From NCBI GenBank assembly GCA_944391345.1, contig CALXTE010000005.1, positions 22,050 through 86,049 of the forward strand: a DNA stretch of 64,000 nucleotides, written 5' to 3'. This DNA is from an uncultured Alphaproteobacteria bacterium (lineage in GTDB: Bacteria; Pseudomonadota; Alphaproteobacteria; RF32; CAG-239). Positions 1 to 64,000 of this stretch are shown here, piece by piece (position 1 is the first letter of the stretch; the number at the start of each line of letters is the position of its first letter). Made by a program: the position numbers and the translations under genes. The notes under the pieces are model-generated. The model had not been told where the DNA came from. It was given only the letters and a program-made list of their open reading frames with translations, and did no database searches.

Positions 1-326
1 CTTTTTATACTGTAATGTTCGTTTCTGATTCTCATCACATTGGATATTTAACACTTGGACCATTATATGGAATATTGGCATATCTTCCTCGAAACTCTGT
101 CGTAGTTACGATAGGCTTTATTTTTATTATGCTTTTTTATAATATCTTTTTTTGTTTTTTCTCATATTTTATCGAGAGATTTATAACAAAAAAGTATTTG
201 CGAAACACATATAGTAACGATGTTTTATCTAAAGGAATTTTACGAGCTAATATTTTGAGTTATGCAATATCTTTCTTCCTAATGTTGCCAATATATATCA
301 TGTTGCATGGAATATTAAGGATATAG
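1..326 (+). CDS. Membrane protein, 5' end cut by window edge
   Basis: The reading frame is already open at the window edge. The first ATG at 15 has no clear ribosome binding site, so this is probably the C-terminal part of a longer protein. The visible ~108 residues are strongly hydrophobic, with about three membrane-spanning stretches (around residues 20-30, 33-52 and 80-100 of the piece after the ATG) separated by a short basic loop (ERFITKKYLRNTY). The DNA is much more AT-rich than the housekeeping genes to the right, which could indicate a horizontally acquired gene. I do not recognise the family; a polytopic inner-membrane protein such as a surface-polysaccharide enzyme or transporter is possible but not shown. 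Confidence 0.5.
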   Translation, partial: FYTVMFVSDSHHIGYLTLGPLYGILAYLPRNSVVVTIGFIFIMLFYNIFFCFFSYFIERFITKKYLRNTYSNDVLSKGILRANILSYAISFFLMLPIYIMLHGILRI

Positions 327-327
327 T

Positions 328-384
328 AAAAGTCCGATAATTCATCAAAAATTGCCAATTTTAAAATGTAAAAAATCGGACTTT
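328..384. terminator. Long-range inverted repeat after the partial membrane gene
   Basis: The arms AAAGTCCGAT (about 329-338) and ATCGGACTTT (about 375-384) are complementary. They enclose a small internal hairpin, AAAATT-GCC-AATTTT. There is no clean T-tract after the outer stem, so a terminator role for the upstream gene is only tentative. Confidence 0.3.
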
Positions 385-440
385 ATGAAAGCCTTGGAAT
401 ACATACAAAAAAAGCACCTCAAAGGGTGCATTATCAAAAA

Positions 441-515
441 TGGTGCCGCCGATAAGAATCGGACTTACGACCCCGTCATTACCAATGACGTGCTCTACCA
501 CTGAGCTACGGCGGC
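441..515 (-). tRNA. tRNA-Thr (anticodon GGU)
   Basis: On the minus strand the sequence starts GCCGCCGTAGCTCAGTGG and ends with the complementary GGCGGC, a discriminator A and an encoded CCA. The D arm (GCTC..GAGC), a 5-bp anticodon stem CGTCA/TGACG with loop TTGGTAA, and a T arm with GTTCGA-like consensus (GTAAGTCCGATTC) are all visible. The loop gives anticodon GGT (GGU), threonine. It is 75 nt including CCA, a normal length. Confidence 0.95.
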
Positions 516-590
516 GCATTGCAGATGAAACATACAAAACTCCGAAACAAAAATCAAGCATAATTTTGCAAAATTTATAACTTTTTTTGA

Positions 591-619
591 CTGACAATTC
601 AAAAATTAGGGAATAGAAT
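591..619 (+). promoter_or_regulatory. Sigma-70-like promoter of the META lipoprotein
   Basis: CTGACA (591-596), a 17-nt spacer and TAGAAT (614-619) lie 34 bp before the start codon of the lipoprotein gene at 653. Confidence 0.5.
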
Positions 620-652
620 AGCTCCATCATATAATTATTAGGAGGAAGGACG

Positions 653-1048
653 ATGAAAAAACTTTTTGCATTCTTTTTTGTTTTGGCCGCTTTAACCGGT
701 TGCACCAAGGCCGAAGCCGACTTAACCGGAAAGAATTATAAACTTGTTGATGCTGATTCAAAAGTTGAAATCACTTTGGGATTCGCCAAGGATGAAAATC
801 GTTATTACGGCAAGGCCGTGAATAATTATTTCGGAACCTATAAAGTTCAGGGTGCAGAAATCAGCTTTAGTCCGGCCGGCTCAACCATGATGGCAGCTCC
901 TGAAGATATGATGATGGCCGAGGCCGCCTATTTTCAGTTTTTGCCGCAGGTACAGGTTTTCAAGCTTGAAGGAAAACTCTTGACCTTAACTGCCGAAAAC
1001 GGCGAAACCATGGTCTTTGAAGAAACGGCTGCTCCGGCAGAAGAATAA
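653..1048 (+). CDS. META-domain lipoprotein
   Basis: This 131-residue protein has a lipoprotein signal peptide: MKK, a hydrophobic core and a lipobox LTGC with acylated Cys at residue 17. The remainder resembles the META/HslJ-type fold found in small outer-membrane or periplasmic lipoproteins: a repeated beta pattern with NYFGTYKV, the segment ISFSPAGSTMMAAPED, and a C-terminal LEGKLLTLTAENGETMVFEE. A strong Shine-Dalgarno (AGGAGGAAGGA) precedes the ATG. Family members are linked to envelope stress and, in E. coli HslJ, to novobiocin resistance; the role here is not known. Together with the next gene it forms a short transcription unit. Confidence 0.8.
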   Translation: MKKLFAFFFVLAALTGCTKAEADLTGKNYKLVDADSKVEITLGFAKDENRYYGKAVNNYFGTYKVQGAEISFSPAGSTMMAAPEDMMMAEAAYFQFLPQVQVFKLEGKLLTLTAENGETMVFEETAAPAEE

Positions 1049-1064
1049 GGCAAAGGACTAAGCT

Positions 1065-1421
1065 ATGGCTGAACCGCTGCCGCCGCAAGAACAATTTTTT
1101 CCGCTGTTGGTTGAAAGTTACATTCGCCTTGAGGCTGTTGTAACCTGCATAAAAAATGAAGACGCCGGTAACGAATATAAAGCCTTGCCGACAAAGTTCA
1201 AAATCGCGGAAGAATATTATAAGCAGATTGTTGAAAATGAGATTCAATCACCGCTTTTGGGCTTAAAGCTTGATTACGATTCGGCAAGCTCAATTTTAAC
1301 CGTTGAGCCGGATAATTTTGTTTTGGAGTTGTATAAAAACAAGATTATGCGTGAGGTAGCACTCAAACAGTCCATAGATTTTCAGCAACGATATTCAAAA
1401 TTCATTACTTTGGGTGAATAA
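1065..1421 (+). CDS. Hypothetical protein, 118 aa
   Basis: This small soluble, mixed-charge protein has no signal peptide and no motif I recognise. Its start is 16 bp after the META lipoprotein stop, with an AAGGA ribosome binding site, so it is probably co-transcribed with it. The predicted helices (VESYIRLEAVVTCIKNED, FKIAEEYYKQIVENEI, LYKNKIMREVALKQSIDF) suggest a compact alpha-rich fold. An intrinsic terminator follows immediately. Function unknown. Confidence 0.6.
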   Translation: MAEPLPPQEQFFPLLVESYIRLEAVVTCIKNEDAGNEYKALPTKFKIAEEYYKQIVENEIQSPLLGLKLDYDSASSILTVEPDNFVLELYKNKIMREVALKQSIDFQQRYSKFITLGE

Positions 1422-1422
1422 G

Positions 1423-1465
1423 AAAAACGGCCGAGAAAACAAAACTTCAAGGCCGTATTTTTTTT
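1423..1465. terminator. Bidirectional intrinsic terminator
   Basis: The stem ACGGCC/GGCCGT (1427-1432 and 1451-1456) has an A-run on its left and eight T on its right. It ends the plus-strand unit and, read on the other strand, follows trpS. Confidence 0.75.
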
Positions 1466-1492
1466 ACGAGTTACACCGATTCGCTGTCGGGT

Positions 1493-2509
1493 TTATCTTC
1501 CGAAGACGGCGTCTTTCAAGCGTTTTAGAGTGGCTTGTGCAGCCGGACGAGCTTTTTGTGCGCCTTTTTGCAACATTTCTTCAACCTCGTCGAAATGTGA
1601 CATATAGTAATTATACTTTTCGCGAGCTTCTTTAATCTCGGCAATAACGGCGTCGAGTAACATATTTTTGATATGCCCATAGCCGAGTTTTCCCTGCCGC
1701 AAACCATCACCCATTTCTTTGAGCTGCTCCGGTGTTGCGATTGATTTATAGATTTCATAAACCAAAATCTCATCAGGATTCTTGGGCTCTTCCATCGGAC
1801 GAGAGTCGGTTTTAATCGAGAAAATAGCTTTTTTAATCGACTTATCATCTTCAAATAAAGGGATAACATTGCCATAAGATTTGCTCATCTTGCGTCCGTC
1901 AACACCGGGGACAACCGCAACATTATCATCAAAATAATAAGTCGGCAGTTTCAAAAGCTCTTTGTTGTAATGAGCATTGATGGCTCCGGCAATATCACGA
2001 GCAATTTCAACATGCTGAACCTGATCTTTGCCGACAGGGACAATGTCGGAATCATAGGCCACAATATCCGCCGCCATAAGAGTTGGATAAGTATAAAGCC
2101 CCATGTTGATGCCGTCATCATCAGGCTTTCCGGCTTCCCGATTCTTATCAACCGCGGCTTTGTAGGCATGCGCCTTGTTCATAAACCCTTTAGGCGTATA
2201 GGCATAAAGAATGGTCGTGATTTCAGGAATTTCGGGAATATCTGACTGGCGGAAGAAAAAAGACTTTTCGGGGTCAAGTCCGCTGGCTAAGTAAATGCAA
2301 GAAATTTCCTTAGTTTTTTCACGTAAAATTTCAGGATTCTTCTCAGCATTAATGGCGTGATAATCAGCAATAAACATATAATGTTTTCCGCCTTGTTCAA
2401 GAGCTTTGTTGCCAAGGGCAATTGCGGGCTTGATGGCGCCGAGATAATTGCCCAAATGCGGCGTTCCGGTCGGTTTAACGCCGGTTAAAATCGTTTTTCC
2501 TTCAAACAT
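1493..2509 (-). CDS. trpS: Tryptophanyl-tRNA synthetase
   Basis: Class Ic aminoacyl-tRNA synthetase that charges tRNA-Trp in the cytoplasm. The N-terminus carries the HIGH-type motif in GVKPTGTPHLGNYLGA (residues about 11-26). The KMSKS loop is intact in GRKMSKSYGN (about residue 205). The ADIVAYDSDIVPVGKDQVQH segment is typical of TrpRS. At 338 residues it has normal bacterial length. It is divergent from serS, with less than 100 bp for both promoters, and ends at a shared bidirectional terminator. Confidence 0.97.
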   Translation of the reverse strand: MFEGKTILTGVKPTGTPHLGNYLGAIKPAIALGNKALEQGGKHYMFIADYHAINAEKNPEILREKTKEISCIYLASGLDPEKSFFFRQSDIPEIPEITTILYAYTPKGFMNKAHAYKAAVDKNREAGKPDDDGINMGLYTYPTLMAADIVAYDSDIVPVGKDQVQHVEIARDIAGAINAHYNKELLKLPTYYFDDNVAVVPGVDGRKMSKSYGNVIPLFEDDKSIKKAIFSIKTDSRPMEEPKNPDEILVYEIYKSIATPEQLKEMGDGLRQGKLGYGHIKNMLLDAVIAEIKEAREKYNYYMSHFDEVEEMLQKGAQKARPAAQATLKRLKDAVFGR

Positions 2510-2606
2510 TTTATTATATTCCCTAAATTTTGTATTGAAATTATCTGTAAAATTGGTACTCTAAACAGTGGTAAAAATCAACAAAAAAACAAATAGGACA
2601 ATAAAA

Positions 2607-3890
2607 ATGTTGGATATTAAATACATTATTGAGAATAAAGAACTCGTACAAGAAGGACTTAATAAAAAAGGCTACGCCAAAATCATAAATTTAGACGATT
2701 TAATATCCCTTCATTCCTCGATTACAAAGTTAAAAACCTCATCTCAGGCCAAGGCGGAAGAAAAAAATAAATTAAGCAATTCCATAAAATCAGCCTCGGC
2801 AGAGGAGCGCCCTGCGATTATTGCCAAGAGTAAAGAATTAGGCGAGGCCTTAAAGCAAGAGTTAGAAGAGCTTGATGCCGAACAGAAAAAATATGATGAG
2901 ATTATGTTGCGCATGCCAAACATGCCAAGCCCTGATTGCCCGGTCGGCCCTGATGAAAGCGGCAACGTTGTGATTCGCAAGGTTGGCGAAATCCCACAGT
3001 TTAGCTTCAAACCGCGTGACCATGTTGAGTTAATGGAACTCAATGATTGGGGCGAGATGGAAAGAATTGCCAAAGTCAGCGGCTCCAGAACTTACGCAAT
3101 AAAGAACGATTTAGCGCAGTTAGAATTAGCCATGCACATGATGGTTCTGGACAAGTTGCGCGCTCATGGCTTTACCGTAATCACTGTTCCGTCAATTTCA
3201 AAGGAAAAACCGCTTTATGGACAAGGTTATCTACCTTTTTCAAGAGATGAAATTTATTATATGCCGGCCGATGATTTATATTTGTCGGGCACGGCAGAGC
3301 TGATATTGAACTCTCTGCGCGCGGACGAAATTATCAACGAAGCCGAACTGCCGATTCTTTATGCCGGATTTTCTCCTTGCTTCCGTCGTGAGGCCGGGGC
3401 CGCCGGAAAAGATACCAGAGGCTTGGTTCGTGTCCACCAGTTTATGAAGACCGAACAATTTGTCATTTGCAAAAATGATATTAAAGAGAGCGAAAAATGG
3501 CATCAAACCCTGCTGAAAATATCAGAAGAAGTTTTGCAGGATTTAGAATTGCCTTATCAGGTTTTGGATATTTGCACCGGCGACATGGGCGCCCCGAAAT
3601 ATCGCCAGTATGATTTGGAGGCCTGGGTTCCGTCACAAAATTGTTATCGTGAAACCCATTCTTGCTCTAACATTACCGAATGGCAAGCGCGCCGCACAAA
3701 TTTGCGTTATCGTGATAATGCCGATGGCAAAGTGAAGTATGTTCATACCCTAAACAATACCGGTATCGCCACGCCGCGTGCTTTGGTACCGTTTATTGAA
3801 TGCCACCAAAATGAAGACGGCAGCGTCAATATTCCGCAAAAGCTTCGTCCTTATTTGGGGGGAAAAACCAAAATCGGTAAAAACGCATAG
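2607..3890 (+). CDS. serS: Seryl-tRNA synthetase
   Basis: Class II synthetase that charges tRNA-Ser (and tRNA-Sec where present). I chose the ATG at 2607: it has a ribosome binding site (AGGAC) and gives 427 residues starting MLDIKYI, the usual SerRS start. An upstream in-frame GTG at 2568 would add 13 unconserved lysine-rich residues. The N-terminal ~100 residues form the long coiled-coil tRNA-binding arm. Motif 2 (CFRREAGAAGKDTRGLVRVH) and motif 3 (TNLRYR region after ETHSCSNITEWQARR) are present. The next gene begins 28 bp later and may be co-transcribed. Confidence 0.97.
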   Translation: MLDIKYIIENKELVQEGLNKKGYAKIINLDDLISLHSSITKLKTSSQAKAEEKNKLSNSIKSASAEERPAIIAKSKELGEALKQELEELDAEQKKYDEIMLRMPNMPSPDCPVGPDESGNVVIRKVGEIPQFSFKPRDHVELMELNDWGEMERIAKVSGSRTYAIKNDLAQLELAMHMMVLDKLRAHGFTVITVPSISKEKPLYGQGYLPFSRDEIYYMPADDLYLSGTAELILNSLRADEIINEAELPILYAGFSPCFRREAGAAGKDTRGLVRVHQFMKTEQFVICKNDIKESEKWHQTLLKISEEVLQDLELPYQVLDICTGDMGAPKYRQYDLEAWVPSQNCYRETHSCSNITEWQARRTNLRYRDNADGKVKYVHTLNNTGIATPRALVPFIECHQNEDGSVNIPQKLRPYLGGKTKIGKNA

Positions 3891-3918
3891 ATAATAACTA
3901 ATAAAAAAAGGAAAGTGC

Positions 3919-5157
3919 ATGAAAAACGTTGTATCAAACCTTCTCGGATTTATGACCAAAATCGAAAATTATTACGGACAGGAGATTTCTTCAACGAACA
4001 AAGCCGAAGGCAAAGAGCGCCAGTCTTCACAGGCTTTGAAATTGTGCTTTCTGGGGTATTTGCTCCATCCTTATCTGAAGCAAAAAATAAATTTAAGCAA
4101 GCTGATAAGGCTCTCTTTGGTTGCCAGCCGCTTTACCGCCGACACACTTTATGATGCCGGCAAAAAGAAGCTTGGCGCCAAAGAGCGGGCCTATCTTTTA
4201 GACCGTGCCGAGCAGGCTGACGCGCTTTTGGATAGAAAAACAGAAACCTTGAGTGAGGCGCTGACAGACATCCTTGACCAAAAAAGCCTTGAAAGTCGTT
4301 TGATAATGTTTTTTGGGCGCTGGATTAACCGCTGGGAAGAGATTGCCGCTAAGAAAAATTGGGAACATAAAACCGATTTCAGAGAAAAGCCTTATGAGAG
4401 CTTAACCACGGTGAAAAAGCTTGAAGAACCTTTTGTTGAGGAGGCGTTTTCTTACCTAAATAAAAGAATATACGAGGTTTTATCGGCCGAAGGCATAGAG
4501 TTGGCTGCGCCCAAAATCAAACATTCTCCATTTACGGAAAATCTGCTTGACTTCATGACACATATTGATGATTTGAGCCAAACCCAGCGTGATAATCTTA
4601 TGACCGATGGGCGCAGAGAAACTGATGCCGATCATATCATCAAACTTATGTGGTGGATAATGGTTGCCTTGCCGCATCTGCAAAAGAAATACGCTGAGGA
4701 TAGGTTGTTTGAACTGGCCTTGGTTCATGATATTGTAGAAGCCCGCTGCGGCGACATTCCGTTGTCTTTGCAACACAGCGATGCCGGAATAAAGCTGCAA
4801 AAAATTCAAAACGAGTGGGAGGCGATTATGTACTTCCGCGCGATATTGCCGCCACCGTTAAACAACCTGACTTATAACTTGTTTGAAGAATACGAAACCA
4901 AGGAAACACCGGAGAGCAAAGTCGTTTGGGCGCTGGATAAGCTTGACGCCAACTGGCAGGCCAACCTCTATAATGGCGGCGATGTCACTTATTGGGGAAA
5001 ATATCCGAACGGTGAGGTTTACTATCAACTGGCCTTAACGCGCAAACCTTTGGTCACGGAAATGGGCGAACCTTTGTTGAAGGCGCTTGAAGACGAAACC
5101 ATCAGCACTTCGCAGAAAAATATGGAATCCTGCGGCATAAAGGTTGCTAATTTATAA
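3919..5157 (+). CDS. HD-domain phosphohydrolase with N-terminal extension
   Basis: This is a 412-residue cytoplasmic protein. The C-terminal part (about 205-380) is an HD-type metal-dependent phosphohydrolase related to the YfbR/HD_3 nucleotidase group: a His in ADHIIKLMWW, the HD pair in LALVHDIVEARCGDIP, and a downstream Asp in VVWALDKLDAN complete the metal-binding set. The N-terminal ~190 residues are helical and not recognised; they may be a second, degenerate HD-like bundle. By analogy with YfbR it could dephosphorylate (deoxy)nucleoside monophosphates, but the substrate is not shown. It has an AAAGGAAA ribosome binding site and is convergent with pntB. Confidence 0.7.
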   Translation: MKNVVSNLLGFMTKIENYYGQEISSTNKAEGKERQSSQALKLCFLGYLLHPYLKQKINLSKLIRLSLVASRFTADTLYDAGKKKLGAKERAYLLDRAEQADALLDRKTETLSEALTDILDQKSLESRLIMFFGRWINRWEEIAAKKNWEHKTDFREKPYESLTTVKKLEEPFVEEAFSYLNKRIYEVLSAEGIELAAPKIKHSPFTENLLDFMTHIDDLSQTQRDNLMTDGRRETDADHIIKLMWWIMVALPHLQKKYAEDRLFELALVHDIVEARCGDIPLSLQHSDAGIKLQKIQNEWEAIMYFRAILPPPLNNLTYNLFEEYETKETPESKVVWALDKLDANWQANLYNGGDVTYWGKYPNGEVYYQLALTRKPLVTEMGEPLLKALEDETISTSQKNMESCGIKVANL

Positions 5158-5164
5158 TAAAAAG

Positions 5165-6520
5165 CTATTGTTCAAGAACCGAGGTTATTTCCTCGGTTAC
5201 TTTTTTTGCGTCGCCATAAAGCATAAAAGTATTCGGCGCATAAAACAGTGGGTTGTCCACGCCGGAATAACCTGTTGCCAAAGAGCGCTTAACAAAAAAG
5301 ACGGTTTTTGCTTTACCGACCTCCAGCACCGGCATTCCGAAAATGGGGGAAGAGCTATCCGTTTTTGCCAATGGGTTAGTGACATCATTTGCGCCGATAA
5401 CATAGGCCACGTCAGCCGTAGCAAACTCGCGGTTTATGGCTTCTAGCTCAAACACATCTTCATAAGGGACATTAGCTTCGGCCAGCAAAACATTCATATG
5501 CCCCGGCATACGACCGGCCACCGGATGAATGGCAAATTTAACCTCAACATTATATTTTGAGGCAAGAACTTCGGCCATCTCTTTCAGAATATGCTGCGCC
5601 TGAGCAACCGCCATACCATACCCCGGAACAATAATCACTTTAGAGGCATTTTCCATGATAAAAGCAGCATCTTGCGGATCACCGGCTTTGGCTTGCTGAT
5701 GAGTTTCTTTAGCGGCAGCACTTGCACTTTCGCCAAGAGAGCCAAACATAACAGACATCAACGAGCGATTCATGGCCTTTGTCATGATATAAGAGAGAAT
5801 AGCACCGCTCGCCCCGACAATAGCCCCGACAATAATCAGCAAGATATTATTAAGCGAGAAGCCGATACCAACGGCCGCCCAACCGGAATAAGAATTAAGG
5901 ATAGAAATAACAATCGGCATATCCGCACCGCCAATCGGCAAAACCAGGGTAACCCCGAGCACCAGAGAGGCAGCGGCAAGCAGATAAAAAGGCTCAATCT
6001 GACCGGTAATCACAAAATGAGCGCAGGAGGCAATCACCAAAAGCGCCAACATCAAATTAAACGTCCGTTGCAGCGGAAAATGCAAAGGCTTGGCTGAAAT
6101 GAGGCCTTGCAGCTTTGCAAAAGCAAGGATTGAACCGGAAAAAGCAATGGCGCCGATAAGCAATCCGATAGCATTTTCAACATAGAGCGCCGAGCCGGCA
6201 AGAACTTCTGCCATGGCAATCAGTACGGCTGACAAGCCGCCCAAACCGTTAAACGCCGCAATCATTTGGGGCAGGGCGGTCATCTTGACTTTAATTGCAA
6301 AATAAGAGCCGATAAGCGCGCCGGCAATCAATGCCAATCCCACCCACAGTGTGTCGCTGACAAGGGATGAGGCTAAGGTAGCGCCAATGGCCAAAATCAT
6401 ACCAAAGATGCCGAGCAAATTACCTTTACGCGCGGTATCAGGCGCGGCTAAGCTGCGAATGGAGAGAATGAACAACACCGCCGATAAAAGATAAGAAACG
6501 AGTAACAAAGAATTAGTCAT
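5165..6520 (-). CDS. pntB: NAD(P) transhydrogenase subunit beta
   Basis: Proton-translocating transhydrogenase beta subunit: domain II membrane helices followed by the NADP(H)-binding domain III. Residues 1 to about 260 hold eight or nine hydrophobic helices. The C-terminal ~180 residues carry the domain III signatures [36 protein letters not shown] and [19 protein letters not shown]. At 451 residues it is near the usual ~460. Its start overlaps the end of pntAB by 8 bp, so the three subunits are translationally coupled. The complex uses the proton gradient to make NADPH from NADH. Confidence 0.95.
5177..5207 (+). terminator. Intrinsic terminator inside the 3' end of pntB
   Basis: The perfect 8-bp stem AACCGAGG/CCTCGGTT (5177-5184 and 5191-5198) has a 6-nt loop and is followed by AC and seven T. 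It ends the HD gene, but its DNA is also the last codons of the convergent pntB. Confidence 0.75.
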
Positions 6521-6827
6521 GGTGTTTTACCTCCTGCGGCAAAGGTTTTTCTTTTTTCTTAAACATAAGGAGCATGCGTTGCGAGACAATAAAACCGCCA
6601 AAAATATTGATTGAGGCTAAAACCACGGCAATGAGGCCCAAAATTTTGGCCAAACTGAACTCGGCAGTTCCGGCAGTAATGAGCGCCCCGAGAATAACCA
6701 CGCCGGAAATTGCATTAGACACACTCATCAAAGGAGAATGCAAAGCCGGTGTCACGCCCCACACCACAAAATAACCGACAAAGCAGGCCAAAACAAAAAT
6801 GGTCCAAAGTAAAAAACTGTCTGTCAT
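6513..6827 (-). CDS. pntAB: NAD(P) transhydrogenase subunit alpha, part 2 (membrane)
   Basis: This small three-helix membrane segment of the alpha subunit is encoded separately, as in other Alphaproteobacteria. The start was set at the ATG at 6827 ([19 protein letters not shown]), which overlaps the pntAA stop by 4 bp (ATGA). A longer frame from 6854 would add nine unconserved residues. The family pattern [26 protein letters not shown] is present. 104 residues. Confidence 0.93.
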
Positions 6828-7861
6828 AGCAATTCTCCGTTTTTCATAAAACATACGGCTTTCAAAATATCGTCGTTAAAGTCGGTTGGATTTTGCGCCG
6901 TAGGCTTAAAAAAGGTTTGAACAAAGTTATAAACATTGCGGGCAAAAAGCTCGCTGGCCGAATAAGGCAGCAGAGCCGCCCCGTTAGAAAGACCGATAAT
7001 CGAAACATCAAACAATCTAACGATTTTGCCGGCGTCAGAGCCTTCAATATTGCCGCCGCTGTCAACTGCCATATCAACCAGAACCGAATTCTTTTTCATC
7101 TGCTTTATCATATTCTTAGAGATAAGCCGCGGTGCTTTTTTATCAGGAATTTGCGCGGTCGTAATCACAATATCTGATTGTTTGAGTTGATTAACAAAAT
7201 CTTGCGGATTTTCGTTTTTCAAATATTTTGCCCCAAGGGATTCGACTTGTTCTTTGACTTCCGGTCGAACATCTGAAGCCACAACCTGCGCCCCCAAACG
7301 TTTGGCAGTAGCAATAGCCTGCAAACCGGCCACTCCGACCCCAACCACAAAAACTTTTGCCGGAGGAATGGTCCCGGCTGCCGTAATCATAAACGGCACG
7401 GCACGATTAAAACTGTTTATGGCAATAAGAGCGGCTTTATAACCGGCCAAATTACTTTGAGATGAAAGCACATCCATATTCTGCGCCCGAGAGATTCGCG
7501 GAATAAGATTGAGGGCAAAACACGTGGCTTGCTTTTTTGCTAAATCTGATTTTGAGGCCGTACGCGATTCGCTCGGAAAAAGTGCAATGATGGCGCAGCC
7601 GTTTTTCATAAGCGAAATTTCATTAGGCTGCGGCGCGTTGATTTTAAGGATGATATCGGCCGATTTGTAGACTTCTTTTGCCGAAGAAATGATTTTGGCA
7701 CCGGCTTGGCGGTAGTCATCATCATTAAAGCCGGATTCGCTCCCTGCCTCAGACTGGATATGAACCTCAAATCCGAGGGCAACAAATTTTTTGATAGTTT
7801 CGGGAGTGGCAGCCACGCGGGTTTCATTAGCTAAAATTTCTTTGGGAACGGCAATAATCAT
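6824..7861 (-). CDS. pntAA: NAD(P) transhydrogenase subunit alpha, part 1 (NAD-binding)
   Basis: Cytoplasmic domain I of the transhydrogenase, which binds NAD(H) and is homologous to alanine dehydrogenase. The start at 7861 (MIIAVPKEI) has a GAGG ribosome binding site; an upstream ATG at 7915 would add 18 poorly conserved residues. Visible features are the N-terminal [16 protein letters not shown], the Rossmann glycines in [22 protein letters not shown] (about residue 170) and the mobile-loop region around [10 protein letters not shown]. 345 residues. First gene of pntAA-pntAB-pntB; divergent from the chrA pair. Confidence 0.95.
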
Positions 7862-7963
7862 CTTGACCTCGGCAAAGCATGATACTAAATTCGAACAAGA
7901 TATTATATAATGCAAGATAATGTAGAATGCAATAAGTTAAAATAAATAGTAGGATAAGCAAAA

Positions 7964-8509
7964 ATGCTGCAATTATTTTTAACATTTTTCAAAATCGGAC
8001 TATTTACCTTTGGCGGCGGCTATGCGATGTTGCCGCTGTTACAAGATGAAATTGTGCGCCGCCACAAATGGGCCACGGAGGACGAGCTTTTGGACTATTA
8101 CGCGGTTGGGCAAAGCACACCGGGGATAATCTCGGTGAATGTCGCAACCTTTATCGGCTATCGCCAATATGGCGTATGGGGCGGAATTTTAGCCACGCTG
8201 GCCATAATCATGCCTTCTTTCATCATTATTACCTTGATTGCAACCATCTTAGATAAATTTATGGATAACAAATATTTGACTCATGCCTTTGCCGGAATTC
8301 GTTTGGCCGTGAGTGCCTTAATATTAGACACGGTCATCGGCCTATGGAAAAAAAGCGTTAATAACCGCTTGGGCTATGTGATATTTGCCCTTGCCGCGAT
8401 TAGTGTCCTGTTTTTAAATGTCTCAGCGGTTTTGGTGGTGATTGTCGCCGGCGCAATGGGCTATATCGCTCATCGGGTAAAATCTTCTGCTAAAAAGGAG
8501 AAAGCCTGA
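7964..8509 (+). CDS. chrA: Chromate transporter family, half 1
   Basis: Short-chain CHR-family membrane protein of 181 residues. It has the family N-terminal signature FFKIGLFTFGGGYAMLPLLQ and the conserved QSTPGIISVNVATFIGY, followed by several hydrophobic helices and a basic C-terminus. Short CHR proteins work as pairs of antiparallel halves; the partner is the next gene, whose start overlaps this stop by one base (TGATG). The family exports chromate in some bacteria; in anaerobes without chromate exposure the physiological substrate is unclear. Confidence 0.85.
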   Translation: MLQLFLTFFKIGLFTFGGGYAMLPLLQDEIVRRHKWATEDELLDYYAVGQSTPGIISVNVATFIGYRQYGVWGGILATLAIIMPSFIIITLIATILDKFMDNKYLTHAFAGIRLAVSALILDTVIGLWKKSVNNRLGYVIFALAAISVLFLNVSAVLVVIVAGAMGYIAHRVKSSAKKEKA

Positions 8510-9027
8510 TGATATATGCCATTTTGTTCTTTCAGTTTTTTAAGATAGGGCTGTTTGCCATAGGCGGCGGCTTGGTTACCGTCCCGTTTTTATTTGACTT
8601 AGCCGAGCATTATCCATGGTTTACGGCGGCCGAATTAGCCGATATGATAGCCATTTCCGAGTCCACTCCGGGGCCTTTGGGGGTAAATATGGCAACTTAT
8701 GCCGGTTTTAAGGCCGCGGGAGTTTTCGGCGGAGCTATTGCGACCATAGGCCTGACCTTTCCGTCGGTGGTAATTATCATCTTGATTGCCAAGTTATTAA
8801 AAAAATTCAAGGACAATCCGAATGTCCGGAGCATTTTAACCGGCATCAGACCGGCGGTAATTGCGCTGATTTGCTTGGCTGGCTGGGAGATATTAAAAAT
8901 ATCGGTCAGAAGTTGGCAAGACGGCATAATTTTTGTTTTATTTTTAGCCGCAATACATTATTATAAAAAAAGCCCGATTCTTTATATCATCATAGCGGCC
9001 ATTATCGGCGTCGCGCTTGAACTTTAA
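8509..9027 (+). CDS. chrA: Chromate transporter family, half 2
   Basis: Second half of the split CHR transporter, 172 residues. It carries the signature FFKIGLFAIGGGLVTVPFLF and the second conserved block ISESTPGPLGVNMATYAGF. About five hydrophobic segments follow. It is translationally coupled to half 1 and followed 10 bp later by a small membrane-anchored protein, probably in the same mRNA. Confidence 0.85.
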   Translation: MIYAILFFQFFKIGLFAIGGGLVTVPFLFDLAEHYPWFTAAELADMIAISESTPGPLGVNMATYAGFKAAGVFGGAIATIGLTFPSVVIIILIAKLLKKFKDNPNVRSILTGIRPAVIALICLAGWEILKISVRSWQDGIIFVLFLAAIHYYKKSPILYIIIAAIIGVALEL

Positions 9028-9037
9028 GGAGAACAAC

Positions 9038-9502
9038 ATGAGAAAATGGATATGGACAGCAATCATTTTAGTGATTATCGTCGGATTATATATCATAAGT
9101 TTAGGCGCCTACGGAACTTGGGTTAATACCAATCCCCAGCCGGGAAACATTTTTTCGGGTGATATCAAAATTGAAAAAATCAAAAACGAAGAAGGCGCAC
9201 AGCACAAATATTTAATGATAATTTCTGATAAAGAAAATCATGCTTTATCTTGCACCCCGACTGAGGAAGAAGAGATATATACTTGCTTGCCGTTTATTAA
9301 AAGCACCGACAGCAATACGCTGAAAGACATTGCCCTGCAAACGGCCATGACCCCGCTATTTGTAAAACTTAAAGTCCAAAATTATATGTTCTATCATGTT
9401 TTGGATATTGAGATGAGCTATGTCACGCCCAAATGCCAAAAGCTTGGCGAAGAAGGCTGCCAGCTTATCAAGCTCCCGCAATACACCAAAAAAGGCATAT
9501 AA
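9038..9502 (+). CDS. Single-pass membrane protein, unknown
   Basis: The start at 9038 (MRKWIWTAIILVIIVGLYII) is preceded by AAGGAGA and gives 154 residues. An earlier in-frame ATG at 9017 lies inside the chrA end and lacks a ribosome binding site. One N-terminal membrane helix (residues 4-22) is followed by a ~125-residue extracytoplasmic domain with four cysteines (in SCTP, TCLP, TPKCQKLG and EGCQ) that could form disulfides. No family recognised. Probably in the chrA transcript. Confidence 0.6.
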   Translation: MRKWIWTAIILVIIVGLYIISLGAYGTWVNTNPQPGNIFSGDIKIEKIKNEEGAQHKYLMIISDKENHALSCTPTEEEEIYTCLPFIKSTDSNTLKDIALQTAMTPLFVKLKVQNYMFYHVLDIEMSYVTPKCQKLGEEGCQLIKLPQYTKKGI

Positions 9503-9519
9503 CGCTATAAACAAAAATA

Positions 9520-9548
9520 TTGACAAATTAGAACAAAACGACTAAATT
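9520..9548 (+). promoter_or_regulatory. Consensus promoter of the PcfJ/LRR gene, with an inverted repeat
   Basis: TTGACA (9520-9525), a 17-nt spacer and TAAATT (9543-9548) make a near-perfect sigma-70 promoter 25 bp before the start at 9573. Arms GAACA (9531-9535) and TGTTC (9551-9555) flank the -10 element and could be an operator. Confidence 0.65.
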
Positions 9549-9572
9549 CATGTTCCAAAAGAAGTAAAGAAC

Positions 9573-12131
9573 ATGAAGATAGCAAATTTTAGAGAATATA
9601 CCGGCGTTTTGCGCGAGATATATACCGGAGAGGCCATGGCCGAAACCGGAAGCTATTACCATGCGTTGATGTCTTCGGGCAAAAAGCTTAATCAAAAGAA
9701 AAACGAGCTCCGCCAAAAAATAGCCGGATTAAGTCAAAAAATTCAGACCCAAGCGGAGATAGTGCGCCAAGCCACAGACAAGCGCCGCGCCGGATTAGAG
9801 GTTAATAAGCTTAAAAAAGAAAAACAAGCTTTGGTCAAAACCTTAAAAGACTTGCAGTCAAGCGACCACTTTAATTCCTTGAGTAATGACGCCAAAATCT
9901 GCGTTTGCAGCGGTTTTTTGTTCCAAAAATATCTGACCAATGAAATACTCAAAAACAATCCTCTTCATTTTCAAAAAAACAGCCATGGTGATTTGATTGT
10001 TGACACATCTCAATTAAGACACTCTGATTTGTTTACTCAAGCCGCCCATGTGAAGGACTTTATCGCGGCTTATATGGCACGCTATCCTGAAAAAGTCAAA
10101 ACCGCTGGTTATTTCAAAACCTTGCTGAACAAGGTGGACGATTGGCAAGGGATAATGACCTTTGTTGATAAAAATTTTGATAAGCTGAGCCGCCAAACCA
10201 AAGAACAGCAAGATGACATTCAATCCAGTCATCAAGGCACGGAAGTTGTTTTAACCTTTCCTGAAGAAAAGCTTTATTTGCTGCGTCTATGCAATCCGGA
10301 CGCGCTGGATTATGAGAGCAAAAAGATGGATCATTGCGTCGGCAAAGGCGGATACGATAGCGATGTGTCAGAAGGCAAAACACAAATTTATTCTTTGCGC
10401 TCGGAAGCAGAAAATGGCGAATGGCTTCCCCACGCCACAATTGAGTTTAAGGACGGTGCGGTAAAGCAAATAAGCGGCCATAAAAATCAAGAGATAGAAG
10501 ACGCTTATATTTCGGCCACCAGAGAAAGCATTTATCACCTTTGCCAAAGTCGGGATATGTTTGAATTATACCGCCAAAAAAAGGTGTCGGGATTAAAAAA
10601 TTGCGGTTACATTTTTAGCGCCGATGATTATCCGATAGACTTAAAAAATCCGCCAAAAGAAGCACACCTGAAAATGATTTCGGAAAATTCTCCGATATTA
10701 AAACTTTTTGAGCCGCAAAATTTAACCTTGGATTTGTACACATTTTCATTTCCGCTGACGGAAGAAAAATTAAACTTAATCAAAAAGTTTAAGCATATAA
10801 AAACAGTAGACGGCAGAGAAAATATTCAAAGTAAAGAAGAAGCTTGGGCGGCGCGGCAAAAACTTTTATCCTTTGCCGGCAAAGAAGGACCGAAAAAGTT
10901 TTCCTCCCATCTTTTGCGAGAAATCGGCTTTGTTTATGATGAGAATGATACACTATACGATTTGACCAGCTTGTCACAAGAGATAACGATAGATTCCATA
11001 TATAAAAATCAAGGAATAAGATTTTTTATGCCGGCCGATTTGGTTAATGTGAAGAATTTTTATGTTGGCTACGAAATAGATGAAGAGGCTAAATCATATT
11101 TGCAAAAGTTAAAATCAATCAAAAACATTTCCACATCGCCAGAGGAGATTTCAAAACCCCAAGAAGTCAAAATAGAAAATATTTTAGAGACGCGAGAGGC
11201 ATTGCAAAAATTTTTCAAAACCGATGATTGGCTTCAAAGAGTGGATTCTGAGCTGAAAAATACATTGGGTTTTTTTGAAAAAATTTATCCTGACAAGCCC
11301 AGATTTTCAATAGTCAACTGGGAAGATGCTTCTCAAAAATATCCGCAGGTTTGGATTGATGTGATAAATACTCAAGAACCGGAAAGAATAAACAAAATAA
11401 AAACCAATGCGTCTGCTTGGCCTTATATGAATTATAAAAACATAGAAATTGATATGGTCAATGTTCAGGGCAATGTTTCTAAACAAACCATAGACGCGGT
11501 TAATTCTCTGAGAGGCGTAGCGGGACTGAATATCGAAAAGGCTGACTTGTCCGAAACAAAAGAACTCGATTTTAGCCGCGTTAAGTTTTTAACAGTTCCC
11601 CAAAAGTCGGATTTAGGCATATTTGGAGACCCGTTCATGTTTCGCGAAAAATGGACAGTTTGTTCCTTGTTAGATGACCATGTCATAATCTTGCGGGAGA
11701 ATAAAAATCAACCGCCGCTGAACAAAATAAAATTACCTTTGGATATAAAGCATTTTTGCTATGAAACGGAGGATAATACCAAGACCGCACTGCCGGATTT
11801 TCGCCGCTATCCTGAGCTTGAGAGCTTGCAACTTAATAATCTTGATTTATCGGATAATAAGGTGATATACTTGCCTAAAGGCATAAAATATTTAGCATTT
11901 TATCAGTGCAAATTCGGCGAGCATCCGCACATGGATTTAAGCGGTTTTGAAAATCTTCGGGAATTGCGCTTGAATGAAAGCGATTTAAGCAAGATTAAAA
12001 AAATAACCTTGCCGCAGGGATTAGAAAAATTAGAAACAGATAACACCATATTTAACAAAGACGCAAAGAGACCGCAACTGCCGAAAAAGACTAAAACGAT
12101 TCGTCCGGCTCAAGGCGACAGAGAGATTTAA
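9573..12131 (+). CDS. PcfJ-like domain protein with LRR-like C-terminus
   Basis: This is an 852-residue cytoplasmic-type protein with no signal peptide. Residues about 25-85 form a coiled coil. Residues about 225-320 match the PcfJ-like pattern: KMDHCVGKGGYDSDV (residues 251-265), then QIYSLRSEAENGEWLPHATIEF and QISGHKNQEIEDAY. From about 370 on there are irregular leucine-rich segments, clearest at 745-840 (LESLQLNNLDLSDNKVIYL, NLRELRLNESDLSKIKKITL), ending in a basic tail. PcfJ-type proteins occur on plasmids, phages and accessory islands and their activity is not settled. The LRR-like tail suggests protein-protein interaction, perhaps an effector or defence role; that is inference. It has a strong private promoter and no partner gene in the same unit except possibly the next ORF, 34 bp on. 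Confidence 0.6.
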   Translation: MKIANFREYTGVLREIYTGEAMAETGSYYHALMSSGKKLNQKKNELRQKIAGLSQKIQTQAEIVRQATDKRRAGLEVNKLKKEKQALVKTLKDLQSSDHFNSLSNDAKICVCSGFLFQKYLTNEILKNNPLHFQKNSHGDLIVDTSQLRHSDLFTQAAHVKDFIAAYMARYPEKVKTAGYFKTLLNKVDDWQGIMTFVDKNFDKLSRQTKEQQDDIQSSHQGTEVVLTFPEEKLYLLRLCNPDALDYESKKMDHCVGKGGYDSDVSEGKTQIYSLRSEAENGEWLPHATIEFKDGAVKQISGHKNQEIEDAYISATRESIYHLCQSRDMFELYRQKKVSGLKNCGYIFSADDYPIDLKNPPKEAHLKMISENSPILKLFEPQNLTLDLYTFSFPLTEEKLNLIKKFKHIKTVDGRENIQSKEEAWAARQKLLSFAGKEGPKKFSSHLLREIGFVYDENDTLYDLTSLSQEITIDSIYKNQGIRFFMPADLVNVKNFYVGYEIDEEAKSYLQKLKSIKNISTSPEEISKPQEVKIENILETREALQKFFKTDDWLQRVDSELKNTLGFFEKIYPDKPRFSIVNWEDASQKYPQVWIDVINTQEPERINKIKTNASAWPYMNYKNIEIDMVNVQGNVSKQTIDAVNSLRGVAGLNIEKADLSETKELDFSRVKFLTVPQKSDLGIFGDPFMFREKWTVCSLLDDHVIILRENKNQPPLNKIKLPLDIKHFCYETEDNTKTALPDFRRYPELESLQLNNLDLSDNKVIYLPKGIKYLAFYQCKFGEHPHMDLSGFENLRELRLNESDLSKIKKITLPQGLEKLETDNTIFNKDAKRPQLPKKTKTIRPAQGDREI

Positions 12132-12165
12132 AATTATTATTATTCACTATTAAATAAAGACTATT

Positions 12166-12687
12166 ATGAACGATTTACCAAAAAAATTAGATGATTTCAT
12201 CAAAGAGATGAAGTTGTCTTTGAACCGGAAAGAGGTTGTGCAATTAATGGCCGCATTGCTGGAACATTATGACATTTCCTTAAAAGAGATTAAAGCGAAT
12301 ACGCCGGATTCGATATCGGAGAAAAAAGCTGCAGCAACCGTTTCACCAACGCCGGCACCGTCAACAACAGATCTGCCGTATATTTTGCCCGGAGTCGGTG
12401 TCGTTTTGCCGTCAAATAAAGTTTTGTATTGTGACGGTAGCGAAAACAAAGGAACCCGATCGCAAGCACGTTTTTATCTGCTTCGCAAGCTTCCTTTGCC
12501 CAAAGGCTATAGGTGGCGTCTGATGAACAGCGTAGACTTAAGAGAGATTCGGACATATCGATATGTGGTCGATAAGTTGCTTCATGAGCTTCACGGCGTT
12601 ACCATGTTTGCTGACGATGATGAATATATTCTTGAGGATAATAATTTGGATCGTGGCTATGTTCGTTTCATTGCCGATTTACGGTAA
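12166..12687 (+). CDS. Hypothetical protein, 173 aa
   Basis: Soluble 173-residue protein that I do not recognise. The N-terminal ~45 residues form a charged helical segment (LDDFIKEMKLSLNRKEVVQL). Next comes a Pro/Thr-rich linker (about 55-68, TVSPTPAPSTTDLP) and a compact C-terminal domain with GVGVVLPSNKVLYCDG and RWRLMNSVDLREIRTYRYVV. No clear ribosome binding site precedes the ATG, which starts 34 bp after the PcfJ-like gene, so it may be translated from the same mRNA. A good terminator follows. Confidence 0.5.
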   Translation: MNDLPKKLDDFIKEMKLSLNRKEVVQLMAALLEHYDISLKEIKANTPDSISEKKAAATVSPTPAPSTTDLPYILPGVGVVLPSNKVLYCDGSENKGTRSQARFYLLRKLPLPKGYRWRLMNSVDLREIRTYRYVVDKLLHELHGVTMFADDDEYILEDNNLDRGYVRFIADLR

Positions 12688-12691
12688 AAAC

Positions 12692-12725
12692 AAAAAAAAC
12701 AGCAGGATTTTCCTGCTGTTTTTTT
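12692..12725. terminator. Bidirectional intrinsic terminator
   Basis: The stem AACAGCAGGA/TCCTGCTGTT (12698-12707 and 12711-12720) is flanked by an A-run and a T-run. It serves the gene ending at 12687 and the convergent gapR. Confidence 0.85.
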
Positions 12726-12746
12726 GTTTGTAAATAATGATTTAGC

Positions 12747-12989
12747 TTAAATGTCCAAAGCCTTGCGATATGTTTCAAGCAAAATTTCTTGTTCATCACG
12801 GTCAGCCGCATTCATCTTGCGCAATTTCAAAACCGCACGCATGATTTTAACATCAAAACCGGCCGACTTCGCTTCAGCAAAAATATCACGAATATCCGAA
12901 GCAATCGCTGCCTTTTCTTCTTCCAAATGCTCGATTCTTTCAATCAACGAAGCCAGTCTTGATCCGTCAATTCCCCCAACATCACTCAT
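12747..12989 (-). CDS. gapR: GapR-type nucleoid-associated protein (DUF2312)
   Basis: This 80-residue protein shows the compact helical DUF2312 pattern: RLASLIERIEHLEEEKAAIASDIRDIFAEAKSAGFD split over one long helix, then KIMRAVLKLRKM and the acidic D-EQEILLETYRKAL end. In Caulobacter GapR binds overtwisted DNA and supports replication. It is nearly restricted to Alphaproteobacteria and so is a good lineage marker. The ribosome binding site AAGGAGC precedes the start. Confidence 0.9.
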   Translation of the reverse strand: MSDVGGIDGSRLASLIERIEHLEEEKAAIASDIRDIFAEAKSAGFDVKIMRAVLKLRKMNAADRDEQEILLETYRKALDI

Positions 12990-13049
12990 AATAAAGCTCC
13001 TTAAAAAAATAAGTTAACATTGGCATAGACTGTAACAAAAAGAGAATTA

Positions 13050-13088
13050 ATTTACAAGCAATAATTTTAGGGGATTAATTGCTTAATG
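13050..13088. promoter_or_regulatory. Imperfect inverted repeat upstream of pyk
   Basis: AAGCAAT and ATTGCTT arms surround a GGGG core in the gapR-pyk intergenic region. It could be an operator for either divergent gene; nothing further supports this. Confidence 0.25.
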
Positions 13089-13152
13089 TAATACATTGTT
13101 AAATTTTTGCGGATAATATAGGGGCAAATTGTAATAACGTAAGGAGTATGAA

Positions 13153-14577
13153 ATGCCGGAAAAAACAAAGACCCATATTCTTGCCACAATCGGCCCGTCT
13201 TCCGCCAGCAAGGAAGTTATTGAAAAATTAATCGATTCGGGTGCCGACGCCTTCCGCTTTAACTTCAGTCACGGCACTCACGCCGAACACAAAGAGCGCT
13301 TTGAAATTGTTCGCAAACTCTCAGAGGCCAAAGGCCGTCACATAACCTTGATTGCGGATATGCAAGGGCCGAAATTGCGTGTCGGAGAGTTCAAAGACGG
13401 CGCGATTGATCTTAAAGAAGGCCAAGAATTTGTCTTGGATTTGGAGAAAAAACTCGGAGATGAAGAACGCGTAACCTTGCCTCATCCCGAGATTTTTAAG
13501 GCCGTAAAACCCAAAGATATGCTCTTGTTAAATGACGGCAACATTCGCTTAAAAGTCATCAAATGCGATTCGAAACACATCTGGACCAAGGTTGTTGTCG
13601 GCGGAAAATTATCAAGCCACAAAGGCGTAAACTTGCCAAATATCACTTTGCCGATATCTGCCATCACCGAAAAAGATAAAGAGGACCTAAAGTTTGCCTT
13701 AAAATTGGGCTTTGACTGGATTTCTTTGTCGTTTATCCAAAAGGCAGATGATGTCCGTCAGGCGCGCAAATTAATCGGCGACAAGGCGTGGATAATTTCC
13801 AAGCTTGAAAAACCGAGCGCCATAACCGAATTAGATGACATCATTCAGTTATCAGACGGTATTATGGTTGCCCGCGGCGATTTGGGCGTTGAATGCCCGA
13901 TTCAGCAAGTTCCGGTTCTGCAAAAAAAGATTGTAACCGCTTGCCGCAAATATAATCGACCGGTAATTATTGCCACCCAGATGTTGGAGTCGATGATAAA
14001 TAATCCGTCACCGACCAGAGCCGAGGCGTCCGATGTCGCAACCGCCGTTTATGATGGGGCAGATACTGTTATGCTCTCAGCCGAGAGTGCCGCCGGCAAA
14101 TATCCGGTAGAAGCGGTCAAGATGATGAAAGACATTATCACGGAGGTTGAATCCGATCCCTTGTTCTATCGCATGATGGACAGCCAAAGAATTCACCCGA
14201 GTTGCGTTGGCGAGTCCGATTCGATAACAATCGCCGCCAGTGATATTTCTGGTGTTTTGAAAAATGTTGCAGCAATCGTTACCTACACTTCTTCAGGCTT
14301 GACCACCTTTTTGACTGCCAGAGAACGCCCGAATCTTCCGATTTTGGCGATTACGCCGGACATTACCGTGGCCCGCCGCTTAGGCATTGTCTGGGGAGCA
14401 AAGAGCTTTGTGAACAAAAAGAGCTTTAGCAGCTATGACAAGATTGAAGAGATTGCGGTAAAAATCGCGGTTGAGAACGGTTTTGCCAAAAGTGGCGACC
14501 ATATCATCATCACTGCCGGCTTCCCGCTCGGCAAAAAAGGCCGCACCAATATGCTGCATACGGTTTACATTCCGTAA
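13153..14577 (+). CDS. pyk: Pyruvate kinase
   Basis: Converts phosphoenolpyruvate and ADP to pyruvate and ATP, the last step of glycolysis. At 474 residues it has the usual bacterial length. Visible features: N-terminal KTHILATIGPSSAS, the FNFSHGTHAEH loop, the active-site ISKLEKPSAI, the substrate Asp/Arg in GIMVARGDLGVE, and TRAEASDVATAVYDGADTVM in the conserved IATQMLESM region. The C-terminal domain ends in the expected RTNMLHTVYIP. Ribosome binding site AAGGAG. Divergent from gapR. Confidence 0.97.
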   Translation: MPEKTKTHILATIGPSSASKEVIEKLIDSGADAFRFNFSHGTHAEHKERFEIVRKLSEAKGRHITLIADMQGPKLRVGEFKDGAIDLKEGQEFVLDLEKKLGDEERVTLPHPEIFKAVKPKDMLLLNDGNIRLKVIKCDSKHIWTKVVVGGKLSSHKGVNLPNITLPISAITEKDKEDLKFALKLGFDWISLSFIQKADDVRQARKLIGDKAWIISKLEKPSAITELDDIIQLSDGIMVARGDLGVECPIQQVPVLQKKIVTACRKYNRPVIIATQMLESMINNPSPTRAEASDVATAVYDGADTVMLSAESAAGKYPVEAVKMMKDIITEVESDPLFYRMMDSQRIHPSCVGESDSITIAASDISGVLKNVAAIVTYTSSGLTTFLTARERPNLPILAITPDITVARRLGIVWGAKSFVNKKSFSSYDKIEEIAVKIAVENGFAKSGDHIIITAGFPLGKKGRTNMLHTVYIP

Positions 14578-14580
14578 AAA

Positions 14581-14612
14581 CAACAAAGGCTTCCTTCGGG
14601 AAGCCTTTGTTG
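14581..14612. terminator. 14-bp hairpin with TTCG tetraloop after pyk
   Basis: A perfect stem CAACAAAGGCTTCC / GGAAGCCTTTGTTG is closed by TTCG. It lies 4 nt after the pyk stop. There is no T-tract on the plus side, but on the minus strand it is followed by five T, so it is better as a second terminator behind rpmJ and as an mRNA-end hairpin for pyk. Confidence 0.6.
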
Positions 14613-14616
14613 AGTA

Positions 14617-14646
14617 ACAAAAAAGCCTGCATAAAAACCGCAGGCT
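14617..14646 (-). terminator. Intrinsic terminator of rpmJ
   Basis: Stem AGCCTGC/GCAGGCT (14624-14630 and 14640-14646), with a T-run on the minus strand, 23 bp after the rpmJ stop. Confidence 0.75.
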
Positions 14647-14669
14647 CTAAAAAAGATAAATCTTAAAGA

Positions 14670-14795
14670 TTAACCCTGGCGAGCTTTAAGCTTCGGGTTC
14701 TTCTTATTAATAACATAAACGCGACCCTTGCGGCGAACAACTTTGCAGTCCTTATCGCGAACTTTTTTAGATTTCAAAGAGCTGTAAACTTTCAT
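14670..14795 (-). CDS. rpmJ: 50S ribosomal protein L36, zinc-free type
   Basis: Translating the minus strand gives a 41-residue protein, [20 protein letters not shown] followed by [21 protein letters not shown]. It is the L36 fold of the YkgO (C-minus) kind: the zinc ribbon needs three Cys and a His, and here only one Cys remains. The lineage typically uses this form as its main L36. Ribosome binding site AAGGA; it ends at a terminator. Confidence 0.95.
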
Positions 14796-14881
14796 TTTTC
14801 ATTCCTTCACAAATATTTGCCTGCACCATAAGTTAAAAACCGCGCTTTGTCAACCATAATTTTAACAAAAGAGTAAAAAAC

Positions 14882-14909
14882 TTGCTATTTTTGCTCAAAT
14901 AAGTATAAT
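14882..14909 (+). promoter_or_regulatory. Strong sigma-70-like promoter
   Basis: TTGCTA (14882-14887), a 16-nt spacer and consensus TATAAT (14904-14909), 25 bp upstream of the start codon at 14935. Confidence 0.65.
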
Positions 14910-14934
14910 TCCAAAGCAAAATAAGGAGAAAAAG

Positions 14935-15543
14935 ATGACGCGATTCTTTTGGGGCTTAGGACTTGGAATAATATTTTTGCCGACGGTTGCTTTTGCACAA
15001 GTAAGCTATCTGGACGAGGTGAGAGCCTTAGGCGCTGTTTCCGGACAGGGGCTGGCTTGCGGTGCCTCAAAATACGACAGCTTTGAGCTTTTGGCCCGTG
15101 CGATATTAATCTCGAAAGCCCCGAGTGATTCCTTTCAGGCCCAAGGAATGTATGCTTATAATGAAGAAAAAGCCAATGCTTATATCTCAAAGCAAATGGA
15201 TGGTATGTATAACTGCGCCGAGATAAACCGCCGCTTTGATAATCAAGAGATATTTAACGCAACACTTTATGCTGATGGCACCATAAAAATGCCGGACGGA
15301 AAGATAATCACCCCGCGCCAGCCTTATGACGCCAGTGTTATTTATAAAAAGGACGATGAACAAAAGATTCGGGCTCAGGCCATTTATGACCGCGGCGATA
15401 ATGTCAAGGTCGGAGAGGTCAAACTAAAAACCGATGACGGGAATGAAATTATTACAAGGCAAAAAGACCAAACCGCAGAGACTGCGCCGACACCACCTGC
15501 CGAAACAGAAAGCAGCATCGGTCATATAAAATCAAAATGGTAA
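14935..15543 (+). CDS. Exported protein, unknown
   Basis: A 202-residue protein with a clear Sec signal peptide (hydrophobic LGLGIIFLPTVAF, cleavage likely after AFA at residue 21). The mature part has a conserved-looking GLACGASKYDSFELLARAIL segment with a Cys, a second Cys in MYNCAEI, and a charged C-terminal tail with PTPPAETE. The two Cys could form a periplasmic disulfide. No family recognised. Ribosome binding site AAGGAG and a strong private promoter, so it is probably well expressed. Confidence 0.65.
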   Translation: MTRFFWGLGLGIIFLPTVAFAQVSYLDEVRALGAVSGQGLACGASKYDSFELLARAILISKAPSDSFQAQGMYAYNEEKANAYISKQMDGMYNCAEINRRFDNQEIFNATLYADGTIKMPDGKIITPRQPYDASVIYKKDDEQKIRAQAIYDRGDNVKVGEVKLKTDDGNEIITRQKDQTAETAPTPPAETESSIGHIKSKW

Positions 15544-15555
15544 AAGATAAAAAGA

Positions 15556-15583
15556 TTGCAAGTTGAAAAATATCGTATATACT
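15556..15583 (+). promoter_or_regulatory. Promoter upstream of ettA
   Basis: TTGCAA (15556-15561), a 16-nt spacer and TATACT (15578-15583), 46 bp before ettA. Confidence 0.55.
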
Positions 15584-15629
15584 CGGCGGCAGATAAATAA
15601 AATATAGAAAATAAAGGAGAAAGGTCGAT

Positions 15630-17309
15630 ATGGCGTCCTACCAATATGTTTTTGTAATGCAAAATTTAACCAAAGTTTTTCCGAACGGCAGAGAACTGTT
15701 TAAGGGGATAACCCTGTCATTTCTCCCCGGCGCAAAAATCGGTGTTTTGGGTGTAAACGGCGCCGGAAAATCAACCTTGTTAAAAATCATGGCCGGCGTT
15801 GATAAGGAGTTCAACGGTGAGGCTTGGGCAGCAGAAGGCGTAAAGGTTGGCTATTTGGAGCAGGAACCGCAGCTTGACCCCAGCAAAAACGTTATGGAAA
15901 ACATTATGGACGGTTTGAGCGAAACCAGAGATTTGTTGAAAAAGTTTGAGGAGATTTCGCTTAAATTTGCCGAGCCGATGTCTGATGATGAGATGAATGC
16001 CTTAATCGAAGAACAAGCTGCGCTGCAAGAAAAAATTGACGCCTGCAATGGCTGGGATTTTGAGAGAACCATTCAAATTGCAATGGATGCTCTGCGTTGC
16101 CCGCCGGCTGATGCCGATGTAACCAAGCTTTCGGGAGGTGAAAAAAGACGTGTTGCCTTGTGCCGTTTGTTGTTGCAGCAGCCGGATATGCTCTTACTTG
16201 ATGAACCGACCAACCACTTGGACGCAGAATCTGTTGCTTGGCTGGAGAAGCATTTGCGTGATTATAAAGGCACGGTTGTCATGGTAACCCACGACCGCTA
16301 CTTTTTGGATAATGTCACCGGCTGGATTCTTGAGTTAGACCGCGGACAAGGCATTCCTTATGAAGGCAATTACAGCTCATGGCTGGAGCAAAAAGAAAAA
16401 CGCTTAGCTCAGGAAGAAAAAGAAGAAAGCGCTCGCCAGAGAACTTTGGCGAATGAATTGGAGTGGATAAGAAAGAACCCCAAAGCCCGACAAGCCAAAT
16501 CCAAGGCGCGTATTAACGCTTATGACGAGTTGCTCTCTGAGGCCAGCAAGGAGAAGATAACCCAAGCCCATATTAATATCCCGATGACCGAAAGACTGGG
16601 CGATTTGGTGATTGAGGCCAACCACATCAGCAAAGGCTATGGCGATAAATTGCTGATTGATGACTTATCCTTTAAGATTCCGAAGGGCGCGATTGTCGGC
16701 ATTATCGGCCCCAACGGCGCCGGAAAAACAACCTTGTTCCGCATGATTACCGGACAAGAAAAGCCCGATTCGGGAGAGATAAGAATAGGCGAGACGGTTG
16801 ATTTGGGCTATGTTGACCAAACCCGTGATGAGCTAAATCCGGATAAAAATGTTTGGGAAGAAATTTCTGACGGGCTGGATATCATTAAGCTCGGCAAAAA
16901 AGAAATGCCCTCTCGCGCTTATGTCGGCCAGTTTAACTTCAAAGGCGCTGACCAACAGAAAAAAGTCGGACAATTGTCCGGCGGCGAGCGCAATCGCGTT
17001 CACTTGGCCAAAATGCTGCGCAAAGGTGCAAATGTCATTTTGCTTGACGAACCGACCAATGACTTGGATGTCGATACTTTGCGTTCTTTGGAAGAAGGTA
17101 TCATGGCTTACCCCGGATGTGTCTTGGTAACTTCTCACGACCGCTGGTTCTTAGACCGCTTGGCAACCCATATTTTGGCTTATGAAGGCAACAGTCAGGT
17201 TGTTTGGTTTGAAGGCAACTTTGAAGAATATGAAAAAGACAAAAAGCGCCGTTTAGGTGAAGAAGCTTGCAATCCTCATGCTATCAAATATAAACCGCTG
17301 ATAAGATAA
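15630..17309 (+). CDS. ettA: Energy-dependent translational throttle protein EttA (ABC-F)
   Basis: A 559-residue soluble ABC-F ATPase with two nucleotide-binding domains. Walker A motifs are GVNGAGKST (about residue 41) and GPNGAGKTT (about 360); signatures are [15 protein letters not shown] and [15 protein letters not shown]; Walker B is [13 protein letters not shown] and [13 protein letters not shown]. The length and N-terminus ([20 protein letters not shown]) match EttA, which binds the ribosomal E site and gates the first elongation steps by ADP/ATP ratio. Ribosome binding site AAAGGAG. The next gene follows within 12 bp. Confidence 0.95.
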
Positions 17310-17320
17310 AGAAAACCACA

Positions 17321-17998
17321 ATGGAAAGGCTTGATATAAGCAAACTGCAATATGTCCTTTTCGACTGGGACAACACTTTGGCCGAAAGCCGCAGCTCTTT
17401 AACAACTGCCGTTAATCAGGTTTTGGCGGCTTATGGCTTGCCGGACTGGGAAATCTCAAAACAAAAGAGAAACAAGGACTTATCGTTTAAAGATAATTTT
17501 CCTAATGTCTTTGGAGAAGACAAGGCGCAAAAAGCTTATGAAGAATATCGCGAGATATATAAAAAAATCGTACCGAGTAAAATAAGCTCTTTTCCTTATG
17601 CACAAGCGGTGGTTGACTTTTTCTTGGCGCAAGGAAAAAAGCTGATGATTGTCACCAACAAAGAGCGCCAACTGCTGGAATTTGAACTTCCGCTTTTATA
17701 TAAGCCGGAGTGCTTTTGCAACATTGTCTGCGGACATGAGGCTCCGGCAGATAAGCCGAGCGGCGAGCAGATAAAATTTTCCTTAAAAGGATATCTATCT
17801 CCTGAAGAAATAAATTCTCAAACCGTTTGGATGATAGGTGACAGCCAACAAGACAGCCGTGCCGCCAAAGCCGCCGGGGCTCAAGCCATAAGGGTAAATC
17901 AGTCAATATGGGGAGAGGTCGAAACACAAGAACCTGATATTTTGTATTTCAAAAATTTCAAAGAGCTTTATGAAGCTCTGAAATTAGCGAAAAATTAA
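17321..17998 (+). CDS. HAD-family phosphatase, phosphoglycolate phosphatase-like
   Basis: A 225-residue HAD hydrolase. Motif I is FDWDNTLAES (nucleophile Asp at residue 16, acid/base Asp at 18). Motif II is MIVTNK, motif III Lys is in ADKPSGEQIK, and motif IV is MIGDSQQDSRAAKAAG. The helical cap lies between motifs I and II (subclass I). Substrate not determinable from sequence; phosphoglycolate or a sugar phosphate is likely for this group. It starts 12 bp after ettA and is presumably co-transcribed. Confidence 0.8.
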   Translation: MERLDISKLQYVLFDWDNTLAESRSSLTTAVNQVLAAYGLPDWEISKQKRNKDLSFKDNFPNVFGEDKAQKAYEEYREIYKKIVPSKISSFPYAQAVVDFFLAQGKKLMIVTNKERQLLEFELPLLYKPECFCNIVCGHEAPADKPSGEQIKFSLKGYLSPEEINSQTVWMIGDSQQDSRAAKAAGAQAIRVNQSIWGEVETQEPDILYFKNFKELYEALKLAKN

Positions 17999-18045
17999 GG
18001 GATAAGCGCCTATTCTTAAGAGATAAGATAAGGATAAACACCAGC

Positions 18046-19509
18046 ATGAACAGCAGTAATCTAGATATCTCAAAAATCATAAAATACGTGCTGATAGCCG
18101 TGGCGATTGTGTTTGTGATAATATTAAATTATTGCAGCATAAACGAGCACATGAGCTCCAACAGCCGTAAAATCACATCATACAAAATTCCTGAAGATTA
18201 TAAAGAAAGAACCCGTCCCTCGGTTGTCGCCGGAATTTTTTATCCTGCAGAAAAAACACCGAATAATTCAGAAAAAAAACGTCCTGAGTTGCTAATTATT
18301 CCTCACGCCGGCTACAAATATTCAACAGCAGTTGCAGCCAAGGCTTATCAAGCTCTCAAGCCTTATGCCTCAAAAATAAAAAATGTCATCTTTGTTGTTC
18401 CGCAACATAAAAAACAGCTCAAAGGTGCCGCCTTATATGCCGGAGAAAAAATCAGCTTATCGGGCAAGGTTTATAAAATAAATGAAAAAATTTCAGAAGA
18501 GCTAAGCCGACAAAAAGGTTTCTTTTTTTCCTCTCCGGCCTTTGCCTCAGAAGAAATCATGTCTGAGCAGTTGCCCTTATTGCAGCAAGTTGTTCCAAAC
18601 TTTCTCTTAGTGCCTTTGGTCTATGGGGATATTGCCGCCGCAGATTTGGCCTCTGCTTTAGAAAAATATGCCGCGATTCCGCATACGTTAATAATCATTT
18701 CTTCCGATTTGGCCAACTATTATTCCGAGCTGCAAAACCCACTCTCAAAAGGTGAGGAAGCGCATTCAGATTGCGGAAATATTGGCATTGAAGCCGCCCA
18801 AGAAATTGCAAAAAATCTGAATTTAACACCGGAAATGCTGGATTTGGTAAATGCACAAGATATCATGGCTCAGTTAAAGCGCTATGATGAAGAAAACAAA
18901 ACCGAAGAAAAACGTTTAGAAAAAGAGCGCCAGTCGCTTAAAGAATTCAAGAGCTTATACGGCAAGACCTTGTTAAAAATCGCCCGCATATCTTTGGAAG
19001 AAAAAATTTTGCATGACAAAAAATATCGCCCATCCAGAAAAGACTATAACAATACGATTTTTGACAAAGGTGCCTCTTATGTAAAGCTGCAACAAAATGG
19101 GCAAAATATCGGCCAGTCCGGCAGCTTGCTGCCTAAAAAAGCCATCGCCCATAATGTCGCTCACAATGCTTATGAGGCTGCTGACAATAATGCTGAAAAC
19201 CCAAAAATAACTCCCGAAAATCTGCCGGATATAAAAATAACCATAGCTTTGCTGACAGGCTATGAACGCGTCCGCTATAATGATGAACAAAACTTATTAA
19301 ACAAACTTGATGAAACGCAAGACGGGGTAATTTTGCGCTCAGGCGACAGACAGGCCGCTTTTTTGCCCGAAGAGTGGAAAAATTATAAGAGCAAGCAAGA
19401 ATTTCTCAATGCTTTGAAGTTCAAAGCCGGACTAAGCCCAAGCTATTGGTCAAACAAAATAAAGATATTCAAGTTTTATACAGAGGAGATAACGGAAGAT
19501 GAAAATTAA
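18046..19509 (+). CDS. Membrane-anchored Memo-AMMECR1 fusion (AmmeMemoRadiSam proteins B and A)
   Basis: A 487-residue protein. Residues about 12-30 form one membrane anchor (IKYVLIAVAIVFVIILNY). Residues about 55-285 are a Memo-like domain: RPSVVAGIFYPAE, LLIIPHAGYKYSTAVAAKAY, VPQHKK and IISSDLANYYSE, then SDCGNIGIEAAQ with the conserved CG. Residues about 310-480 are AMMECR1-like, ending in the hallmark DGVILRSGDRQAAFLPEEW and LKFKAGLSPSYWSNKIKIFKF. Two expected motifs are altered: the SSDxxHY His is Asn, and the LRGCIG-type segment of AMMECR1 is NGQNIGQSGSL (351-361), without Cys. The partner radical-SAM gene is not in the window. The gene overlaps the next one by 11 bp. Function of the system is unknown. 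Confidence 0.75.
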   Translation: MNSSNLDISKIIKYVLIAVAIVFVIILNYCSINEHMSSNSRKITSYKIPEDYKERTRPSVVAGIFYPAEKTPNNSEKKRPELLIIPHAGYKYSTAVAAKAYQALKPYASKIKNVIFVVPQHKKQLKGAALYAGEKISLSGKVYKINEKISEELSRQKGFFFSSPAFASEEIMSEQLPLLQQVVPNFLLVPLVYGDIAAADLASALEKYAAIPHTLIIISSDLANYYSELQNPLSKGEEAHSDCGNIGIEAAQEIAKNLNLTPEMLDLVNAQDIMAQLKRYDEENKTEEKRLEKERQSLKEFKSLYGKTLLKIARISLEEKILHDKKYRPSRKDYNNTIFDKGASYVKLQQNGQNIGQSGSLLPKKAIAHNVAHNAYEAADNNAENPKITPENLPDIKITIALLTGYERVRYNDEQNLLNKLDETQDGVILRSGDRQAAFLPEEWKNYKSKQEFLNALKFKAGLSPSYWSNKIKIFKFYTEEITEDEN

Positions 19510-21211
19510 CGGATACGAGATAGCCTTAAGCGAAGAAGAACTAGATAAAATCATAAACGAACAAACCCAACCGATAGAGTTAATCAGCAAAGACTTCAAG
19601 GGCTATGAAGCCTTAAGCGAAGGCGACAAAAAAGCTTTGCAACATTTGGTAAATGCCGGAAAGATGATGACCGATGTTGCCCAAGAGCAAGACCATCCGT
19701 TAAACAGAACAATGAGAAAAGCTTTGGAAGAGGCCGCAAAAACCAGCAGTCACGCGGCAAAAGCCTTAAAGCTGTTCACTTATTTCAGCGGTGTTGAAGG
19801 CCTAAACGGTATTGACCCGAAGCCTATAGAGATTTTCAAGGGCATACATGGCAGCAAGGGGCGCAATTTTTATCCGCAGGATTTGAGTGTTGAAGAATTT
19901 CATCAGATAATTGAGAAAATGCTCAATCGTGGCAAAGACGATGAAGTCCGCAAAATTTTAAGCGTCAGAACCATGGTCAGACGCTCCGGCGATGAGCTAA
20001 AAGCCATTGATTATACCGAATATTTTGCCAAAGAGTTTTCAGAGATTGCCAATCAGCTGGAGCTGGCCGCGCATTATACAACCGATGCTGCTTTGAAGGA
20101 TTATTTGGGCTGGCAGGTTCAGGCCTTGCTGCAAAATGATGAAGAGATGGACGCTTTGGCGGATAGACATTGGGCCGTTTTGCAAGACACACCGCTTGAG
20201 TTTACCTTAAGCCGAGAAAATTATGATGACGAGATGAGCGGCACGATTTGCGAAAATCCAAAATTATCCGAGATGTTAGCCGCCCGCGGAATAGAGGTCT
20301 TGTCAAAAGACATGCTGGGCATTCGCGTCGGCATTGTCAACAAGGAAGGAACCCAATTACTTCTTAAGTTTAAGGAACACATGAAAAAGCTGGCAAAATT
20401 AATGCCTTTTGCCGATAGATATGAACAAAATGTTGCCGCGGGCGGCGAGCTGAAACAAACCATGGTCGATGTTGATTTGGCTGCCTTGTGCGGTGATTAT
20501 GCTCAGTGCCGCGGCGCTATTACGACGGCGCAAAACCTGCCGAATAATGATAAATTGTCGGTTAAGCGCGGAGGCGGCCGCCGCAATGTTTACCACCGTC
20601 AGGTCAGACAAAGCGGTGATGCCAAGAGAGAAAAGGCTCTGTTAAATGCACTTCTCAGAGAAGATTTTCACAAATATTTCAATCGTGAAGCCGAGCATAT
20701 TTTTGTCATCGGGCACGAAAACGGCCATTCTTTAGGACCCGACAGCAGCTATCAAAATGCGCTGGGACTTTATAAACATACAATCGAAGAAAACAAAGCC
20801 GATGTTGTGTCCATAACTTTTATGCCGGAATATGTAAAAGCCGGAATCATTAATGAACAACAGTTGAAAGAAATATATACAACTTGGATTGTTCGCTTGC
20901 TGTTAAAGTCAAAACCCCAGGCTTCTCAACCGCACAGAACCGGCGATTTGATTCATTTTAACTATTTGCTTGAGCATGGCGCCATCGAATTTGACGCCGA
21001 TAATAAGCTGGTCATTCATTTTGATAAAATGCCCGAGGTCATGCACAAGATTTTGGCCGAGACGATAGAGGTCCAGCTCTCCAAGTCGCCGGAACAGGCA
21101 AAAGCCTTCATCGAGCGCAACAGCAACTGGGGCGCTTTGCATGAATATATCGCCAAGGTGCAAAAAGACTTGGGCTTGAAACCTTATAAAGATATCAGAA
21201 TGCATTTTTAA
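19499..21211 (+). CDS. M49-like (dipeptidyl-peptidase III type) zinc peptidase
   Basis: A 570-residue soluble protein with the zinc motif HENGH (residues 406-410, HExxH form) and, 20 residues on, EENKAD (430-435), which matches the second metal-site motif EExxAD of peptidase family M49. The N-terminal ~380 residues are mostly helical, as in that family, with DYTEYFAKEFSEIANQLELAA like the M49 N-lobe. No signal peptide, so a cytoplasmic metallopeptidase is likely. It overlaps the Memo-AMMECR1 fusion gene by 11 bp, implying translational coupling. Substrate unknown; the assignment rests on motifs and overall pattern. Confidence 0.75.
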   Translation: MKINGYEIALSEEELDKIINEQTQPIELISKDFKGYEALSEGDKKALQHLVNAGKMMTDVAQEQDHPLNRTMRKALEEAAKTSSHAAKALKLFTYFSGVEGLNGIDPKPIEIFKGIHGSKGRNFYPQDLSVEEFHQIIEKMLNRGKDDEVRKILSVRTMVRRSGDELKAIDYTEYFAKEFSEIANQLELAAHYTTDAALKDYLGWQVQALLQNDEEMDALADRHWAVLQDTPLEFTLSRENYDDEMSGTICENPKLSEMLAARGIEVLSKDMLGIRVGIVNKEGTQLLLKFKEHMKKLAKLMPFADRYEQNVAAGGELKQTMVDVDLAALCGDYAQCRGAITTAQNLPNNDKLSVKRGGGRRNVYHRQVRQSGDAKREKALLNALLREDFHKYFNREAEHIFVIGHENGHSLGPDSSYQNALGLYKHTIEENKADVVSITFMPEYVKAGIINEQQLKEIYTTWIVRLLLKSKPQASQPHRTGDLIHFNYLLEHGAIEFDADNKLVIHFDKMPEVMHKILAETIEVQLSKSPEQAKAFIERNSNWGALHEYIAKVQKDLGLKPYKDIRMHF

Positions 21212-21298
21212 GAAAGGTCTGTTGAATTCACCAAAATTTTGCTTGCCAAGAAGAACAAGAAAAGTCAAAATAAACTTAAATAAATAAGGGGGTAAGAT

Positions 21299-21667
21299 AT
21301 GATTAAAAAACTTATTGCCGGAGAGTTGAGTTTAAGTGACACCTTCTGGAAGTTTGGTGTGCTGGGCATGGCGCTGGTAATATTTGTCGTCCGCCTGTTT
21401 GGTAGCTTTCTTGCCGGAAAGTTAAAAGGCATCAGCCTTTACACCTATTACAGTAAATACTTTAACCCGCTGAATATGGACACAGGCATTGTTGCAAACA
21501 CCTGCCTTTACCTTGGAAGTTTGGTTATCTTTGTTTGGTACAGTGTTGTTGTCTTGTCCGGGATATGGAAGAGCTCGGATAAATATGACAAGAGCACATG
21601 GATTAAACAAATGGCAAGAATAGTGACGGTGATTTTGGTCATCATGAGTTACAAAATAGTTTTTTAA
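21299..21667 (+). CDS. Small membrane protein, three helices
   Basis: 122 residues with three hydrophobic segments (about 18-42, 62-85 and 100-120) and short polar loops. An upstream GGGGG-like stretch (AAGGGGG) serves as ribosome binding site. No family recognised. A small lipoprotein gene follows 10 bp later and both end at the same terminator. Confidence 0.6.
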   Translation: MIKKLIAGELSLSDTFWKFGVLGMALVIFVVRLFGSFLAGKLKGISLYTYYSKYFNPLNMDTGIVANTCLYLGSLVIFVWYSVVVLSGIWKSSDKYDKSTWIKQMARIVTVILVIMSYKIVF

Positions 21668-21677
21668 GGAACAAGAT

Positions 21678-21836
21678 ATGAAAAAATTTATAATGTTGGT
21701 CATGGTTCTGATTCTCTCGGGCTGCTTTACGGCCGGTGACTTTCCCGAAAAAAGGGAACGTCTTCACAACATGGGCCATGAAGACGACTATTGCCAAAAA
21801 AATCCCGATCGCTGCATAAACGGTGTCCAGTGGTAA
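21678..21836 (+). CDS. Small lipoprotein, 52 aa
   Basis: Read directly from the sequence: MKKFIMLVMVLILSGCFTAG, then a charged stretch and an end of DDYCQKNPDRCINGVQW. The lipobox LSGC gives acylated Cys at residue 16. The mature peptide of about 37 residues has two Cys (residues 39 and 46). Ribosome binding site AAGGA, 10 bp after the previous gene. Small lipoproteins of this size are often accessory parts of envelope complexes; no specific function can be assigned. Confidence 0.7.
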   Translation: MKKFIMLVMVLILSGCFTAGDFPEKRERLHNMGHEDDYCQKNPDRCINGVQW

Positions 21837-21857
21837 TTATCAAAATTTTATAAAATC

Positions 21858-21889
21858 GGAGCGAGATAAACCCTCGCTCCATTTTTTTT
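21858..21889 (+). terminator. Intrinsic terminator
   Basis: Perfect 8-bp stem GGAGCGAG/CTCGCTCC (21858-21865 and 21873-21880) followed by A and eight T, 21 bp after the small lipoprotein. Confidence 0.9.
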
Positions 21890-21898
21890 CTACTTTTA

Positions 21899-23674
21899 TT
21901 ATTTATACAGCTCGGGAAGAGGTTTTTCCTCTTGGTGGGAATGAGGCTTTGTCTTGCGGACTTTTTCAAAAATTGACAAGAAATTGCTGTTATCCCAAAT
22001 CAAGGTTTCTTTACCGTACAAGCAAGAAGACAGCTTATCAAGTTCGCTCTTAAATGCCGCATTATGACTATGCGCGGCAATGTCGTTGAGGTTTGAAATT
22101 GCCGGATTTTGATAAGTTTCTTTAGCCCAAGCAATGAGGCTATCACGAAGGTTTTTAAGGTCTTTTTCTTTGGCATATTTGATGACGGCTTTATCAAAGT
22201 TTTTCAAACTTTCGCCGCTTTGCTGATAGGTTTTCTTCGCACGGAAAAAGGCAAAAATCAAAACTCCGAGGAACAAACCGGCACCAAAGGCGGTTAACGC
22301 CGCCACACGCCAATCCGGCTGATCGTTAGCAACCGGGGCATTTTTAGCCGGAGTATCATTAACAGCCGCCGTTGTTGGAGCAGAAATGCTCGGTTGTTCA
22401 ACAATTTCTTCTTCCTGTGGGATAGCACTGGGGTCTGCGGCAACTGAAATCGTCATCTCCGGCAAAGACGCCGTTTCGACTTGCTGGGTCTTGATATTAA
22501 ACCATTTGACACTGACTTCCGGAATGGTTACATTTCCACTTTTTGAAGGAATATAAACATTTGAAATCAGGCGATAAGACACGATTTTGCCGTTTTCGAT
22601 TTTAACCTCGCTAAGCGGCTTTTCAGGATATTGCTTAAGTGAGCCACTGTCGATAAATTTGATGTTTGGCAGTTGGGCATCCATAACACCGACGGCTTTG
22701 ATATAAATATTGCGGGTAACGGCTTTTCCGACCTTAAATTTCGGCGGATTAGGCTTCCATTCAGAATAGAGCTCTAAACTTTCGGCCGGAACCCACCAGC
22801 CGCCTTGTGCCGCTGCCGGAACAGGTTTTACCGAAATTTTCATCGGATCCGTTCGCAAAGAAACAACATTTTTTGTGGCAAAAATGTCTGCTAAATCAGG
22901 GTCAAGCGCGCTGATTTTGAAAGCACCGAAACTTTCAAAGATTTTTTGCATCGGGTCGCCGCCTTGAGATAAATAATATCCTTCAACCGCAATCTCGGGC
23001 ACATCCAGCTCTCCGCTTTTTTGCGGGAAGAGAGCCATTTTGATTTTTATAACCCGAACATCTTGGCCGCCGATTTTGACCGTTTCGAGCTCCGGCTCGC
23101 CCAAAGACTGAATCACCCAGTTGTTTTCGTCATTAACCAAAGGCACAATTCTATCAATTTGCAAACCGCCGGTGTCATAAATCTTAAGGGTTAGATTAAC
23201 TTCTTGTTGCACAAAGGGATTTTTGTTATCAATCTCGGCTTCAACCGCATAACGCGGGGCATGAGCAGCTTGCGCATTTTGCTCATTTTGTTTTTTGATA
23301 TTTTCGGGGCTGGCGGGCAAAACCTCTAAGCTCAGAGGCTGACTCTTAAGTGAACCTAAAGCAAGGGGTGGAATAGTCATTTGGCCGGAGGATTTTGGCA
23401 TAAGCTGGACTTTCCACTCGCGATTTTGTGAGATTTTTCCGTTAATATAATTATGCTGATAAGCATTGCTGACCGAAAAAATGTTAAAATCTTTATCCAG
23501 CGGTGCAAAATCCGGCAGTTCATTGGTTTGGGCGCCGTCATAACTCAATGTAAGGGTTACGGCCTCGCCTTGTATAATCTGATTTTTATTAAGTGTGGCT
23601 TTAAGCTCTGCGGCATCGGCCAAAGAGCACAAGCCGACAAGTAAGACAATAAGCAAAAGGACAAGTCTTTTCAT
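21899..23674 (-). CDS. batD: BatD-type protein (oxygen-tolerance family)
   Basis: A 591-residue protein with a signal peptide (KRLVLLLIVLLVGLCSLADA), several beta-sandwich repeats (for example LKATLNKNQIIQGEAVTLTL, RYAVEAEIDNKNPFVQQEVN), a Pro/Ala-rich linker, one membrane helix near residue 465 (FGAGLFLGVLIFAFF) and a cytoplasmic helical tail. This is the layout of BatD, whose large periplasmic part partners with the VWA proteins BatA and BatB. It lies 3 bp after the batB/C stop at the end of the operon. In Bacteroides the Bat proteins were linked to aerotolerance; the mechanism is unresolved. Confidence 0.88.
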   Translation of the reverse strand: MKRLVLLLIVLLVGLCSLADAAELKATLNKNQIIQGEAVTLTLSYDGAQTNELPDFAPLDKDFNIFSVSNAYQHNYINGKISQNREWKVQLMPKSSGQMTIPPLALGSLKSQPLSLEVLPASPENIKKQNEQNAQAAHAPRYAVEAEIDNKNPFVQQEVNLTLKIYDTGGLQIDRIVPLVNDENNWVIQSLGEPELETVKIGGQDVRVIKIKMALFPQKSGELDVPEIAVEGYYLSQGGDPMQKIFESFGAFKISALDPDLADIFATKNVVSLRTDPMKISVKPVPAAAQGGWWVPAESLELYSEWKPNPPKFKVGKAVTRNIYIKAVGVMDAQLPNIKFIDSGSLKQYPEKPLSEVKIENGKIVSYRLISNVYIPSKSGNVTIPEVSVKWFNIKTQQVETASLPEMTISVAADPSAIPQEEEIVEQPSISAPTTAAVNDTPAKNAPVANDQPDWRVAALTAFGAGLFLGVLIFAFFRAKKTYQQSGESLKNFDKAVIKYAKEKDLKNLRDSLIAWAKETYQNPAISNLNDIAAHSHNAAFKSELDKLSSCLYGKETLIWDNSNFLSIFEKVRKTKPHSHQEEKPLPELYK

Positions 23675-23677
23675 TTG

Positions 23678-25390
23678 CTAATCTCCATATCTGTTTTTTT
23701 GATATTCCTTAAATATAAAAGCGCGCAATAACCCTCCCGGATCTTCGGGAATCTCACGATATTGTTGTTCGCGCGCTTGAATTTGTTCGTTATATTCTTT
23801 TTCATCATCTTGATTTTGCGGCAGAGGCTGCGGTTTTGGTTGTTGCTGCGCCTGTTGCTCGGTATCATCAGCTTTTTGATTATCAAGAGGTTGTTGCTGT
23901 TGGTTCTGTTGTTCTTCAGAATCTTGCGGCTTATCTTCTTGAGAATCCTGATTTTGATTTTGTTGATTCTGCTGCTGTTGGTCTTGGTTTTGTTCCTGAT
24001 TTTGGTCAGCATTGTTTTGCTGCTGATTTTGTTCTTGCTGTTGCTGGTTCTGCTGTTGGTCTTGTTTGTCCTGATTCTGATCTTGATTTTGGCTCTGTTG
24101 CTGAGAGTTGTTTTGCTGTTGTTGCTTCAGATACTCAAGATTAAACTTTGCGTCTTCATGATTCGGATTGTTTTTCAAGACTTCTTCATATTTTTTGATA
24201 GCCTCGTCGATTTTGCCGCTTTTGGCCAGCGCATTGCCCTGATTATAAAGAGCCTCTGGGCCTTGACTTTGATTAAAGGCGGCAAGAGCTTTTTGATAAT
24301 CTCCGGATTTATAAAGACTTGAGGCCTTCCAGTCAATATCCTTAAACTTTTGAGCCGCGGTTGCGTAGTCTTGCCGATTAAAAGCCTTCATCCCCTCTTG
24401 ATTGTCATTTAAGAAAAATCCGGCAGAGGCGGGAGCAACGCAAGAGAGCATAAAGACTAAAATCAACACGCCCTTGCGGAAAAAGTACAAACAGCACAAA
24501 AGTGGGATAAAGCACAGATAATAACCATAATCCAGCCAAATGGCACGCTTGTTGTCCGATGTTTTTAATTCATCGGAGCGCTCGGCCTCAAACAAAGAGA
24601 TAAAGGCGGATATATCACGGTCATTAGCCGAGATTTTTTGATAAATGCCGCCGCCTCTTTGCGCAAGCTCTTTAAGAATAGAAATATTATCGGCGCTAAT
24701 GGCCAAGGCTGAAACCTTATAACCTTCGGTTTTGGCTTTTTCTGCGGCATTAAGGGCAAGCGCAGTGTCTTGTCCGCCGCTTCCGGCAAAGATTATGATA
24801 TTTCCTTGCGCGAAGCCGGCTTCGGACAGTTTTTGGGCGGCAAAAGCTATGGCTCGGTCAAGGCGGCTGCCGTTGATGGGCATAATCTTGCGGTCTACCT
24901 CAGGCAAAAGATTGATAATAAGTTGGGCGTCATCGGTAATCGGCGTAATCATAAAGGGCTCGCCGCTGTAAACAATCAAACCAACCTGCTGTGTTTTAAG
25001 CTGTTCCAATAGGTCCGTAATTTTAAATTTTGCACGCGCCAAACGATTGGGGGTGATGTCGGTTTTGCTAATATCAGAAGACAAATCCAGAACCAGCATC
25101 ACCGGATTTTGCGGAGCTAAAGAAGGAATCTCGATTTTGTTCCATGATGGACCGGCAAGGGCTAAAATCGCCACAATCGAACCAATAAACGCCAAAACAG
25201 AAACAAAACGGCGCTGCTTGGAGCTGCCCTTAATCAGCAAGAAGTTAAGCAGCTTTTTATCGCAAACCTTAACCCAACTGGATAAGGACTGTCCGCCATG
25301 AGAAAACTTAAACATCAAAATCAGCGGCAGGATAAGAGCCAGCAACCACCATGGGCGCAGAAAATGAAAATTATTCAAAAATTCATTCAT
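23678..25390 (-). CDS. BatB/BatC fusion: VWA domain, TPR and Gln/Asn-rich tail
   Basis: A 570-residue protein. Two N-terminal membrane helices (about 13-28 and 62-80) precede a VWA domain (about 95-265). After a helix near 295-325 come tetratricopeptide-like units (about 335-420: AFNRQDYATAAQKFKDIDWKAS, ALYNQGNALAKSGKIDEAIKKYEE). A ~120-residue tail (about 425-540) is almost entirely Gln, Asn, Asp and Glu. BatB (VWA) and BatC (TPR) are often separate; here they are one protein. The MIDAS position reads DLSSD (102-106) rather than DxSxS, so metal binding may be altered. Four bases separate it from batA. Confidence 0.85.
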   Translation of the reverse strand: MNEFLNNFHFLRPWWLLALILPLILMFKFSHGGQSLSSWVKVCDKKLLNFLLIKGSSKQRRFVSVLAFIGSIVAILALAGPSWNKIEIPSLAPQNPVMLVLDLSSDISKTDITPNRLARAKFKITDLLEQLKTQQVGLIVYSGEPFMITPITDDAQLIINLLPEVDRKIMPINGSRLDRAIAFAAQKLSEAGFAQGNIIIFAGSGGQDTALALNAAEKAKTEGYKVSALAISADNISILKELAQRGGGIYQKISANDRDISAFISLFEAERSDELKTSDNKRAIWLDYGYYLCFIPLLCCLYFFRKGVLILVFMLSCVAPASAGFFLNDNQEGMKAFNRQDYATAAQKFKDIDWKASSLYKSGDYQKALAAFNQSQGPEALYNQGNALAKSGKIDEAIKKYEEVLKNNPNHEDAKFNLEYLKQQQQNNSQQQSQNQDQNQDKQDQQQNQQQQEQNQQQNNADQNQEQNQDQQQQNQQNQNQDSQEDKPQDSEEQQNQQQQPLDNQKADDTEQQAQQQPKPQPLPQNQDDEKEYNEQIQAREQQYREIPEDPGGLLRAFIFKEYQKNRYGD

Positions 25391-25393
25391 GAC

Positions 25394-26401
25394 TTACTCC
25401 CTCCGTCTTTGCCAAAAGAACAAGAACAGGCTCAACAACAAGGCGGCAGAAAGCGGAATATAAAAGCGCTCTTGCACATCTCGCACAAATTTTGCCTCAT
25501 TTTCATTGGCTTCGAGCTTATCAATTTCGGCATAAATTTTTTCAAGGCTTTGCGTATTTTTGGCTCTGAAATATGAGCCCTGAGTTTCTTTGGCAATTTG
25601 CGCAAGGCTTTCTTCATCAAGGCCGGAAGGCATGCTTAAATTAATCCCAAATATAGAGTTTATCAGGCTTTTTTCAGCGCCGACGCCAATGGTATAGATT
25701 TTTACATTTTCATCTTTTGCGAGCTTAATGGCTTGGGCGAGGGAAAGGCGGCCGCTGTTGTTTTCGCCATCGGTTAAAAGGATGATGACTTTTTTATCAA
25801 GGTTTGAGCTGGAACGCAGCGATTTGAGCGAGGCACCAATCGCGTCACCGATAGAGGTTGAATTTCCGGCCATACCGGCATCGGTGGCAAGCAAAATTTC
25901 TTCAACGGATTTTTTATCATAAGTAATCGGAGCCTGAACATAAGCAAGCGAGCCGAACAAAACCAAGCCTATGCGGTCATCGACACGTTTGCGGATAAAG
26001 TCCGTGGCTGTTTTTTTAACGGCGGTTAAGCGGTCAACGCGGTTATTTCCCAGTACAAAATCTTGCTCTAACATTGAGGTTGAAATATCAACCACAAGAA
26101 GAATATCGCGGCTCATGGCTGGTAAGCGCACCGGCTTTCCGACCCAAAGCGGACGTGCAACCGCCGTGACCAGCAAAGCCCAAATTAAAAACAGCACGAT
26201 TTTATTCAGCGGGCTTTTTTTGATGGTGGGGGCTGCGGTGTTCCATATCCCGCCGGCCTTAAGATTAATACGCTCAATATCTTTTAGAAACGGAACACGC
26301 AAAGCGTCGCCATGCAGGCCGCGCACGGCAGGCAGAATCGCCCGAAAAACAAAAGGCAACAACAATAGCCAAAACATTTGAGGATAAGCGAAATGGTTCA
26401 T
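25394..26401 (-). CDS. batA: BatA-type VWA membrane protein
   Basis: Start set at 26401 (MNHFAYPQMFWLLLLPFVFR), which has an AGGAGA ribosome binding site and overlaps the upstream stop by 4 bp; a longer frame to 26419 adds six unlikely residues. 335 residues: an N-terminal membrane helix, a second at about 67-82, the VWA domain with an intact MIDAS (DISTS, 105-109, with later TDGENNSG), and a C-terminal helix (FYIPLSAALLLSLFLFF). BatA is the central VWA protein of the Bat operon, exposed to the periplasm. Confidence 0.92.
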   Translation of the reverse strand: MNHFAYPQMFWLLLLPFVFRAILPAVRGLHGDALRVPFLKDIERINLKAGGIWNTAAPTIKKSPLNKIVLFLIWALLVTAVARPLWVGKPVRLPAMSRDILLVVDISTSMLEQDFVLGNNRVDRLTAVKKTATDFIRKRVDDRIGLVLFGSLAYVQAPITYDKKSVEEILLATDAGMAGNSTSIGDAIGASLKSLRSSSNLDKKVIILLTDGENNSGRLSLAQAIKLAKDENVKIYTIGVGAEKSLINSIFGINLSMPSGLDEESLAQIAKETQGSYFRAKNTQSLEKIYAEIDKLEANENEAKFVRDVQERFYIPLSAALLLSLFLFFWQRRRE

Positions 26402-26856
26402 AGATTTTCTCCTATCCACTCACGACAAAAATCACGAAGTTGAGCCACATCCTCACCGCTAAAATCAGGAGATGAGGGCTTAATATAAGGGGCATTGATA
26501 AGGAGTTTTGCGGTTTGCCCCATAATTTTTTTCTTGCTATGCTGATTAAGAAAGTCAATCCAATTTTGACCAAACAAAGCCGTTGCCTGTGGAAATTTAA
26601 GCACACAGATTCGTCGCAACAGATTAGACATCTGTACCGCCGATTCGATATTGTTCTGCGGATAAGCGCTAAGCAAACGGAAGGCATAGCGTTTTTTACT
26701 TTTGCGGCGCAAGATTAAAAAGCCACGCCACAAAAGCCAAAGCCCGATAAGGGCAAGGATAAGTACATACCACCCATAAGCCAATGGAAAAGCGGAAACG
26801 CCTTCGCTCGGCAAATGAATATCTCTTAATTCCGGCAGATTATCCGGCATAGTCAT
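26398..26856 (-). CDS. DUF4381 membrane protein of the Bat operon
   Basis: 152 residues with the typical start DNLPELRDIHLPSEGVSAFP, one membrane helix (about 25-46, YGWYVLILALIGLWLLWRGF) and a cytoplasmic helical tail with VQMSNLLRRICVLKFP and FGQNWIDFLN. This matches DUF4381, usually found between a DUF58 gene and batA. First gene of the four-gene operon here; the moxR and DUF58 genes that normally lead the cluster are absent from its upstream side, where tyrS lies instead. Confidence 0.85.
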   Translation of the reverse strand: MTMPDNLPELRDIHLPSEGVSAFPLAYGWYVLILALIGLWLLWRGFLILRRKSKKRYAFRLLSAYPQNNIESAVQMSNLLRRICVLKFPQATALFGQNWIDFLNQHSKKKIMGQTAKLLINAPYIKPSSPDFSGEDVAQLRDFCREWIGENL

Positions 26857-26933
26857 TCTCCAAATAAAACCCTGAAAATAAATTTAAGACTTTTTTGAAC
26901 AAATATCAACACCGGAATGAGATAAGCCAAAAC

Positions 26934-26964
26934 AAAAAAGCACGATTTCCCAAGAACCGTGCTT
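26934..26964 (-). terminator. Intrinsic terminator of tyrS
   Basis: On the minus strand AAGCACG...CGTGCTT (26958-26964 and 26938-26944) is followed by a T-run, 24 bp past the tyrS stop. Confidence 0.75.
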
Positions 26965-26987
26965 AAACATAGGACATCAAAGCCAAA

Positions 26988-28247
26988 TTAAGAAGCTTGC
27001 TTAATCAAGCCGTGTTTCTTTTTGCCCTGAGAAAGCTTGACTTGTCCATTGATAATATCTGCGGCCGAAAGTTTGTAGTTTTCATCAACAATCGGTGCGT
27101 CATTAAGCTTTAATCCGGCTTGTTTGATAAGGCGGCGGGCTTCGCCTTTGCTTGCAACAAAACCAAGTTGTAAAAATGCGTCAATAACCGGCAGACCTTC
27201 AATAGAGGGCACATCTATCGTCGGTAAATTTCCGCCGGCCTCGCCTTGTTCAAAAGTTTGAACCGCGGTGTCTTGCGCGGCGATAGCCTCAGCCTCGCCA
27301 CGGCAAATCTTAGTAGCCTCAAAGGCAAGAATTTTCTTCGCCTCGTTGATCTCTTTGTCTTTCAAGGCCTCCAGACGACGAACCTCGTCCATCGGTAAAT
27401 CTGTATAAATCCGCAAGCATTTTCCAACCTCGGCGTCTCCGATATTGCGGAAGTATTGATAATAGTCATAAGATGAGAGTTTTTCTTCGTTAATCCAAAC
27501 GGCGTTGCCTTCGGATTTGCCCATTTTTTTGCCGTTTGAATCGGTGATAATCGGGCTGGTAAAGCCAAAAAGCTCAACATCATATTTACGACGGCCAAGC
27601 TCTGTTCCGGAAGTAATATTGCCCCATTGGTCAGAACCGGCAATTTGCGCGCGGCAGCCATAAGTCTTATAAAGCTGGCAAAAATCATAGCCTTGGAGCA
27701 ACATATAGTTAAATTCCAAAAAGCTCATCGGCTGTTCACGTTCCAGACGGGTTTTAACGCTGTCCATGGTCAACATGCGGTTGACGGAATAATAAGTTCC
27801 GATATCACGCAAAAAAGACAGATAGTTAATGTCTTTGAACCAATCCCAGTTATCAACCATCTGGGCATCCGTTGCGCCGTCGCCAAATTTTAAAAACTTT
27901 GAAAAAGACTTTTTCAAGCCTTTGATATTATGCTGAAGTGTTTCTTCATCAAGAAAAGGACGAAGTTTGTCTTTGCCCGAAGGATCGCCGATTCTGGCGG
28001 TGGCGCCGCCGACAAGCGTTAATGGTTTATGTCCGCATTTTTGGAACCAGCGCATCATCATCAAAGGCACAATATGCCCGACATGCAGGCTGTCACCGGT
28101 CGGGTCAGAGCCCAAATACCCTACGGCCGGCTTTCCTGATTTTTCGCATTCGTACAAATAGGCATCAAACCCGTCGTCATTCGTACATTGATTATAAAAG
28201 CCGCGCTCAAGCATAATGTTGAGAAAAAGGGATTTAAAATTGCTCAT
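26988..28247 (-). CDS. tyrS: Tyrosyl-tRNA synthetase
   Basis: Class Ic synthetase charging tRNA-Tyr, 419 residues. The HIGH-type motif is in GSDPTGDSLHVGHIVPLMMM (about 45-64), the tyrosine-binding segment around QGYDFCQLYKTYGCRAQIAGSDQWGNI, and the KMSKS loop is KMGKSEGN (about residue 240). A C-terminal S4-like RNA-binding domain (FVASKGEARRLIKQAGLKLND) is present. Ribosome binding site AAGGAAAGG. Divergent from anmK. Confidence 0.97.
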   Translation of the reverse strand: MSNFKSLFLNIMLERGFYNQCTNDDGFDAYLYECEKSGKPAVGYLGSDPTGDSLHVGHIVPLMMMRWFQKCGHKPLTLVGGATARIGDPSGKDKLRPFLDEETLQHNIKGLKKSFSKFLKFGDGATDAQMVDNWDWFKDINYLSFLRDIGTYYSVNRMLTMDSVKTRLEREQPMSFLEFNYMLLQGYDFCQLYKTYGCRAQIAGSDQWGNITSGTELGRRKYDVELFGFTSPIITDSNGKKMGKSEGNAVWINEEKLSSYDYYQYFRNIGDAEVGKCLRIYTDLPMDEVRRLEALKDKEINEAKKILAFEATKICRGEAEAIAAQDTAVQTFEQGEAGGNLPTIDVPSIEGLPVIDAFLQLGFVASKGEARRLIKQAGLKLNDAPIVDENYKLSAADIINGQVKLSQGKKKHGLIKQAS

Positions 28248-28337
28248 TTTTCCTTTCCTTAAAATGATTTAATTAAACAAGTCTTAAGGATAATAACATA
28301 TAAATAAAATAACGCAATAAGGGAGATGAACTTTTTT

Positions 28338-29447
28338 ATGGATAATATCAAAAAGCTTCGCGCAATAGGGTTGATGAGCGGAACCTCGCTGGACGGGGTG
28401 GATATTGCGCTGATTGAAACAGACGGGATTGATGTCTATGACTTTGGTCGGGCTTATACCGTTCCTTATGACGAAAACTTGCAGGAGCAAATACGCTCAA
28501 TTTTGGGGCTTAAACCCGACACGGCGGAAAATGCCGCTAAAATAAGTCTGGTCGAAAATTCTTTAACAGCCTTTCATGCCGGTGTGGTTAAAGAGTTTTT
28601 GGAAGGAGAAGATGAGCCTGTTGATATTATCGGCTTTCATGGGCATACAATTCATCACGAACCCGAAAATCACTATACTCATCAAATCGGTGACGGGCAG
28701 CTTTTGGCCGATTTAACCGGCATAAAAGTGGTCAACCGCTTTCGTAATGCCGATGTTTTGGCCGGTGGCCAAGGGGCGCCGCTGGTGCCGGTTTTTCATG
28801 AAGCTCTGTGCGCCGAATATGAAAAACCGATTGCCGTATTGAATATCGGCGGGGTTTCTAATATCACTTGGATTGGCGCAACCGGCGAGATGATTGCCTT
28901 TGATACCGGCCCCGGAAATGCGCCGGTTAATGACTGGGTGCGCAAGCATGCCGGCATGCATATGGATTATAACGGTAAATTGGCCATAAGCGGCAAGATA
29001 AATGAGCCGATTCTGAACTCTTTAATGAAGCACAAATATTTTGCTAAATATCCGCCCAAATCCATTGACCGCAATATATTTAATGAAAAACTGGAACATC
29101 TGGAAGGCTTGTCGCTCGAAGACGGAGCGGCCACTGCCACCGCCTTTGCCGCTGAAGCCATCAGCTATTCAGTCAGCTTTTTCTTGCCCGAACCACCGAA
29201 AAAAATCATTGTCAGCGGCGGTGGGGCCAATAACCCGACCTTAATCAGATTTATCCGTCAGCGGCTGCCAAAAATAGAAATAGAAACCGCCAAAGAGGTG
29301 GGCTGGAATGTGGATGCGATTGAGGCGCAAGCCTTCGCTTATCTGGCGGTTAGGAGTTATTTTGGGCTGCCGATTACCTTCCCCGGAACAACCGGCGTGA
29401 AAGAACCCTTATCCGGCGGCGAACTCCATCTGCCCCACAACGCATAA
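28338..29447 (+). CDS. anmK: Anhydro-N-acetylmuramic acid kinase
   Basis: Phosphorylates and opens 1,6-anhydro-MurNAc to MurNAc-6-phosphate in peptidoglycan recycling. Hallmarks: IGLMSGTSLDGVDIALIETD at the N-terminus, GFHGHTIHHEP, NIGGVSNITWI, DTGPGNAPVNDW and IIVSGGGANNPTLI. The GGGAG ribosome binding site at 28321-28325 directly abuts an earlier ATG at 28326, so I take the ATG at 28338 (MDNIKKLRAIGLM, 369 residues) as the start. No murQ or ampG neighbour is seen. Confidence 0.95.
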   Translation: MDNIKKLRAIGLMSGTSLDGVDIALIETDGIDVYDFGRAYTVPYDENLQEQIRSILGLKPDTAENAAKISLVENSLTAFHAGVVKEFLEGEDEPVDIIGFHGHTIHHEPENHYTHQIGDGQLLADLTGIKVVNRFRNADVLAGGQGAPLVPVFHEALCAEYEKPIAVLNIGGVSNITWIGATGEMIAFDTGPGNAPVNDWVRKHAGMHMDYNGKLAISGKINEPILNSLMKHKYFAKYPPKSIDRNIFNEKLEHLEGLSLEDGAATATAFAAEAISYSVSFFLPEPPKKIIVSGGGANNPTLIRFIRQRLPKIEIETAKEVGWNVDAIEAQAFAYLAVRSYFGLPITFPGTTGVKEPLSGGELHLPHNA

Positions 29448-29451
29448 AAGC

Positions 29452-29481
29452 TTGACAAATCAACTTTTGCGTGAATTAATA
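29452..29481 (+). promoter_or_regulatory. Promoter of the exported 149-aa protein
   Basis: Consensus TTGACA (29452-29457), then ATTAAT or TTAATA at 17 or 18 nt spacing (29475-29481). It begins 5 bp after the anmK stop. Confidence 0.55.
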
Positions 29482-29521
29482 GGGATGCAAATATATTATT
29501 AACCCTTAAATTATTTCGTGT

Positions 29522-29971
29522 ATGAAAACAAAAATTATTATGATTATGTTGAGCTTGGGACTTTTTTTGAGCCTCGGGCTTAAGGCGCAGACCACCAGTT
29601 ATCTTATCAAACGTGAAACCAAGCCTTATGCCATTATGATTGACAAAGGCATTGCCGAAGAGTTCACCTTTGAAAATCAACTGAATGTCGGGTTTAAGAA
29701 CCAGATTATCTTTTATCCCGAAAGTGACAATATTCATATTTTGATATTCACCTTAAACGATGGCGAGTTTATCAAAATCAGGCGTAATGTCAAAAGTGAA
29801 AAATGTGAAATATCCTGTAGTCGCGACGTTCCGAAACAGCCGGTTAAAAATCAATTGAGCGGTTATTATGTTTATTATCGCAACAGCGGAAAGTCGGTTT
29901 GGGTTGACTACAAAGACAAAAACAAAAAATGTCGCCAATATAGGATATACATGGTTCAGAAAAAGAAATAG
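29522..29971 (+). CDS. Exported protein, unknown
   Basis: 149 residues with a Sec signal peptide (IIMIMLSLGLFLSLGLKA, cleaved near AQT). The mature part is basic and beta-rich (GFKNQIIFYPESDNIHILIF, LSGYYVYYRNSGKSVWVDY) with three Cys. No Shine-Dalgarno is obvious before the ATG. The Ala-Gln-Thr after the signal peptide and the lack of Shine-Dalgarno recall Bacteroidetes genes, a weak hint of transfer from a gut neighbour. Family not recognised. Confidence 0.55.
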   Translation: MKTKIIMIMLSLGLFLSLGLKAQTTSYLIKRETKPYAIMIDKGIAEEFTFENQLNVGFKNQIIFYPESDNIHILIFTLNDGEFIKIRRNVKSEKCEISCSRDVPKQPVKNQLSGYYVYYRNSGKSVWVDYKDKNKKCRQYRIYMVQKKK

Positions 29972-29972
29972 C

Positions 29973-30006
29973 AAAAAAGCTTCCGACCAGTTCGGAAGCT
30001 TTTTTG
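29973..30006. terminator. Bidirectional intrinsic terminator
   Basis: AAAAAAGCTTCCGA-CCAG-TTCGGAAGCTTTTTT: a long symmetric stem with A- and T-runs. It separates the convergent genes ending at 29971 and 30015. Confidence 0.9.
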
Positions 30007-30014
30007 GAAACAGA

Positions 30015-30302
30015 TTAGTGCCTTTTGTTTTTGTATTTTATGTAAGCCACGGCTAAGGCAAAAACAATCGCGTAAAAAGCACAAATAAGCAAAAGGTAAA
30101 GCAGCGGAAACCACATTCCGGAAATCTGAGCCAACCACAAGCTGATGCCGGAAATGCTGAATGCAATAAACAGCAAACAACAGGCCGCCATAATGCGAAT
30201 TCCGTTCCAGACGGAACGCCTCTTACTTCGACGAATGTCGTAAAACAACACACCTGCGGCAAGTAAAATCAATACCGCCGAAAAAATAATATGTTCCACC
30301 AT
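30015..30302 (-). CDS. Small three-helix membrane protein
   Basis: 95 residues with three hydrophobic segments (about 5-20, 33-55 and 63-88) and basic loops (RRSKRRSVW; the C-terminal KYKNKRH). No motif or family recognised; no convincing ribosome binding site. Kept because the frame has clean membrane topology and a terminator follows it directly. Confidence 0.45.
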   Translation of the reverse strand: MVEHIIFSAVLILLAAGVLFYDIRRSKRRSVWNGIRIMAACCLLFIAFSISGISLWLAQISGMWFPLLYLLLICAFYAIVFALAVAYIKYKNKRH

Positions 30303-30389
30303 AATAAATATAATAAAAATAAAATGCTAAGCCGTTTCTATCATATGATTCAAAATTGAGTCAAGAAAGAAAAAACTTAATTATTACAA

Positions 30390-31163
30390 TCATACTTCTG
30401 GTACATTAGGATATCCGCATTGTGAGCCACCTGATGGTCGAGTGCCTGCTATGCAGGAATCATGGCAATCATCCCAATAATAGCCGCTTTTGCACTTACA
30501 AGATCGATACTTACCCCCACAACTCGAGCCAGAACCACCATCCTCATTTGCTCCTGTACAAGAATATTTATAACTGGATGAACAAACACAATCACCGCTG
30601 CTCCAAGTATAAGGAGAAGAACAGGAGCAAGATGTATATTTTCCGCCACAAGCAGTTCCAACTGGACTTTCATAAGCGCCCGTGCAAGAATATTGATAAC
30701 TACTGGAGCAATTTGATTTGCATTTTCCGCTACTCCATATATAATTACTGGAACAATTGCATTTTGCATATTTATTATCACAATCCGTTCCATTACCACC
30801 GGAATATCCGGTTCCCGTACAAGTATATTTGTATTTTGTCGGGCAGCTACAAGCTGTTCCGCTCCAAGTATAAGGAGAAGTACATTTGCAAGACTTATAT
30901 TTATTTTCACAAGAATCGCCACTACCGGCAGAATATCCGGTTCCAACACAAGAATACAGGAATCCGTTATCTGCACATACCATTTCAGCATCTGTCAAAC
31001 AAGCCCATTTATCGCCCCAAGGGCATTTGACACCACCGTTTGGACAAGATGATTCCGTATAGCCCAAGCTTTCGCAATCAGGGGAAGACGTGCAAGTTGT
31101 TTGTGCAACCGTTGACAACGGAAATAATACAACAGCGCTTGTCATTAATATAATTTTTCTCAT
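30390..31163 (-). CDS. Secreted cysteine-rich repeat protein
   Basis: 257 residues. A signal peptide (KIILMTSAVVLFPLSTVAQ) is followed by a Cys-rich mature chain of at least four imperfect ~40-residue repeats, each of the form Y-x-YSCTG-...-G-x-x-C-x-x-KY-x-SC-x-CSSPYTWS-x-G-x-C. Cys, Gly, Ser and Tyr dominate, so a disulfide-stapled surface or secreted protein is likely. The first ~45 residues share the CTSSPDCESLGYTESSCPNG style with the end of the upstream neighbour (CTALGYKKTTCSG, LKCPYD), so the two proteins are related. Ribosome binding site AAGGAG. Function unknown. Confidence 0.65.
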   Translation of the reverse strand: MRKIILMTSAVVLFPLSTVAQTTCTSSPDCESLGYTESSCPNGGVKCPWGDKWACLTDAEMVCADNGFLYSCVGTGYSAGSGDSCENKYKSCKCTSPYTWSGTACSCPTKYKYTCTGTGYSGGNGTDCDNKYAKCNCSSNYIWSSGKCKSNCSSSYQYSCTGAYESPVGTACGGKYTSCSCSSPYTWSSGDCVCSSSYKYSCTGANEDGGSGSSCGGKYRSCKCKSGYYWDDCHDSCIAGTRPSGGSQCGYPNVPEV

Positions 31164-31184
31164 TTTGTTTCTCCTTTTTAAAAA

Positions 31185-32213
31185 TTAAAGACACAGCACA
31201 TAAGCGCTGTCATAAGGACATTTTAATGTCTTGCCGCTACAAGTTGTTTTTTTATAGCCTAAAGCTGTACAGTCTGTTGTTGGCAGTGTACAAAAGTTGG
31301 TGTAACCACTTTGACAGCCGGTTGTATACCACAAACCGGAACAAGCTTCATATTCGCAATTTGTGCCTGTTGGACAGCTTGAAAAAGTACCCAAGTTTGG
31401 GCAAGGTTTGCAGTTGTCGTATTTTATTTGTGAACCGGACATACAGGTTTGTGCGCCGGTATCGCCACCCATAACGCCGCAATCTTGAAATCCGTCACAA
31501 GGATTAATCTTGATTTTATATTTGCTCGTTCCGTTGCAATCAACACAAGCGGTACCATCAGCAATATATCCTTCGGGAATAGTCGTGTAATCATAACCTT
31601 CGCAAAGATTACAACATTTTCCGAATGTGGCGTCATATTCGCAAGCATTATTCGGATCGACTTTCCAGCCTGTTTGGCAGGTGTCAGTAAATTCAGAATC
31701 TAGCTCCGTACAAGCACGCTCGGTGTCTTCTTCGCAAGACGCATATTTATTTCCGCAAGCCGTACCGACGCCATAATAAGGTGGTTCGCAAGTTTTGTAA
31801 CCAGAGGGGCAAACGCAACGGGCAAAGTAATTACTGTTATAAATACAAAAACCTTCTGGCGTTTCTCCCGCGGCACAAGAAGTTAGTCCATAACCTTCTT
31901 TGCGGCAACGTTCGGCGTCATTCAAATCATAATCAGGCGCCCCACCGGAGCCGCCATTTCCGCCATTGTTTTCGGTATTACCAAACGCTTCGCCGCTACA
32001 AGCCGCGGTATCATTAATAAAGCACACCGCCGCCAATTTAATCTCATCAGGAGAAGACAAGCCCGAGGCCGGAGAATAGAGGTGTGTGTGAAGTGTGTTG
32101 ATAAGTCGTTCTCCACCCTCGGTAAAAGAAATATCAGCCATTGCGCTCATCGGCAACAATACGGCCGCCGACAGCATTGCGGCCAAAACCGCATAATTCC
32201 GCGAATTCAACAT
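31185..32213 (-). CDS. Secreted cysteine-rich protein with Gly/Asn linker
   Basis: 342 residues. The signal peptide (NYAVLAAMLSAAVLLPMSAMA) is followed by an N-terminal region without repeats (ISFTEGGERLINTLHTHLYS), a Gly/Asn-rich linker (about 78-92) and a chain of about 30 Cys in CxxGY, CEPPYYGVGTACGNKYASC and similar modules. The end (DCTALGYKKTTCSGKTLKCP) matches the beginning of the downstream protein, 21 bp away, so the pair is probably an operon from one ancestral module set. No known domain recognised; EGF-like or adhesin-like surface exposure is a guess. Confidence 0.65.
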   Translation of the reverse strand: MLNSRNYAVLAAMLSAAVLLPMSAMADISFTEGGERLINTLHTHLYSPASGLSSPDEIKLAAVCFINDTAACSGEAFGNTENNGGNGGSGGAPDYDLNDAERCRKEGYGLTSCAAGETPEGFCIYNSNYFARCVCPSGYKTCEPPYYGVGTACGNKYASCEEDTERACTELDSEFTDTCQTGWKVDPNNACEYDATFGKCCNLCEGYDYTTIPEGYIADGTACVDCNGTSKYKIKINPCDGFQDCGVMGGDTGAQTCMSGSQIKYDNCKPCPNLGTFSSCPTGTNCEYEACSGLWYTTGCQSGYTNFCTLPTTDCTALGYKKTTCSGKTLKCPYDSAYVLCL

Positions 32214-32318
32214 AATATCACCTTTCTTAGCTTGTCTTCACGACTCTAATATAACATAAATTCGCCAAGTTTTCAAGATGATTTTTATTTTAAGGTGAGA
32301 TATTTTCGGAAAATATAT

Positions 32319-32347
32319 TTGACTCACAAAAATTGTTGTATTAAACT
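32319..32347 (+). promoter_or_regulatory. Consensus promoter of the ileS leader transcript
   Basis: TTGACT (32319-32324), exactly 17 nt, TAAACT (32342-32347). Transcription would start near 32354, just before the ribosome binding site of the leader ORF. Confidence 0.7.
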
Positions 32348-32374
32348 ACTCCCAGTTTTTAAGGAAGACAAAAT

Positions 32375-32422
32375 ATGATGCAAGATTTTTACATATCTCA
32401 AATTTTCATTATTATCCCTTAG
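32375..32422 (+). CDS. Ile-rich leader peptide of ileS (putative attenuator)
   Basis: A 15-codon ORF read directly from the sequence: MMQDFYISQIFIIIP, then TAG. It has a good ribosome binding site (AAGGAAG, 32361-32367, 7 nt from the ATG) and sits between a consensus promoter and ileS. Five of 15 codons are Ile, three in a row just before the end, while ileS makes the enzyme that charges tRNA-Ile. That pairing is the classic logic of a leader peptide at which ribosomes stall when charged tRNA is scarce. The assignment is inference from position and composition; it is too short for statistical support alone. Confidence 0.6.
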   Translation: MMQDFYISQIFIIIP

Positions 32423-32435
32423 GGGATAGATTTTC
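32413..32435 (+). promoter_or_regulatory. Hairpin over the end of the leader ORF
   Basis: TATCCC (32413-32418), loop TTAG, GGGATA (32423-32428), then GATTTTC. The left arm covers the last Ile and Pro codons and the loop holds the stop codon. A ribosome stalled at the Ile codons would keep it open. It is short with a weak T-tract, so terminator strength is uncertain. Confidence 0.45.
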
Positions 32436-32508
32436 TTGCATAAATAATATAAATTTTTTTTCACGACATTTTTTTTATTTAATCAATAAGTTATAGGATG
32501 TTTTATAG

Positions 32509-35500
32509 ATGACAAAACATTATGCAGAGGTTAAGGCAAAGCCTGACTTTGTCGAGCTTGAAAAAGAAGTTTTGAAGTTTTGGGAAGAAGATAAAACTTT
32601 TGAAAAGTCGGTTCACAACCGTGACGGCGCTGCCGAATTTGTGTTTTATGACGGCCCTCCGTTTGCGAACGGAACCCCGCACTATGGGCACATTATGGTG
32701 TCTTATGTCAAAGACGTTGTCGCACGTTTTCAAACGATGAATGGCAAAAAAGTTGAACGTCGCCTTGGCTGGGACTGTCACGGTCTTCCGGCCGAAATGT
32801 CGGCTGAAAAACAGCTTGGCGTCTCGGGACGTAAACAAATTGAAGAATATGGGGTTGAAAAGTTTAACAACTTCTGCCGCTCTGATGTTTTGAAATATTC
32901 TGGCATTTGGGTAAATATGTTTAAGCGTATCGGCCGCTGGGTTGATTTCAATCACGATTATAAGACCATGGACTTGCCGTTTATGGAAAGCGTTATCCAT
33001 AACTTCAAGGAACTCTATGATAAGGGCTTGGTTTATGAAGACTACCGCGTTTTGCCTTATTCTTGGGCCGCAGAAACGCCTTTGTCAAACTTTGAGGTAA
33101 ATTTAGGGTATCAAGAAAAGACCGATAACGCCATCACCGTTATGTTTAAGCTCGAAAACGGGATGAATATTCTGGTCTGGACAACCACACCATGGACCTT
33201 GCCGTCAAACTTAATGCTGGCTGTTGGTAAAGATATTGATTACGCCGTCATGGAAGAAAACGGCCAGAAATATATTTTGGCACAGGCTCTTCTCGGACGT
33301 TATAAAAAACAACTTGAACACGCCACCCAAGTCGGCACGATTAAAGGCAGCAAACTGTTGGGCTTGAGCTATGAGCCGATGTTCCCTTACTTTAAGGACT
33401 TAAAAGCCAAAGGTGCGTTTAAGGTCTTGAGCGGAGACTTTGTCTCGACCGAAGACGGAACCGGTGTCGTTCACATCGCCCCCGGATTCGGCCAAGACGA
33501 CTTTGACGCTTGCCGCGCTTATGATAAAGACTTTCCGGTTGTTTGTCCGGTTGATGAGGCCGGCAAATTTACTGCCGAAGTTCCCGACTATGAAGGTAAA
33601 CAGGTTTTTGAGACCAACGAACCGATCATGCAGTTGTTGAAAGAAAAGGGAATTTTGGTCAAAAAAGAACAATATACGCACTCTTATCCATTCTGCTGGC
33701 GCACCGACACGCCGTTAATTTATAAAGCAATGTCAAGCTGGTTTGTTAAGGTAACGGATTTCCGTGATGAAATGGTTAAGAACAATCAGCAGATCAACTG
33801 GATTCCGGAGCATATTAAAGACGGCCGCTTTGGCAAATGGCTTGAAGGCGCAAGAGATTGGTCAATTTCGCGCAACCGTTTTTGGGGAACGCCGATTCCG
33901 GTCTGGAAGTCGGATAATCCAAAATTCCCAAGAATAGATGTTTTCGGCTCGATTGAAGAAATAAAAGCCAAAACCGGACATACTGTGACCGACTTGCACA
34001 AGCCTTATATTGACGGTGTTGTTTACCCCAATCCGGATGATCCGTCGGGCCAAACCATGATGCGCCGCGTGAGTGATGTTTTTGACTGCTGGTTTGAGTC
34101 AGGCTCAATGCCTTACGCACAGGTTCATTATCCGTTTGAAAACAAAGAATGGTTTGAAAGTCATTTTCCGGCTGACTTTATTGTTGAGGCGATGGACCAA
34201 ACTCGTGGTTGGTTCTATACCTTGACCGTGCTTTCAACTGCTTTGCACAATCGTCCGGCCTTTAAGAATTGTATCTGCACCGGTTTGTTGATGGCAGAAG
34301 GCGGGCAAAAGCTTTCAAAACGTCTGAAGAATTATCCTGACCCCAATGAGATTTTGGAAAGTATTGGTTCAGACGCTTTGCGTTGGTTCTTGGTATCTTC
34401 TCCGGTATTAAAGGGTGGAAACTTAGCCGTTGATAAAGAGGGCAAAGAAATCGCCAAAGCCTCAAGAATTGCTCAAATCCCGCTGTGGAACGCCTTTTAT
34501 TTCTTCACGCTTTATGCGAATGCCGAAGAATATCAGGCCAAAGAGATTTCTCATTCTTCTGAGGCGATTGATAATTACATCTTGTCAAAACTCAAGAGAT
34601 TAAGAGATGTCGTTAAGTCTGGGCTTGAAAGCTATGATGTTGCACAGGCCACGAACGAAACGGCAACCTTCATGGAGATTTTGAACAACTGGTACATCCG
34701 CCGCACCCGTGACCGCTTCTGGGAAGGTGATACTCAGGCCTTTGACACGCTGTATACGGTTTTGGTAAATGTTGCCAAGATAATTGCTCCATTAATGCCT
34801 TTTGTCAGCGAATATGTTTACAAAACCCTGACCGGCGGTGAGTCTGTACACCTGACCGATTATCCGACCTTGAGCGAGATTACCGAAGACAAAGACCTTG
34901 TTGAGAAGATGGACTTTGTTCAAGACCTTTGCTCAACCGGTAAGTTTATTCGTGAGGAAAAGAACCTCCGCAACCGCTTGCCGTTAAGAAGCTTGACGGT
35001 TGTCGGGGCTGAATTGTCTCCGGCCTATCAAGAGATTGTCAAAGACGAATTAAATGTCAAAGAAGTCTTGTTTGATAGTGCCTTAGAGAACTATGCCGAG
35101 AAAAAAGTTTATCTTTACACCCCGCTTTTGGGTAAGACTTTGGGCAAAGATATGGGCGCTGTTATGGCAGCCTATAAGCAAGGCCAGTGGCAGCTTAAGG
35201 AAGACGGCAGCTTGCAAATCGCCGGCAAAGAACTTGGAACAGATTTGTTTGAAGTTCGCTTGGAGATGAAGCCAGGCGTCGCCGGCAAGGCCTTTGCTGA
35301 TAACAAAGCTGTTGTCACGCTGGACACGGTTGTTACCGATGATCTCAAGCGCGAGGGCATGGCGCGTGACTTTGTCCGCTTGGTACAAACCTTAAGAAAG
35401 GACAAAGACTTCAACATCTCAGACAGAATAGAGCTCTGTTATGAAACCTCTGATGCTGAGTTGGCAAAAGCTTTGGAAGAAAACAAAGACTACATTGCCG

Positions 35501-35613
35501 AGCAGGTTTTAGCCTTGAAGGTTGAAAAAGGCTGCCCGAACGGCACCGAGGCGGATATTGAAGGCGCCAAGCTCAAATATGACGCCAAAGTCTGCAACGC
35601 CAAAGTTGCTTAA
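32509..35613 (+). CDS. ileS: Isoleucyl-tRNA synthetase, eukaryote-like type
   Basis: Class Ia synthetase, 1034 residues. The HIGH motif is in PPFANGTPHYGHIM (HYGH at 58-61) followed by WDCHGLPAE. The editing domain holds TTTPWTLPSN and GTGVVHIAPGFGQDDF. The catalytic loop reads GGQKLSKRLKNYPDP, so the KMSKS equivalent is KLSKR (about 601-605). Length, the KxSKRLKNYPDP wording and the lack of a C-terminal zinc-finger cysteine set put it in the IleRS type that resembles eukaryotic cytosolic enzymes (often more tolerant of mupirocin; family knowledge, not shown here). It lies behind a leader ORF rich in Ile codons. Confidence 0.96.
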   Translation: MTKHYAEVKAKPDFVELEKEVLKFWEEDKTFEKSVHNRDGAAEFVFYDGPPFANGTPHYGHIMVSYVKDVVARFQTMNGKKVERRLGWDCHGLPAEMSAEKQLGVSGRKQIEEYGVEKFNNFCRSDVLKYSGIWVNMFKRIGRWVDFNHDYKTMDLPFMESVIHNFKELYDKGLVYEDYRVLPYSWAAETPLSNFEVNLGYQEKTDNAITVMFKLENGMNILVWTTTPWTLPSNLMLAVGKDIDYAVMEENGQKYILAQALLGRYKKQLEHATQVGTIKGSKLLGLSYEPMFPYFKDLKAKGAFKVLSGDFVSTEDGTGVVHIAPGFGQDDFDACRAYDKDFPVVCPVDEAGKFTAEVPDYEGKQVFETNEPIMQLLKEKGILVKKEQYTHSYPFCWRTDTPLIYKAMSSWFVKVTDFRDEMVKNNQQINWIPEHIKDGRFGKWLEGARDWSISRNRFWGTPIPVWKSDNPKFPRIDVFGSIEEIKAKTGHTVTDLHKPYIDGVVYPNPDDPSGQTMMRRVSDVFDCWFESGSMPYAQVHYPFENKEWFESHFPADFIVEAMDQTRGWFYTLTVLSTALHNRPAFKNCICTGLLMAEGGQKLSKRLKNYPDPNEILESIGSDALRWFLVSSPVLKGGNLAVDKEGKEIAKASRIAQIPLWNAFYFFTLYANAEEYQAKEISHSSEAIDNYILSKLKRLRDVVKSGLESYDVAQATNETATFMEILNNWYIRRTRDRFWEGDTQAFDTLYTVLVNVAKIIAPLMPFVSEYVYKTLTGGESVHLTDYPTLSEITEDKDLVEKMDFVQDLCSTGKFIREEKNLRNRLPLRSLTVVGAELSPAYQEIVKDELNVKEVLFDSALENYAEKKVYLYTPLLGKTLGKDMGAVMAAYKQGQWQLKEDGSLQIAGKELGTDLFEVRLEMKPGVAGKAFADNKAVVTLDTVVTDDLKREGMARDFVRLVQTLRKDKDFNISDRIELCYETSDAELAKALEENKDYIAEQVLALKVEKGCPNGTEADIEGAKLKYDAKVCNAKVA

Positions 35614-35631
35614 ATAAGGCACAAGCAAAAC

Positions 35632-35663
35632 AAACGGGGAGGGCAAAACCTCTCCGTTTTTTT
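35632..35663 (+). terminator. Intrinsic terminator of ileS
   Basis: An 11-bp stem AAACGGGGAGG/CCTCTCCGTTT (one G-U pair) and seven T, 19 bp after the stop. Confidence 0.9.
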
Positions 35664-35724
35664 GTTTTAAATCAAAAAATTAAGAAAAAATTATAAAGAT
35701 TAAAATAGAATATAAAAATAAAAT

Positions 35725-35753
35725 TAGACAAAACCAAAAAAATATGATATATT
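35725..35753 (+). promoter_or_regulatory. Promoter of the tandem charged-protein genes
   Basis: TAGACA (35725-35730), 17 nt, TATATT (35748-35753). TGTCTA at 35753-35758 is the inverse of the -35 hexamer, so the core promoter is bracketed by an inverted repeat. Confidence 0.55.
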
Positions 35754-35783
35754 GTCTATAAATAAGGTTTTCGGAGAACGACA

Positions 35784-36920
35784 ATGGCTGACATAAAAGA
35801 TTATGAAGACCAAATCAAAGAAATCGGAAAAAATAAAAATTGGTCTGACGAAAAAATCAAAAAAGAGATTGAGAAGATTCATGACACCCATGAGAGCGAA
35901 AGAGAAAGCTATGTCGACAAATTAAAAAAAGAAGAGAACGATAATGATGGCGCTGCCACCACAATGAAAGAACTTGAAGATAAAGTCCCTGAAGATAAAG
36001 AAGGTAACAAACCGGAAGATAAAGATCTAATGGAAAAAAGGCGAGACGCCTTAAAAAAATATGCCGATGAAAACGGTCTTGATTTTGAAGAAGAAAAAGA
36101 TGGCTCATTCAAAATCGGCGGCGGAAGGGTTGCATACAATGGCCCCAAAATCTATACCTCAGCCAGTGCGGATTACGGCGTCTTTTTAACCGTAGCCAAA
36201 ACAGAAAAAGCAAATGGCTCTAAAGGGGTAATCATTGACGGAGAAAGCCAAGAATTTAAAGAAAAAGTAACCGCAGCATGCATTCAAACGGGGCTAAAAT
36301 TTAAAAACGGAGCTCGTTATATTGATTTAAATAGTAAGTATTTTAAGAACTTGGATGAGGCGACAAAAGAAAAAATAACAGATTATAACGAAAAGAACAA
36401 GGTCGAAGACAATTACAAAGCCAAAGTTGCTGAATATAAAAAGTTAAAAGAAAACAATGGGTCATTAGATTTCAGTCAGATTAAAGACCCGACAGAAAGA
36501 TTAATAGCCTATACGGCAGCCAAAGAAACAGGATTAAACATCACCAATCTGGCCAATGATGAGCTCATCTATGATGAAAAGAAAAATCCGGAAAAGAAAA
36601 AAGATATAGAAAGAGCGCGCGCTGCCATTAATGGCGTAAGAGATAAAAATGCAGTTAAAGAAGATGCCTTTGATATGCATGAAAGAAGAGTAAAATCGCT
36701 GCAAAGAATGCGCCAAGAAGTCAAAGACGGCACCCGCCACCGTGGAGAATACACTCAAGACGGACAAAAGAAAGAAGCACAGTTACGCCAAACGATTAAT
36801 GGCACAACCTATCATGTTGACCGTAAAGATGTCGCAACGGAAAATGTGGCAGGTAAAGAACAATATAAGAAGAACAATATAGGCAAATACATGTTAAGAA
36901 ATCGAGAAGGCGGAAGATAA
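35784..36920 (+). CDS. Charged protein, tandem paralogue 1
   Basis: 378 residues, very rich in Lys, Glu and Asp, with no signal peptide or membrane segment. The N-terminal ~45 residues (MADIKDYEDQIKEIGKNKNW...) predict coiled coil. A low-complexity acidic/Lys linker follows (about 50-90). A conserved domain (about 125-250) has YGVFLTVAKTEK, AACIQTGLKFKNGARYIDL and YFKNLDEATKEKI. The second half carries DPTERLIAYTAAKETGLNIT, LANDELIYDEKKNPEKK and RVKSLQRMRQEVKDGTRHRG, shared almost word for word with the next gene. Same GGAGAACGACA ribosome binding region as its paralogue. Family and function unknown. Confidence 0.65.
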   Translation: MADIKDYEDQIKEIGKNKNWSDEKIKKEIEKIHDTHESERESYVDKLKKEENDNDGAATTMKELEDKVPEDKEGNKPEDKDLMEKRRDALKKYADENGLDFEEEKDGSFKIGGGRVAYNGPKIYTSASADYGVFLTVAKTEKANGSKGVIIDGESQEFKEKVTAACIQTGLKFKNGARYIDLNSKYFKNLDEATKEKITDYNEKNKVEDNYKAKVAEYKKLKENNGSLDFSQIKDPTERLIAYTAAKETGLNITNLANDELIYDEKKNPEKKKDIERARAAINGVRDKNAVKEDAFDMHERRVKSLQRMRQEVKDGTRHRGEYTQDGQKKEAQLRQTINGTTYHVDRKDVATENVAGKEQYKKNNIGKYMLRNREGGR

Positions 36921-36947
36921 CGCTTTCGCTTAAACGGGAGAACGACA

Positions 36948-38219
36948 ATGGCTGATATAAAAGATTTTGAAGACCAAATAAAAGAAATCGCTAAAGACAA
37001 AAATTGGTCAGATGAAAGATTGAAAAAAGAGCTCGCAAAGCTTCAAAAAATGCCTGAGGATAAAAGAGAAAGCTATATTGAAAAATTGAAAAAAGAAGAT
37101 TCTGATAAAGACCCCCAATCTCAAAATAAACCAAAAGAAGATAATGGCAATCAAGGGGCGGACAAGCCCAAAGACAATAATCAGGTTGTGATTGATGAGC
37201 CTGAGGCCGAAGATGAAGAAAATAAAGAAGAAAATAAAAAAGAGGTTAAGGTAAGCGAAAATAAAGACGACAAACCGCAGCCAAGCGCAGAAAATACGAA
37301 CCAAGACTGGAAAGCTTTGCGCCGTGAAGAATGGAAAAAGTTTGCAGAGAAAAAAGGCAAAGAGTTTGCCGAAACCACAGAGGCCCAAGCACCGGATTTA
37401 GGCCTAAAGGTTGGCGCTGATAATATTCATTATCAAGACCGCTCTAATGTGAATATGAGCAACGGGGAATATGATCAGTTCTTGACCCTTGTTCAAATTG
37501 AAAAAAAGGATAAAACCGAAGTTATAAATTTTGGCGACATCAAAAGTGATGACTATAAAGCCAAACTCGCTGCTGCCTGCGTTCAAGAGGATATGAAGTT
37601 CAAAAACGGCCCACGCTATATTGACTTGAACATGGAATGTTTTAAGAATTTGGACGATGCAACCAAGGCCAAGATTAATGACTTTAATGAAAAGAACAAA
37701 ATCGAAGATAAGTATAAAGCCAAGGTTGAGGAGTTGAAAAAGCTCAAAGAAGGTAAGGGCGCACTTGATTTTGGCCAGATTAAAGATCCGACGGAAAGAT
37801 TAATTGCCTACACGGCAGCCAAAGAAACTGGCGTAAAAATAACGAATCTTGCCAATGACGAGCTCATCTATGATGAAAAGAAAAATCCTGAAAAGAAGCA
37901 AGAAATCGAAAGAGCGCGCAAGGTTATAAACGGTATAAGGAATAAAAGCGCAGTAAAAGAAGATGTTTTCAAGCTTCACGAAGATAGAGTCAGCTCTCTG
38001 CAAAGAATGCGCCAAGAAGTCAAAGACGGCACCCGCCATCGTGGCGAATTCACCAAAGACGGCAAAAAACAGGAAGCAAGCTTAAAACAAACCATCAACG
38101 GCACAACCTATCATGTAGATCGCAAAGACGTTCAAACCGAGGTTGCCGACGGCAAAGAAAAATATGTTAAAAACGATTTAGGCAAATATGTTTTGAAAAA
38201 ACGTGATAACAGCAGATAA
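36948..38219 (+). CDS. Charged protein, tandem paralogue 2
   Basis: 423 residues, 27 bp after paralogue 1 and clearly its duplicate: matching MADIKDFEDQIKEIAKDKNW start, matching AACVQEDMKFKNGPRYIDL, DPTERLIAYTAAKETGVKIT and INGTTYHVDRKDVQ. It differs by a longer disordered acidic linker (about 45-120, rich in Lys, Glu, Asn, Asp and Pro). No export signal. The near-identical ribosome binding site and start (GGAGAACGACAATGGCTGA) show the duplication includes the translation start. The role is unknown; scaffold or filament-associated protein is speculation. Confidence 0.65.
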   Translation: MADIKDFEDQIKEIAKDKNWSDERLKKELAKLQKMPEDKRESYIEKLKKEDSDKDPQSQNKPKEDNGNQGADKPKDNNQVVIDEPEAEDEENKEENKKEVKVSENKDDKPQPSAENTNQDWKALRREEWKKFAEKKGKEFAETTEAQAPDLGLKVGADNIHYQDRSNVNMSNGEYDQFLTLVQIEKKDKTEVINFGDIKSDDYKAKLAAACVQEDMKFKNGPRYIDLNMECFKNLDDATKAKINDFNEKNKIEDKYKAKVEELKKLKEGKGALDFGQIKDPTERLIAYTAAKETGVKITNLANDELIYDEKKNPEKKQEIERARKVINGIRNKSAVKEDVFKLHEDRVSSLQRMRQEVKDGTRHRGEFTKDGKKQEASLKQTINGTTYHVDRKDVQTEVADGKEKYVKNDLGKYVLKKRDNSR

Positions 38220-38226
38220 AACAACT

Positions 38227-38260
38227 AAAAAAGCTTGCCGATAAAAAGACAAGCTTTTTT
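38227..38260 (+). terminator. Intrinsic terminator
   Basis: AAAAAAGCTTG...CAAGCTTTTTT stem, 7 bp after the second paralogue. Confidence 0.85.
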
Positions 38261-38343
38261 AGTAAAAACAATAAGATAGATTAATGATTATACAAAAACA
38301 ACAAAATAATATCAGAAAAATACAAAATTTGTCAAAATAATGC

Positions 38344-38372
38344 TTGCAACGATTCTTTTTTTGTGCTATATT
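38344..38372 (+). promoter_or_regulatory. Promoter of the 713-aa protein
   Basis: TTGCAA (38344-38349), 17 nt, TATATT (38367-38372), 33 bp upstream of the start codon, followed by an AGGAG ribosome binding site. Confidence 0.65.
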
Positions 38373-38405
38373 ACTGAAAGTTAAACAAACAGGAGTATCC
38401 AAATT

Positions 38406-40547
38406 ATGGAAAATGTAGAAGCAATCAAACGCGTTCAGTCAGGCAAAGAAATGAGCTTTGCTGAAATCAAAGATGTGCTTGATGTATTTCAAAAAAACAA
38501 CAATACAAACAGCGCTGAATTTTTAAGATTAAAACAACAGGCTCGCAAAAAAATCAGCGGCTTAAAAGAAAAAATGCCACAGATGGATTTGCAAGAATCA
38601 ATGGCTGCGGTTTATGCGATGAAAGAGTTCAGCACACCTGAAGAGCGCCAAAGCGAAGATTTTGAAAAAGTTTTGGGCAGCATTGAAGACCGCATTGTTG
38701 AGCTTAAAAAAGAAAACCCGACCAATATTGCCCCGAACCAAGAGCAATATGAACATCCGGTCGAAGTAAAAGAGGAAACCAACGCCAGCGAAATCAACCG
38801 CAACTATATGGCTTTGGAAGCATTTGATAATGCCGAAAATCCGCTTGATGAAAAAGATGAGTTTTTTAAGCAGAGCCGCGCCGGATTGGAAATGCTGGAC
38901 GTTCGTGATGCAAACGGCAACCCGGTTGATATGAATTCTGAGATTGTAGAATCTGCCAGACTCCAAACCATCTCAGAGTTAGTAACCTCCAAAGAAAAAG
39001 TAACCTCGGAAGAATTTCGCGCACGCTTAAGAGATAATATTGATAAAGCTGTTTTCAGCATTTTGAACGTTGATAACGCCGCCAAAATGGCCCAAAAGAA
39101 AGACATGAAGTCTGTTCGTCAAGAACTGGACACCATGTTGACCCAATATAACGAAGGCGGCAAGAAAAACAAAAGACAAGTCAGCTTGAACAACGCAATC
39201 GCGGTTATTACCGATGCTTCTCAACAGGTTGATAAGTTCGCAAACAAGCTGAAAGCCAAATTCGGTGAAATTCCGGCCGTAAAAGGCTTGAAGAGCCGCC
39301 TGAGCAAGTTAGATGACAAATTAACCAAGAAATACGGCAAAACCTACACCAAAACTAAGGCTGTTGTACAAGGTGTCAGCGGTATCGTCACTGACTTAGG
39401 CTTGGTCATGGTTGCCGGTGCTTGCGGACCTGTCGGTTTGGGCGTATATTCACTTTATACCTTTAAGAAAAATGTTGTGCCACACTTGAGCGCTTATCAA
39501 AAAGCCAACCAAGAAACCGGCATCAGCTTTAGAGATTATAATAAAGCTCATAAAAAAGACGCATACCTTGCCGGATTATATACGGTAACATCAGGCTTAA
39601 CCGCCGTAACGGCAGGTTTAATGGCCGCGCATAATATTGTAACCAACGCCGGTGCCACAACAGTTGACGCTGTTACCAAATATGCCTCAACCGGAAAAAT
39701 CATTGCCGGTGGCGCAACCGTCGCGGTTAAACAAGGTGCTGACGTTAAGAAAGCCTTTGATAATAACGAAAATGTCGGCCAAGCCGTCGGCAAAGCCGCT
39801 CTGTCATTGGCTTTGTTTGGTCTTATGGCCGGTGCACGCGAAAATTATGACATTGTTGAACATGGCGATCATGGCAATATTGCCGGCGGAAATGATGGCC
39901 ATGGCGGAATCACGATTAACGGTGATGTAAATATTCATAACGGTGATAATATCATTATAGACAACTGTTGCGATTGCGAAGAAGTTGTTTATGACAATCC
40001 GAATGTTCCGGATGAGCCCGTAAAGCCTGAACCGGTTAAACCAGAGCCGGTTAAACCCGAACCTGTAAGACCAGAACCGGTTAAACCGATAACGCCGAAA
40101 CTTGCTCCGATTCCGGATTTAATTCAGGATGAAAAGATTGATCTGCAACCCACACCGATCATTCCGGCAGCGCCAACGCCGGTTGCACCGCTTGATCCGG
40201 TTCCAGATGTAGATGTTGAGGTTGAGCCAACCCCGATAGAGGCAGCAAAAGAGCCGGAAGTAAAAGTACCGGCCAACGGTGTCCGTGATTTTGATGATAT
40301 TTATGAATTAATGGAAGATAATGCCAAAAAAGGCATTGTCCACGATAATCAAGACGGTTTGTGGTACGATCAACAAAAGTCAAACAGCAAAGAACTTGAT
40401 GCTTTGGCTAAGGATTTATGGAACACGGTCAACGGCGAAAATAATTGCCTTGACACACCGGCCGAACCGACCAATCCGAAGGAAGGTGTTCGTGAATATA
40501 ACAGTGTTCTCGAAAAAATAAAATCCGAGATGAGCCATAACAGATAA
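38406..40547 (+). CDS. Large protein with hydrophobic core and Pro-rich repeat tail
   Basis: 713 residues. The first ~300 are helical and charged. Residues about 320-480 contain three hydrophobic, Gly/Ala-rich stretches (GIVTDLGLVMVAGACGPVGLGV, TSGLTAVTAGLMAAHNIV and KAALSLALFGLMAGA) that could be membrane hairpins. A His/Asn/Gly/Asp-rich stretch follows (about 490-520), then a CCDCEE cluster. A pentapeptide-like KPEPV tract is repeated five times (about 537-562), with a further Pro-rich tail. No N-terminal signal peptide. The architecture (helical head, hydrophobic centre, Pro-rich spacer, short C-terminal domain) recalls secreted toxins or cell-envelope linkers but no family is recognised. 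Strong own promoter and terminator. Confidence 0.65.
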   Translation: MENVEAIKRVQSGKEMSFAEIKDVLDVFQKNNNTNSAEFLRLKQQARKKISGLKEKMPQMDLQESMAAVYAMKEFSTPEERQSEDFEKVLGSIEDRIVELKKENPTNIAPNQEQYEHPVEVKEETNASEINRNYMALEAFDNAENPLDEKDEFFKQSRAGLEMLDVRDANGNPVDMNSEIVESARLQTISELVTSKEKVTSEEFRARLRDNIDKAVFSILNVDNAAKMAQKKDMKSVRQELDTMLTQYNEGGKKNKRQVSLNNAIAVITDASQQVDKFANKLKAKFGEIPAVKGLKSRLSKLDDKLTKKYGKTYTKTKAVVQGVSGIVTDLGLVMVAGACGPVGLGVYSLYTFKKNVVPHLSAYQKANQETGISFRDYNKAHKKDAYLAGLYTVTSGLTAVTAGLMAAHNIVTNAGATTVDAVTKYASTGKIIAGGATVAVKQGADVKKAFDNNENVGQAVGKAALSLALFGLMAGARENYDIVEHGDHGNIAGGNDGHGGITINGDVNIHNGDNIIIDNCCDCEEVVYDNPNVPDEPVKPEPVKPEPVKPEPVRPEPVKPITPKLAPIPDLIQDEKIDLQPTPIIPAAPTPVAPLDPVPDVDVEVEPTPIEAAKEPEVKVPANGVRDFDDIYELMEDNAKKGIVHDNQDGLWYDQQKSNSKELDALAKDLWNTVNGENNCLDTPAEPTNPKEGVREYNSVLEKIKSEMSHNR
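40022..40088 (+). repeat. Short in-frame coding repeat (KPEPV)
   Basis: Five degenerate 15-bp units of the type AAACCNGAACCGGTT encode KPEPV/RPEPV. Such tracts can change length by slippage. Confidence 0.7.
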
Positions 40548-40575
40548 AATAATAAAAAAAGCTCCTTGTTTAACT

Positions 40576-40607
40576 AAGGGCCGGAAAGGATTTCCGGTCC
40601 TTTCTTT
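40576..40607 (+). terminator. Intrinsic terminator of the 713-aa gene
   Basis: AAGGGCCGGAAA-GGA-TTTCCGGTCCTT stem (one G-U pair) followed by TTCTTTTT. Confidence 0.8.
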
Positions 40608-40624
40608 TTGCGCGGGACAAATAA

Positions 40625-42756
<2,132 letters not shown>

Positions 42757-42760
42757 AGAT

Positions 42761-42806
42761 AAAAAAATCCCCTTTGAAAAAATTTTTTTCAAAGGGGATT
42801 TTTTTA
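42761..42806. terminator. Bidirectional intrinsic terminator
   Basis: A long, nearly perfect stem AAAAAAATCCCCTTTGAAAA / TTTTCAAAGGGGATTTTTTT. It overlaps the stop codon of the convergent gene at 42804. Confidence 0.9.
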
Positions 42807-43289
42807 GTAAGGAGCGTAAGGGTCGTCATAATCGGTAAAGAAGGTTGATACTTCGGATAAGAAGACCTCTTGATAAGTATAAGGGTTAAAGTTTTCATCA
42901 TAAGGGATTTTCAGAAACTTGGTTTTTAACCCGTTTTCATTAACGTCTTGCAAGACGATGGAAAGAGGCTGATAGAGATTATAGTTATCAACATTGGCAT
43001 AATTTCCGGCCGCTTCTTCTTCCTCATAATTAATCATTGAGAAGTTATATTGCCCTTGCCAGCCGTTGTTATTATAGGATTGTTCAATATTTTGAATAGC
43101 CTCAAGGCAGGAATCACACGGCGCATTATCAAAAAACACATAAATAATCGGCTGACCGTTAGGAGAATAAGGCTCGTTATCTTGCCCGGTTTGACCGTAA
43201 TAACCGCTGTCATAAGGATTATACTGAGCCAAAGCCACCGATGTCAAAAAAACAAAAGCCGCCGCCACAAAAAGAAATGACTTACGCAT
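42804..43289 (-). CDS. Exported thioredoxin-like protein
   Basis: 161 residues from the ATG at 43289, which has a GAGGT ribosome binding site; a GTG at 43301 is a less likely start. Signal peptide KSFLFVAAAFVFLTSVALA, then a Tyr/Asn/Asp-rich stretch (YNPYDSGYYGQTGQDNEPY). The sequence IIYVFFDNAPCDSCLEAIQN has beta strand and CxxC placement as in thioredoxin folds (CDSC, about residues 58-61). It could be a periplasmic or secreted disulfide protein. The rest has many acidic and aromatic residues and no further family signature. Confidence 0.6.
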   Translation of the reverse strand: MRKSFLFVAAAFVFLTSVALAQYNPYDSGYYGQTGQDNEPYSPNGQPIIYVFFDNAPCDSCLEAIQNIEQSYNNNGWQGQYNFSMINYEEEEAAGNYANVDNYNLYQPLSIVLQDVNENGLKTKFLKIPYDENFNPYTYQEVFLSEVSTFFTDYDDPYAPY

Positions 43290-43346
43290 AAAATACCTCA
43301 CTGAAAATATAAGCTTAAGGAAGAAATAATCCGTAAAACAAAATAA

Positions 43347-44438
43347 TCAAGAGTTGATAATATTCAAAATTTTGCGTGGATTTTTTCCGATTCGAGACAG
43401 AAGTTCATAAGAGATAGTACCGGCATCGCGCCCCATATCATCAAGAGTGTAAAAGTCATTGAGCAGGAAAGCATATTCACCAACACTCACGTCAGGAATA
43501 TCGGTAATATCGCAAATAATATTGTCCATGGAAACACGGCCGAGAATACGCGCTTCATAGAGTTTTTTTCCACGTGGGAAAAACAGTTTTCCGACGTTTG
43601 ACAAGGCACGGGGAACACCATCGCCATAGCCGATAGAAACGATAGATATTTTGCGTTCCGAGGCAGCGCGATATGTGGCCGAATAGCCGACAAATTCGCC
43701 CTTTGGCAGGGGCTCAACTTGCAAAACAGGCGCTTTAAGCGTGACCACGGGCTTCATCTGATTTTGGCGATAAGGCGCGGTGTTAATGCCATAAAGAGCT
43801 GCCCCAAGGCGAACAATATCAAACTGAAATTTTTCACCGAGAAATGTTCCGTCCGAAGCCGAGAGTGAGGCCGGCAGATGAGGAAAATATTTATCTTTAA
43901 GTCGTGTAAAGTTATCAAGCTGGTGCTGATTCATAAAATGGTCTTTTTCGTCACCACAGGCCAAATGCGACATCACGGCACCAAAAATTTGTCGATCTTC
44001 AGTTGATAAGGCCTCAAGCTCATATTCACGAAATCCGAGGCGGTTGAGACCCGTTTCAATATTAATCATCGGTTTGAGGTGATTCGGTTTATTCTCTTTC
44101 CAAAAGGCCAGCATTTGCGGCGAGCTGATAACCGGAGTTAAATGAGCGGATTTGAACAGAGCAAGGCTGTCTTCACCGATTCCCTGCAACACATAAATAT
44201 CCGCATCGGGAACAACGGGGCGAATTTTTTCGCCTTCCACGGCATGAGCCACAAAGAAAATGCGGCATTTCCCGTCTTGATAGAGTTTTTTTGCCACAAT
44301 AGCGGCGCCTAAGCCATAAGCATCATCTTTAACCACGGCCGCCGCCTGAGCATGAGGGGCAATTTTTTTGAGGGTAAGATAGTTATCCAACAGATTTTTA
44401 AGGTTGATTTCAAAGATAGGTCTTGTCAAAACGCTCAT
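43347..44438 (-). CDS. alr: Alanine racemase
   Basis: PLP enzyme making D-alanine for peptidoglycan. The PLP-binding Lys is in AAAVVKDDAYGLGA. Others: HLACGDEKDHFMNQHQLDNF, SLSASDGTF, RLGAALYGINTAP, and the catalytic Tyr segment FVGYSATYRA with SIVSIGYGDGVPRAL and RVSMDNIICDIT. I take the ATG at 44438 (MSVLTRPIFEINLKNL, 363 residues); an upstream ATG at 44474 would add 12 residues with no homology pattern. Neither has a strong ribosome binding site. Divergent from the tatD-type operon. Confidence 0.92.
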   Translation of the reverse strand: MSVLTRPIFEINLKNLLDNYLTLKKIAPHAQAAAVVKDDAYGLGAAIVAKKLYQDGKCRIFFVAHAVEGEKIRPVVPDADIYVLQGIGEDSLALFKSAHLTPVISSPQMLAFWKENKPNHLKPMINIETGLNRLGFREYELEALSTEDRQIFGAVMSHLACGDEKDHFMNQHQLDNFTRLKDKYFPHLPASLSASDGTFLGEKFQFDIVRLGAALYGINTAPYRQNQMKPVVTLKAPVLQVEPLPKGEFVGYSATYRAASERKISIVSIGYGDGVPRALSNVGKLFFPRGKKLYEARILGRVSMDNIICDITDIPDVSVGEYAFLLNDFYTLDDMGRDAGTISYELLSRIGKNPRKILNIINS

Positions 44439-44481
44439 CACGACATACACTTTCAAACAATGAACAAGGAGCAATAATCAA

Positions 44482-45240
44482 ATGAATTTTATCGACACCC
44501 ACGTCCATTTGCAAGCCTATAATTCAAACTATACCCCCGAGCTTTTAGCGGCGGCTGAAAAAGCGGGGATAAAAAAGATGATATGCGCGGGCATAAAGCT
44601 TTCTGATTGGGACGCGGTAGCAGAGTTAAAAAAACAATATGAAGGGAAGATTGTCGCGGCCTATGGCCTTCACCCATGGGAGGCAAGGAACGCAGAGGAA
44701 AATTGGCTAGACAAGCTTGAAGCAAAGTTACAAGAAGATAAGACCGCACTCGTCGGAGAATGTGGATTAGACGGCATAAAAGACAAGGAAGAAGAGCCTC
44801 AAAACAGTGTGTTTGCGGCACAGATAGAGCTGGCACAAAAATACGGGCGCGCTTTGCTTGTCCATAGCGTTCATTGCGGCAAATGGATGGAAAAACATTG
44901 GAGTAAGCTGGCTAAGACCAGATTTGTGCTTCATTCTTATAATGGCAAACAAGAGATAATGAAGCAAGCCATAAAGCTGGGGGGATATATTTCTTTTTCA
45001 TTATCAATTTTGCGCAACAAAGAGGTCGCAGAATTGCTCAAGCAAATCCCTCAAGACCGCTTGTTGATAGAAACCGACAGCCCGTGGCAAGGACTGGAAA
45101 AAGGCCAAGAAAACACGCCGTTAAATTTGCCGCTTTTGGCATCAGAATTGGCAAACTTAACAGGAGAAAAGCTTGAAGATTTTGCCGCGCGGGTTTATAA
45201 AAATTCACAGGAGTTTATAAATGGCCAAACCACAAGATAA
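44482..45240 (+). CDS. TatD-family metal-dependent hydrolase
   Basis: 252 residues, TIM-barrel amidohydrolase of the TatD DNase group. Metal ligands are visible in order: DTHVHL, GECGLDG, LVHSVH, LHSYNG and ETDSPW. Family members are 3'-5' exonucleases or deacylases. Ribosome binding site AAGGAG. Its last 20 bp overlap the next gene. The family is often next to tRNA or cofactor genes, and here it leads a tatD-tcdA-hydF operon. Confidence 0.85.
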   Translation: MNFIDTHVHLQAYNSNYTPELLAAAEKAGIKKMICAGIKLSDWDAVAELKKQYEGKIVAAYGLHPWEARNAEENWLDKLEAKLQEDKTALVGECGLDGIKDKEEEPQNSVFAAQIELAQKYGRALLVHSVHCGKWMEKHWSKLAKTRFVLHSYNGKQEIMKQAIKLGGYISFSLSILRNKEVAELLKQIPQDRLLIETDSPWQGLEKGQENTPLNLPLLASELANLTGEKLEDFAARVYKNSQEFINGQTTR

Positions 45241-45937
45241 TGATGATCGCTTTCAACGAACCAAAGCCTTAATCGGCACCGAAAAACTGCAAAAATTAAA
45301 AGACGCGCGCGTGATGATTGTCGGCTTGGGCGCGGTTGGCGGCTATGCGCTGGAAGGCTTGGCGCGCGCGGGAATAGGGGGCTTGGTTTTGGTTGACTTT
45401 GACAGCTTTGAATTAAGTAACATCAATCGCCAGATTTTGGCCTTGAGCGCGACAATAGGGCAGAAAAAAACCGTTATCGCCAAACAAAGAGTAACCGAGA
45501 TAAACCCCGCTTGCCAAGTCATGACAAAGGATATGTTTGTCTCTTCTGAAAACATCAGCGAGCTGCCGTTTGATGAGGTCGATTACGTGGTTGACGCGAT
45601 AGATTCGCTTGATTCAAAAGCCAGCTTGATTGCCGAATTAGTCAAGAGAAACAAAAAGTTTATATCATCAATGGGCGCAGCACTCAAAACAGACCCGAGC
45701 AAGATAAAAATTTGCCGCTTAAATCAAACAAGCGTTGACGGCCTGGCAAAACAACTAAGACATCGCTTAAAAGACAAAGGCGTTGATTTAAGTCAGGTCA
45801 AGTGCGTTTCCTCAACCGAAGAGGCGCATAAGACAAAAAGCGATGAGCGCCGGCCTTTAGGATCATTACCGACAATCACGGCGATTTTTGGCCTCATGAT
45901 TGCCAATGAGGTTATCAGAGAAATTATAGAGGGGTAG
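45221..45937 (+). CDS. tcdA: tRNA threonylcarbamoyladenosine dehydratase
   Basis: 238 residues, E1-like ThiF/MoeB superfamily. The nucleotide-binding VMIVGLGAVGGYALEGLARAG (split here by its glycines at about 28-33), the DFDSFELSNINRQ adenylate-binding segment and VDAIDSLDSKASL are typical of TcdA/CsdL, which cyclises t6A at position 37 of ANN-decoding tRNAs. The lack of the ubiquitin-like partner and the 230-250 size favour TcdA over ThiF. Starts inside the end of the tatD-type gene and precedes hydF by 8 bp. Confidence 0.88.
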   Translation: MAKPQDNDDRFQRTKALIGTEKLQKLKDARVMIVGLGAVGGYALEGLARAGIGGLVLVDFDSFELSNINRQILALSATIGQKKTVIAKQRVTEINPACQVMTKDMFVSSENISELPFDEVDYVVDAIDSLDSKASLIAELVKRNKKFISSMGAALKTDPSKIKICRLNQTSVDGLAKQLRHRLKDKGVDLSQVKCVSSTEEAHKTKSDERRPLGSLPTITAIFGLMIANEVIREIIEG

Positions 45938-45945
45938 TAAGAAAC

Positions 45946-47145
45946 ATGGAAAAAGTGCAAAAATCATTACGGCTTCATATAGCTTTGGTCGGGCGTGTTA
46001 ATTCGGGCAAATCGAGCTTTCTGAATCTTGTTAGCGGTCAAGATGTGGCGATAACTTCACCTCTGGCCGGCACCACGACCGACACGGTAGAAAAAGCGCA
46101 AGAGCTAATTCCCTTAGGACCGGTTGTTTGGCTGGATACGGCGGGCTTTGGCGATGACACCGAACTTGGGCAAAAACGCATGTCAAAGAGCCTAAAGGCG
46201 CTGGATAAAGCGGACATTGTCGTGCTGGTCTGTGAAGGCAACAAAATCGAAGACGTGGAGCAACAAATCATAAAAGAGGCAGAGGCCCGAAATCTGCCGC
46301 TGATAAAGATATTCAACAAAGCCGATAAATATCCGAATATTAAGTCCGAAGAAGGCGCGATAATCGCAAATTCGAGTGATTTAAGCTCTCGTGACAAAGT
46401 TTTGACCGCCTTTAAGGCCGAGCTGATAAAAAAAGCGCCGGAAGAAATAATTAATACACCGACCTTGATTGGTGATTTGGTAAAACAAAATTCGAGCGTT
46501 GTTTTGGTGATTCCTTTGGACGACCAAGCGCCGAAGGCAAGGTTATTGCCTCTTCAGGTCCATGTGATAAGGGATTGTCTGGATAACGCCTGCAGCGTGA
46601 TTGAAACCAAAGAAACCGAATATCTGCAAACGCTAAACCTGTTAAAAAATAAGCCGGATTTAGTCATAACCGATTCCAGCGTGATAAAACAAATAGCAGA
46701 GCAAACACCGGCAGATGTCAAGTTAACCACCTTTTCAATCATTTTTGCCCGCTTGAAAGGAGATTTGCAAAAGCTGGTTGAAGGTGTAGAACAGATTGCA
46801 AACTTACAAGATGGGGATAAGATTTTGGTTGCCGAGTCTTGCACCCATCATGCGGATAAAAATGACATCGGTCGTGTCAAAATCCCGAATTTAATCCGCC
46901 AAAAGACCGGAAAGCAGCTTGAGTTTGTTCATATTGCGGGCTGTGACTTTCCAAAAGACTTGTCGAGCTATAAATTAGTCATTCAGTGCGGTGGCTGCAT
47001 GAGCCCCAGACGTCTGATTTTAGGGCGCATAAATCGTTGCGAACAAGCCGGTGTGCCGATAACCAATTACGGTGTATGTCTATCGGCCCTAAACGGCGCT
47101 TTGCCACGTGTAATCGCTCCATTTCCGGAGATAAAGAAAAACTAA
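45946..47145 (+). CDS. hydF: [FeFe]-hydrogenase maturation GTPase HydF
   Basis: 399 residues. The N-terminal G domain has the P-loop GRVNSGKSS, switch-like SPLAGTTTDT, DTAGF and NKAD. A dimerisation region follows, then the iron-sulfur domain with CTHH (Cys at residue 299) and CGGC (Cys 348 and 351), then GVPITNYGVCLSALNG. HydF is the scaffold that delivers the di-iron subcluster to HydA. The usual HydF motif is CxHx(46-53)HCxxC; here Gln precedes the CxxC where His is common, leaving the fourth ligand open. HydE, HydG and a hydrogenase are not in the window. Confidence 0.92.
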   Translation: MEKVQKSLRLHIALVGRVNSGKSSFLNLVSGQDVAITSPLAGTTTDTVEKAQELIPLGPVVWLDTAGFGDDTELGQKRMSKSLKALDKADIVVLVCEGNKIEDVEQQIIKEAEARNLPLIKIFNKADKYPNIKSEEGAIIANSSDLSSRDKVLTAFKAELIKKAPEEIINTPTLIGDLVKQNSSVVLVIPLDDQAPKARLLPLQVHVIRDCLDNACSVIETKETEYLQTLNLLKNKPDLVITDSSVIKQIAEQTPADVKLTTFSIIFARLKGDLQKLVEGVEQIANLQDGDKILVAESCTHHADKNDIGRVKIPNLIRQKTGKQLEFVHIAGCDFPKDLSSYKLVIQCGGCMSPRRLILGRINRCEQAGVPITNYGVCLSALNGALPRVIAPFPEIKKN

Positions 47146-47150
47146 GCACA

Positions 47151-47179
47151 AAAAAAGAGAGCCGCTTTTCGCGGCTCTC
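47151..47179 (-). terminator. Terminator of flagellin 1
   Basis: 9-bp stem GAGAGCCGC/GCGGCTCTC with five-nt loop; six T on the minus strand. The same element recurs after flagellins 2 and 4. Confidence 0.85.
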
Positions 47180-47206
47180 CGGCAAATAAAGCCAAAGTTC
47201 TGATTC

Positions 47207-48334
47207 TTAGAACAAGCTCAAAACAGATTGAGCAGCCTGAGAAGCCAAAGACAAAGAGTTAGTAGCCAACTGTTGTCTGGTTTGCAGAGCCAACATGTTA
47301 GCAGATTCTTCGTTCATATCGGCCAAGGTCAGGTCATCAGCACCTTCTTCAAGCACGTTAATCAAGTTTTCGGTAAATTCCTGACGGGTTTCAACAATAG
47401 AATAGTTGTTACCAAACTTGGTTGCCATATCACGCAACTCATTAATAGCGCTTTCAATAGAGGTAATAGAACCTTCAAGGGCGTCAATGCTGTTCCATCC
47501 GCCGGCAGCAACTTCAGACAGTTCAAGTCCGGCCGAGTCGGCATTATCACCTTTAACTTCCAAGAAGGAAGAACGGTCTTCATTGAAGACAACCTTCAGG
47601 TTATCACCCTTCAAGAGGTTAACACCTTTATAAGAAGCATCGGAAGCCAACTGGTCAATCTGCTCCAAGATAGTATTAAATTGCTCAACATAAGTGTCAC
47701 GAGCATTCGGGTTAATCGTACCGCTCATCTCGATTCCTGAACCAGAAACGCTGATAACTGTTTTATCAACGGGTTTTTTAGAATCTTTTGCCTTCAGAAC
47801 AAGATTTCCGTCATCATCAGCAGCAAATTCTAAGTTTGCATCAGTCAATGCAGCAGCTAGACCATCTGTAGTATCTCCATTCATATCAGAAGCAAGTCCA
47901 GCAACAGTATCAAGCTCACCACCTGAGTCATTTGTATAGGTATAAGTTTTATCACCGATTTTAACTTCAATAGTTGCATCATCGGCAACAGAAACTGTCT
48001 TAGTACCAGATGAAACAGTTTCAGTAACGGCAGTATCGCGAGCAGAGTTCGCAATAGCTTTAGCCTGTTCAACGAAAGAAGTGATAGATTCAATACCTTC
48101 GTTAGCAGCCTGAATGGTTTGAACAGCCTGTCCCATACTATCCAACAAAGCATCCAAGTCGCTGGCGCGGTTGGTCAAGCTTTGAGCGGTGTAGTAAGAA
48201 GACGGATTGTCAATAGCTGAGTTAACTTTTTTACCCGTAGACAGTCTTTCCTGAGTCATATCCATCAGGGACTGAGTGTTTTGCAAGGACAGCAAGTTAG
48301 AGCGCATACTTGCGGTTAAAGATATATCTGCCAT
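47207..48334 (-). CDS. Flagellin 1
   Basis: 375 residues from the ATG at 48334 (MADISLTASMRSNLLSLQNT) with a GGGAG ribosome binding site; the frame extends upstream but without a start signal. Conserved N-terminal (about 1-115: RLSTGKKVNSAIDNPSSYYTAQ) and C-terminal (about 270-375: NMLALQTRQQLATNSLSLAS) coiled-coil domains bracket a short variable middle (about 118-240). Short flagellins of this kind are usual in Alphaproteobacteria. Secreted by the flagellar export system, so no signal peptide. Identical in protein sequence to flagellin 2. Confidence 0.95.
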   Translation of the reverse strand: MADISLTASMRSNLLSLQNTQSLMDMTQERLSTGKKVNSAIDNPSSYYTAQSLTNRASDLDALLDSMGQAVQTIQAANEGIESITSFVEQAKAIANSARDTAVTETVSSGTKTVSVADDATIEVKIGDKTYTYTNDSGGELDTVAGLASDMNGDTTDGLAAALTDANLEFAADDDGNLVLKAKDSKKPVDKTVISVSGSGIEMSGTINPNARDTYVEQFNTILEQIDQLASDASYKGVNLLKGDNLKVVFNEDRSSFLEVKGDNADSAGLELSEVAAGGWNSIDALEGSITSIESAINELRDMATKFGNNYSIVETRQEFTENLINVLEEGADDLTLADMNEESANMLALQTRQQLATNSLSLASQAAQSVLSLF

Positions 48335-48395
48335 GGTTTTTCTCCCAATTCTTGTGTTTAATAAAATTAATATCATCTTTCTGATGACATTAATC

Positions 48396-48424
48396 AGTAT
48401 AACATAATTTTTGCATTTATGCAA
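48396..48424 (-). promoter_or_regulatory. Promoter of flagellin 1
   Basis: On the minus strand TTGCAT (48424-48419), exactly 17 nt, TATACT (48401-48396). TTGCAT-AA-ATGCAA is an inverted repeat over the -35 element. The spacing and hexamers look sigma-70-like and not like sigma-28 or sigma-54 sites. Confidence 0.6.
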
Positions 48425-48479
48425 CAATTAAGATAATCGTATAATATCAGATATTCCATAATATTTCGTTAATTTATAT

Positions 48480-48508
48480 AAAAAAGAGAGCCGCTTTTCG
48501 CGGCTCTC
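48480..48508 (-). terminator. Terminator of flagellin 2
   Basis: Same 9-bp stem GAGAGCCGC/GCGGCTCTC as after flagellin 1, at the 1,329-bp offset. Confidence 0.85.
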
Positions 48509-48535
48509 CGGCAAATAAAGCCAAAGTTCTGATTC

Positions 48536-49663
48536 TTAGAACAAGCTCAAAACAGATTGAGCAGCCTGAGAAGCCAAAGACAAAGAGTTAGTAGCCAACT
48601 GTTGTCTGGTTTGCAGAGCCAACATGTTAGCAGATTCTTCGTTCATATCGGCCAAGGTCAGGTCATCAGCACCTTCTTCAAGCACGTTAATCAAGTTTTC
48701 GGTAAATTCCTGACGGGTTTCAACAATAGAATAGTTGTTACCAAACTTGGTTGCCATATCACGCAACTCATTAATAGCGCTTTCAATAGAGGTAATAGAA
48801 CCTTCAAGGGCGTCAATGCTGTTCCATCCGCCGGCAGCAACTTCAGACAGTTCAAGTCCGGCCGAGTCGGCATTATCACCTTTAACTTCCAAGAAGGAAG
48901 AACGGTCTTCATTGAAGACAACCTTCAGGTTATCACCCTTCAAGAGGTTAACACCTTTATAAGAAGCATCGGAAGCCAACTGGTCAATCTGCTCCAAGAT
49001 AGTATTAAATTGCTCAACATAAGTGTCACGAGCATTCGGGTTAATCGTACCGCTCATCTCGATTCCTGAACCAGAAACGCTGATAACTGTTTTATCAACG
49101 GGTTTTTTAGAATCTTTTGCCTTCAGAACAAGATTTCCGTCATCATCAGCAGCAAATTCTAAGTTTGCATCAGTCAATGCAGCAGCTAGACCATCTGTAG
49201 TATCTCCATTCATATCAGAAGCAAGTCCAGCAACAGTATCAAGCTCACCACCTGAGTCATTTGTATAGGTATAAGTTTTATCACCGATTTTAACTTCAAT
49301 AGTTGCATCATCGGCAACAGAAACTGTCTTAGTACCAGATGAAACAGTTTCAGTAACGGCAGTATCGCGAGCAGAGTTCGCAATAGCTTTAGCCTGTTCA
49401 ACGAAAGAAGTGATAGATTCAATACCTTCGTTAGCAGCCTGAATGGTTTGAACAGCCTGTCCCATACTATCCAACAAAGCATCCAAGTCGCTGGCGCGGT
49501 TGGTCAAGCTTTGAGCGGTGTAGTAAGAAGACGGATTGTCAATAGCTGAGTTAACTTTTTTACCCGTAGACAGTCTTTCCTGAGTCATATCCATCAGGGA
49601 CTGAGTGTTTTGCAAGGACAGCAAGTTAGAGCGCATACTTGCGGTTAAAGATATATCTGCCAT
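48536..49663 (-). CDS. Flagellin 2, identical to flagellin 1
   Basis: 375 residues, same protein as flagellin 1, with the same start, ribosome binding site and terminator. Nucleotide identity extends through coding and flanking DNA, so the duplication is recent or continually homogenised. It probably contributes to gene dosage of the major filament subunit. Confidence 0.95.
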   Translation of the reverse strand: MADISLTASMRSNLLSLQNTQSLMDMTQERLSTGKKVNSAIDNPSSYYTAQSLTNRASDLDALLDSMGQAVQTIQAANEGIESITSFVEQAKAIANSARDTAVTETVSSGTKTVSVADDATIEVKIGDKTYTYTNDSGGELDTVAGLASDMNGDTTDGLAAALTDANLEFAADDDGNLVLKAKDSKKPVDKTVISVSGSGIEMSGTINPNARDTYVEQFNTILEQIDQLASDASYKGVNLLKGDNLKVVFNEDRSSFLEVKGDNADSAGLELSEVAAGGWNSIDALEGSITSIESAINELRDMATKFGNNYSIVETRQEFTENLINVLEEGADDLTLADMNEESANMLALQTRQQLATNSLSLASQAAQSVLSLF

Positions 49664-49724
49664 GGTTTTTCTCCCAATTCTTGTGTTTAATAAAATTAAT
49701 ATCATCTTTCTGATGACATTAATC

Positions 49725-49753
49725 AGTATAACATAATTTTTGCATTTATGCAA
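49725..49753 (-). promoter_or_regulatory. Promoter of flagellin 2
   Basis: The same TTGCAT-N17-TATACT with the inverted repeat as for flagellin 1. Confidence 0.6.
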
Positions 49754-49807
49754 CAATTAAGATAATCGTATAATATCAGATATTCCATAATATTTCGTTA
49801 ATTTGCA

Positions 49808-49842
49808 TAAAAATAAAGGAGCCGCAAATGCGACTCCTATAA
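49808..49842 (-). terminator. Terminator of flagellin 3
   Basis: On the minus strand AGGAGTCGC-ATTT-GCGGCTCCT (one mismatch-like G-T pair), then TTATTTTT. Its sequence differs from the other three. Confidence 0.7.
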
Positions 49843-49857
49843 GTAAGGCTAAAATTC

Positions 49858-50976
49858 TTATTGGAACAAGCTCAAAACAGATTGAGCCGCCTGAGAAGCC
49901 AAAGACAAAGAGTTAGTAGCCAACTGCTGTCTGGTCTGCAGAGCCAGCATGTTTGCAGATTCTTCGTTCATGTCGGCCAAAACCAAATTATCAGAACCTT
50001 CTTCAAGCACATTAACCAAATTTTCGGTAAAGTCCTGACGAGTCTGAACAATAGAATAATTGTTACCAAACTTGGTCGCCATGTCGCGCAGTTCACTAAT
50101 AGCAGCTTCAACAGAGGTAATAACCTGATCTACAGCCGTATTAGTGGTCCAGTCTGTCTGTTTAGTCAGCTCCAAACCGGCCGAAGTCGCATTATCACCT
50201 TTAATTTCCAAGAATGAAGAACGATCTTCGTTAAAAACAACTTTCAAATCATCTTCTTTCAGAAGGTTAACACCTTTATAAGAAGCATCGGAAGCCAACT
50301 GATCAATCTGCTCCAAGATAGTATTATATTGCTCAACATAAGTGTCACGAGCATCAGGATTAACGGTACCGCTCATCTCGAAGCCTGCACCGGAGAGCGT
50401 GATTACTGTTTTATCGACCGGCTTAGAATCATCAGCAGCTTTAATGACCAAATTAGTTCCATTTTTAGCAAATACCAGATTCGCATCAGCTAACGCATCT
50501 TGCAAACCACTTGTTGCATCAGCGTTAAGATTTGCAAATAAAGTATCAATATCATCAACGCCACCGGCCGGAGTTTTATATTCATAAGTTTTATCACCGA
50601 TTTTTACTGAAACAATATCATTTTCAGCTAAAGGTTCAAAAGTTCCTGTAGAAGTGACCTGTTTAGCAACAGTCGTGTCGCGAGCAGAGTTTGCAATAGC
50701 TTTAGCTTGTTCAACAAATGCTGTTATAGACTCAATACCTTCATTAGCAGCCTGAATGGTTTGAATGCCCTGTCCCATACTATCCAACAAAGAATCTAAA
50801 TCATTAGCACGGTTGGTCAAGCTTTGTGCTGTGTAGTAAGAAGACGGATTGTCAATAGCTGAGTTAACTTTTTTACCCGTAGACAGTCTTTCTTGGGTGG
50901 TGTCCATCAAAGACTGAGTATTTTGCAAGGACAGCAAATTAGAACGCATACTTGCAGTTAAAGATATATCGGACAT
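49858..50976 (-). CDS. Flagellin 3, divergent copy
   Basis: 372 residues. The N- and C-terminal coiled-coil domains are close to the other copies, but the middle (about 118-240, for example KQVTSTGTFEPLAENDIV and LVIKAADDSKPVDKT) is different, and several third positions vary throughout. Starts MSDISLTAS with an AGGAG ribosome binding site. It lacks the shared terminator and promoter. It may be a minor or hook-proximal filament subunit. Confidence 0.95.
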   Translation of the reverse strand: MSDISLTASMRSNLLSLQNTQSLMDTTQERLSTGKKVNSAIDNPSSYYTAQSLTNRANDLDSLLDSMGQGIQTIQAANEGIESITAFVEQAKAIANSARDTTVAKQVTSTGTFEPLAENDIVSVKIGDKTYEYKTPAGGVDDIDTLFANLNADATSGLQDALADANLVFAKNGTNLVIKAADDSKPVDKTVITLSGAGFEMSGTVNPDARDTYVEQYNTILEQIDQLASDASYKGVNLLKEDDLKVVFNEDRSSFLEIKGDNATSAGLELTKQTDWTTNTAVDQVITSVEAAISELRDMATKFGNNYSIVQTRQDFTENLVNVLEEGSDNLVLADMNEESANMLALQTRQQLATNSLSLASQAAQSVLSLFQ

Positions 50977-51104
50977 TACAATCTCCTAAATTATTCTAAA
51001 AACATAAAGGCCTTATAAAAAACTCAGCCAATATCCAATATATAAAGAATGCTAACCTTTTATTAATAAACTTCAAGGGGTTGAAAATTGCCTGTGGATA
51101 AAAC

Positions 51105-51132
51105 AAAAAGAGAGCCGCTTTTCGCGGCTCTC
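51105..51132 (-). terminator. Terminator of flagellin 4
   Basis: Same 9-bp stem as after flagellins 1 and 2. Confidence 0.85.
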
Positions 51133-52230
51133 CGGCAAATAAAGCCAAAGTTCTGATTCTTAGAACAAGCTCAAAACAGATTGAGCAGCCTGAGAAGCCA
51201 AAGACAAAGAGTTAGTAGCCAACTGTTGTCTGGTTTGCAGAGCCAACATGTTAGCAGATTCTTCGTTCATATCGGCCAAGGTCAGGTCATCAGCACCTTC
51301 TTCAAGCACGTTAATCAAGTTTTCGGTAAATTCCTGACGGGTTTCAACAATAGAATAGTTGTTACCAAACTTGGTTGCCATATCACGCAACTCATTAATA
51401 GCGCTTTCAATAGAGGTAATAGAACCTTCAAGGGCGTCAATGCTGTTCCATCCGCCGGCAGCAACTTCAGACAGTTCAAGTCCGGCCGAGTCGGCATTAT
51501 CACCTTTAACTTCCAAGAAGGAAGAACGGTCTTCATTGAAGACAACCTTCAGGTTATCACCCTTCAAGAGGTTAACACCTTTATAAGAAGCATCGGAAGC
51601 CAACTGGTCAATCTGCTCCAAGATAGTATTAAATTGCTCAACATAAGTGTCACGAGCATTCGGGTTAATCGTACCGCTCATCTCGATTCCTGAACCAGAA
51701 ACGCTGATAACTGTTTTATCAACGGGTTTTTTAGAATCTTTTGCCTTCAGAACAAGATTTCCGTCATCATCAGCAGCAAATTCTAAGTTTGCATCAGTCA
51801 ATGCAGCAGCTAGACCATCTGTAGTATCTCCATTCATATCAGAAGCAAGTCCAGCAACAGTATCAAGCTCACCACCTGAGTCATTTGTATAGGTATAAGT
51901 TTTATCACCGATTTTAACTTCAATAGTTGCATCATCGGCAACAGAAACTGTCTTAGTACCAGATGAAACAGTTTCAGTAACGGCAGTATCGCGAGCAGAG
52001 TTCGCAATAGCTTTAGCCTGTTCAACGAAAGAAGTGATAGATTCAATACCTTCGTTAGCAGCCTGAATGGTTTGAACAGCCTGTCCCATACTATCCAACA
52101 AAGCATCCAAGTCGCTGGCGCGGTTGGTCAAGCTTTGAGCGGTGTAGTAAGAAGACGGATTGTCAATAGCTGAGTTAACTTTTTTACCCGTAGACAGTCT
52201 TTCCTGAGTCATATCCATCAGGGACTGAGT
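51105..52230. repeat. Identical tract shared with flagellins 1 and 2
   Basis: About 1.1 kb, terminator and most of the coding region, reads the same as copies A and B (offset 3,953 from copy A). Identity stops at 52231 (GTGTT to GTATT), after which the start region and promoter differ. Confidence 0.85.
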
Positions 52231-52287
52231 ATTTTGCAAGGACAGCAAGTTAGAGCGCATGCTTGCAGTTAAAGAGATATCAGACAT
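51160..52287 (-). CDS. Flagellin 4
   Basis: 375 residues. From residue 2 only a Ser-for-Ala change distinguishes the protein from flagellins 1 and 2 (MSDISLTAS against MADISLTAS). The first ~60 bp of coding sequence and the whole upstream region are its own. This mosaic pattern, a private start and promoter with a homogenised body, points to gene conversion. First flagellin after flbT. Confidence 0.95.
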   Translation of the reverse strand: MSDISLTASMRSNLLSLQNTQSLMDMTQERLSTGKKVNSAIDNPSSYYTAQSLTNRASDLDALLDSMGQAVQTIQAANEGIESITSFVEQAKAIANSARDTAVTETVSSGTKTVSVADDATIEVKIGDKTYTYTNDSGGELDTVAGLASDMNGDTTDGLAAALTDANLEFAADDDGNLVLKAKDSKKPVDKTVISVSGSGIEMSGTINPNARDTYVEQFNTILEQIDQLASDASYKGVNLLKGDNLKVVFNEDRSSFLEVKGDNADSAGLELSEVAAGGWNSIDALEGSITSIESAINELRDMATKFGNNYSIVETRQEFTENLINVLEEGADDLTLADMNEESANMLALQTRQQLATNSLSLASQAAQSVLSLF

Positions 52288-52368
52288 AACATTTTCTCCA
52301 ATTCTTGTGAATAATAAAAACCGAGTCTAAAAACAATTCTAACACGATTATATTAAAAAATTTTTAAT

Positions 52369-52399
52369 AAAAAAACAACCTGAACAAATATTCAGGTTG
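52369..52399 (-). terminator. Terminator of flbT
   Basis: CAACCTGAA (52376-52384) and TTCAGGTTG (52391-52399), with seven T on the minus strand. Confidence 0.85.
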
Positions 52400-52419
52400 A
52401 TAACTTCAAATATAAATTT

Positions 52420-52824
52420 TTATTCCTGCGACTCGGGATGGAGTGCTGCCCCGAATAGTTCGTCTTCTTTTTTGGTCAAAATGGCCGCAGCTTTAATCGC
52501 GCTATAATAATCGCCGCGCAAAATATTGTCCGTAATGGCTGAAGTATAAGGAATCAAGCTCGGCGCGGCTCTTTGCAAATCACGCACATATTCAATATAA
52601 AGTTTTTGCAATTCACCCACATTTTTAGAAAGATACATCTGCTGCACAATAAAATATACACGCTTGCTGGGAGTATTGGCGTCTTTTTCGCGCAAGATAA
52701 ATTTTTCGCGCAGAATAGGAACATTCCCGTCAATATAAAAGCGGGTTCTTTCATTATCATTCGTAATCAGTGCTTCACCGATAATAATGCTTTCATGCGG
52801 TTTCAGCTCAATCTTCAAAGGCAT
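52420..52824 (-). CDS. flbT: Flagellin mRNA-regulatory protein FlbT
   Basis: 134 residues matching FlbT: PLKIELKPHESIIIGEALITND at the start, IDGNVPILREKFIL, then VYFIVQQMYLSKNV and DNILRGDYYSAIKAAAIL. In Caulobacter FlbT binds the 5' leader of flagellin mRNA and represses translation until the hook is built. The gene is on the same strand as and directly upstream of the flagellins, but ends at its own terminator. FlaF, the usual partner, is not recognised here. Confidence 0.9.
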   Translation of the reverse strand: MPLKIELKPHESIIIGEALITNDNERTRFYIDGNVPILREKFILREKDANTPSKRVYFIVQQMYLSKNVGELQKLYIEYVRDLQRAAPSLIPYTSAITDNILRGDYYSAIKAAAILTKKEDELFGAALHPESQE

Positions 52825-52947
52825 AATTCATTCCTCTTATAAAAAATCAAAAAAACTGAAAGTTATTATATTAAAAATATTTTGTTTTGCAAATCATAAT
52901 TTTATAATGTATAAGAAACAAGGGAAAACAACTAAGGGAGAATGACT

Positions 52948-53364
52948 GTGCCAACAATCATCGAGGATTTAAGCGCAGAAGAAAAAACAATCTTTGTCAC
53001 CAGCTTGCTTTACATAATGGACTTGAGCAAAAACAAGCGGATGGACTATCTTTTGAGCCGCATAAAAGAGTTTGGCTTTACCGAAGAAAATGTCAAAAAA
53101 ATCAAACACGCCAAGTCTCCGGCCGAAATCTGCAGCCTGATAAAGCAAATCAAAGATATCAAAGTCAAAAGATATATCTTGCGAGAGATGATTTTGGTGG
53201 CGGTATCAAATCACGAGCTGTCAGATGAAGAAATCTCAACCATATATAATATCGGCACCAAAATCGGCATTAAGGAAGAAAAAGTGAGTGACTTTTTCAT
53301 GTGGGCGGCCAAAGGCATAGAGTGGGAGATTGAAGGCCTCCAGCTCATAGAGGGCGACTTGTAA
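52948..53364 (+). CDS. TerB-like domain protein
   Basis: 138 residues, helical. The pattern LSAEEKTIFVTSLLYIMDLSKNK ... ILREMILVAVSNHELSDEEISTIYNIGTKIGI fits the TerB/DUF533-type fold that often binds metal. An ATG at 52942 is one base from the GGGAG ribosome binding site, so the GTG at 52948 (7 nt spacing) is the likelier start. It lies 7 bp before uup and is probably co-transcribed. Function unknown. Confidence 0.6.
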   Translation: MPTIIEDLSAEEKTIFVTSLLYIMDLSKNKRMDYLLSRIKEFGFTEENVKKIKHAKSPAEICSLIKQIKDIKVKRYILREMILVAVSNHELSDEEISTIYNIGTKIGIKEEKVSDFFMWAAKGIEWEIEGLQLIEGDL

Positions 53365-53371
53365 TAAAAAA

Positions 53372-55195
53372 ATGTTTGAACCGCCGATTCTCACTGTTAA
53401 AGGAATAAAATTAAGTTTTGGGCCGAAAGAACTTTTCAGCAATGTTGACCTATACGTCAATCGCGGCGATAAAATCGCTTTGGTGGGGCGTAACGGCTCC
53501 GGAAAGTCTACCTTGCTGAAAATTCTCAACGGCGACATCGATCCCGATTCGGGAGAAATTTTTATTCAACCCGGAACCAAAATTGCCTATATGCCTCAAA
53601 CCCCGAATTTTGAAGGCTGTAAAACCCTAAAAGAAGTTGTCTTGTCCGGCTTGCCCAATAACGGCAAAGGACAAGAATATAAAGCCGACATCTTGATTGA
53701 AGATTTAGGCATTGCCGCCGCGCAGGCCCCTAATGAATCTTCGGGCGGAGAAAGAAGAAAAGCCGCGCTGGCCAAAACGCTGATTAACGAGCCGAATATT
53801 TTACTGCTTGATGAGCCGACCAACCATTTGGATATGCCCACGATTGAAAAACTGGAAGAGATTATCAAAAACTTTTCCGGCGCCGTCATTGTCATCAGCC
53901 ATGATAGAATGTTTCTGAAAAACATTTCAAAAACCACCTTCTGGCTGGACCGAGGGGTTATGCACCGCAACAACAAAGGCTACGAAAATTTTGAGGAATG
54001 GCAGGAACAGCTGATAGAGCAAGAAATTATTGAGCAAAAACACTTAAATAAAAAAATCGAGGCCGAAACCGAGTGGCTGCATAAAGGTGTGACTGCCAGA
54101 CGCAAACGCAACATGGGGCGCCTGCGCCGCTTGCAAAAATTAAGGGAAGAACGCCGTGCCCAAATCAAACAAACCGGCCGCATTAATCTTGAGGTTGAAG
54201 AAAGCGACGGCCGCTCAAAGCTGGTGATTGAAGCAAAGCGTATTAGCAAAAGTTATGGCGATAAAACTCTGATAAAGGACTTTTCAATCAAAGTTTTGAG
54301 GAGCAATAAAATCGGCATAGTCGGACCAAACGGTGCCGGAAAGACCACTTTGGTAAAACTCCTGACCAAACGTATTGAGCCGGATTCCGGCTTCGTCCGT
54401 ATCGGAAAAAATCTTGAAGAAGCTTATTTTGATCAAAATCTGGCTGATTTAGATAACAAAAAAACGCTCTGGAAAACCTTGTGCAATGAGGGCGATCATA
54501 TTTATGTCCGCGGCCAATATCGCCACGTTGTTGCTTATTTAAAAGATTTTTTGTTCAAGCCCGAACAGGCACAATGTCCGGTCGGAGCACTGTCCGGCGG
54601 AGAACGCAGCCGCTTAATGCTGGCTCTGGCTTTGGCAAAGCCGTCCAATTTTTTGGTTTTGGATGAGCCGACCAATGACTTGGATATGGATACAATCGAC
54701 TTATTGCAAGAAGTTTTGGACGAGTATGAAGGCACGGCGTTAATAGTCAGCCACGACCGCGATTTTCTGGACAGGGTTGTGACTTCGGTGATTTATATGG
54801 ATGGCAGCGGCAAGGTGGAAGAATTCCCCGGAAGCTACAGCGAGCTCGAAGAAAAGTTAAAAAACAAACCACAAGTCAAAAAAGCTCCCGACAAAGAAAA
54901 GAAAGATAAAACTAAGGCGGAAGAAACCAACCAACTCAAAGCCGAAAAAAAACAAAAATTAAGCTATTCTCAACAGCGTAAACTCGACTTGCTCCCGCAA
55001 GAAATTGAGCAAATAACCCAGAAAATTAAAGAGATAGATAATACTTTAAGCGATTCTTCCTTGTATAATGCAGACCGAGAAAAGTTCATAAACTTAAGCA
55101 CCGAGCGCGCAAAACGCCAAGCCGAACTTGAAGCCAAGGAAAACGAATGGCTGGAGTTACAGCTTTTGCAAGAAGAACTTTCTTCTGCCCAATAA
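53372..55195 (+). CDS. uup: ABC-F ATPase Uup
   Basis: 607 residues with two ATPase domains: Walker A GRNGSGKST and GPNGAGKTT, signatures SSGGERRKAALAKTL and LSGGERSRLMLALAL, Walker [14 protein letters not shown] and [14 protein letters not shown] Lys-rich linker (about 505-535) and a C-terminal coiled coil (about 540-605, LPQEIEQITQKIKEIDN) identify the Uup subgroup rather than EttA. Uup binds branched DNA and ribosomes; loss raises transposon excision in E. coli. Confidence 0.93.
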   Translation: MFEPPILTVKGIKLSFGPKELFSNVDLYVNRGDKIALVGRNGSGKSTLLKILNGDIDPDSGEIFIQPGTKIAYMPQTPNFEGCKTLKEVVLSGLPNNGKGQEYKADILIEDLGIAAAQAPNESSGGERRKAALAKTLINEPNILLLDEPTNHLDMPTIEKLEEIIKNFSGAVIVISHDRMFLKNISKTTFWLDRGVMHRNNKGYENFEEWQEQLIEQEIIEQKHLNKKIEAETEWLHKGVTARRKRNMGRLRRLQKLREERRAQIKQTGRINLEVEESDGRSKLVIEAKRISKSYGDKTLIKDFSIKVLRSNKIGIVGPNGAGKTTLVKLLTKRIEPDSGFVRIGKNLEEAYFDQNLADLDNKKTLWKTLCNEGDHIYVRGQYRHVVAYLKDFLFKPEQAQCPVGALSGGERSRLMLALALAKPSNFLVLDEPTNDLDMDTIDLLQEVLDEYEGTALIVSHDRDFLDRVVTSVIYMDGSGKVEEFPGSYSELEEKLKNKPQVKKAPDKEKKDKTKAEETNQLKAEKKQKLSYSQQRKLDLLPQEIEQITQKIKEIDNTLSDSSLYNADREKFINLSTERAKRQAELEAKENEWLELQLLQEELSSAQ

Positions 55196-55197
55196 AA

Positions 55198-56067
55198 TTA
55201 CCACCGCAGATTAGAAATCACAAAATCAGGATAAGCGTCAAGACTAAGGGCAAGCTCTCTGGTTTTTGCCACATCGGAGATATATCCTTCTCCGAGGAAG
55301 TTCACATGAACCCCTTTTGAAACCAAAACACTGCTCAGTCCGGCAAGATTAGCGCCTTTGATGTCGGTAGCGATATTATCGCCGATAACCAAAATTTTTT
55401 CTTTTGCCAGATTTTGGGGCAGGGCCTCTAAACAATAAGCCGTAATAATAGGGTCAGGCTTTCCGAGGGTGATAATTTTTCCGCCAAGCACGGCATATTG
55501 TTCGGCAATAGCTCCGGCAGCAATACAAATCTTTCCGTCTTTGAACGAAGATGTATCATTTCCGGCCGCCACAAAAGGCAAATTCAGCGCCACGGCTTGC
55601 TGCAAATCCGGCAGATATTTTTCAATCACATCATCAAGATTTTCCACGCTTTCCATATAAACAAAATCAGCCACACCAAGGTCAAAAACGCGTTCATAGT
55701 CAAGATGAGCAAACACGGCAGAATTTTTCTTTGAGCCCAGCTGAAAATAGCGCTTTCCGAGCTGAGAAAATTCACCATTGCGATTCTTAAGTTTATAGTG
55801 CAAAATCTCGCCGGCAGAAACAATGGCATTAAACACATTAAGCGGTTCTTTGTTTTCGTATAAAATATCAGCAATCTGTGAAACGCGCAGCGGGGAATTT
55901 GAACAAAGAACAACGGATTTGCCGGCTTTTTTCATGTTAATCAAAGCATTAACAGCATCTTGTTTAATGCCGTTTCCTTCGGTCAAAACGCCGTTAAAGC
56001 CAACAATAACAGCGTCAAAGGGGTCAATGATTTTGCTTACATTGACTATGGGTCTGATCATTTTCAT
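55198..56067 (-). CDS. HAD-IIA phosphatase (TIGR01459-like)
   Basis: 289 residues from the ATG at 56067 (MKMIRPIVNVSKIIDPFDAV); the frame reaches 56088 only with a TTG. The nucleophile motif reads VGFNGVLTEG, where the first Asp of the usual DxDxT is replaced by a FNG arrangement, so phosphatase activity may be altered. Motif II is VLCSNSP, motif III Lys in TLGKPDPII, motif IV GDNIATDIKGANLAG. Cap subclass IIA (NagD-like), common in Alphaproteobacteria. Substrate unknown. Convergent with uup, 3 bp between the stops. Confidence 0.75.
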   Translation of the reverse strand: MKMIRPIVNVSKIIDPFDAVIVGFNGVLTEGNGIKQDAVNALINMKKAGKSVVLCSNSPLRVSQIADILYENKEPLNVFNAIVSAGEILHYKLKNRNGEFSQLGKRYFQLGSKKNSAVFAHLDYERVFDLGVADFVYMESVENLDDVIEKYLPDLQQAVALNLPFVAAGNDTSSFKDGKICIAAGAIAEQYAVLGGKIITLGKPDPIITAYCLEALPQNLAKEKILVIGDNIATDIKGANLAGLSSVLVSKGVHVNFLGEGYISDVAKTRELALSLDAYPDFVISNLRW

Positions 56068-56168
56068 CACGGAATTTCTCGATATCAAAAATTAAACTTA
56101 ACAGCAATATATCAATGATTTACTTAAAAATGATTAATGAAAATACATGAGATAAAAAGAAAACTTGC

Positions 56169-56196
56169 TTGTCAAGAATAAATATGCTGATATTAT
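56169..56196 (+). promoter_or_regulatory. Promoter of the Sel1-repeat gene
   Basis: TTGTCA (56169-56174), 16 nt, TATTAT (56191-56196), 31 bp before the start at 56228. Confidence 0.5.
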
Positions 56197-56227
56197 ATAA
56201 AAAAATATTCCAAGAGGGAAGGAAAAG

Positions 56228-57511
56228 ATGAAAATTTTATTGGGAGCGGGAATATTGGCCGGATTGCTGGCCTCAGCAATGGCACAGGCACAAATCGTAG
56301 ACTTGGGAATAGAAGCACAATCAGAGGAACAGGCCAAACCAAGCGTCGATTCGTTGCCGGAGATAAAAGATTTGAGAGCAGAAAAACAATCCCCGCAACC
56401 GCAAACCTCTGAACCGCAAGCTGAGGACAAAGCTGCATCGGCCGTCACCGAAGAACAATCCGCCGCACCGGAACAAAAAGCAGAACCCAAAGAAGAAAAA
56501 AAAGGCTTTTTTTCTTTTCTGAACTTTTTTAAGAATGATGACGAGAGCTTAAAACAAGAAGCCGCCAAAAATCAAGAAACCTTTATTGAAATGTTGACCC
56601 GACAAGCCAATGAAGGCAATGTAGACGCGCAGTTGTCACTGGGTTATATGTATTTGTATGGTGACAACGCCAATAATATTGCCCAAGACTATCAAAAATC
56701 ATTTGAATATTATGAAATGGCCGCCAAACAGGGAGATAGTGTCGCCATAAATAATTTGGGAAGTTTATATTACAGCGGCATCGGCACACAAAAAAACATG
56801 ACCAAAGCCGCCGAGCTTTTTGCTCAGGCTGCTGATAAAGGCAATGAAGAATCTGCACTGAATTTAGCCTTTTTGTATTTAAGCGGCAATGGTGTTGCAC
56901 AAGACAATCGCAAGGCGATGGACTATTTTGTTCAAGCCGGACAACAAGGCAATCTGGCCGCCCAGTTTATGCTTGGCTATGCTTATTATCGTGGCTTCAT
57001 TGTTCCCCAAGACTACAAACGCGCCTTTGCCTTAATGAGAAAAGCCGCAAAAGCCGGATACGATGATGCCCAGCTTTTCACCGGATTAATGTATTTGACC
57101 GGAGACGGAATAACCAAAAACTACGGAAATGCCGTAACTTATTTAGGGCATGCCTTTTTGCAGGGCAACATTAACGCAACGGTTCATCTTGCAAATATTT
57201 TTGCAGAAGGAAGAGTTTATCCCAAAAACATTCTTCAGGCCTATATGATGTATAGCATTGCCGCCAACAATGGCGTGGAGGATGCTGCCAACAAACGAGA
57301 TGCTCTTGAGAAGGGGCTAAAGATTGAAGAACTGTTACAAGCCCAGTCTGCCGCCGAAAAATTCACCCCCAAGCCGACAGAACTAACAACTTATATCCGA
57401 AACACCTTTGGCTCAAATATATTTAGCTATATTGCCGACCAAATGCCGGAACAATATATCGACACGCCCCAAGGAAGCGCCGAAGAACAAAATAAAGCCA
57501 ATAACCGGTAG
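56228..57511 (+). CDS. Exported Sel1-repeat protein
   Basis: 427 residues. The signal peptide (KILLGAGILAGLLASAMAQA) is followed by an acidic, Gln/Pro/Ala-rich linker (about 25-85) and six or more Sel1-type TPR repeats from about 125 to 360, each like A-x-x-LGYMYLYGDN...DYQKSFEYYEMAAKQGD. Sel1 proteins in the periplasm act as protein-interaction scaffolds or regulators. The specific partner is unknown. It sits between the HAD gene and mfd block and is convergent with the TerB-like gene at 57514. Confidence 0.85.
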   Translation: MKILLGAGILAGLLASAMAQAQIVDLGIEAQSEEQAKPSVDSLPEIKDLRAEKQSPQPQTSEPQAEDKAASAVTEEQSAAPEQKAEPKEEKKGFFSFLNFFKNDDESLKQEAAKNQETFIEMLTRQANEGNVDAQLSLGYMYLYGDNANNIAQDYQKSFEYYEMAAKQGDSVAINNLGSLYYSGIGTQKNMTKAAELFAQAADKGNEESALNLAFLYLSGNGVAQDNRKAMDYFVQAGQQGNLAAQFMLGYAYYRGFIVPQDYKRAFALMRKAAKAGYDDAQLFTGLMYLTGDGITKNYGNAVTYLGHAFLQGNINATVHLANIFAEGRVYPKNILQAYMMYSIAANNGVEDAANKRDALEKGLKIEELLQAQSAAEKFTPKPTELTTYIRNTFGSNIFSYIADQMPEQYIDTPQGSAEEQNKANNR

Positions 57512-57513
57512 CC

Positions 57514-58215
57514 CTAAAAGTCAAAATCGGGAATAATGTCAAAATCGCGCAGATGCTGGAGCAATTCTGCCAAAAAAAGCTTTTCTTGATAGTGAATAAC
57601 CCCATCGGCAGCGCTGATTTTAGCCGCATCCGAGGCCAGCTCTTTCATGCGCTCCGCCTCTTGCGTATCAAGGTGATTAAGAGCATCATAGAAGGCCTGC
57701 TCATCAATTTTAAGGCTTTTGTAATAAGCCTCAATATACTGGCTTGGCAAAGCGTTGCCGTTAGAAATAAAACGACGAATAAAATCCGTTACAACGTTTA
57801 ACTTTACCTCATATAAATCAGAAGACAGGCGTGCAAAAAAAGCCAAAATCATAATTTCGGGAGCAATTTTTTGCAAAAGAAAATAATTTTGCTCAATTTG
57901 TTCACCTTCGCGCAAAATAGGCGGACTAACTTCAAGCGAGGTACTGCGCTTAACGTAATCTTCAATAAATTTATTAATATCCTTATAATAGCGCCCGCTG
58001 TCATGATCAAGAATGTCATAGATATAATGAACATCCAGTACGCGGGTTTTGCCGCTGGAATAAAAATAAACATTAAAATAACAATTATCACCTTTTTGCC
58101 AGATATTGCGAATGGCAATATTTTCTTCATGCAGAACATTATCAAACAAAATATTGGCCGTCAGGTTAGAAAAATCGGCAGAAGCTTTGCTTTCGGAATA
58201 GAGCTTCATAATCAT
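57514..58215 (-). CDS. TerB-like protein downstream of mfd
   Basis: 233 residues from the ATG at 58215 (MIMKLYSESK); the frame reaches into mfd but that start is unlikely. The N-terminal ~130 residues are unrecognised. The C-terminal ~90 (KELASDAAKISAADGVIHYQEKLFLAELLQHL) resemble the TerB/DUF533 helical domain with its acidic loop (ISAADGVIHYQE). Its start overlaps or touches the mfd stop, so translation may be coupled to mfd. Function unknown. Confidence 0.6.
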   Translation of the reverse strand: MIMKLYSESKASADFSNLTANILFDNVLHEENIAIRNIWQKGDNCYFNVYFYSSGKTRVLDVHYIYDILDHDSGRYYKDINKFIEDYVKRSTSLEVSPPILREGEQIEQNYFLLQKIAPEIMILAFFARLSSDLYEVKLNVVTDFIRRFISNGNALPSQYIEAYYKSLKIDEQAFYDALNHLDTQEAERMKELASDAAKISAADGVIHYQEKLFLAELLQHLRDFDIIPDFDF

Positions 58216-58216
58216 A

Positions 58217-61200
58217 CTACACCGCCATTTCAGCCAAGCGAGAAACAAAACGCTTTATGGTATCGATTCTCACGGCATAAGATTCCAAATTGCGCTCAAG
58301 GAACAACCTTTGGTCGGGACGAACCTTAATCGCACCGCCTTGCCGAGCAATAAAATCAAGCAGTTTGTCGGCATTTTTGAAGGTATTGTTACGAAATGCA
58401 ATGAGAATACCTTTGGCACCGGCATCAATTTTTGCCACATTGGCCATATAGCAAAGCTGTTTGATTTCGACGGTCTGGAGCAGGTTTTCAACTTCTTGCG
58501 GAATTTTACCAAAGCGGTCGGTCAGCTCTTCGCGCATATTGAGCAGAGATTCTTTGTCTTTGATATCGCCGATACGTTTATAAAGCCCCAGCCGCACCCC
58601 AAGGTCGCGAACATAAGTTTCGGGAATCATAATCGGAATACCGGTCGTGATTTGCGGAGCCCAGTCGTGAATTTCTTGGGGCGAAGAAGAGGTCGCTTTG
58701 GTTTCGGCAGATTTAAGCCGCATAATCTCTTCTTCCAACATATGCTGATACAGGGCAATACCGACGTCTTTGATGTGTCCGGACTGTTCTTCGCCCAAAA
58801 CATTACCTGAGCCGCGAATATCCATATCATGACTGGCAAGGGAGAAACCGGCCCCCAAGGTGTCAAGCGCTTGCAGAATGGAAAGGCGGCGTTCGGCTAC
58901 GGGCTTAAGATTTTTTTGCTTTGGCACGGTAAAGTAGCAATAGCCGCGAATTTTAGAGCGCCCGATTCTCCCACGGAGCTGATAAAGTTGGGCCAAACCA
59001 AACATGTCGGCACGATAAACAATCATTGTGTTCACGCTCGGCATATCAATTCCGGATTCAATAATCGTGGTAGAGAGAAGAAGGTCGGCTTTTCCGTCGG
59101 CAAAATCGTTCATGACTTCCTCAAGTTTAGCCACCGGCATCTGCCCGTGAGCGACAAGGATTTTAATGTCGGGAACAAGCTCGCGCAGCTCTTTTTCCAC
59201 CCCAAAAATATCCGACACGCGCGGACAAACAAAAAAGATTTGCCCGTTGCGGAATTTTTCGCGGTAGATAGCCTCTTTAATCATCACCTTATCAAAGGGC
59301 ATCACAAAAGTACGCGCAGCCAAACGATCAACCGGCGGGGTAGCAATAATACTGAGTTGTTTAACACCGGTCAGCGACATTTGTAACGTGCGCGGAATAG
59401 GTGTCGCACTCAGAGTAAGAACATGAACATCGGATTTAAGGGATTTCAGCTTTTCTTTATGCGCCACGCCAAAATGCTGCTCTTCATCAATAATAAGCAG
59501 TCCGAGGTTAGAAAACTTAATATCTTTGGCGAGCAGGGCGTGTGTTCCGATAACAATATCGACCGAGCCGTTTTCCAAGCCTTCTTTCACTTGTTTGGCC
59601 TCTTTAGGCGTCACCAAACGAGAAAGCATTTTAACGCTAATGGGAATATTTTCAAACCGCTTTTTAAAGTTGTAAAAATGTTGACGAGCGAGCAGGGTGG
59701 TTGGCACGATAAGCGCAACTTGCGCACCGGCAGCCGCCACGCAAAAGGCCGCCCGCAGAGCCACCTCGGTCTTGCCGAAGCCGACATCGCCGCATACAAG
59801 CCTATCCATCGGAATACCGGCGGCCAAATCTTGCAAAACATCAGAAATAGCATTGAGCTGGTCATCGGTTTCCGAATAAGGAAAGCGCGAGCAAAATTCG
59901 TCATATAGCCCTTGCGGCGGAACAAAGGCTTCGGCTTTGCGGAGCTGTCGTTCAGCGGCAATTTTAATCAGCTTTTCGGCAATATCTTTGATTTTTTCTT
60001 TGGCGCGAGCTTTTTTCGCCTGCCAAGCGGCACCGCCCAAAACATCAAGCTGAACATTATCATCTTCGGAGCCATAGCGTGAAAGAACATCAATATTTTC
60101 CACCGGCACGAAGAGCTTTGAATCATTGGCATAAAGAATTTTCAGACAGTCATGCGGCGCACCACCGGCGGTAATATTTTCCAATCCCAAGAAACGCCCG
60201 ACACCATGCTCGATATGAACCACAAGTTCGCCGACATTCAGAGACCCGATATCGGCAATAAAGTCTTTGGAGGTCACTTTACGCACGCGGTGGTGTTGAC
60301 GTTCGCCGAGAATATCTTGCTCCGAGATAAAGCACCAGTCGTCGCCGTTTTTAATATCAACGGCGGAGCGAAAACCATGTTCCAGCGGCAGAATGGTAAG
60401 AACAATTTGCTTTTTCTGCGCTTTTTTGAGGGCATCATCCCAGGCATCGGCAAAAGTCAAGTCGCTGAAACCATATTCCGACATCAAGCTGAACAAGCGC
60501 TCGCGTGACCCTTGAGAAAAACAACAAATAATTCGTTTCAGTCGGGCATTTTCAACAAGATAATTTTTCAGTTCCTGATAAACTTCGGCGGCATTAACAT
60601 TTTTTGCATGAGAAAAATTCCGCCCCGGAATCACCCCGACATTTAACACCGTATCCGAGGTTGGTGTTGACAGAGATGAAAAGAACACCGCCTTTTTCTG
60701 CGAGAGAAGGGATGATAAATCTTTTTCTTCCAAATAAAGAAGATGCGGATTAATCGGGTGATAATGATCAACTTCGGAGGTTGACTTTATGGTTAATGCC
60801 TCCAAGCGGGCATGATAATAATCGGCAATGCTGTCACACTTGGATGAAACGGCCTCATCAACATTTTTCCCGACCAAAACTTTCGCCCGCGGCAAATAAT
60901 CAAAAATCGACGGGAGCGGCTCTTCATAAAAGAACGGCAGCCAGTTTTCCATACCCATATATTTCTGCGCGGAAGAAACGGCTTCATAAAGCTCATCTTT
61001 AAGCCCGTCGGCACCGAAAGCTTCTCGATATTTTGAACGAAAGGTCTTGACCGAATTGGCATCAATCACCACTTCGTTCATAACCTGAAAATTATAAGAA
61101 GAGAGCTCACCGGTCGAGCGCTGACTCATCACATCAAAGGTGCGGATTTTTTCAACCTCGTCATCAAACAGGTCAATACGCAAAGGCTCTTTTGTTCCGA

Positions 61201-61717
61201 CCGGAAAGATATCAAGAATATCACCGCGTACGGCATATTCCCCCGGCTCATAAACTTGTTCGACGCGATTATAGCCGTTTACCACTGCATAATGGATAAA
61301 TTCATCAAAATTGAGTTTTCCGCCAACTTTCACCTCGCGCATGGCGTTAAGAAAGATTTTTTTCGGTGGCAGCTTTTGCAAGACCGCGCCCACGCTGGCA
61401 ATAATAATTCGGCAAGACTTCGATTCGGGGCAAGAGGCCAGCTCGGCGAGTGTCGAAATACGTTCGGCTACGATATTGGCATTTGGCGAAACGCGGTCAT
61501 AAGGTACGGTGTCCCAAGTCGGAAGTTTCAGCACTCGGCATTGCGGCGCGATTTTTTGCAACAAATCAACGGTTCTCTGCAAAGATACCCCGTCCGAAAC
61601 GATGTAAAGCATATCACGGCCAAGCGTTTTTGCCGTTTCAGCCAGCAAAAAAGCATCATAACCGTCCGCCACGCCCGAAAGCGTAATATTTTCAAGATGT
61701 CCGATATTAAGCGGCAT
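58217..61717 (-). CDS. mfd: Transcription-repair coupling factor Mfd
   Basis: 1166 residues, full length. It displaces stalled RNA polymerase and recruits UvrA. Domains: N-terminal UvrB-like fold, RNA-polymerase-interacting Tudor-like domain (GELVVHIEHGVGRFLGLENI), RecG-like translocase with Walker A CGDVGFGKTE and DEEQ box IIDEEQHFGV, TRG motif region, and C-terminal regulatory domain. The N-terminus (LSGVADGYDAFLLAETAK) and HDMDIRGSGNVLGEEQSG are typical. Confidence 0.97.
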   Translation of the reverse strand: MPLNIGHLENITLSGVADGYDAFLLAETAKTLGRDMLYIVSDGVSLQRTVDLLQKIAPQCRVLKLPTWDTVPYDRVSPNANIVAERISTLAELASCPESKSCRIIIASVGAVLQKLPPKKIFLNAMREVKVGGKLNFDEFIHYAVVNGYNRVEQVYEPGEYAVRGDILDIFPVGTKEPLRIDLFDDEVEKIRTFDVMSQRSTGELSSYNFQVMNEVVIDANSVKTFRSKYREAFGADGLKDELYEAVSSAQKYMGMENWLPFFYEEPLPSIFDYLPRAKVLVGKNVDEAVSSKCDSIADYYHARLEALTIKSTSEVDHYHPINPHLLYLEEKDLSSLLSQKKAVFFSSLSTPTSDTVLNVGVIPGRNFSHAKNVNAAEVYQELKNYLVENARLKRIICCFSQGSRERLFSLMSEYGFSDLTFADAWDDALKKAQKKQIVLTILPLEHGFRSAVDIKNGDDWCFISEQDILGERQHHRVRKVTSKDFIADIGSLNVGELVVHIEHGVGRFLGLENITAGGAPHDCLKILYANDSKLFVPVENIDVLSRYGSEDDNVQLDVLGGAAWQAKKARAKEKIKDIAEKLIKIAAERQLRKAEAFVPPQGLYDEFCSRFPYSETDDQLNAISDVLQDLAAGIPMDRLVCGDVGFGKTEVALRAAFCVAAAGAQVALIVPTTLLARQHFYNFKKRFENIPISVKMLSRLVTPKEAKQVKEGLENGSVDIVIGTHALLAKDIKFSNLGLLIIDEEQHFGVAHKEKLKSLKSDVHVLTLSATPIPRTLQMSLTGVKQLSIIATPPVDRLAARTFVMPFDKVMIKEAIYREKFRNGQIFFVCPRVSDIFGVEKELRELVPDIKILVAHGQMPVAKLEEVMNDFADGKADLLLSTTIIESGIDMPSVNTMIVYRADMFGLAQLYQLRGRIGRSKIRGYCYFTVPKQKNLKPVAERRLSILQALDTLGAGFSLASHDMDIRGSGNVLGEEQSGHIKDVGIALYQHMLEEEIMRLKSAETKATSSSPQEIHDWAPQITTGIPIMIPETYVRDLGVRLGLYKRIGDIKDKESLLNMREELTDRFGKIPQEVENLLQTVEIKQLCYMANVAKIDAGAKGILIAFRNNTFKNADKLLDFIARQGGAIKVRPDQRLFLERNLESYAVRIDTIKRFVSRLAEMAV

Positions 61718-61825
61718 AAGAACTCATCTTAAATTGTTTACAACTGATAATAAAATATATAGAATAAAGCGCAATAGCAACAATTTTCTTCAACAAAAAT
61801 CACGAAATCAAGGGGGAAAGGTAAA

Positions 61826-63907
61826 ATGCGCCCGCAGGTATTATTTCCGCTGTTTACGGATGTCGCTTCCTTAAAAGGGATAGGCGCGCGCTATGAAAAG
61901 CTGATAAAAAAGCTCTGCGGCGAAAAGGTGGTCAATCTTCTGTGGCACTTGCCTTATAGCATTATTGACAGGAGCTACTGCCCCAAGATAAAACAAGCAC
62001 AAGAGGGTAGGGTAGCGACTTTGAAAGTCCGCATCACCGAGCACCAACCGCCCAAAACCCGCAAACAGCCATATAAGGTTTACGCCGAGGATGACAGCGG
62101 CGAAATGGTCTTAAACTTTTTCAAGGTTTATAAGGATTCGATTGAAAAAAATCTGCCGACGGGGCAAGAAAGGGTCATCAGCGGCAAGGTTGAGCGCTTT
62201 AACGGCCTGTTGCAAATGACGCATCCGGATTATATCGTCAAGCCCGAGGAGGCTGAAAAGATTATCGGCAAAGAGGCGGTTTATCCTTTGACCGCCGGCG
62301 TGAGCAATAAAATACTGCATAAGCTGATAACCCAAGCTTTGCAACGTGTACAGGATTACCCCGAATGGCTGGATACACATTTTAAGCAAAAAGAAAATTT
62401 CATGTCTTTTCGCAAGGCGCTTGAAGCGGCGCATAATCCGCAAACCATTGCCGACACCGAGCCAACCTCTTTGGCACACCGCCGCTTGGCTTATGACGAA
62501 CTTTTGGCCAATCAACTGGCTCTGGCTTTAGTCAGAAATAAGGTTAAGAAGCAGGCCGGACGCGCTTTTTCGGGTGATGGCCGCTACCGCAAACAAGTTT
62601 TGGAGGAATTGCCTTTTGAATTGACCGGAGCACAACAACGTGTGCTTGAAGAAATTTTTGCCGACCAAAAAGCCCCGTTCCGAATGTTAAGATTATTGCA
62701 AGGCGATGTCGGCTCCGGCAAGACCATTGTCGCGCTGTTAAGTATGTTAAATATCGTGGAATGTGGCGCACAGGCGGCAATTATGGCGCCGACCGAGATT
62801 TTGGCCAAGCAGCATTATGAAACAATTGAGCCTTTGTGTGCCCAAATTGGGGTTAAGGCGGCACTTTTGACCGGAAGAGTAAAAGGCCGTGCCCGCCAAC
62901 AGCTTTTAGCCGCGCTCGAAAAAGGTGAAATTGATATTTTAATCGGCACTCATGCTTTGTTTGTTGATGATGTTAAATTCAAAGATTTAGGATTCGTTGT
63001 TGTCGATGAACAACACCGCTTTGGTGTTCAACAAAGATTATCTCTGTCCGGCAAAGGGCACGAGGCTGATGTTTTGGTCATGACTGCCACGCCGATTCCT
63101 CGCACGCTGGTTTTAACCGCTTACGGCGATATGGAATATTCCAAAATAGATGAAGTTCCGGCAGGACGAAAACCGGTGGACACGCGCGTTTTGCCTTTAA
63201 GCAAATTAACGGATGTCGTCGCCGGCTTAAAGCGTAAATTAGAAGAAGGCTGCCGTGCTTATTGGGTTTGCCCCTTGGTTGAAGAGTCTGAAAAAATAGA
63301 CCTTGCCGCGGCGGAAGAACGCTATGAAACACTGAAAAAAATATTTGGCGACAAGGTAGGGCTTGTCCATGGCAAAATGAAAGAGTCGGAAAAAGACGCA
63401 GTCATGGAACGCTTTAAGCACGGAGAATTAACCCTATTGGTTGCCACAACCGTTATCGAAGTCGGTGTAAACGTGCCGGAAGCCACGATTATGATTGTCG
63501 AACACGCCGAGCGATTCGGTTTGGCCCAACTCCACCAACTCCGCGGCCGTATTAAAAGGGGCTTTCAGGCCTCAAACTGCATTTTGATGTACGGCTTTCC
63601 GTTGTCGGAAACCTCACGTGCACGCTTAGACATCATGCGCCGCACCGAAGACGGCTTTGAAATTGCGGAAAAAGACTTAGAGCTAAGAGGCGGCGGCGAG
63701 ATATTAGGCACGCGCCAGTCAGGTTTCAGCCTGTTTAAGGTGGCGGATATGACGGTACATAAAGACTTGCTCTATACCGCCAATAAAGACGCCAAAATGA
63801 TTGTTGAAACCGATTCTCAACTCAAAACCCCGCGGGGAGAAGCCTTGAGAATATTGCTCTATTTGTTTGAACAAGACGACGCCGTCCGCACCTACCTCGC
63901 CGGATAA
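61826..63907 (+). CDS. recG: ATP-dependent DNA helicase RecG
   Basis: 693 residues. It regresses stalled replication forks and processes branched DNA. The wedge/OB domain is N-terminal (SLKGIGARYEKLIKKL, LLWHLPYSIIDRS). The helicase core has Walker A LQGDVGSGKT, VDEQHRFGVQQR, TATPIPRTL and the C-terminal LHQLRGRIKRG with GGGEILGTRQSGF. A GGGGGAAAGG ribosome binding site precedes the start. Divergent from mfd, with which it shares only ~108 bp. Confidence 0.97.
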   Translation: MRPQVLFPLFTDVASLKGIGARYEKLIKKLCGEKVVNLLWHLPYSIIDRSYCPKIKQAQEGRVATLKVRITEHQPPKTRKQPYKVYAEDDSGEMVLNFFKVYKDSIEKNLPTGQERVISGKVERFNGLLQMTHPDYIVKPEEAEKIIGKEAVYPLTAGVSNKILHKLITQALQRVQDYPEWLDTHFKQKENFMSFRKALEAAHNPQTIADTEPTSLAHRRLAYDELLANQLALALVRNKVKKQAGRAFSGDGRYRKQVLEELPFELTGAQQRVLEEIFADQKAPFRMLRLLQGDVGSGKTIVALLSMLNIVECGAQAAIMAPTEILAKQHYETIEPLCAQIGVKAALLTGRVKGRARQQLLAALEKGEIDILIGTHALFVDDVKFKDLGFVVVDEQHRFGVQQRLSLSGKGHEADVLVMTATPIPRTLVLTAYGDMEYSKIDEVPAGRKPVDTRVLPLSKLTDVVAGLKRKLEEGCRAYWVCPLVEESEKIDLAAAEERYETLKKIFGDKVGLVHGKMKESEKDAVMERFKHGELTLLVATTVIEVGVNVPEATIMIVEHAERFGLAQLHQLRGRIKRGFQASNCILMYGFPLSETSRARLDIMRRTEDGFEIAEKDLELRGGGEILGTRQSGFSLFKVADMTVHKDLLYTANKDAKMIVETDSQLKTPRGEALRILLYLFEQDDAVRTYLAG

Positions 63908-63923
63908 AAAAATAAAGCAGATT

Positions 63924-63946
63924 TGATCTGTCCCCCGAAAGTTGGA
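63924..63946. mobile_element. Possible IS3-family (IS150-type) terminal inverted repeat
   Basis: The sequence TGATCTGTCCCCCGAAAGTT (63924-63943) followed by GGA resembles IS150-group ends of the form TGTACTG-CCCC-AAAGTTGGA. It lies 17 bp after recG. The rest of any element would be beyond the window edge. Confidence 0.35.
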
Positions 63947-63950
63947 GAGT

Positions 63951-63999
63951 AAAAAAAGAGTCCCGAAGATTGCGCTAGCAATTTTCGGGATAATTTTTT
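63951..63999. terminator. Bidirectional intrinsic terminator at the right edge
   Basis: A 13-bp stem (63961-63973 with 63978-63990, one G-U pair, loop GCTA), with an A-run before it and TTTTTT after. It could terminate recG or a minus-strand gene coming from outside the window. Confidence 0.8.
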
Positions 64000-64000
64000 A

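Follow-up and report, generated by a model that had tools for sequence, protein, structure and literature searches.

The ileS gene of the window, a 64,000-nucleotide stretch of DNA from an uncultured alphaproteobacterium, is preceded by a leader that is probably a cis-acting, ribosome-mediated attenuator, which would sense the charging of tRNA-Ile through a hairpin (P2). At the sequence level, comparison with relatives, among them many uncultured gut bacteria of a single order, shows a conserved Ile-specific ORF, P2, a covarying outer helix (P1) and a T-rich tract, together with a threonine version in one relative. In the proposed scheme, the promoter at 32319 would yield a leader transcript carrying an ORF of 14–15 codons. 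When Ile-tRNA is plentiful, the ribosome would complete the ORF and depart, allowing P2 to form and, in the window's family, P1 to shut over the vacated start codon; with P2 formed, transcription would stop or be held back ahead of ileS. When Ile-tRNA is scarce, the ribosome would be held on the terminal Ile codons, P2 would be blocked, and RNA polymerase would proceed into ileS. Three elements of this scheme are what we infer, namely translation of the leader in the cell, the action of P2 (with or without P1) on elongation, and the direction of the response. The likelihood that we attach to it covers sensing by way of P2; the main rival, in which termination depends on Rho, shares the sensing part, so the likelihoods of the readings do not sum to one.

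Inspection of the sequence found each element of the initial annotation (a promoter, an RBS-like site, a 15-codon ORF, a hairpin and ileS) in its place (Table 1). Two in-frame ATGs, at 32375 and 32378, are both possible starts of the leader ORF, whose 3′ end reads ATT ATT ATC CCT TAG. The ORF overlaps P2: the final Ile and Pro codons make up the 5′ arm, the loop holds the stop codon, and the 3′ arm is GGGATAG. The whole element is compact: the T-rich tract ends about 85 nt beyond the expected transcription start, which we place some 7 nt 3′ of the −10 box.

Table 1. Features of the ileS leader region, in coordinates of the window
Feature	Position	Strand	Basis
Putative sigma-70-like promoter TTGACT-N17-TAAACT of the leader-ileS transcript	32319..32347	+	sequence scan and relatives
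Promoter boxes: −35 TTGACT, 17 nt, −10 TAAACT	32319–32324 (−35); 32342–32347 (−10)	+	9/12 consensus bases
Shine-Dalgarno-like AAGGAAG of the leader ORF	32361..32367	+	sequence only
Leader ORF MMQDFYISQIFIIIP-TAG, 15 codons	32375..32422	+	sequence and relatives
Outer helix P1, 5′ arm ATGCAAGA, includes the second ATG	32378..32385	+	covariation, folding
Proposed regulatory codons Ile-Ile-Ile (ATT ATT ATC)	32408..32416	+	codon conservation among 89 relatives
Hairpin P2 TTATCCC-TTAG-GGGATAG	32412..32429	+	7 pairs including G-U
T-rich tract ATTTTCTT 3′ of P2	32430..32437	+	sequence and relatives
Outer helix P1, 3′ arm TCTTGCAT, overlaps the end of the T-rich tract	32434..32441	+	covariation, folding
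A/T-rich spacer, C >> G in relatives	32442..32492	+	C 607 vs G 226, summed over 89
ileS, isoleucyl-tRNA synthetase, MupA/MupB-like (eukaryote-like) type	32509..35613	+	TIGR00392, 883 bits

Judged singly, the hairpin of the window is unremarkable. The fold of the 106-nt leader is modestly better than that of shuffled sequences (z −1.59; 17 of 200 shuffles equally good), and the surrounding 1.5 kb holds seven promoter-like sites against 3.4 (sd 1.7) in shuffles and three terminator-like sites against 1.6 (sd 1.2). The evidence for the leader is comparative, and on that footing it lies far beyond chance. The window IleRS scored 733–735 bits with the MupA/MupB models, below their cut-offs of 1900. 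Eukaryote-like IleRS enzymes are often insensitive to mupirocin; given this and the MupA/MupB-like (sub-cut-off) scores, mupirocin may be useless for probing the response of ileS in the window. Searched against Rfam 15 at gathering scores, the window matched only a tRNA, with neither a T-box nor any other family in the leader; four sub-threshold matches overlap the leader region (E 0.65 to 4.9). T-boxes bind the tRNA itself and require no ORF. The ileS leader differs from them in having an ORF and in lacking a T-box match at the gathering score; for ileS of Actinobacteria and Firmicutes, excerpts of PMC1262725 describe T-boxes, that is, RNA-level control by tRNA-Ile.

To follow the leader among relatives, we collected 30 ileS loci from 57 genomes (the window's own and relatives) and 80 further loci from GTDB contigs, where a scan found 240 encoding a relative, of which the best 80 were used; the two sets have species in common. 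The ileS start could be placed in 109 of the 110 loci, the exception (L027) being excluded as it is without the N-terminus. An ATG-started short ORF ending in Ile-Pro-stop precedes ileS in 106 of the 109, always with the ATG 13 to 16 codons ahead of the stop. The three loci without a leader are L028 and L029, both from genus g4 and the two loci of that genus seen, and L060, truncated by the end of its contig. The search pattern found nothing in shuffled upstream regions (0/109). It also occurs on the reverse strand in 70 of the 109 regions, because P2 is nearly its own reverse complement. The 106 leaders comprise 89 distinct sequences, of which 66 remain after a 90% identity filter. As the initial annotation had suggested, the region upstream of ileS was compared among relatives, and the ORF, its last Ile codons and the hairpin are kept while the other codons drift.

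Where several ATGs were possible, we chose the start nearest to 14 codons, which gave 57 leaders of 14 codons, 27 of 15, four of 13 and one of 16 (n=89). More than one choice within 17 codons existed in 13 of the 89; the other 76, with a single in-frame ATG, are distributed alike (50, 21, 4 and 1, respectively). Since leaders of 14 and of 15 codons are both common in relatives, either ATG of the window fits. A promoter-like site upstream of the leader (the best within about 110 nt) matches the consensus at 9 or more of 12 bases in 77 of the 89 relatives, with a TTGACN −35 box in 70, whereas the same scan between the leader stop and ileS (stretches of 67–117 nt) reached a score of 9 in 16.

A sequence-only model (R1) was built from the 66 leaders. 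At E 0.003 or better it matches 128 of the 154 genomes of the order, as a count of genomes and not of confirmed ileS neighbours; one of the 128, G067, turned out on inspection to be a false match. Among genomes listed as lacking a match there are 20, of which 17 belong to genus g4, and six more are unlisted. Beyond the order, 20 ileS upstream regions from 23 class-level genomes contain no Ile-rich ORF ending in Ile-Pro-stop, a search that other forms of leader would escape, and the leader is absent upstream of the nearest type-2 ileS relatives (G054, G035 and G036).

The reading frame of the leader is marked by isoleucine. Because the search pattern fixes ATC, CC and a stop, Ile at codon −2 and Pro at codon −1 (both 89/89, counted from the stop) are given by construction, as are, wholly or partly, the lack of stops in frame 0 and the presence of an ATG in frame; codon −3, the Ile content by frame, P1 and the T-rich tract are independent of it. 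ATT (Ile) stands at codon −3 in 88 of the 89 distinct leaders, and Ile is also common at codons −4 (51), −6 (49), −7 (36) and −9 (64, of which 62 are ATA). Ile fills 264 of the 737 codons (36%) that frame 0 has in the leader interior (codon 4 to codon −4), compared with 68 of 648 (10%) in frame 1 and 49 of 648 (8%) in frame 2. In 40 representatives, the interior share is 35.0% (115/329) versus 13.1% (sd 1.7%) after shuffling. Interior stops number 50 in frame 1 and 21 in frame 2, with none in frame 0 by construction. With codons −3 and −2 excluded, ATA accounts for 122 of the 269 leader Ile codons, whereas in the ileS genes that follow its share is 8.6%, and in the long ORFs of the window 18.4%. 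Apart from Ile, the peptide body is variable up to its pattern-fixed Pro-stop end, and the stop is TAG in 77 leaders, TAA in nine and TGA in three.

These codon data bear on whether the element could instead be an RNA structure bound by a protein, for instance by IleRS in an autoregulation like that of ThrRS at E. coli thrS, with the ORF incidental. The near invariance of P2, the covariation of P1 and the fixation of ATT at codon −3 (88/89), which goes beyond amino-acid need, are all consistent with a protein-binding RNA, but the Ile enrichment is confined to the reading frame and the version at thrS has Thr codons in frame, making this explanation improbable.

P2 is nearly invariant in the 89 leaders, with GGGGAT or GGGAT after the stop in 86. 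Its minimum free energy over 28 nt averages −7.5 kcal/mol (range −5.5 to −12.9). T makes up 60–80% of the bases at positions 5–12 downstream of the hairpin, and at least five T in the 8 nt after P2 were found in 86 of 89 leaders versus 157 of 341 spacer windows. The stem is short and weak and the T-rich tract begins about 5 nt beyond it; P2 with this offset tract is a poor textbook terminator. The attenuator reading of the initial annotation thus stands in part: the Ile-specific conserved ORF and hairpin, as well as the threonine version at thrS, speak for it, while translation in the cell and termination at the short stem keep the standing of predictions.

The weakness of P2 as an intrinsic terminator is among the points in favour of the main rival explanation, which keeps the Ile leader and its sensing by a ribosome and replaces the output with Rho-dependent termination in the C-rich, G-poor spacer, as at tnaC, with P2 and P1 shaping access. 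TnaC of E. coli is encoded by a short ORF that ends in Pro-stop and is followed by a spacer before the gene; it acts by nascent-peptide arrest, senses free tryptophan and works through Rho. The ileS leader resembles it in the Pro-stop end and the spacer, and differs in its variable peptide body and in the conserved hairpin and T-rich tract. The base composition of the spacer (C 607 versus G 226 over the 89 leaders) would suit Rho, but C exceeds G equally in the leader ORF (840 versus 307), so that the bias is not specific to the spacer, and the T-rich tract, kept beyond the spacer background, would be superfluous for Rho. We regard Rho-dependent output as unlikely, though worth keeping in view.

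Around P2, the start-codon region of the leader pairs with bases just 3′ of the hairpin to form P1, the arms of which vary while their complementarity is kept. The mean duplex energy of the 89 own pairs is −10.43 kcal/mol versus −7.34 for permuted pairs, and none of 5000 permutations was as good. The signal persisted when redundancy was reduced to 61, 40 and 27 leaders (z −8.9, −7.5 and −5.7; 0/5000 each) and was gone in a reversed-arm control (2466/5000). In 82 of 89 leaders the own pair surpasses the row median. When wider segments are paired, the own partner comes first in only three of the 89 (median rank 17), as would be seen if arms are shared among related leaders. The distance from P2 to the 3′ arm is within 6 nt in 44 leaders, 7–8 nt in seven and at least 9 nt in 38. 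Because P1 is poor in the ileS leader of a sister family (L030; −4.4 kcal/mol, rank 89), it may be an addition in the window's own family. The initial annotation had missed this second helix, which is longer than the P2 stem and lies over the second ATG.

The same permutation approach was informative on translational control, in which the leader structure would mask the ileS RBS and a stalled ribosome would expose it. Such control is predicted for actinobacterial ileS T-boxes in the excerpts of PMC1262725, and control of ileS translation had been the fallback of the initial annotation. In the leaders, the ileS RBS region covaries with none of four leader segments and shows avoidance for three: permuted partners paired with it as well or better in 1951/2000 cases for the ORF interior, 2000/2000 for the post-hairpin segment, 2000/2000 for the spacer and 557/2000 for the leader start. 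With the RBS region pairing no better than permuted, the fallback is disfavoured and we consider it a poor prospect; the lack of covariation indicates that control is more likely on transcription than on ileS initiation. A non-regulatory reading, a conserved promoter-proximal element with a chance ORF, has the in-frame Ile enrichment, the covarying P1, the conserved T-rich tract and the spread of R1 matches (128/154 genomes, G067 being false) against it; it is strongly disfavoured, and we give it hardly any credence.

How a ribosome would operate P2 in the preferred attenuation scheme was examined with a footprint model that extends from the first A-site base by 15 nt in the 5′ and 11 nt in the 3′ direction and ignores the bulk of the ribosome. 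In 40 representatives, an A site placed on any codon from −4 to the stop gave a mean P2 probability of 0.00 versus 0.95 without a ribosome, in which case P1 and P2 occur together in 81% of sampled structures. With the ribosome at codon −9, P2 forms and P1 mostly does not (0.24 to 0.30), and at codons −7 and −6 both helices are possible (0.72 and 0.85, respectively). Ile is common at codons −9 to −6 too, where the modelled ribosome leaves P2 free; a stall there would favour termination in starvation, which speaks against the P2 scheme unless P1 is also needed or these codons serve just to set the pace of the ribosome. By its bulk, the ribosome might itself keep P1 from closing around it. A second point against the scheme is that a ribosome waiting at the Pro-stop would also keep P2 open. 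An antiterminator was sought as an alternative, and the ORF interior showed no covariation with the start, post-hairpin or spacer segments. By this comparison the leader appears to depart from the classical trp layout with a mutually exclusive antiterminator, and the ribosome itself would have to block P2.

Leader-peptide attenuation is an established mode of control, pheST being one example. Like the ileS leader, the trp, his, ilv and pheST attenuators have a short ORF rich in cognate codons and a hairpin after the control codons (in part after excerpts of PMC1262725 and PMC2965389). Leader peptides are predicted in the same excerpts for the synthetase genes hisS (paralogs of bacilli; PMC2965389) and, in some Streptomyces, leuS and trpS (PMC1262725); for trp and his, part of PMC1183508 models ribosome release at the leader stop as a source of basal read-through. 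Unlike those attenuators, the ileS leader has no separate antiterminator that we could detect, its control codons are themselves a hairpin arm, its stop lies in the loop and, in most of the leaders seen, an outer helix closes its own start codon. The E. coli leader pyrL responds to pyrimidine supply through the speed of RNA polymerase, whereas the signal at ileS is proposed to be read by cognate codons, and the Ile/Thr codon difference suggests another signal than that of pyrL. In geometry, pyrL is the closest, since the terminator hairpin of pyrBI cannot form while a coupled ribosome crosses the leader ORF, according to the part of PMC5021804 consulted.

Among the papers listed by searches of open-access literature, judged by title and beginning of abstract, none describes the ileS-leader element. 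We class it with leader-peptide attenuation, in an altered form, because of this result and of the lack of a gathering-score match in Rfam 15. The initial annotation knew of no described peptide attenuator for a eukaryote-like bacterial ileS, a claim that is tempered by a figure legend in PMC4117421, which names an 'ileS leader CDS (CCNA_03934)' of Caulobacter crescentus as a negative control. It is likewise a leader CDS before an alphaproteobacterial ileS, a likeness drawn from that mention and not from its sequence; the ribosome-profiling study, in the part consulted, also shows a small CDS before trpS. The ileS leader thus differs in design from known leader-peptide attenuators and belongs to the same kind, with an ileS leader CDS already mentioned for Caulobacter. 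Another RNA element, the human-microbiome motif HMP2_2419, occurs near valS, leuS and ileS (excerpt of PMC8040213).

A change of codons together with a change of synthetase was seen in G033, a genome of another family in the same order, where R1 matches before thrS (E 4.4e-4). The leader ORF there is MLILFKNYTTTTFTTTP-stop and its hairpin, AACCCCTTAGGGGTT, is of the same kind as P2; P1 is weak (−4.9 kcal/mol). The first codons of the gene are masked in the record, and its best NCBIfam model is the thrS model TIGR00418, with 110 bits on a 192-aa fragment, below the whole-protein cut-off of 384. The pattern CCCYTRRGGG occurs in G033 at five places; TAG is present at two of these, the leaders of ileS and thrS. 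Among 30 thrS upstream regions examined, a Thr leader was found in that of G033 only; in the window's own family, thrS apparently lies close behind another reading frame, with no Thr leader seen. The match between codons and synthetase in G033 is what a charging sensor would predict, as a single case of limited evidence.

On a more tentative level, and at a little under even likelihood in our judgement, synthetase attenuators ending in X-X-Pro-stop may form a modular class in the order, in which the sensing codons would be one hairpin arm, the stop would lie in the loop, P1 would cover the start (in the window's family), and the whole would act as a vacancy sensor without an antiterminator, with specificity set by codon swap (Ile at ileS, Thr at thrS). 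The results suggest that an uncultured lineage of gut alphaproteobacteria may tune an essential synthetase to the charging of its own tRNA with a very compact design. If this is true, a working attenuator needs no antiterminator, and a change of codons can direct its scaffold to another amino acid. The design also offers a rule by which short ORFs that lack annotation can be searched for in metagenomes.

R1 was run on the 57 and on the 154 genomes, and we inspected the context of 20 matches chosen among the weaker and contig-end ones. Four stand before ileS (L195–L198), two are ileS-type leaders cut by a contig end (L139 and L194), one, L136, is the leader of thrS, and the remaining 13 are not leaders. 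These 13 were rejected for having no short ORF that ends in Pro-stop within a hairpin before a gene; they include L131, L132 and L135, which stand before a 172-aa gene, L133, L188, L190 and L192, which overlap a longer reading frame, and L189, the match of G067. In the window's own genome there are 17 matches to CCCYTRRGGG, spread over 12 places; leaders with a different hairpin would escape this pattern. A short ORF with an ATG start and a Pro-stop end turned up at three places in these loci, and only the one at ileS is followed by a gene.

At codon -9 of the ileS leader, counted back from its stop codon, ATA is used in 62 of the 64 leaders with Ile there, in contrast to ileS itself, where it is rare (8.6% of Ile codons). 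With a ribosome paused at this codon, the footprint model predicts that the outer helix P1 is blocked and the hairpin P2, which holds the leader stop codon in its loop, is not.

A hairpin of the same kind, with the stop codon in the loop, was found in the thrS leader of a sister family (locus L136, genome G033), where the start of thrS is N-masked in the record. In genus g4, the ileS of loci L028 and L029 is 76% identical to that of the window; no leader was found upstream of ileS in these two loci, and the differing upstream region suggests that control has been lost or replaced.

Features in the window and in L136
Feature	Position	Strand
Leader codon -9	window 32393-32395	
Thr leader upstream of thrS, MLILFKNYTTTTFTTTP-stop	L136:510-602 (G033:C114:4909-5001)	+
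Two adjacent genes for similar proteins, downstream of ileS	window 35784-36920 and 36948-38219	+
Two genes for cysteine-rich proteins, divergent from ileS	window 30390-31163 and 31185-32213	-

The proteins encoded downstream of ileS share the start MADIKD[YF]EDQIKEI and have similar C-termini, and their genes are apparently a tandem duplication. One of the two cysteine-rich proteins contains repeats; inspection by eye points to a possible signal peptide in one or both.
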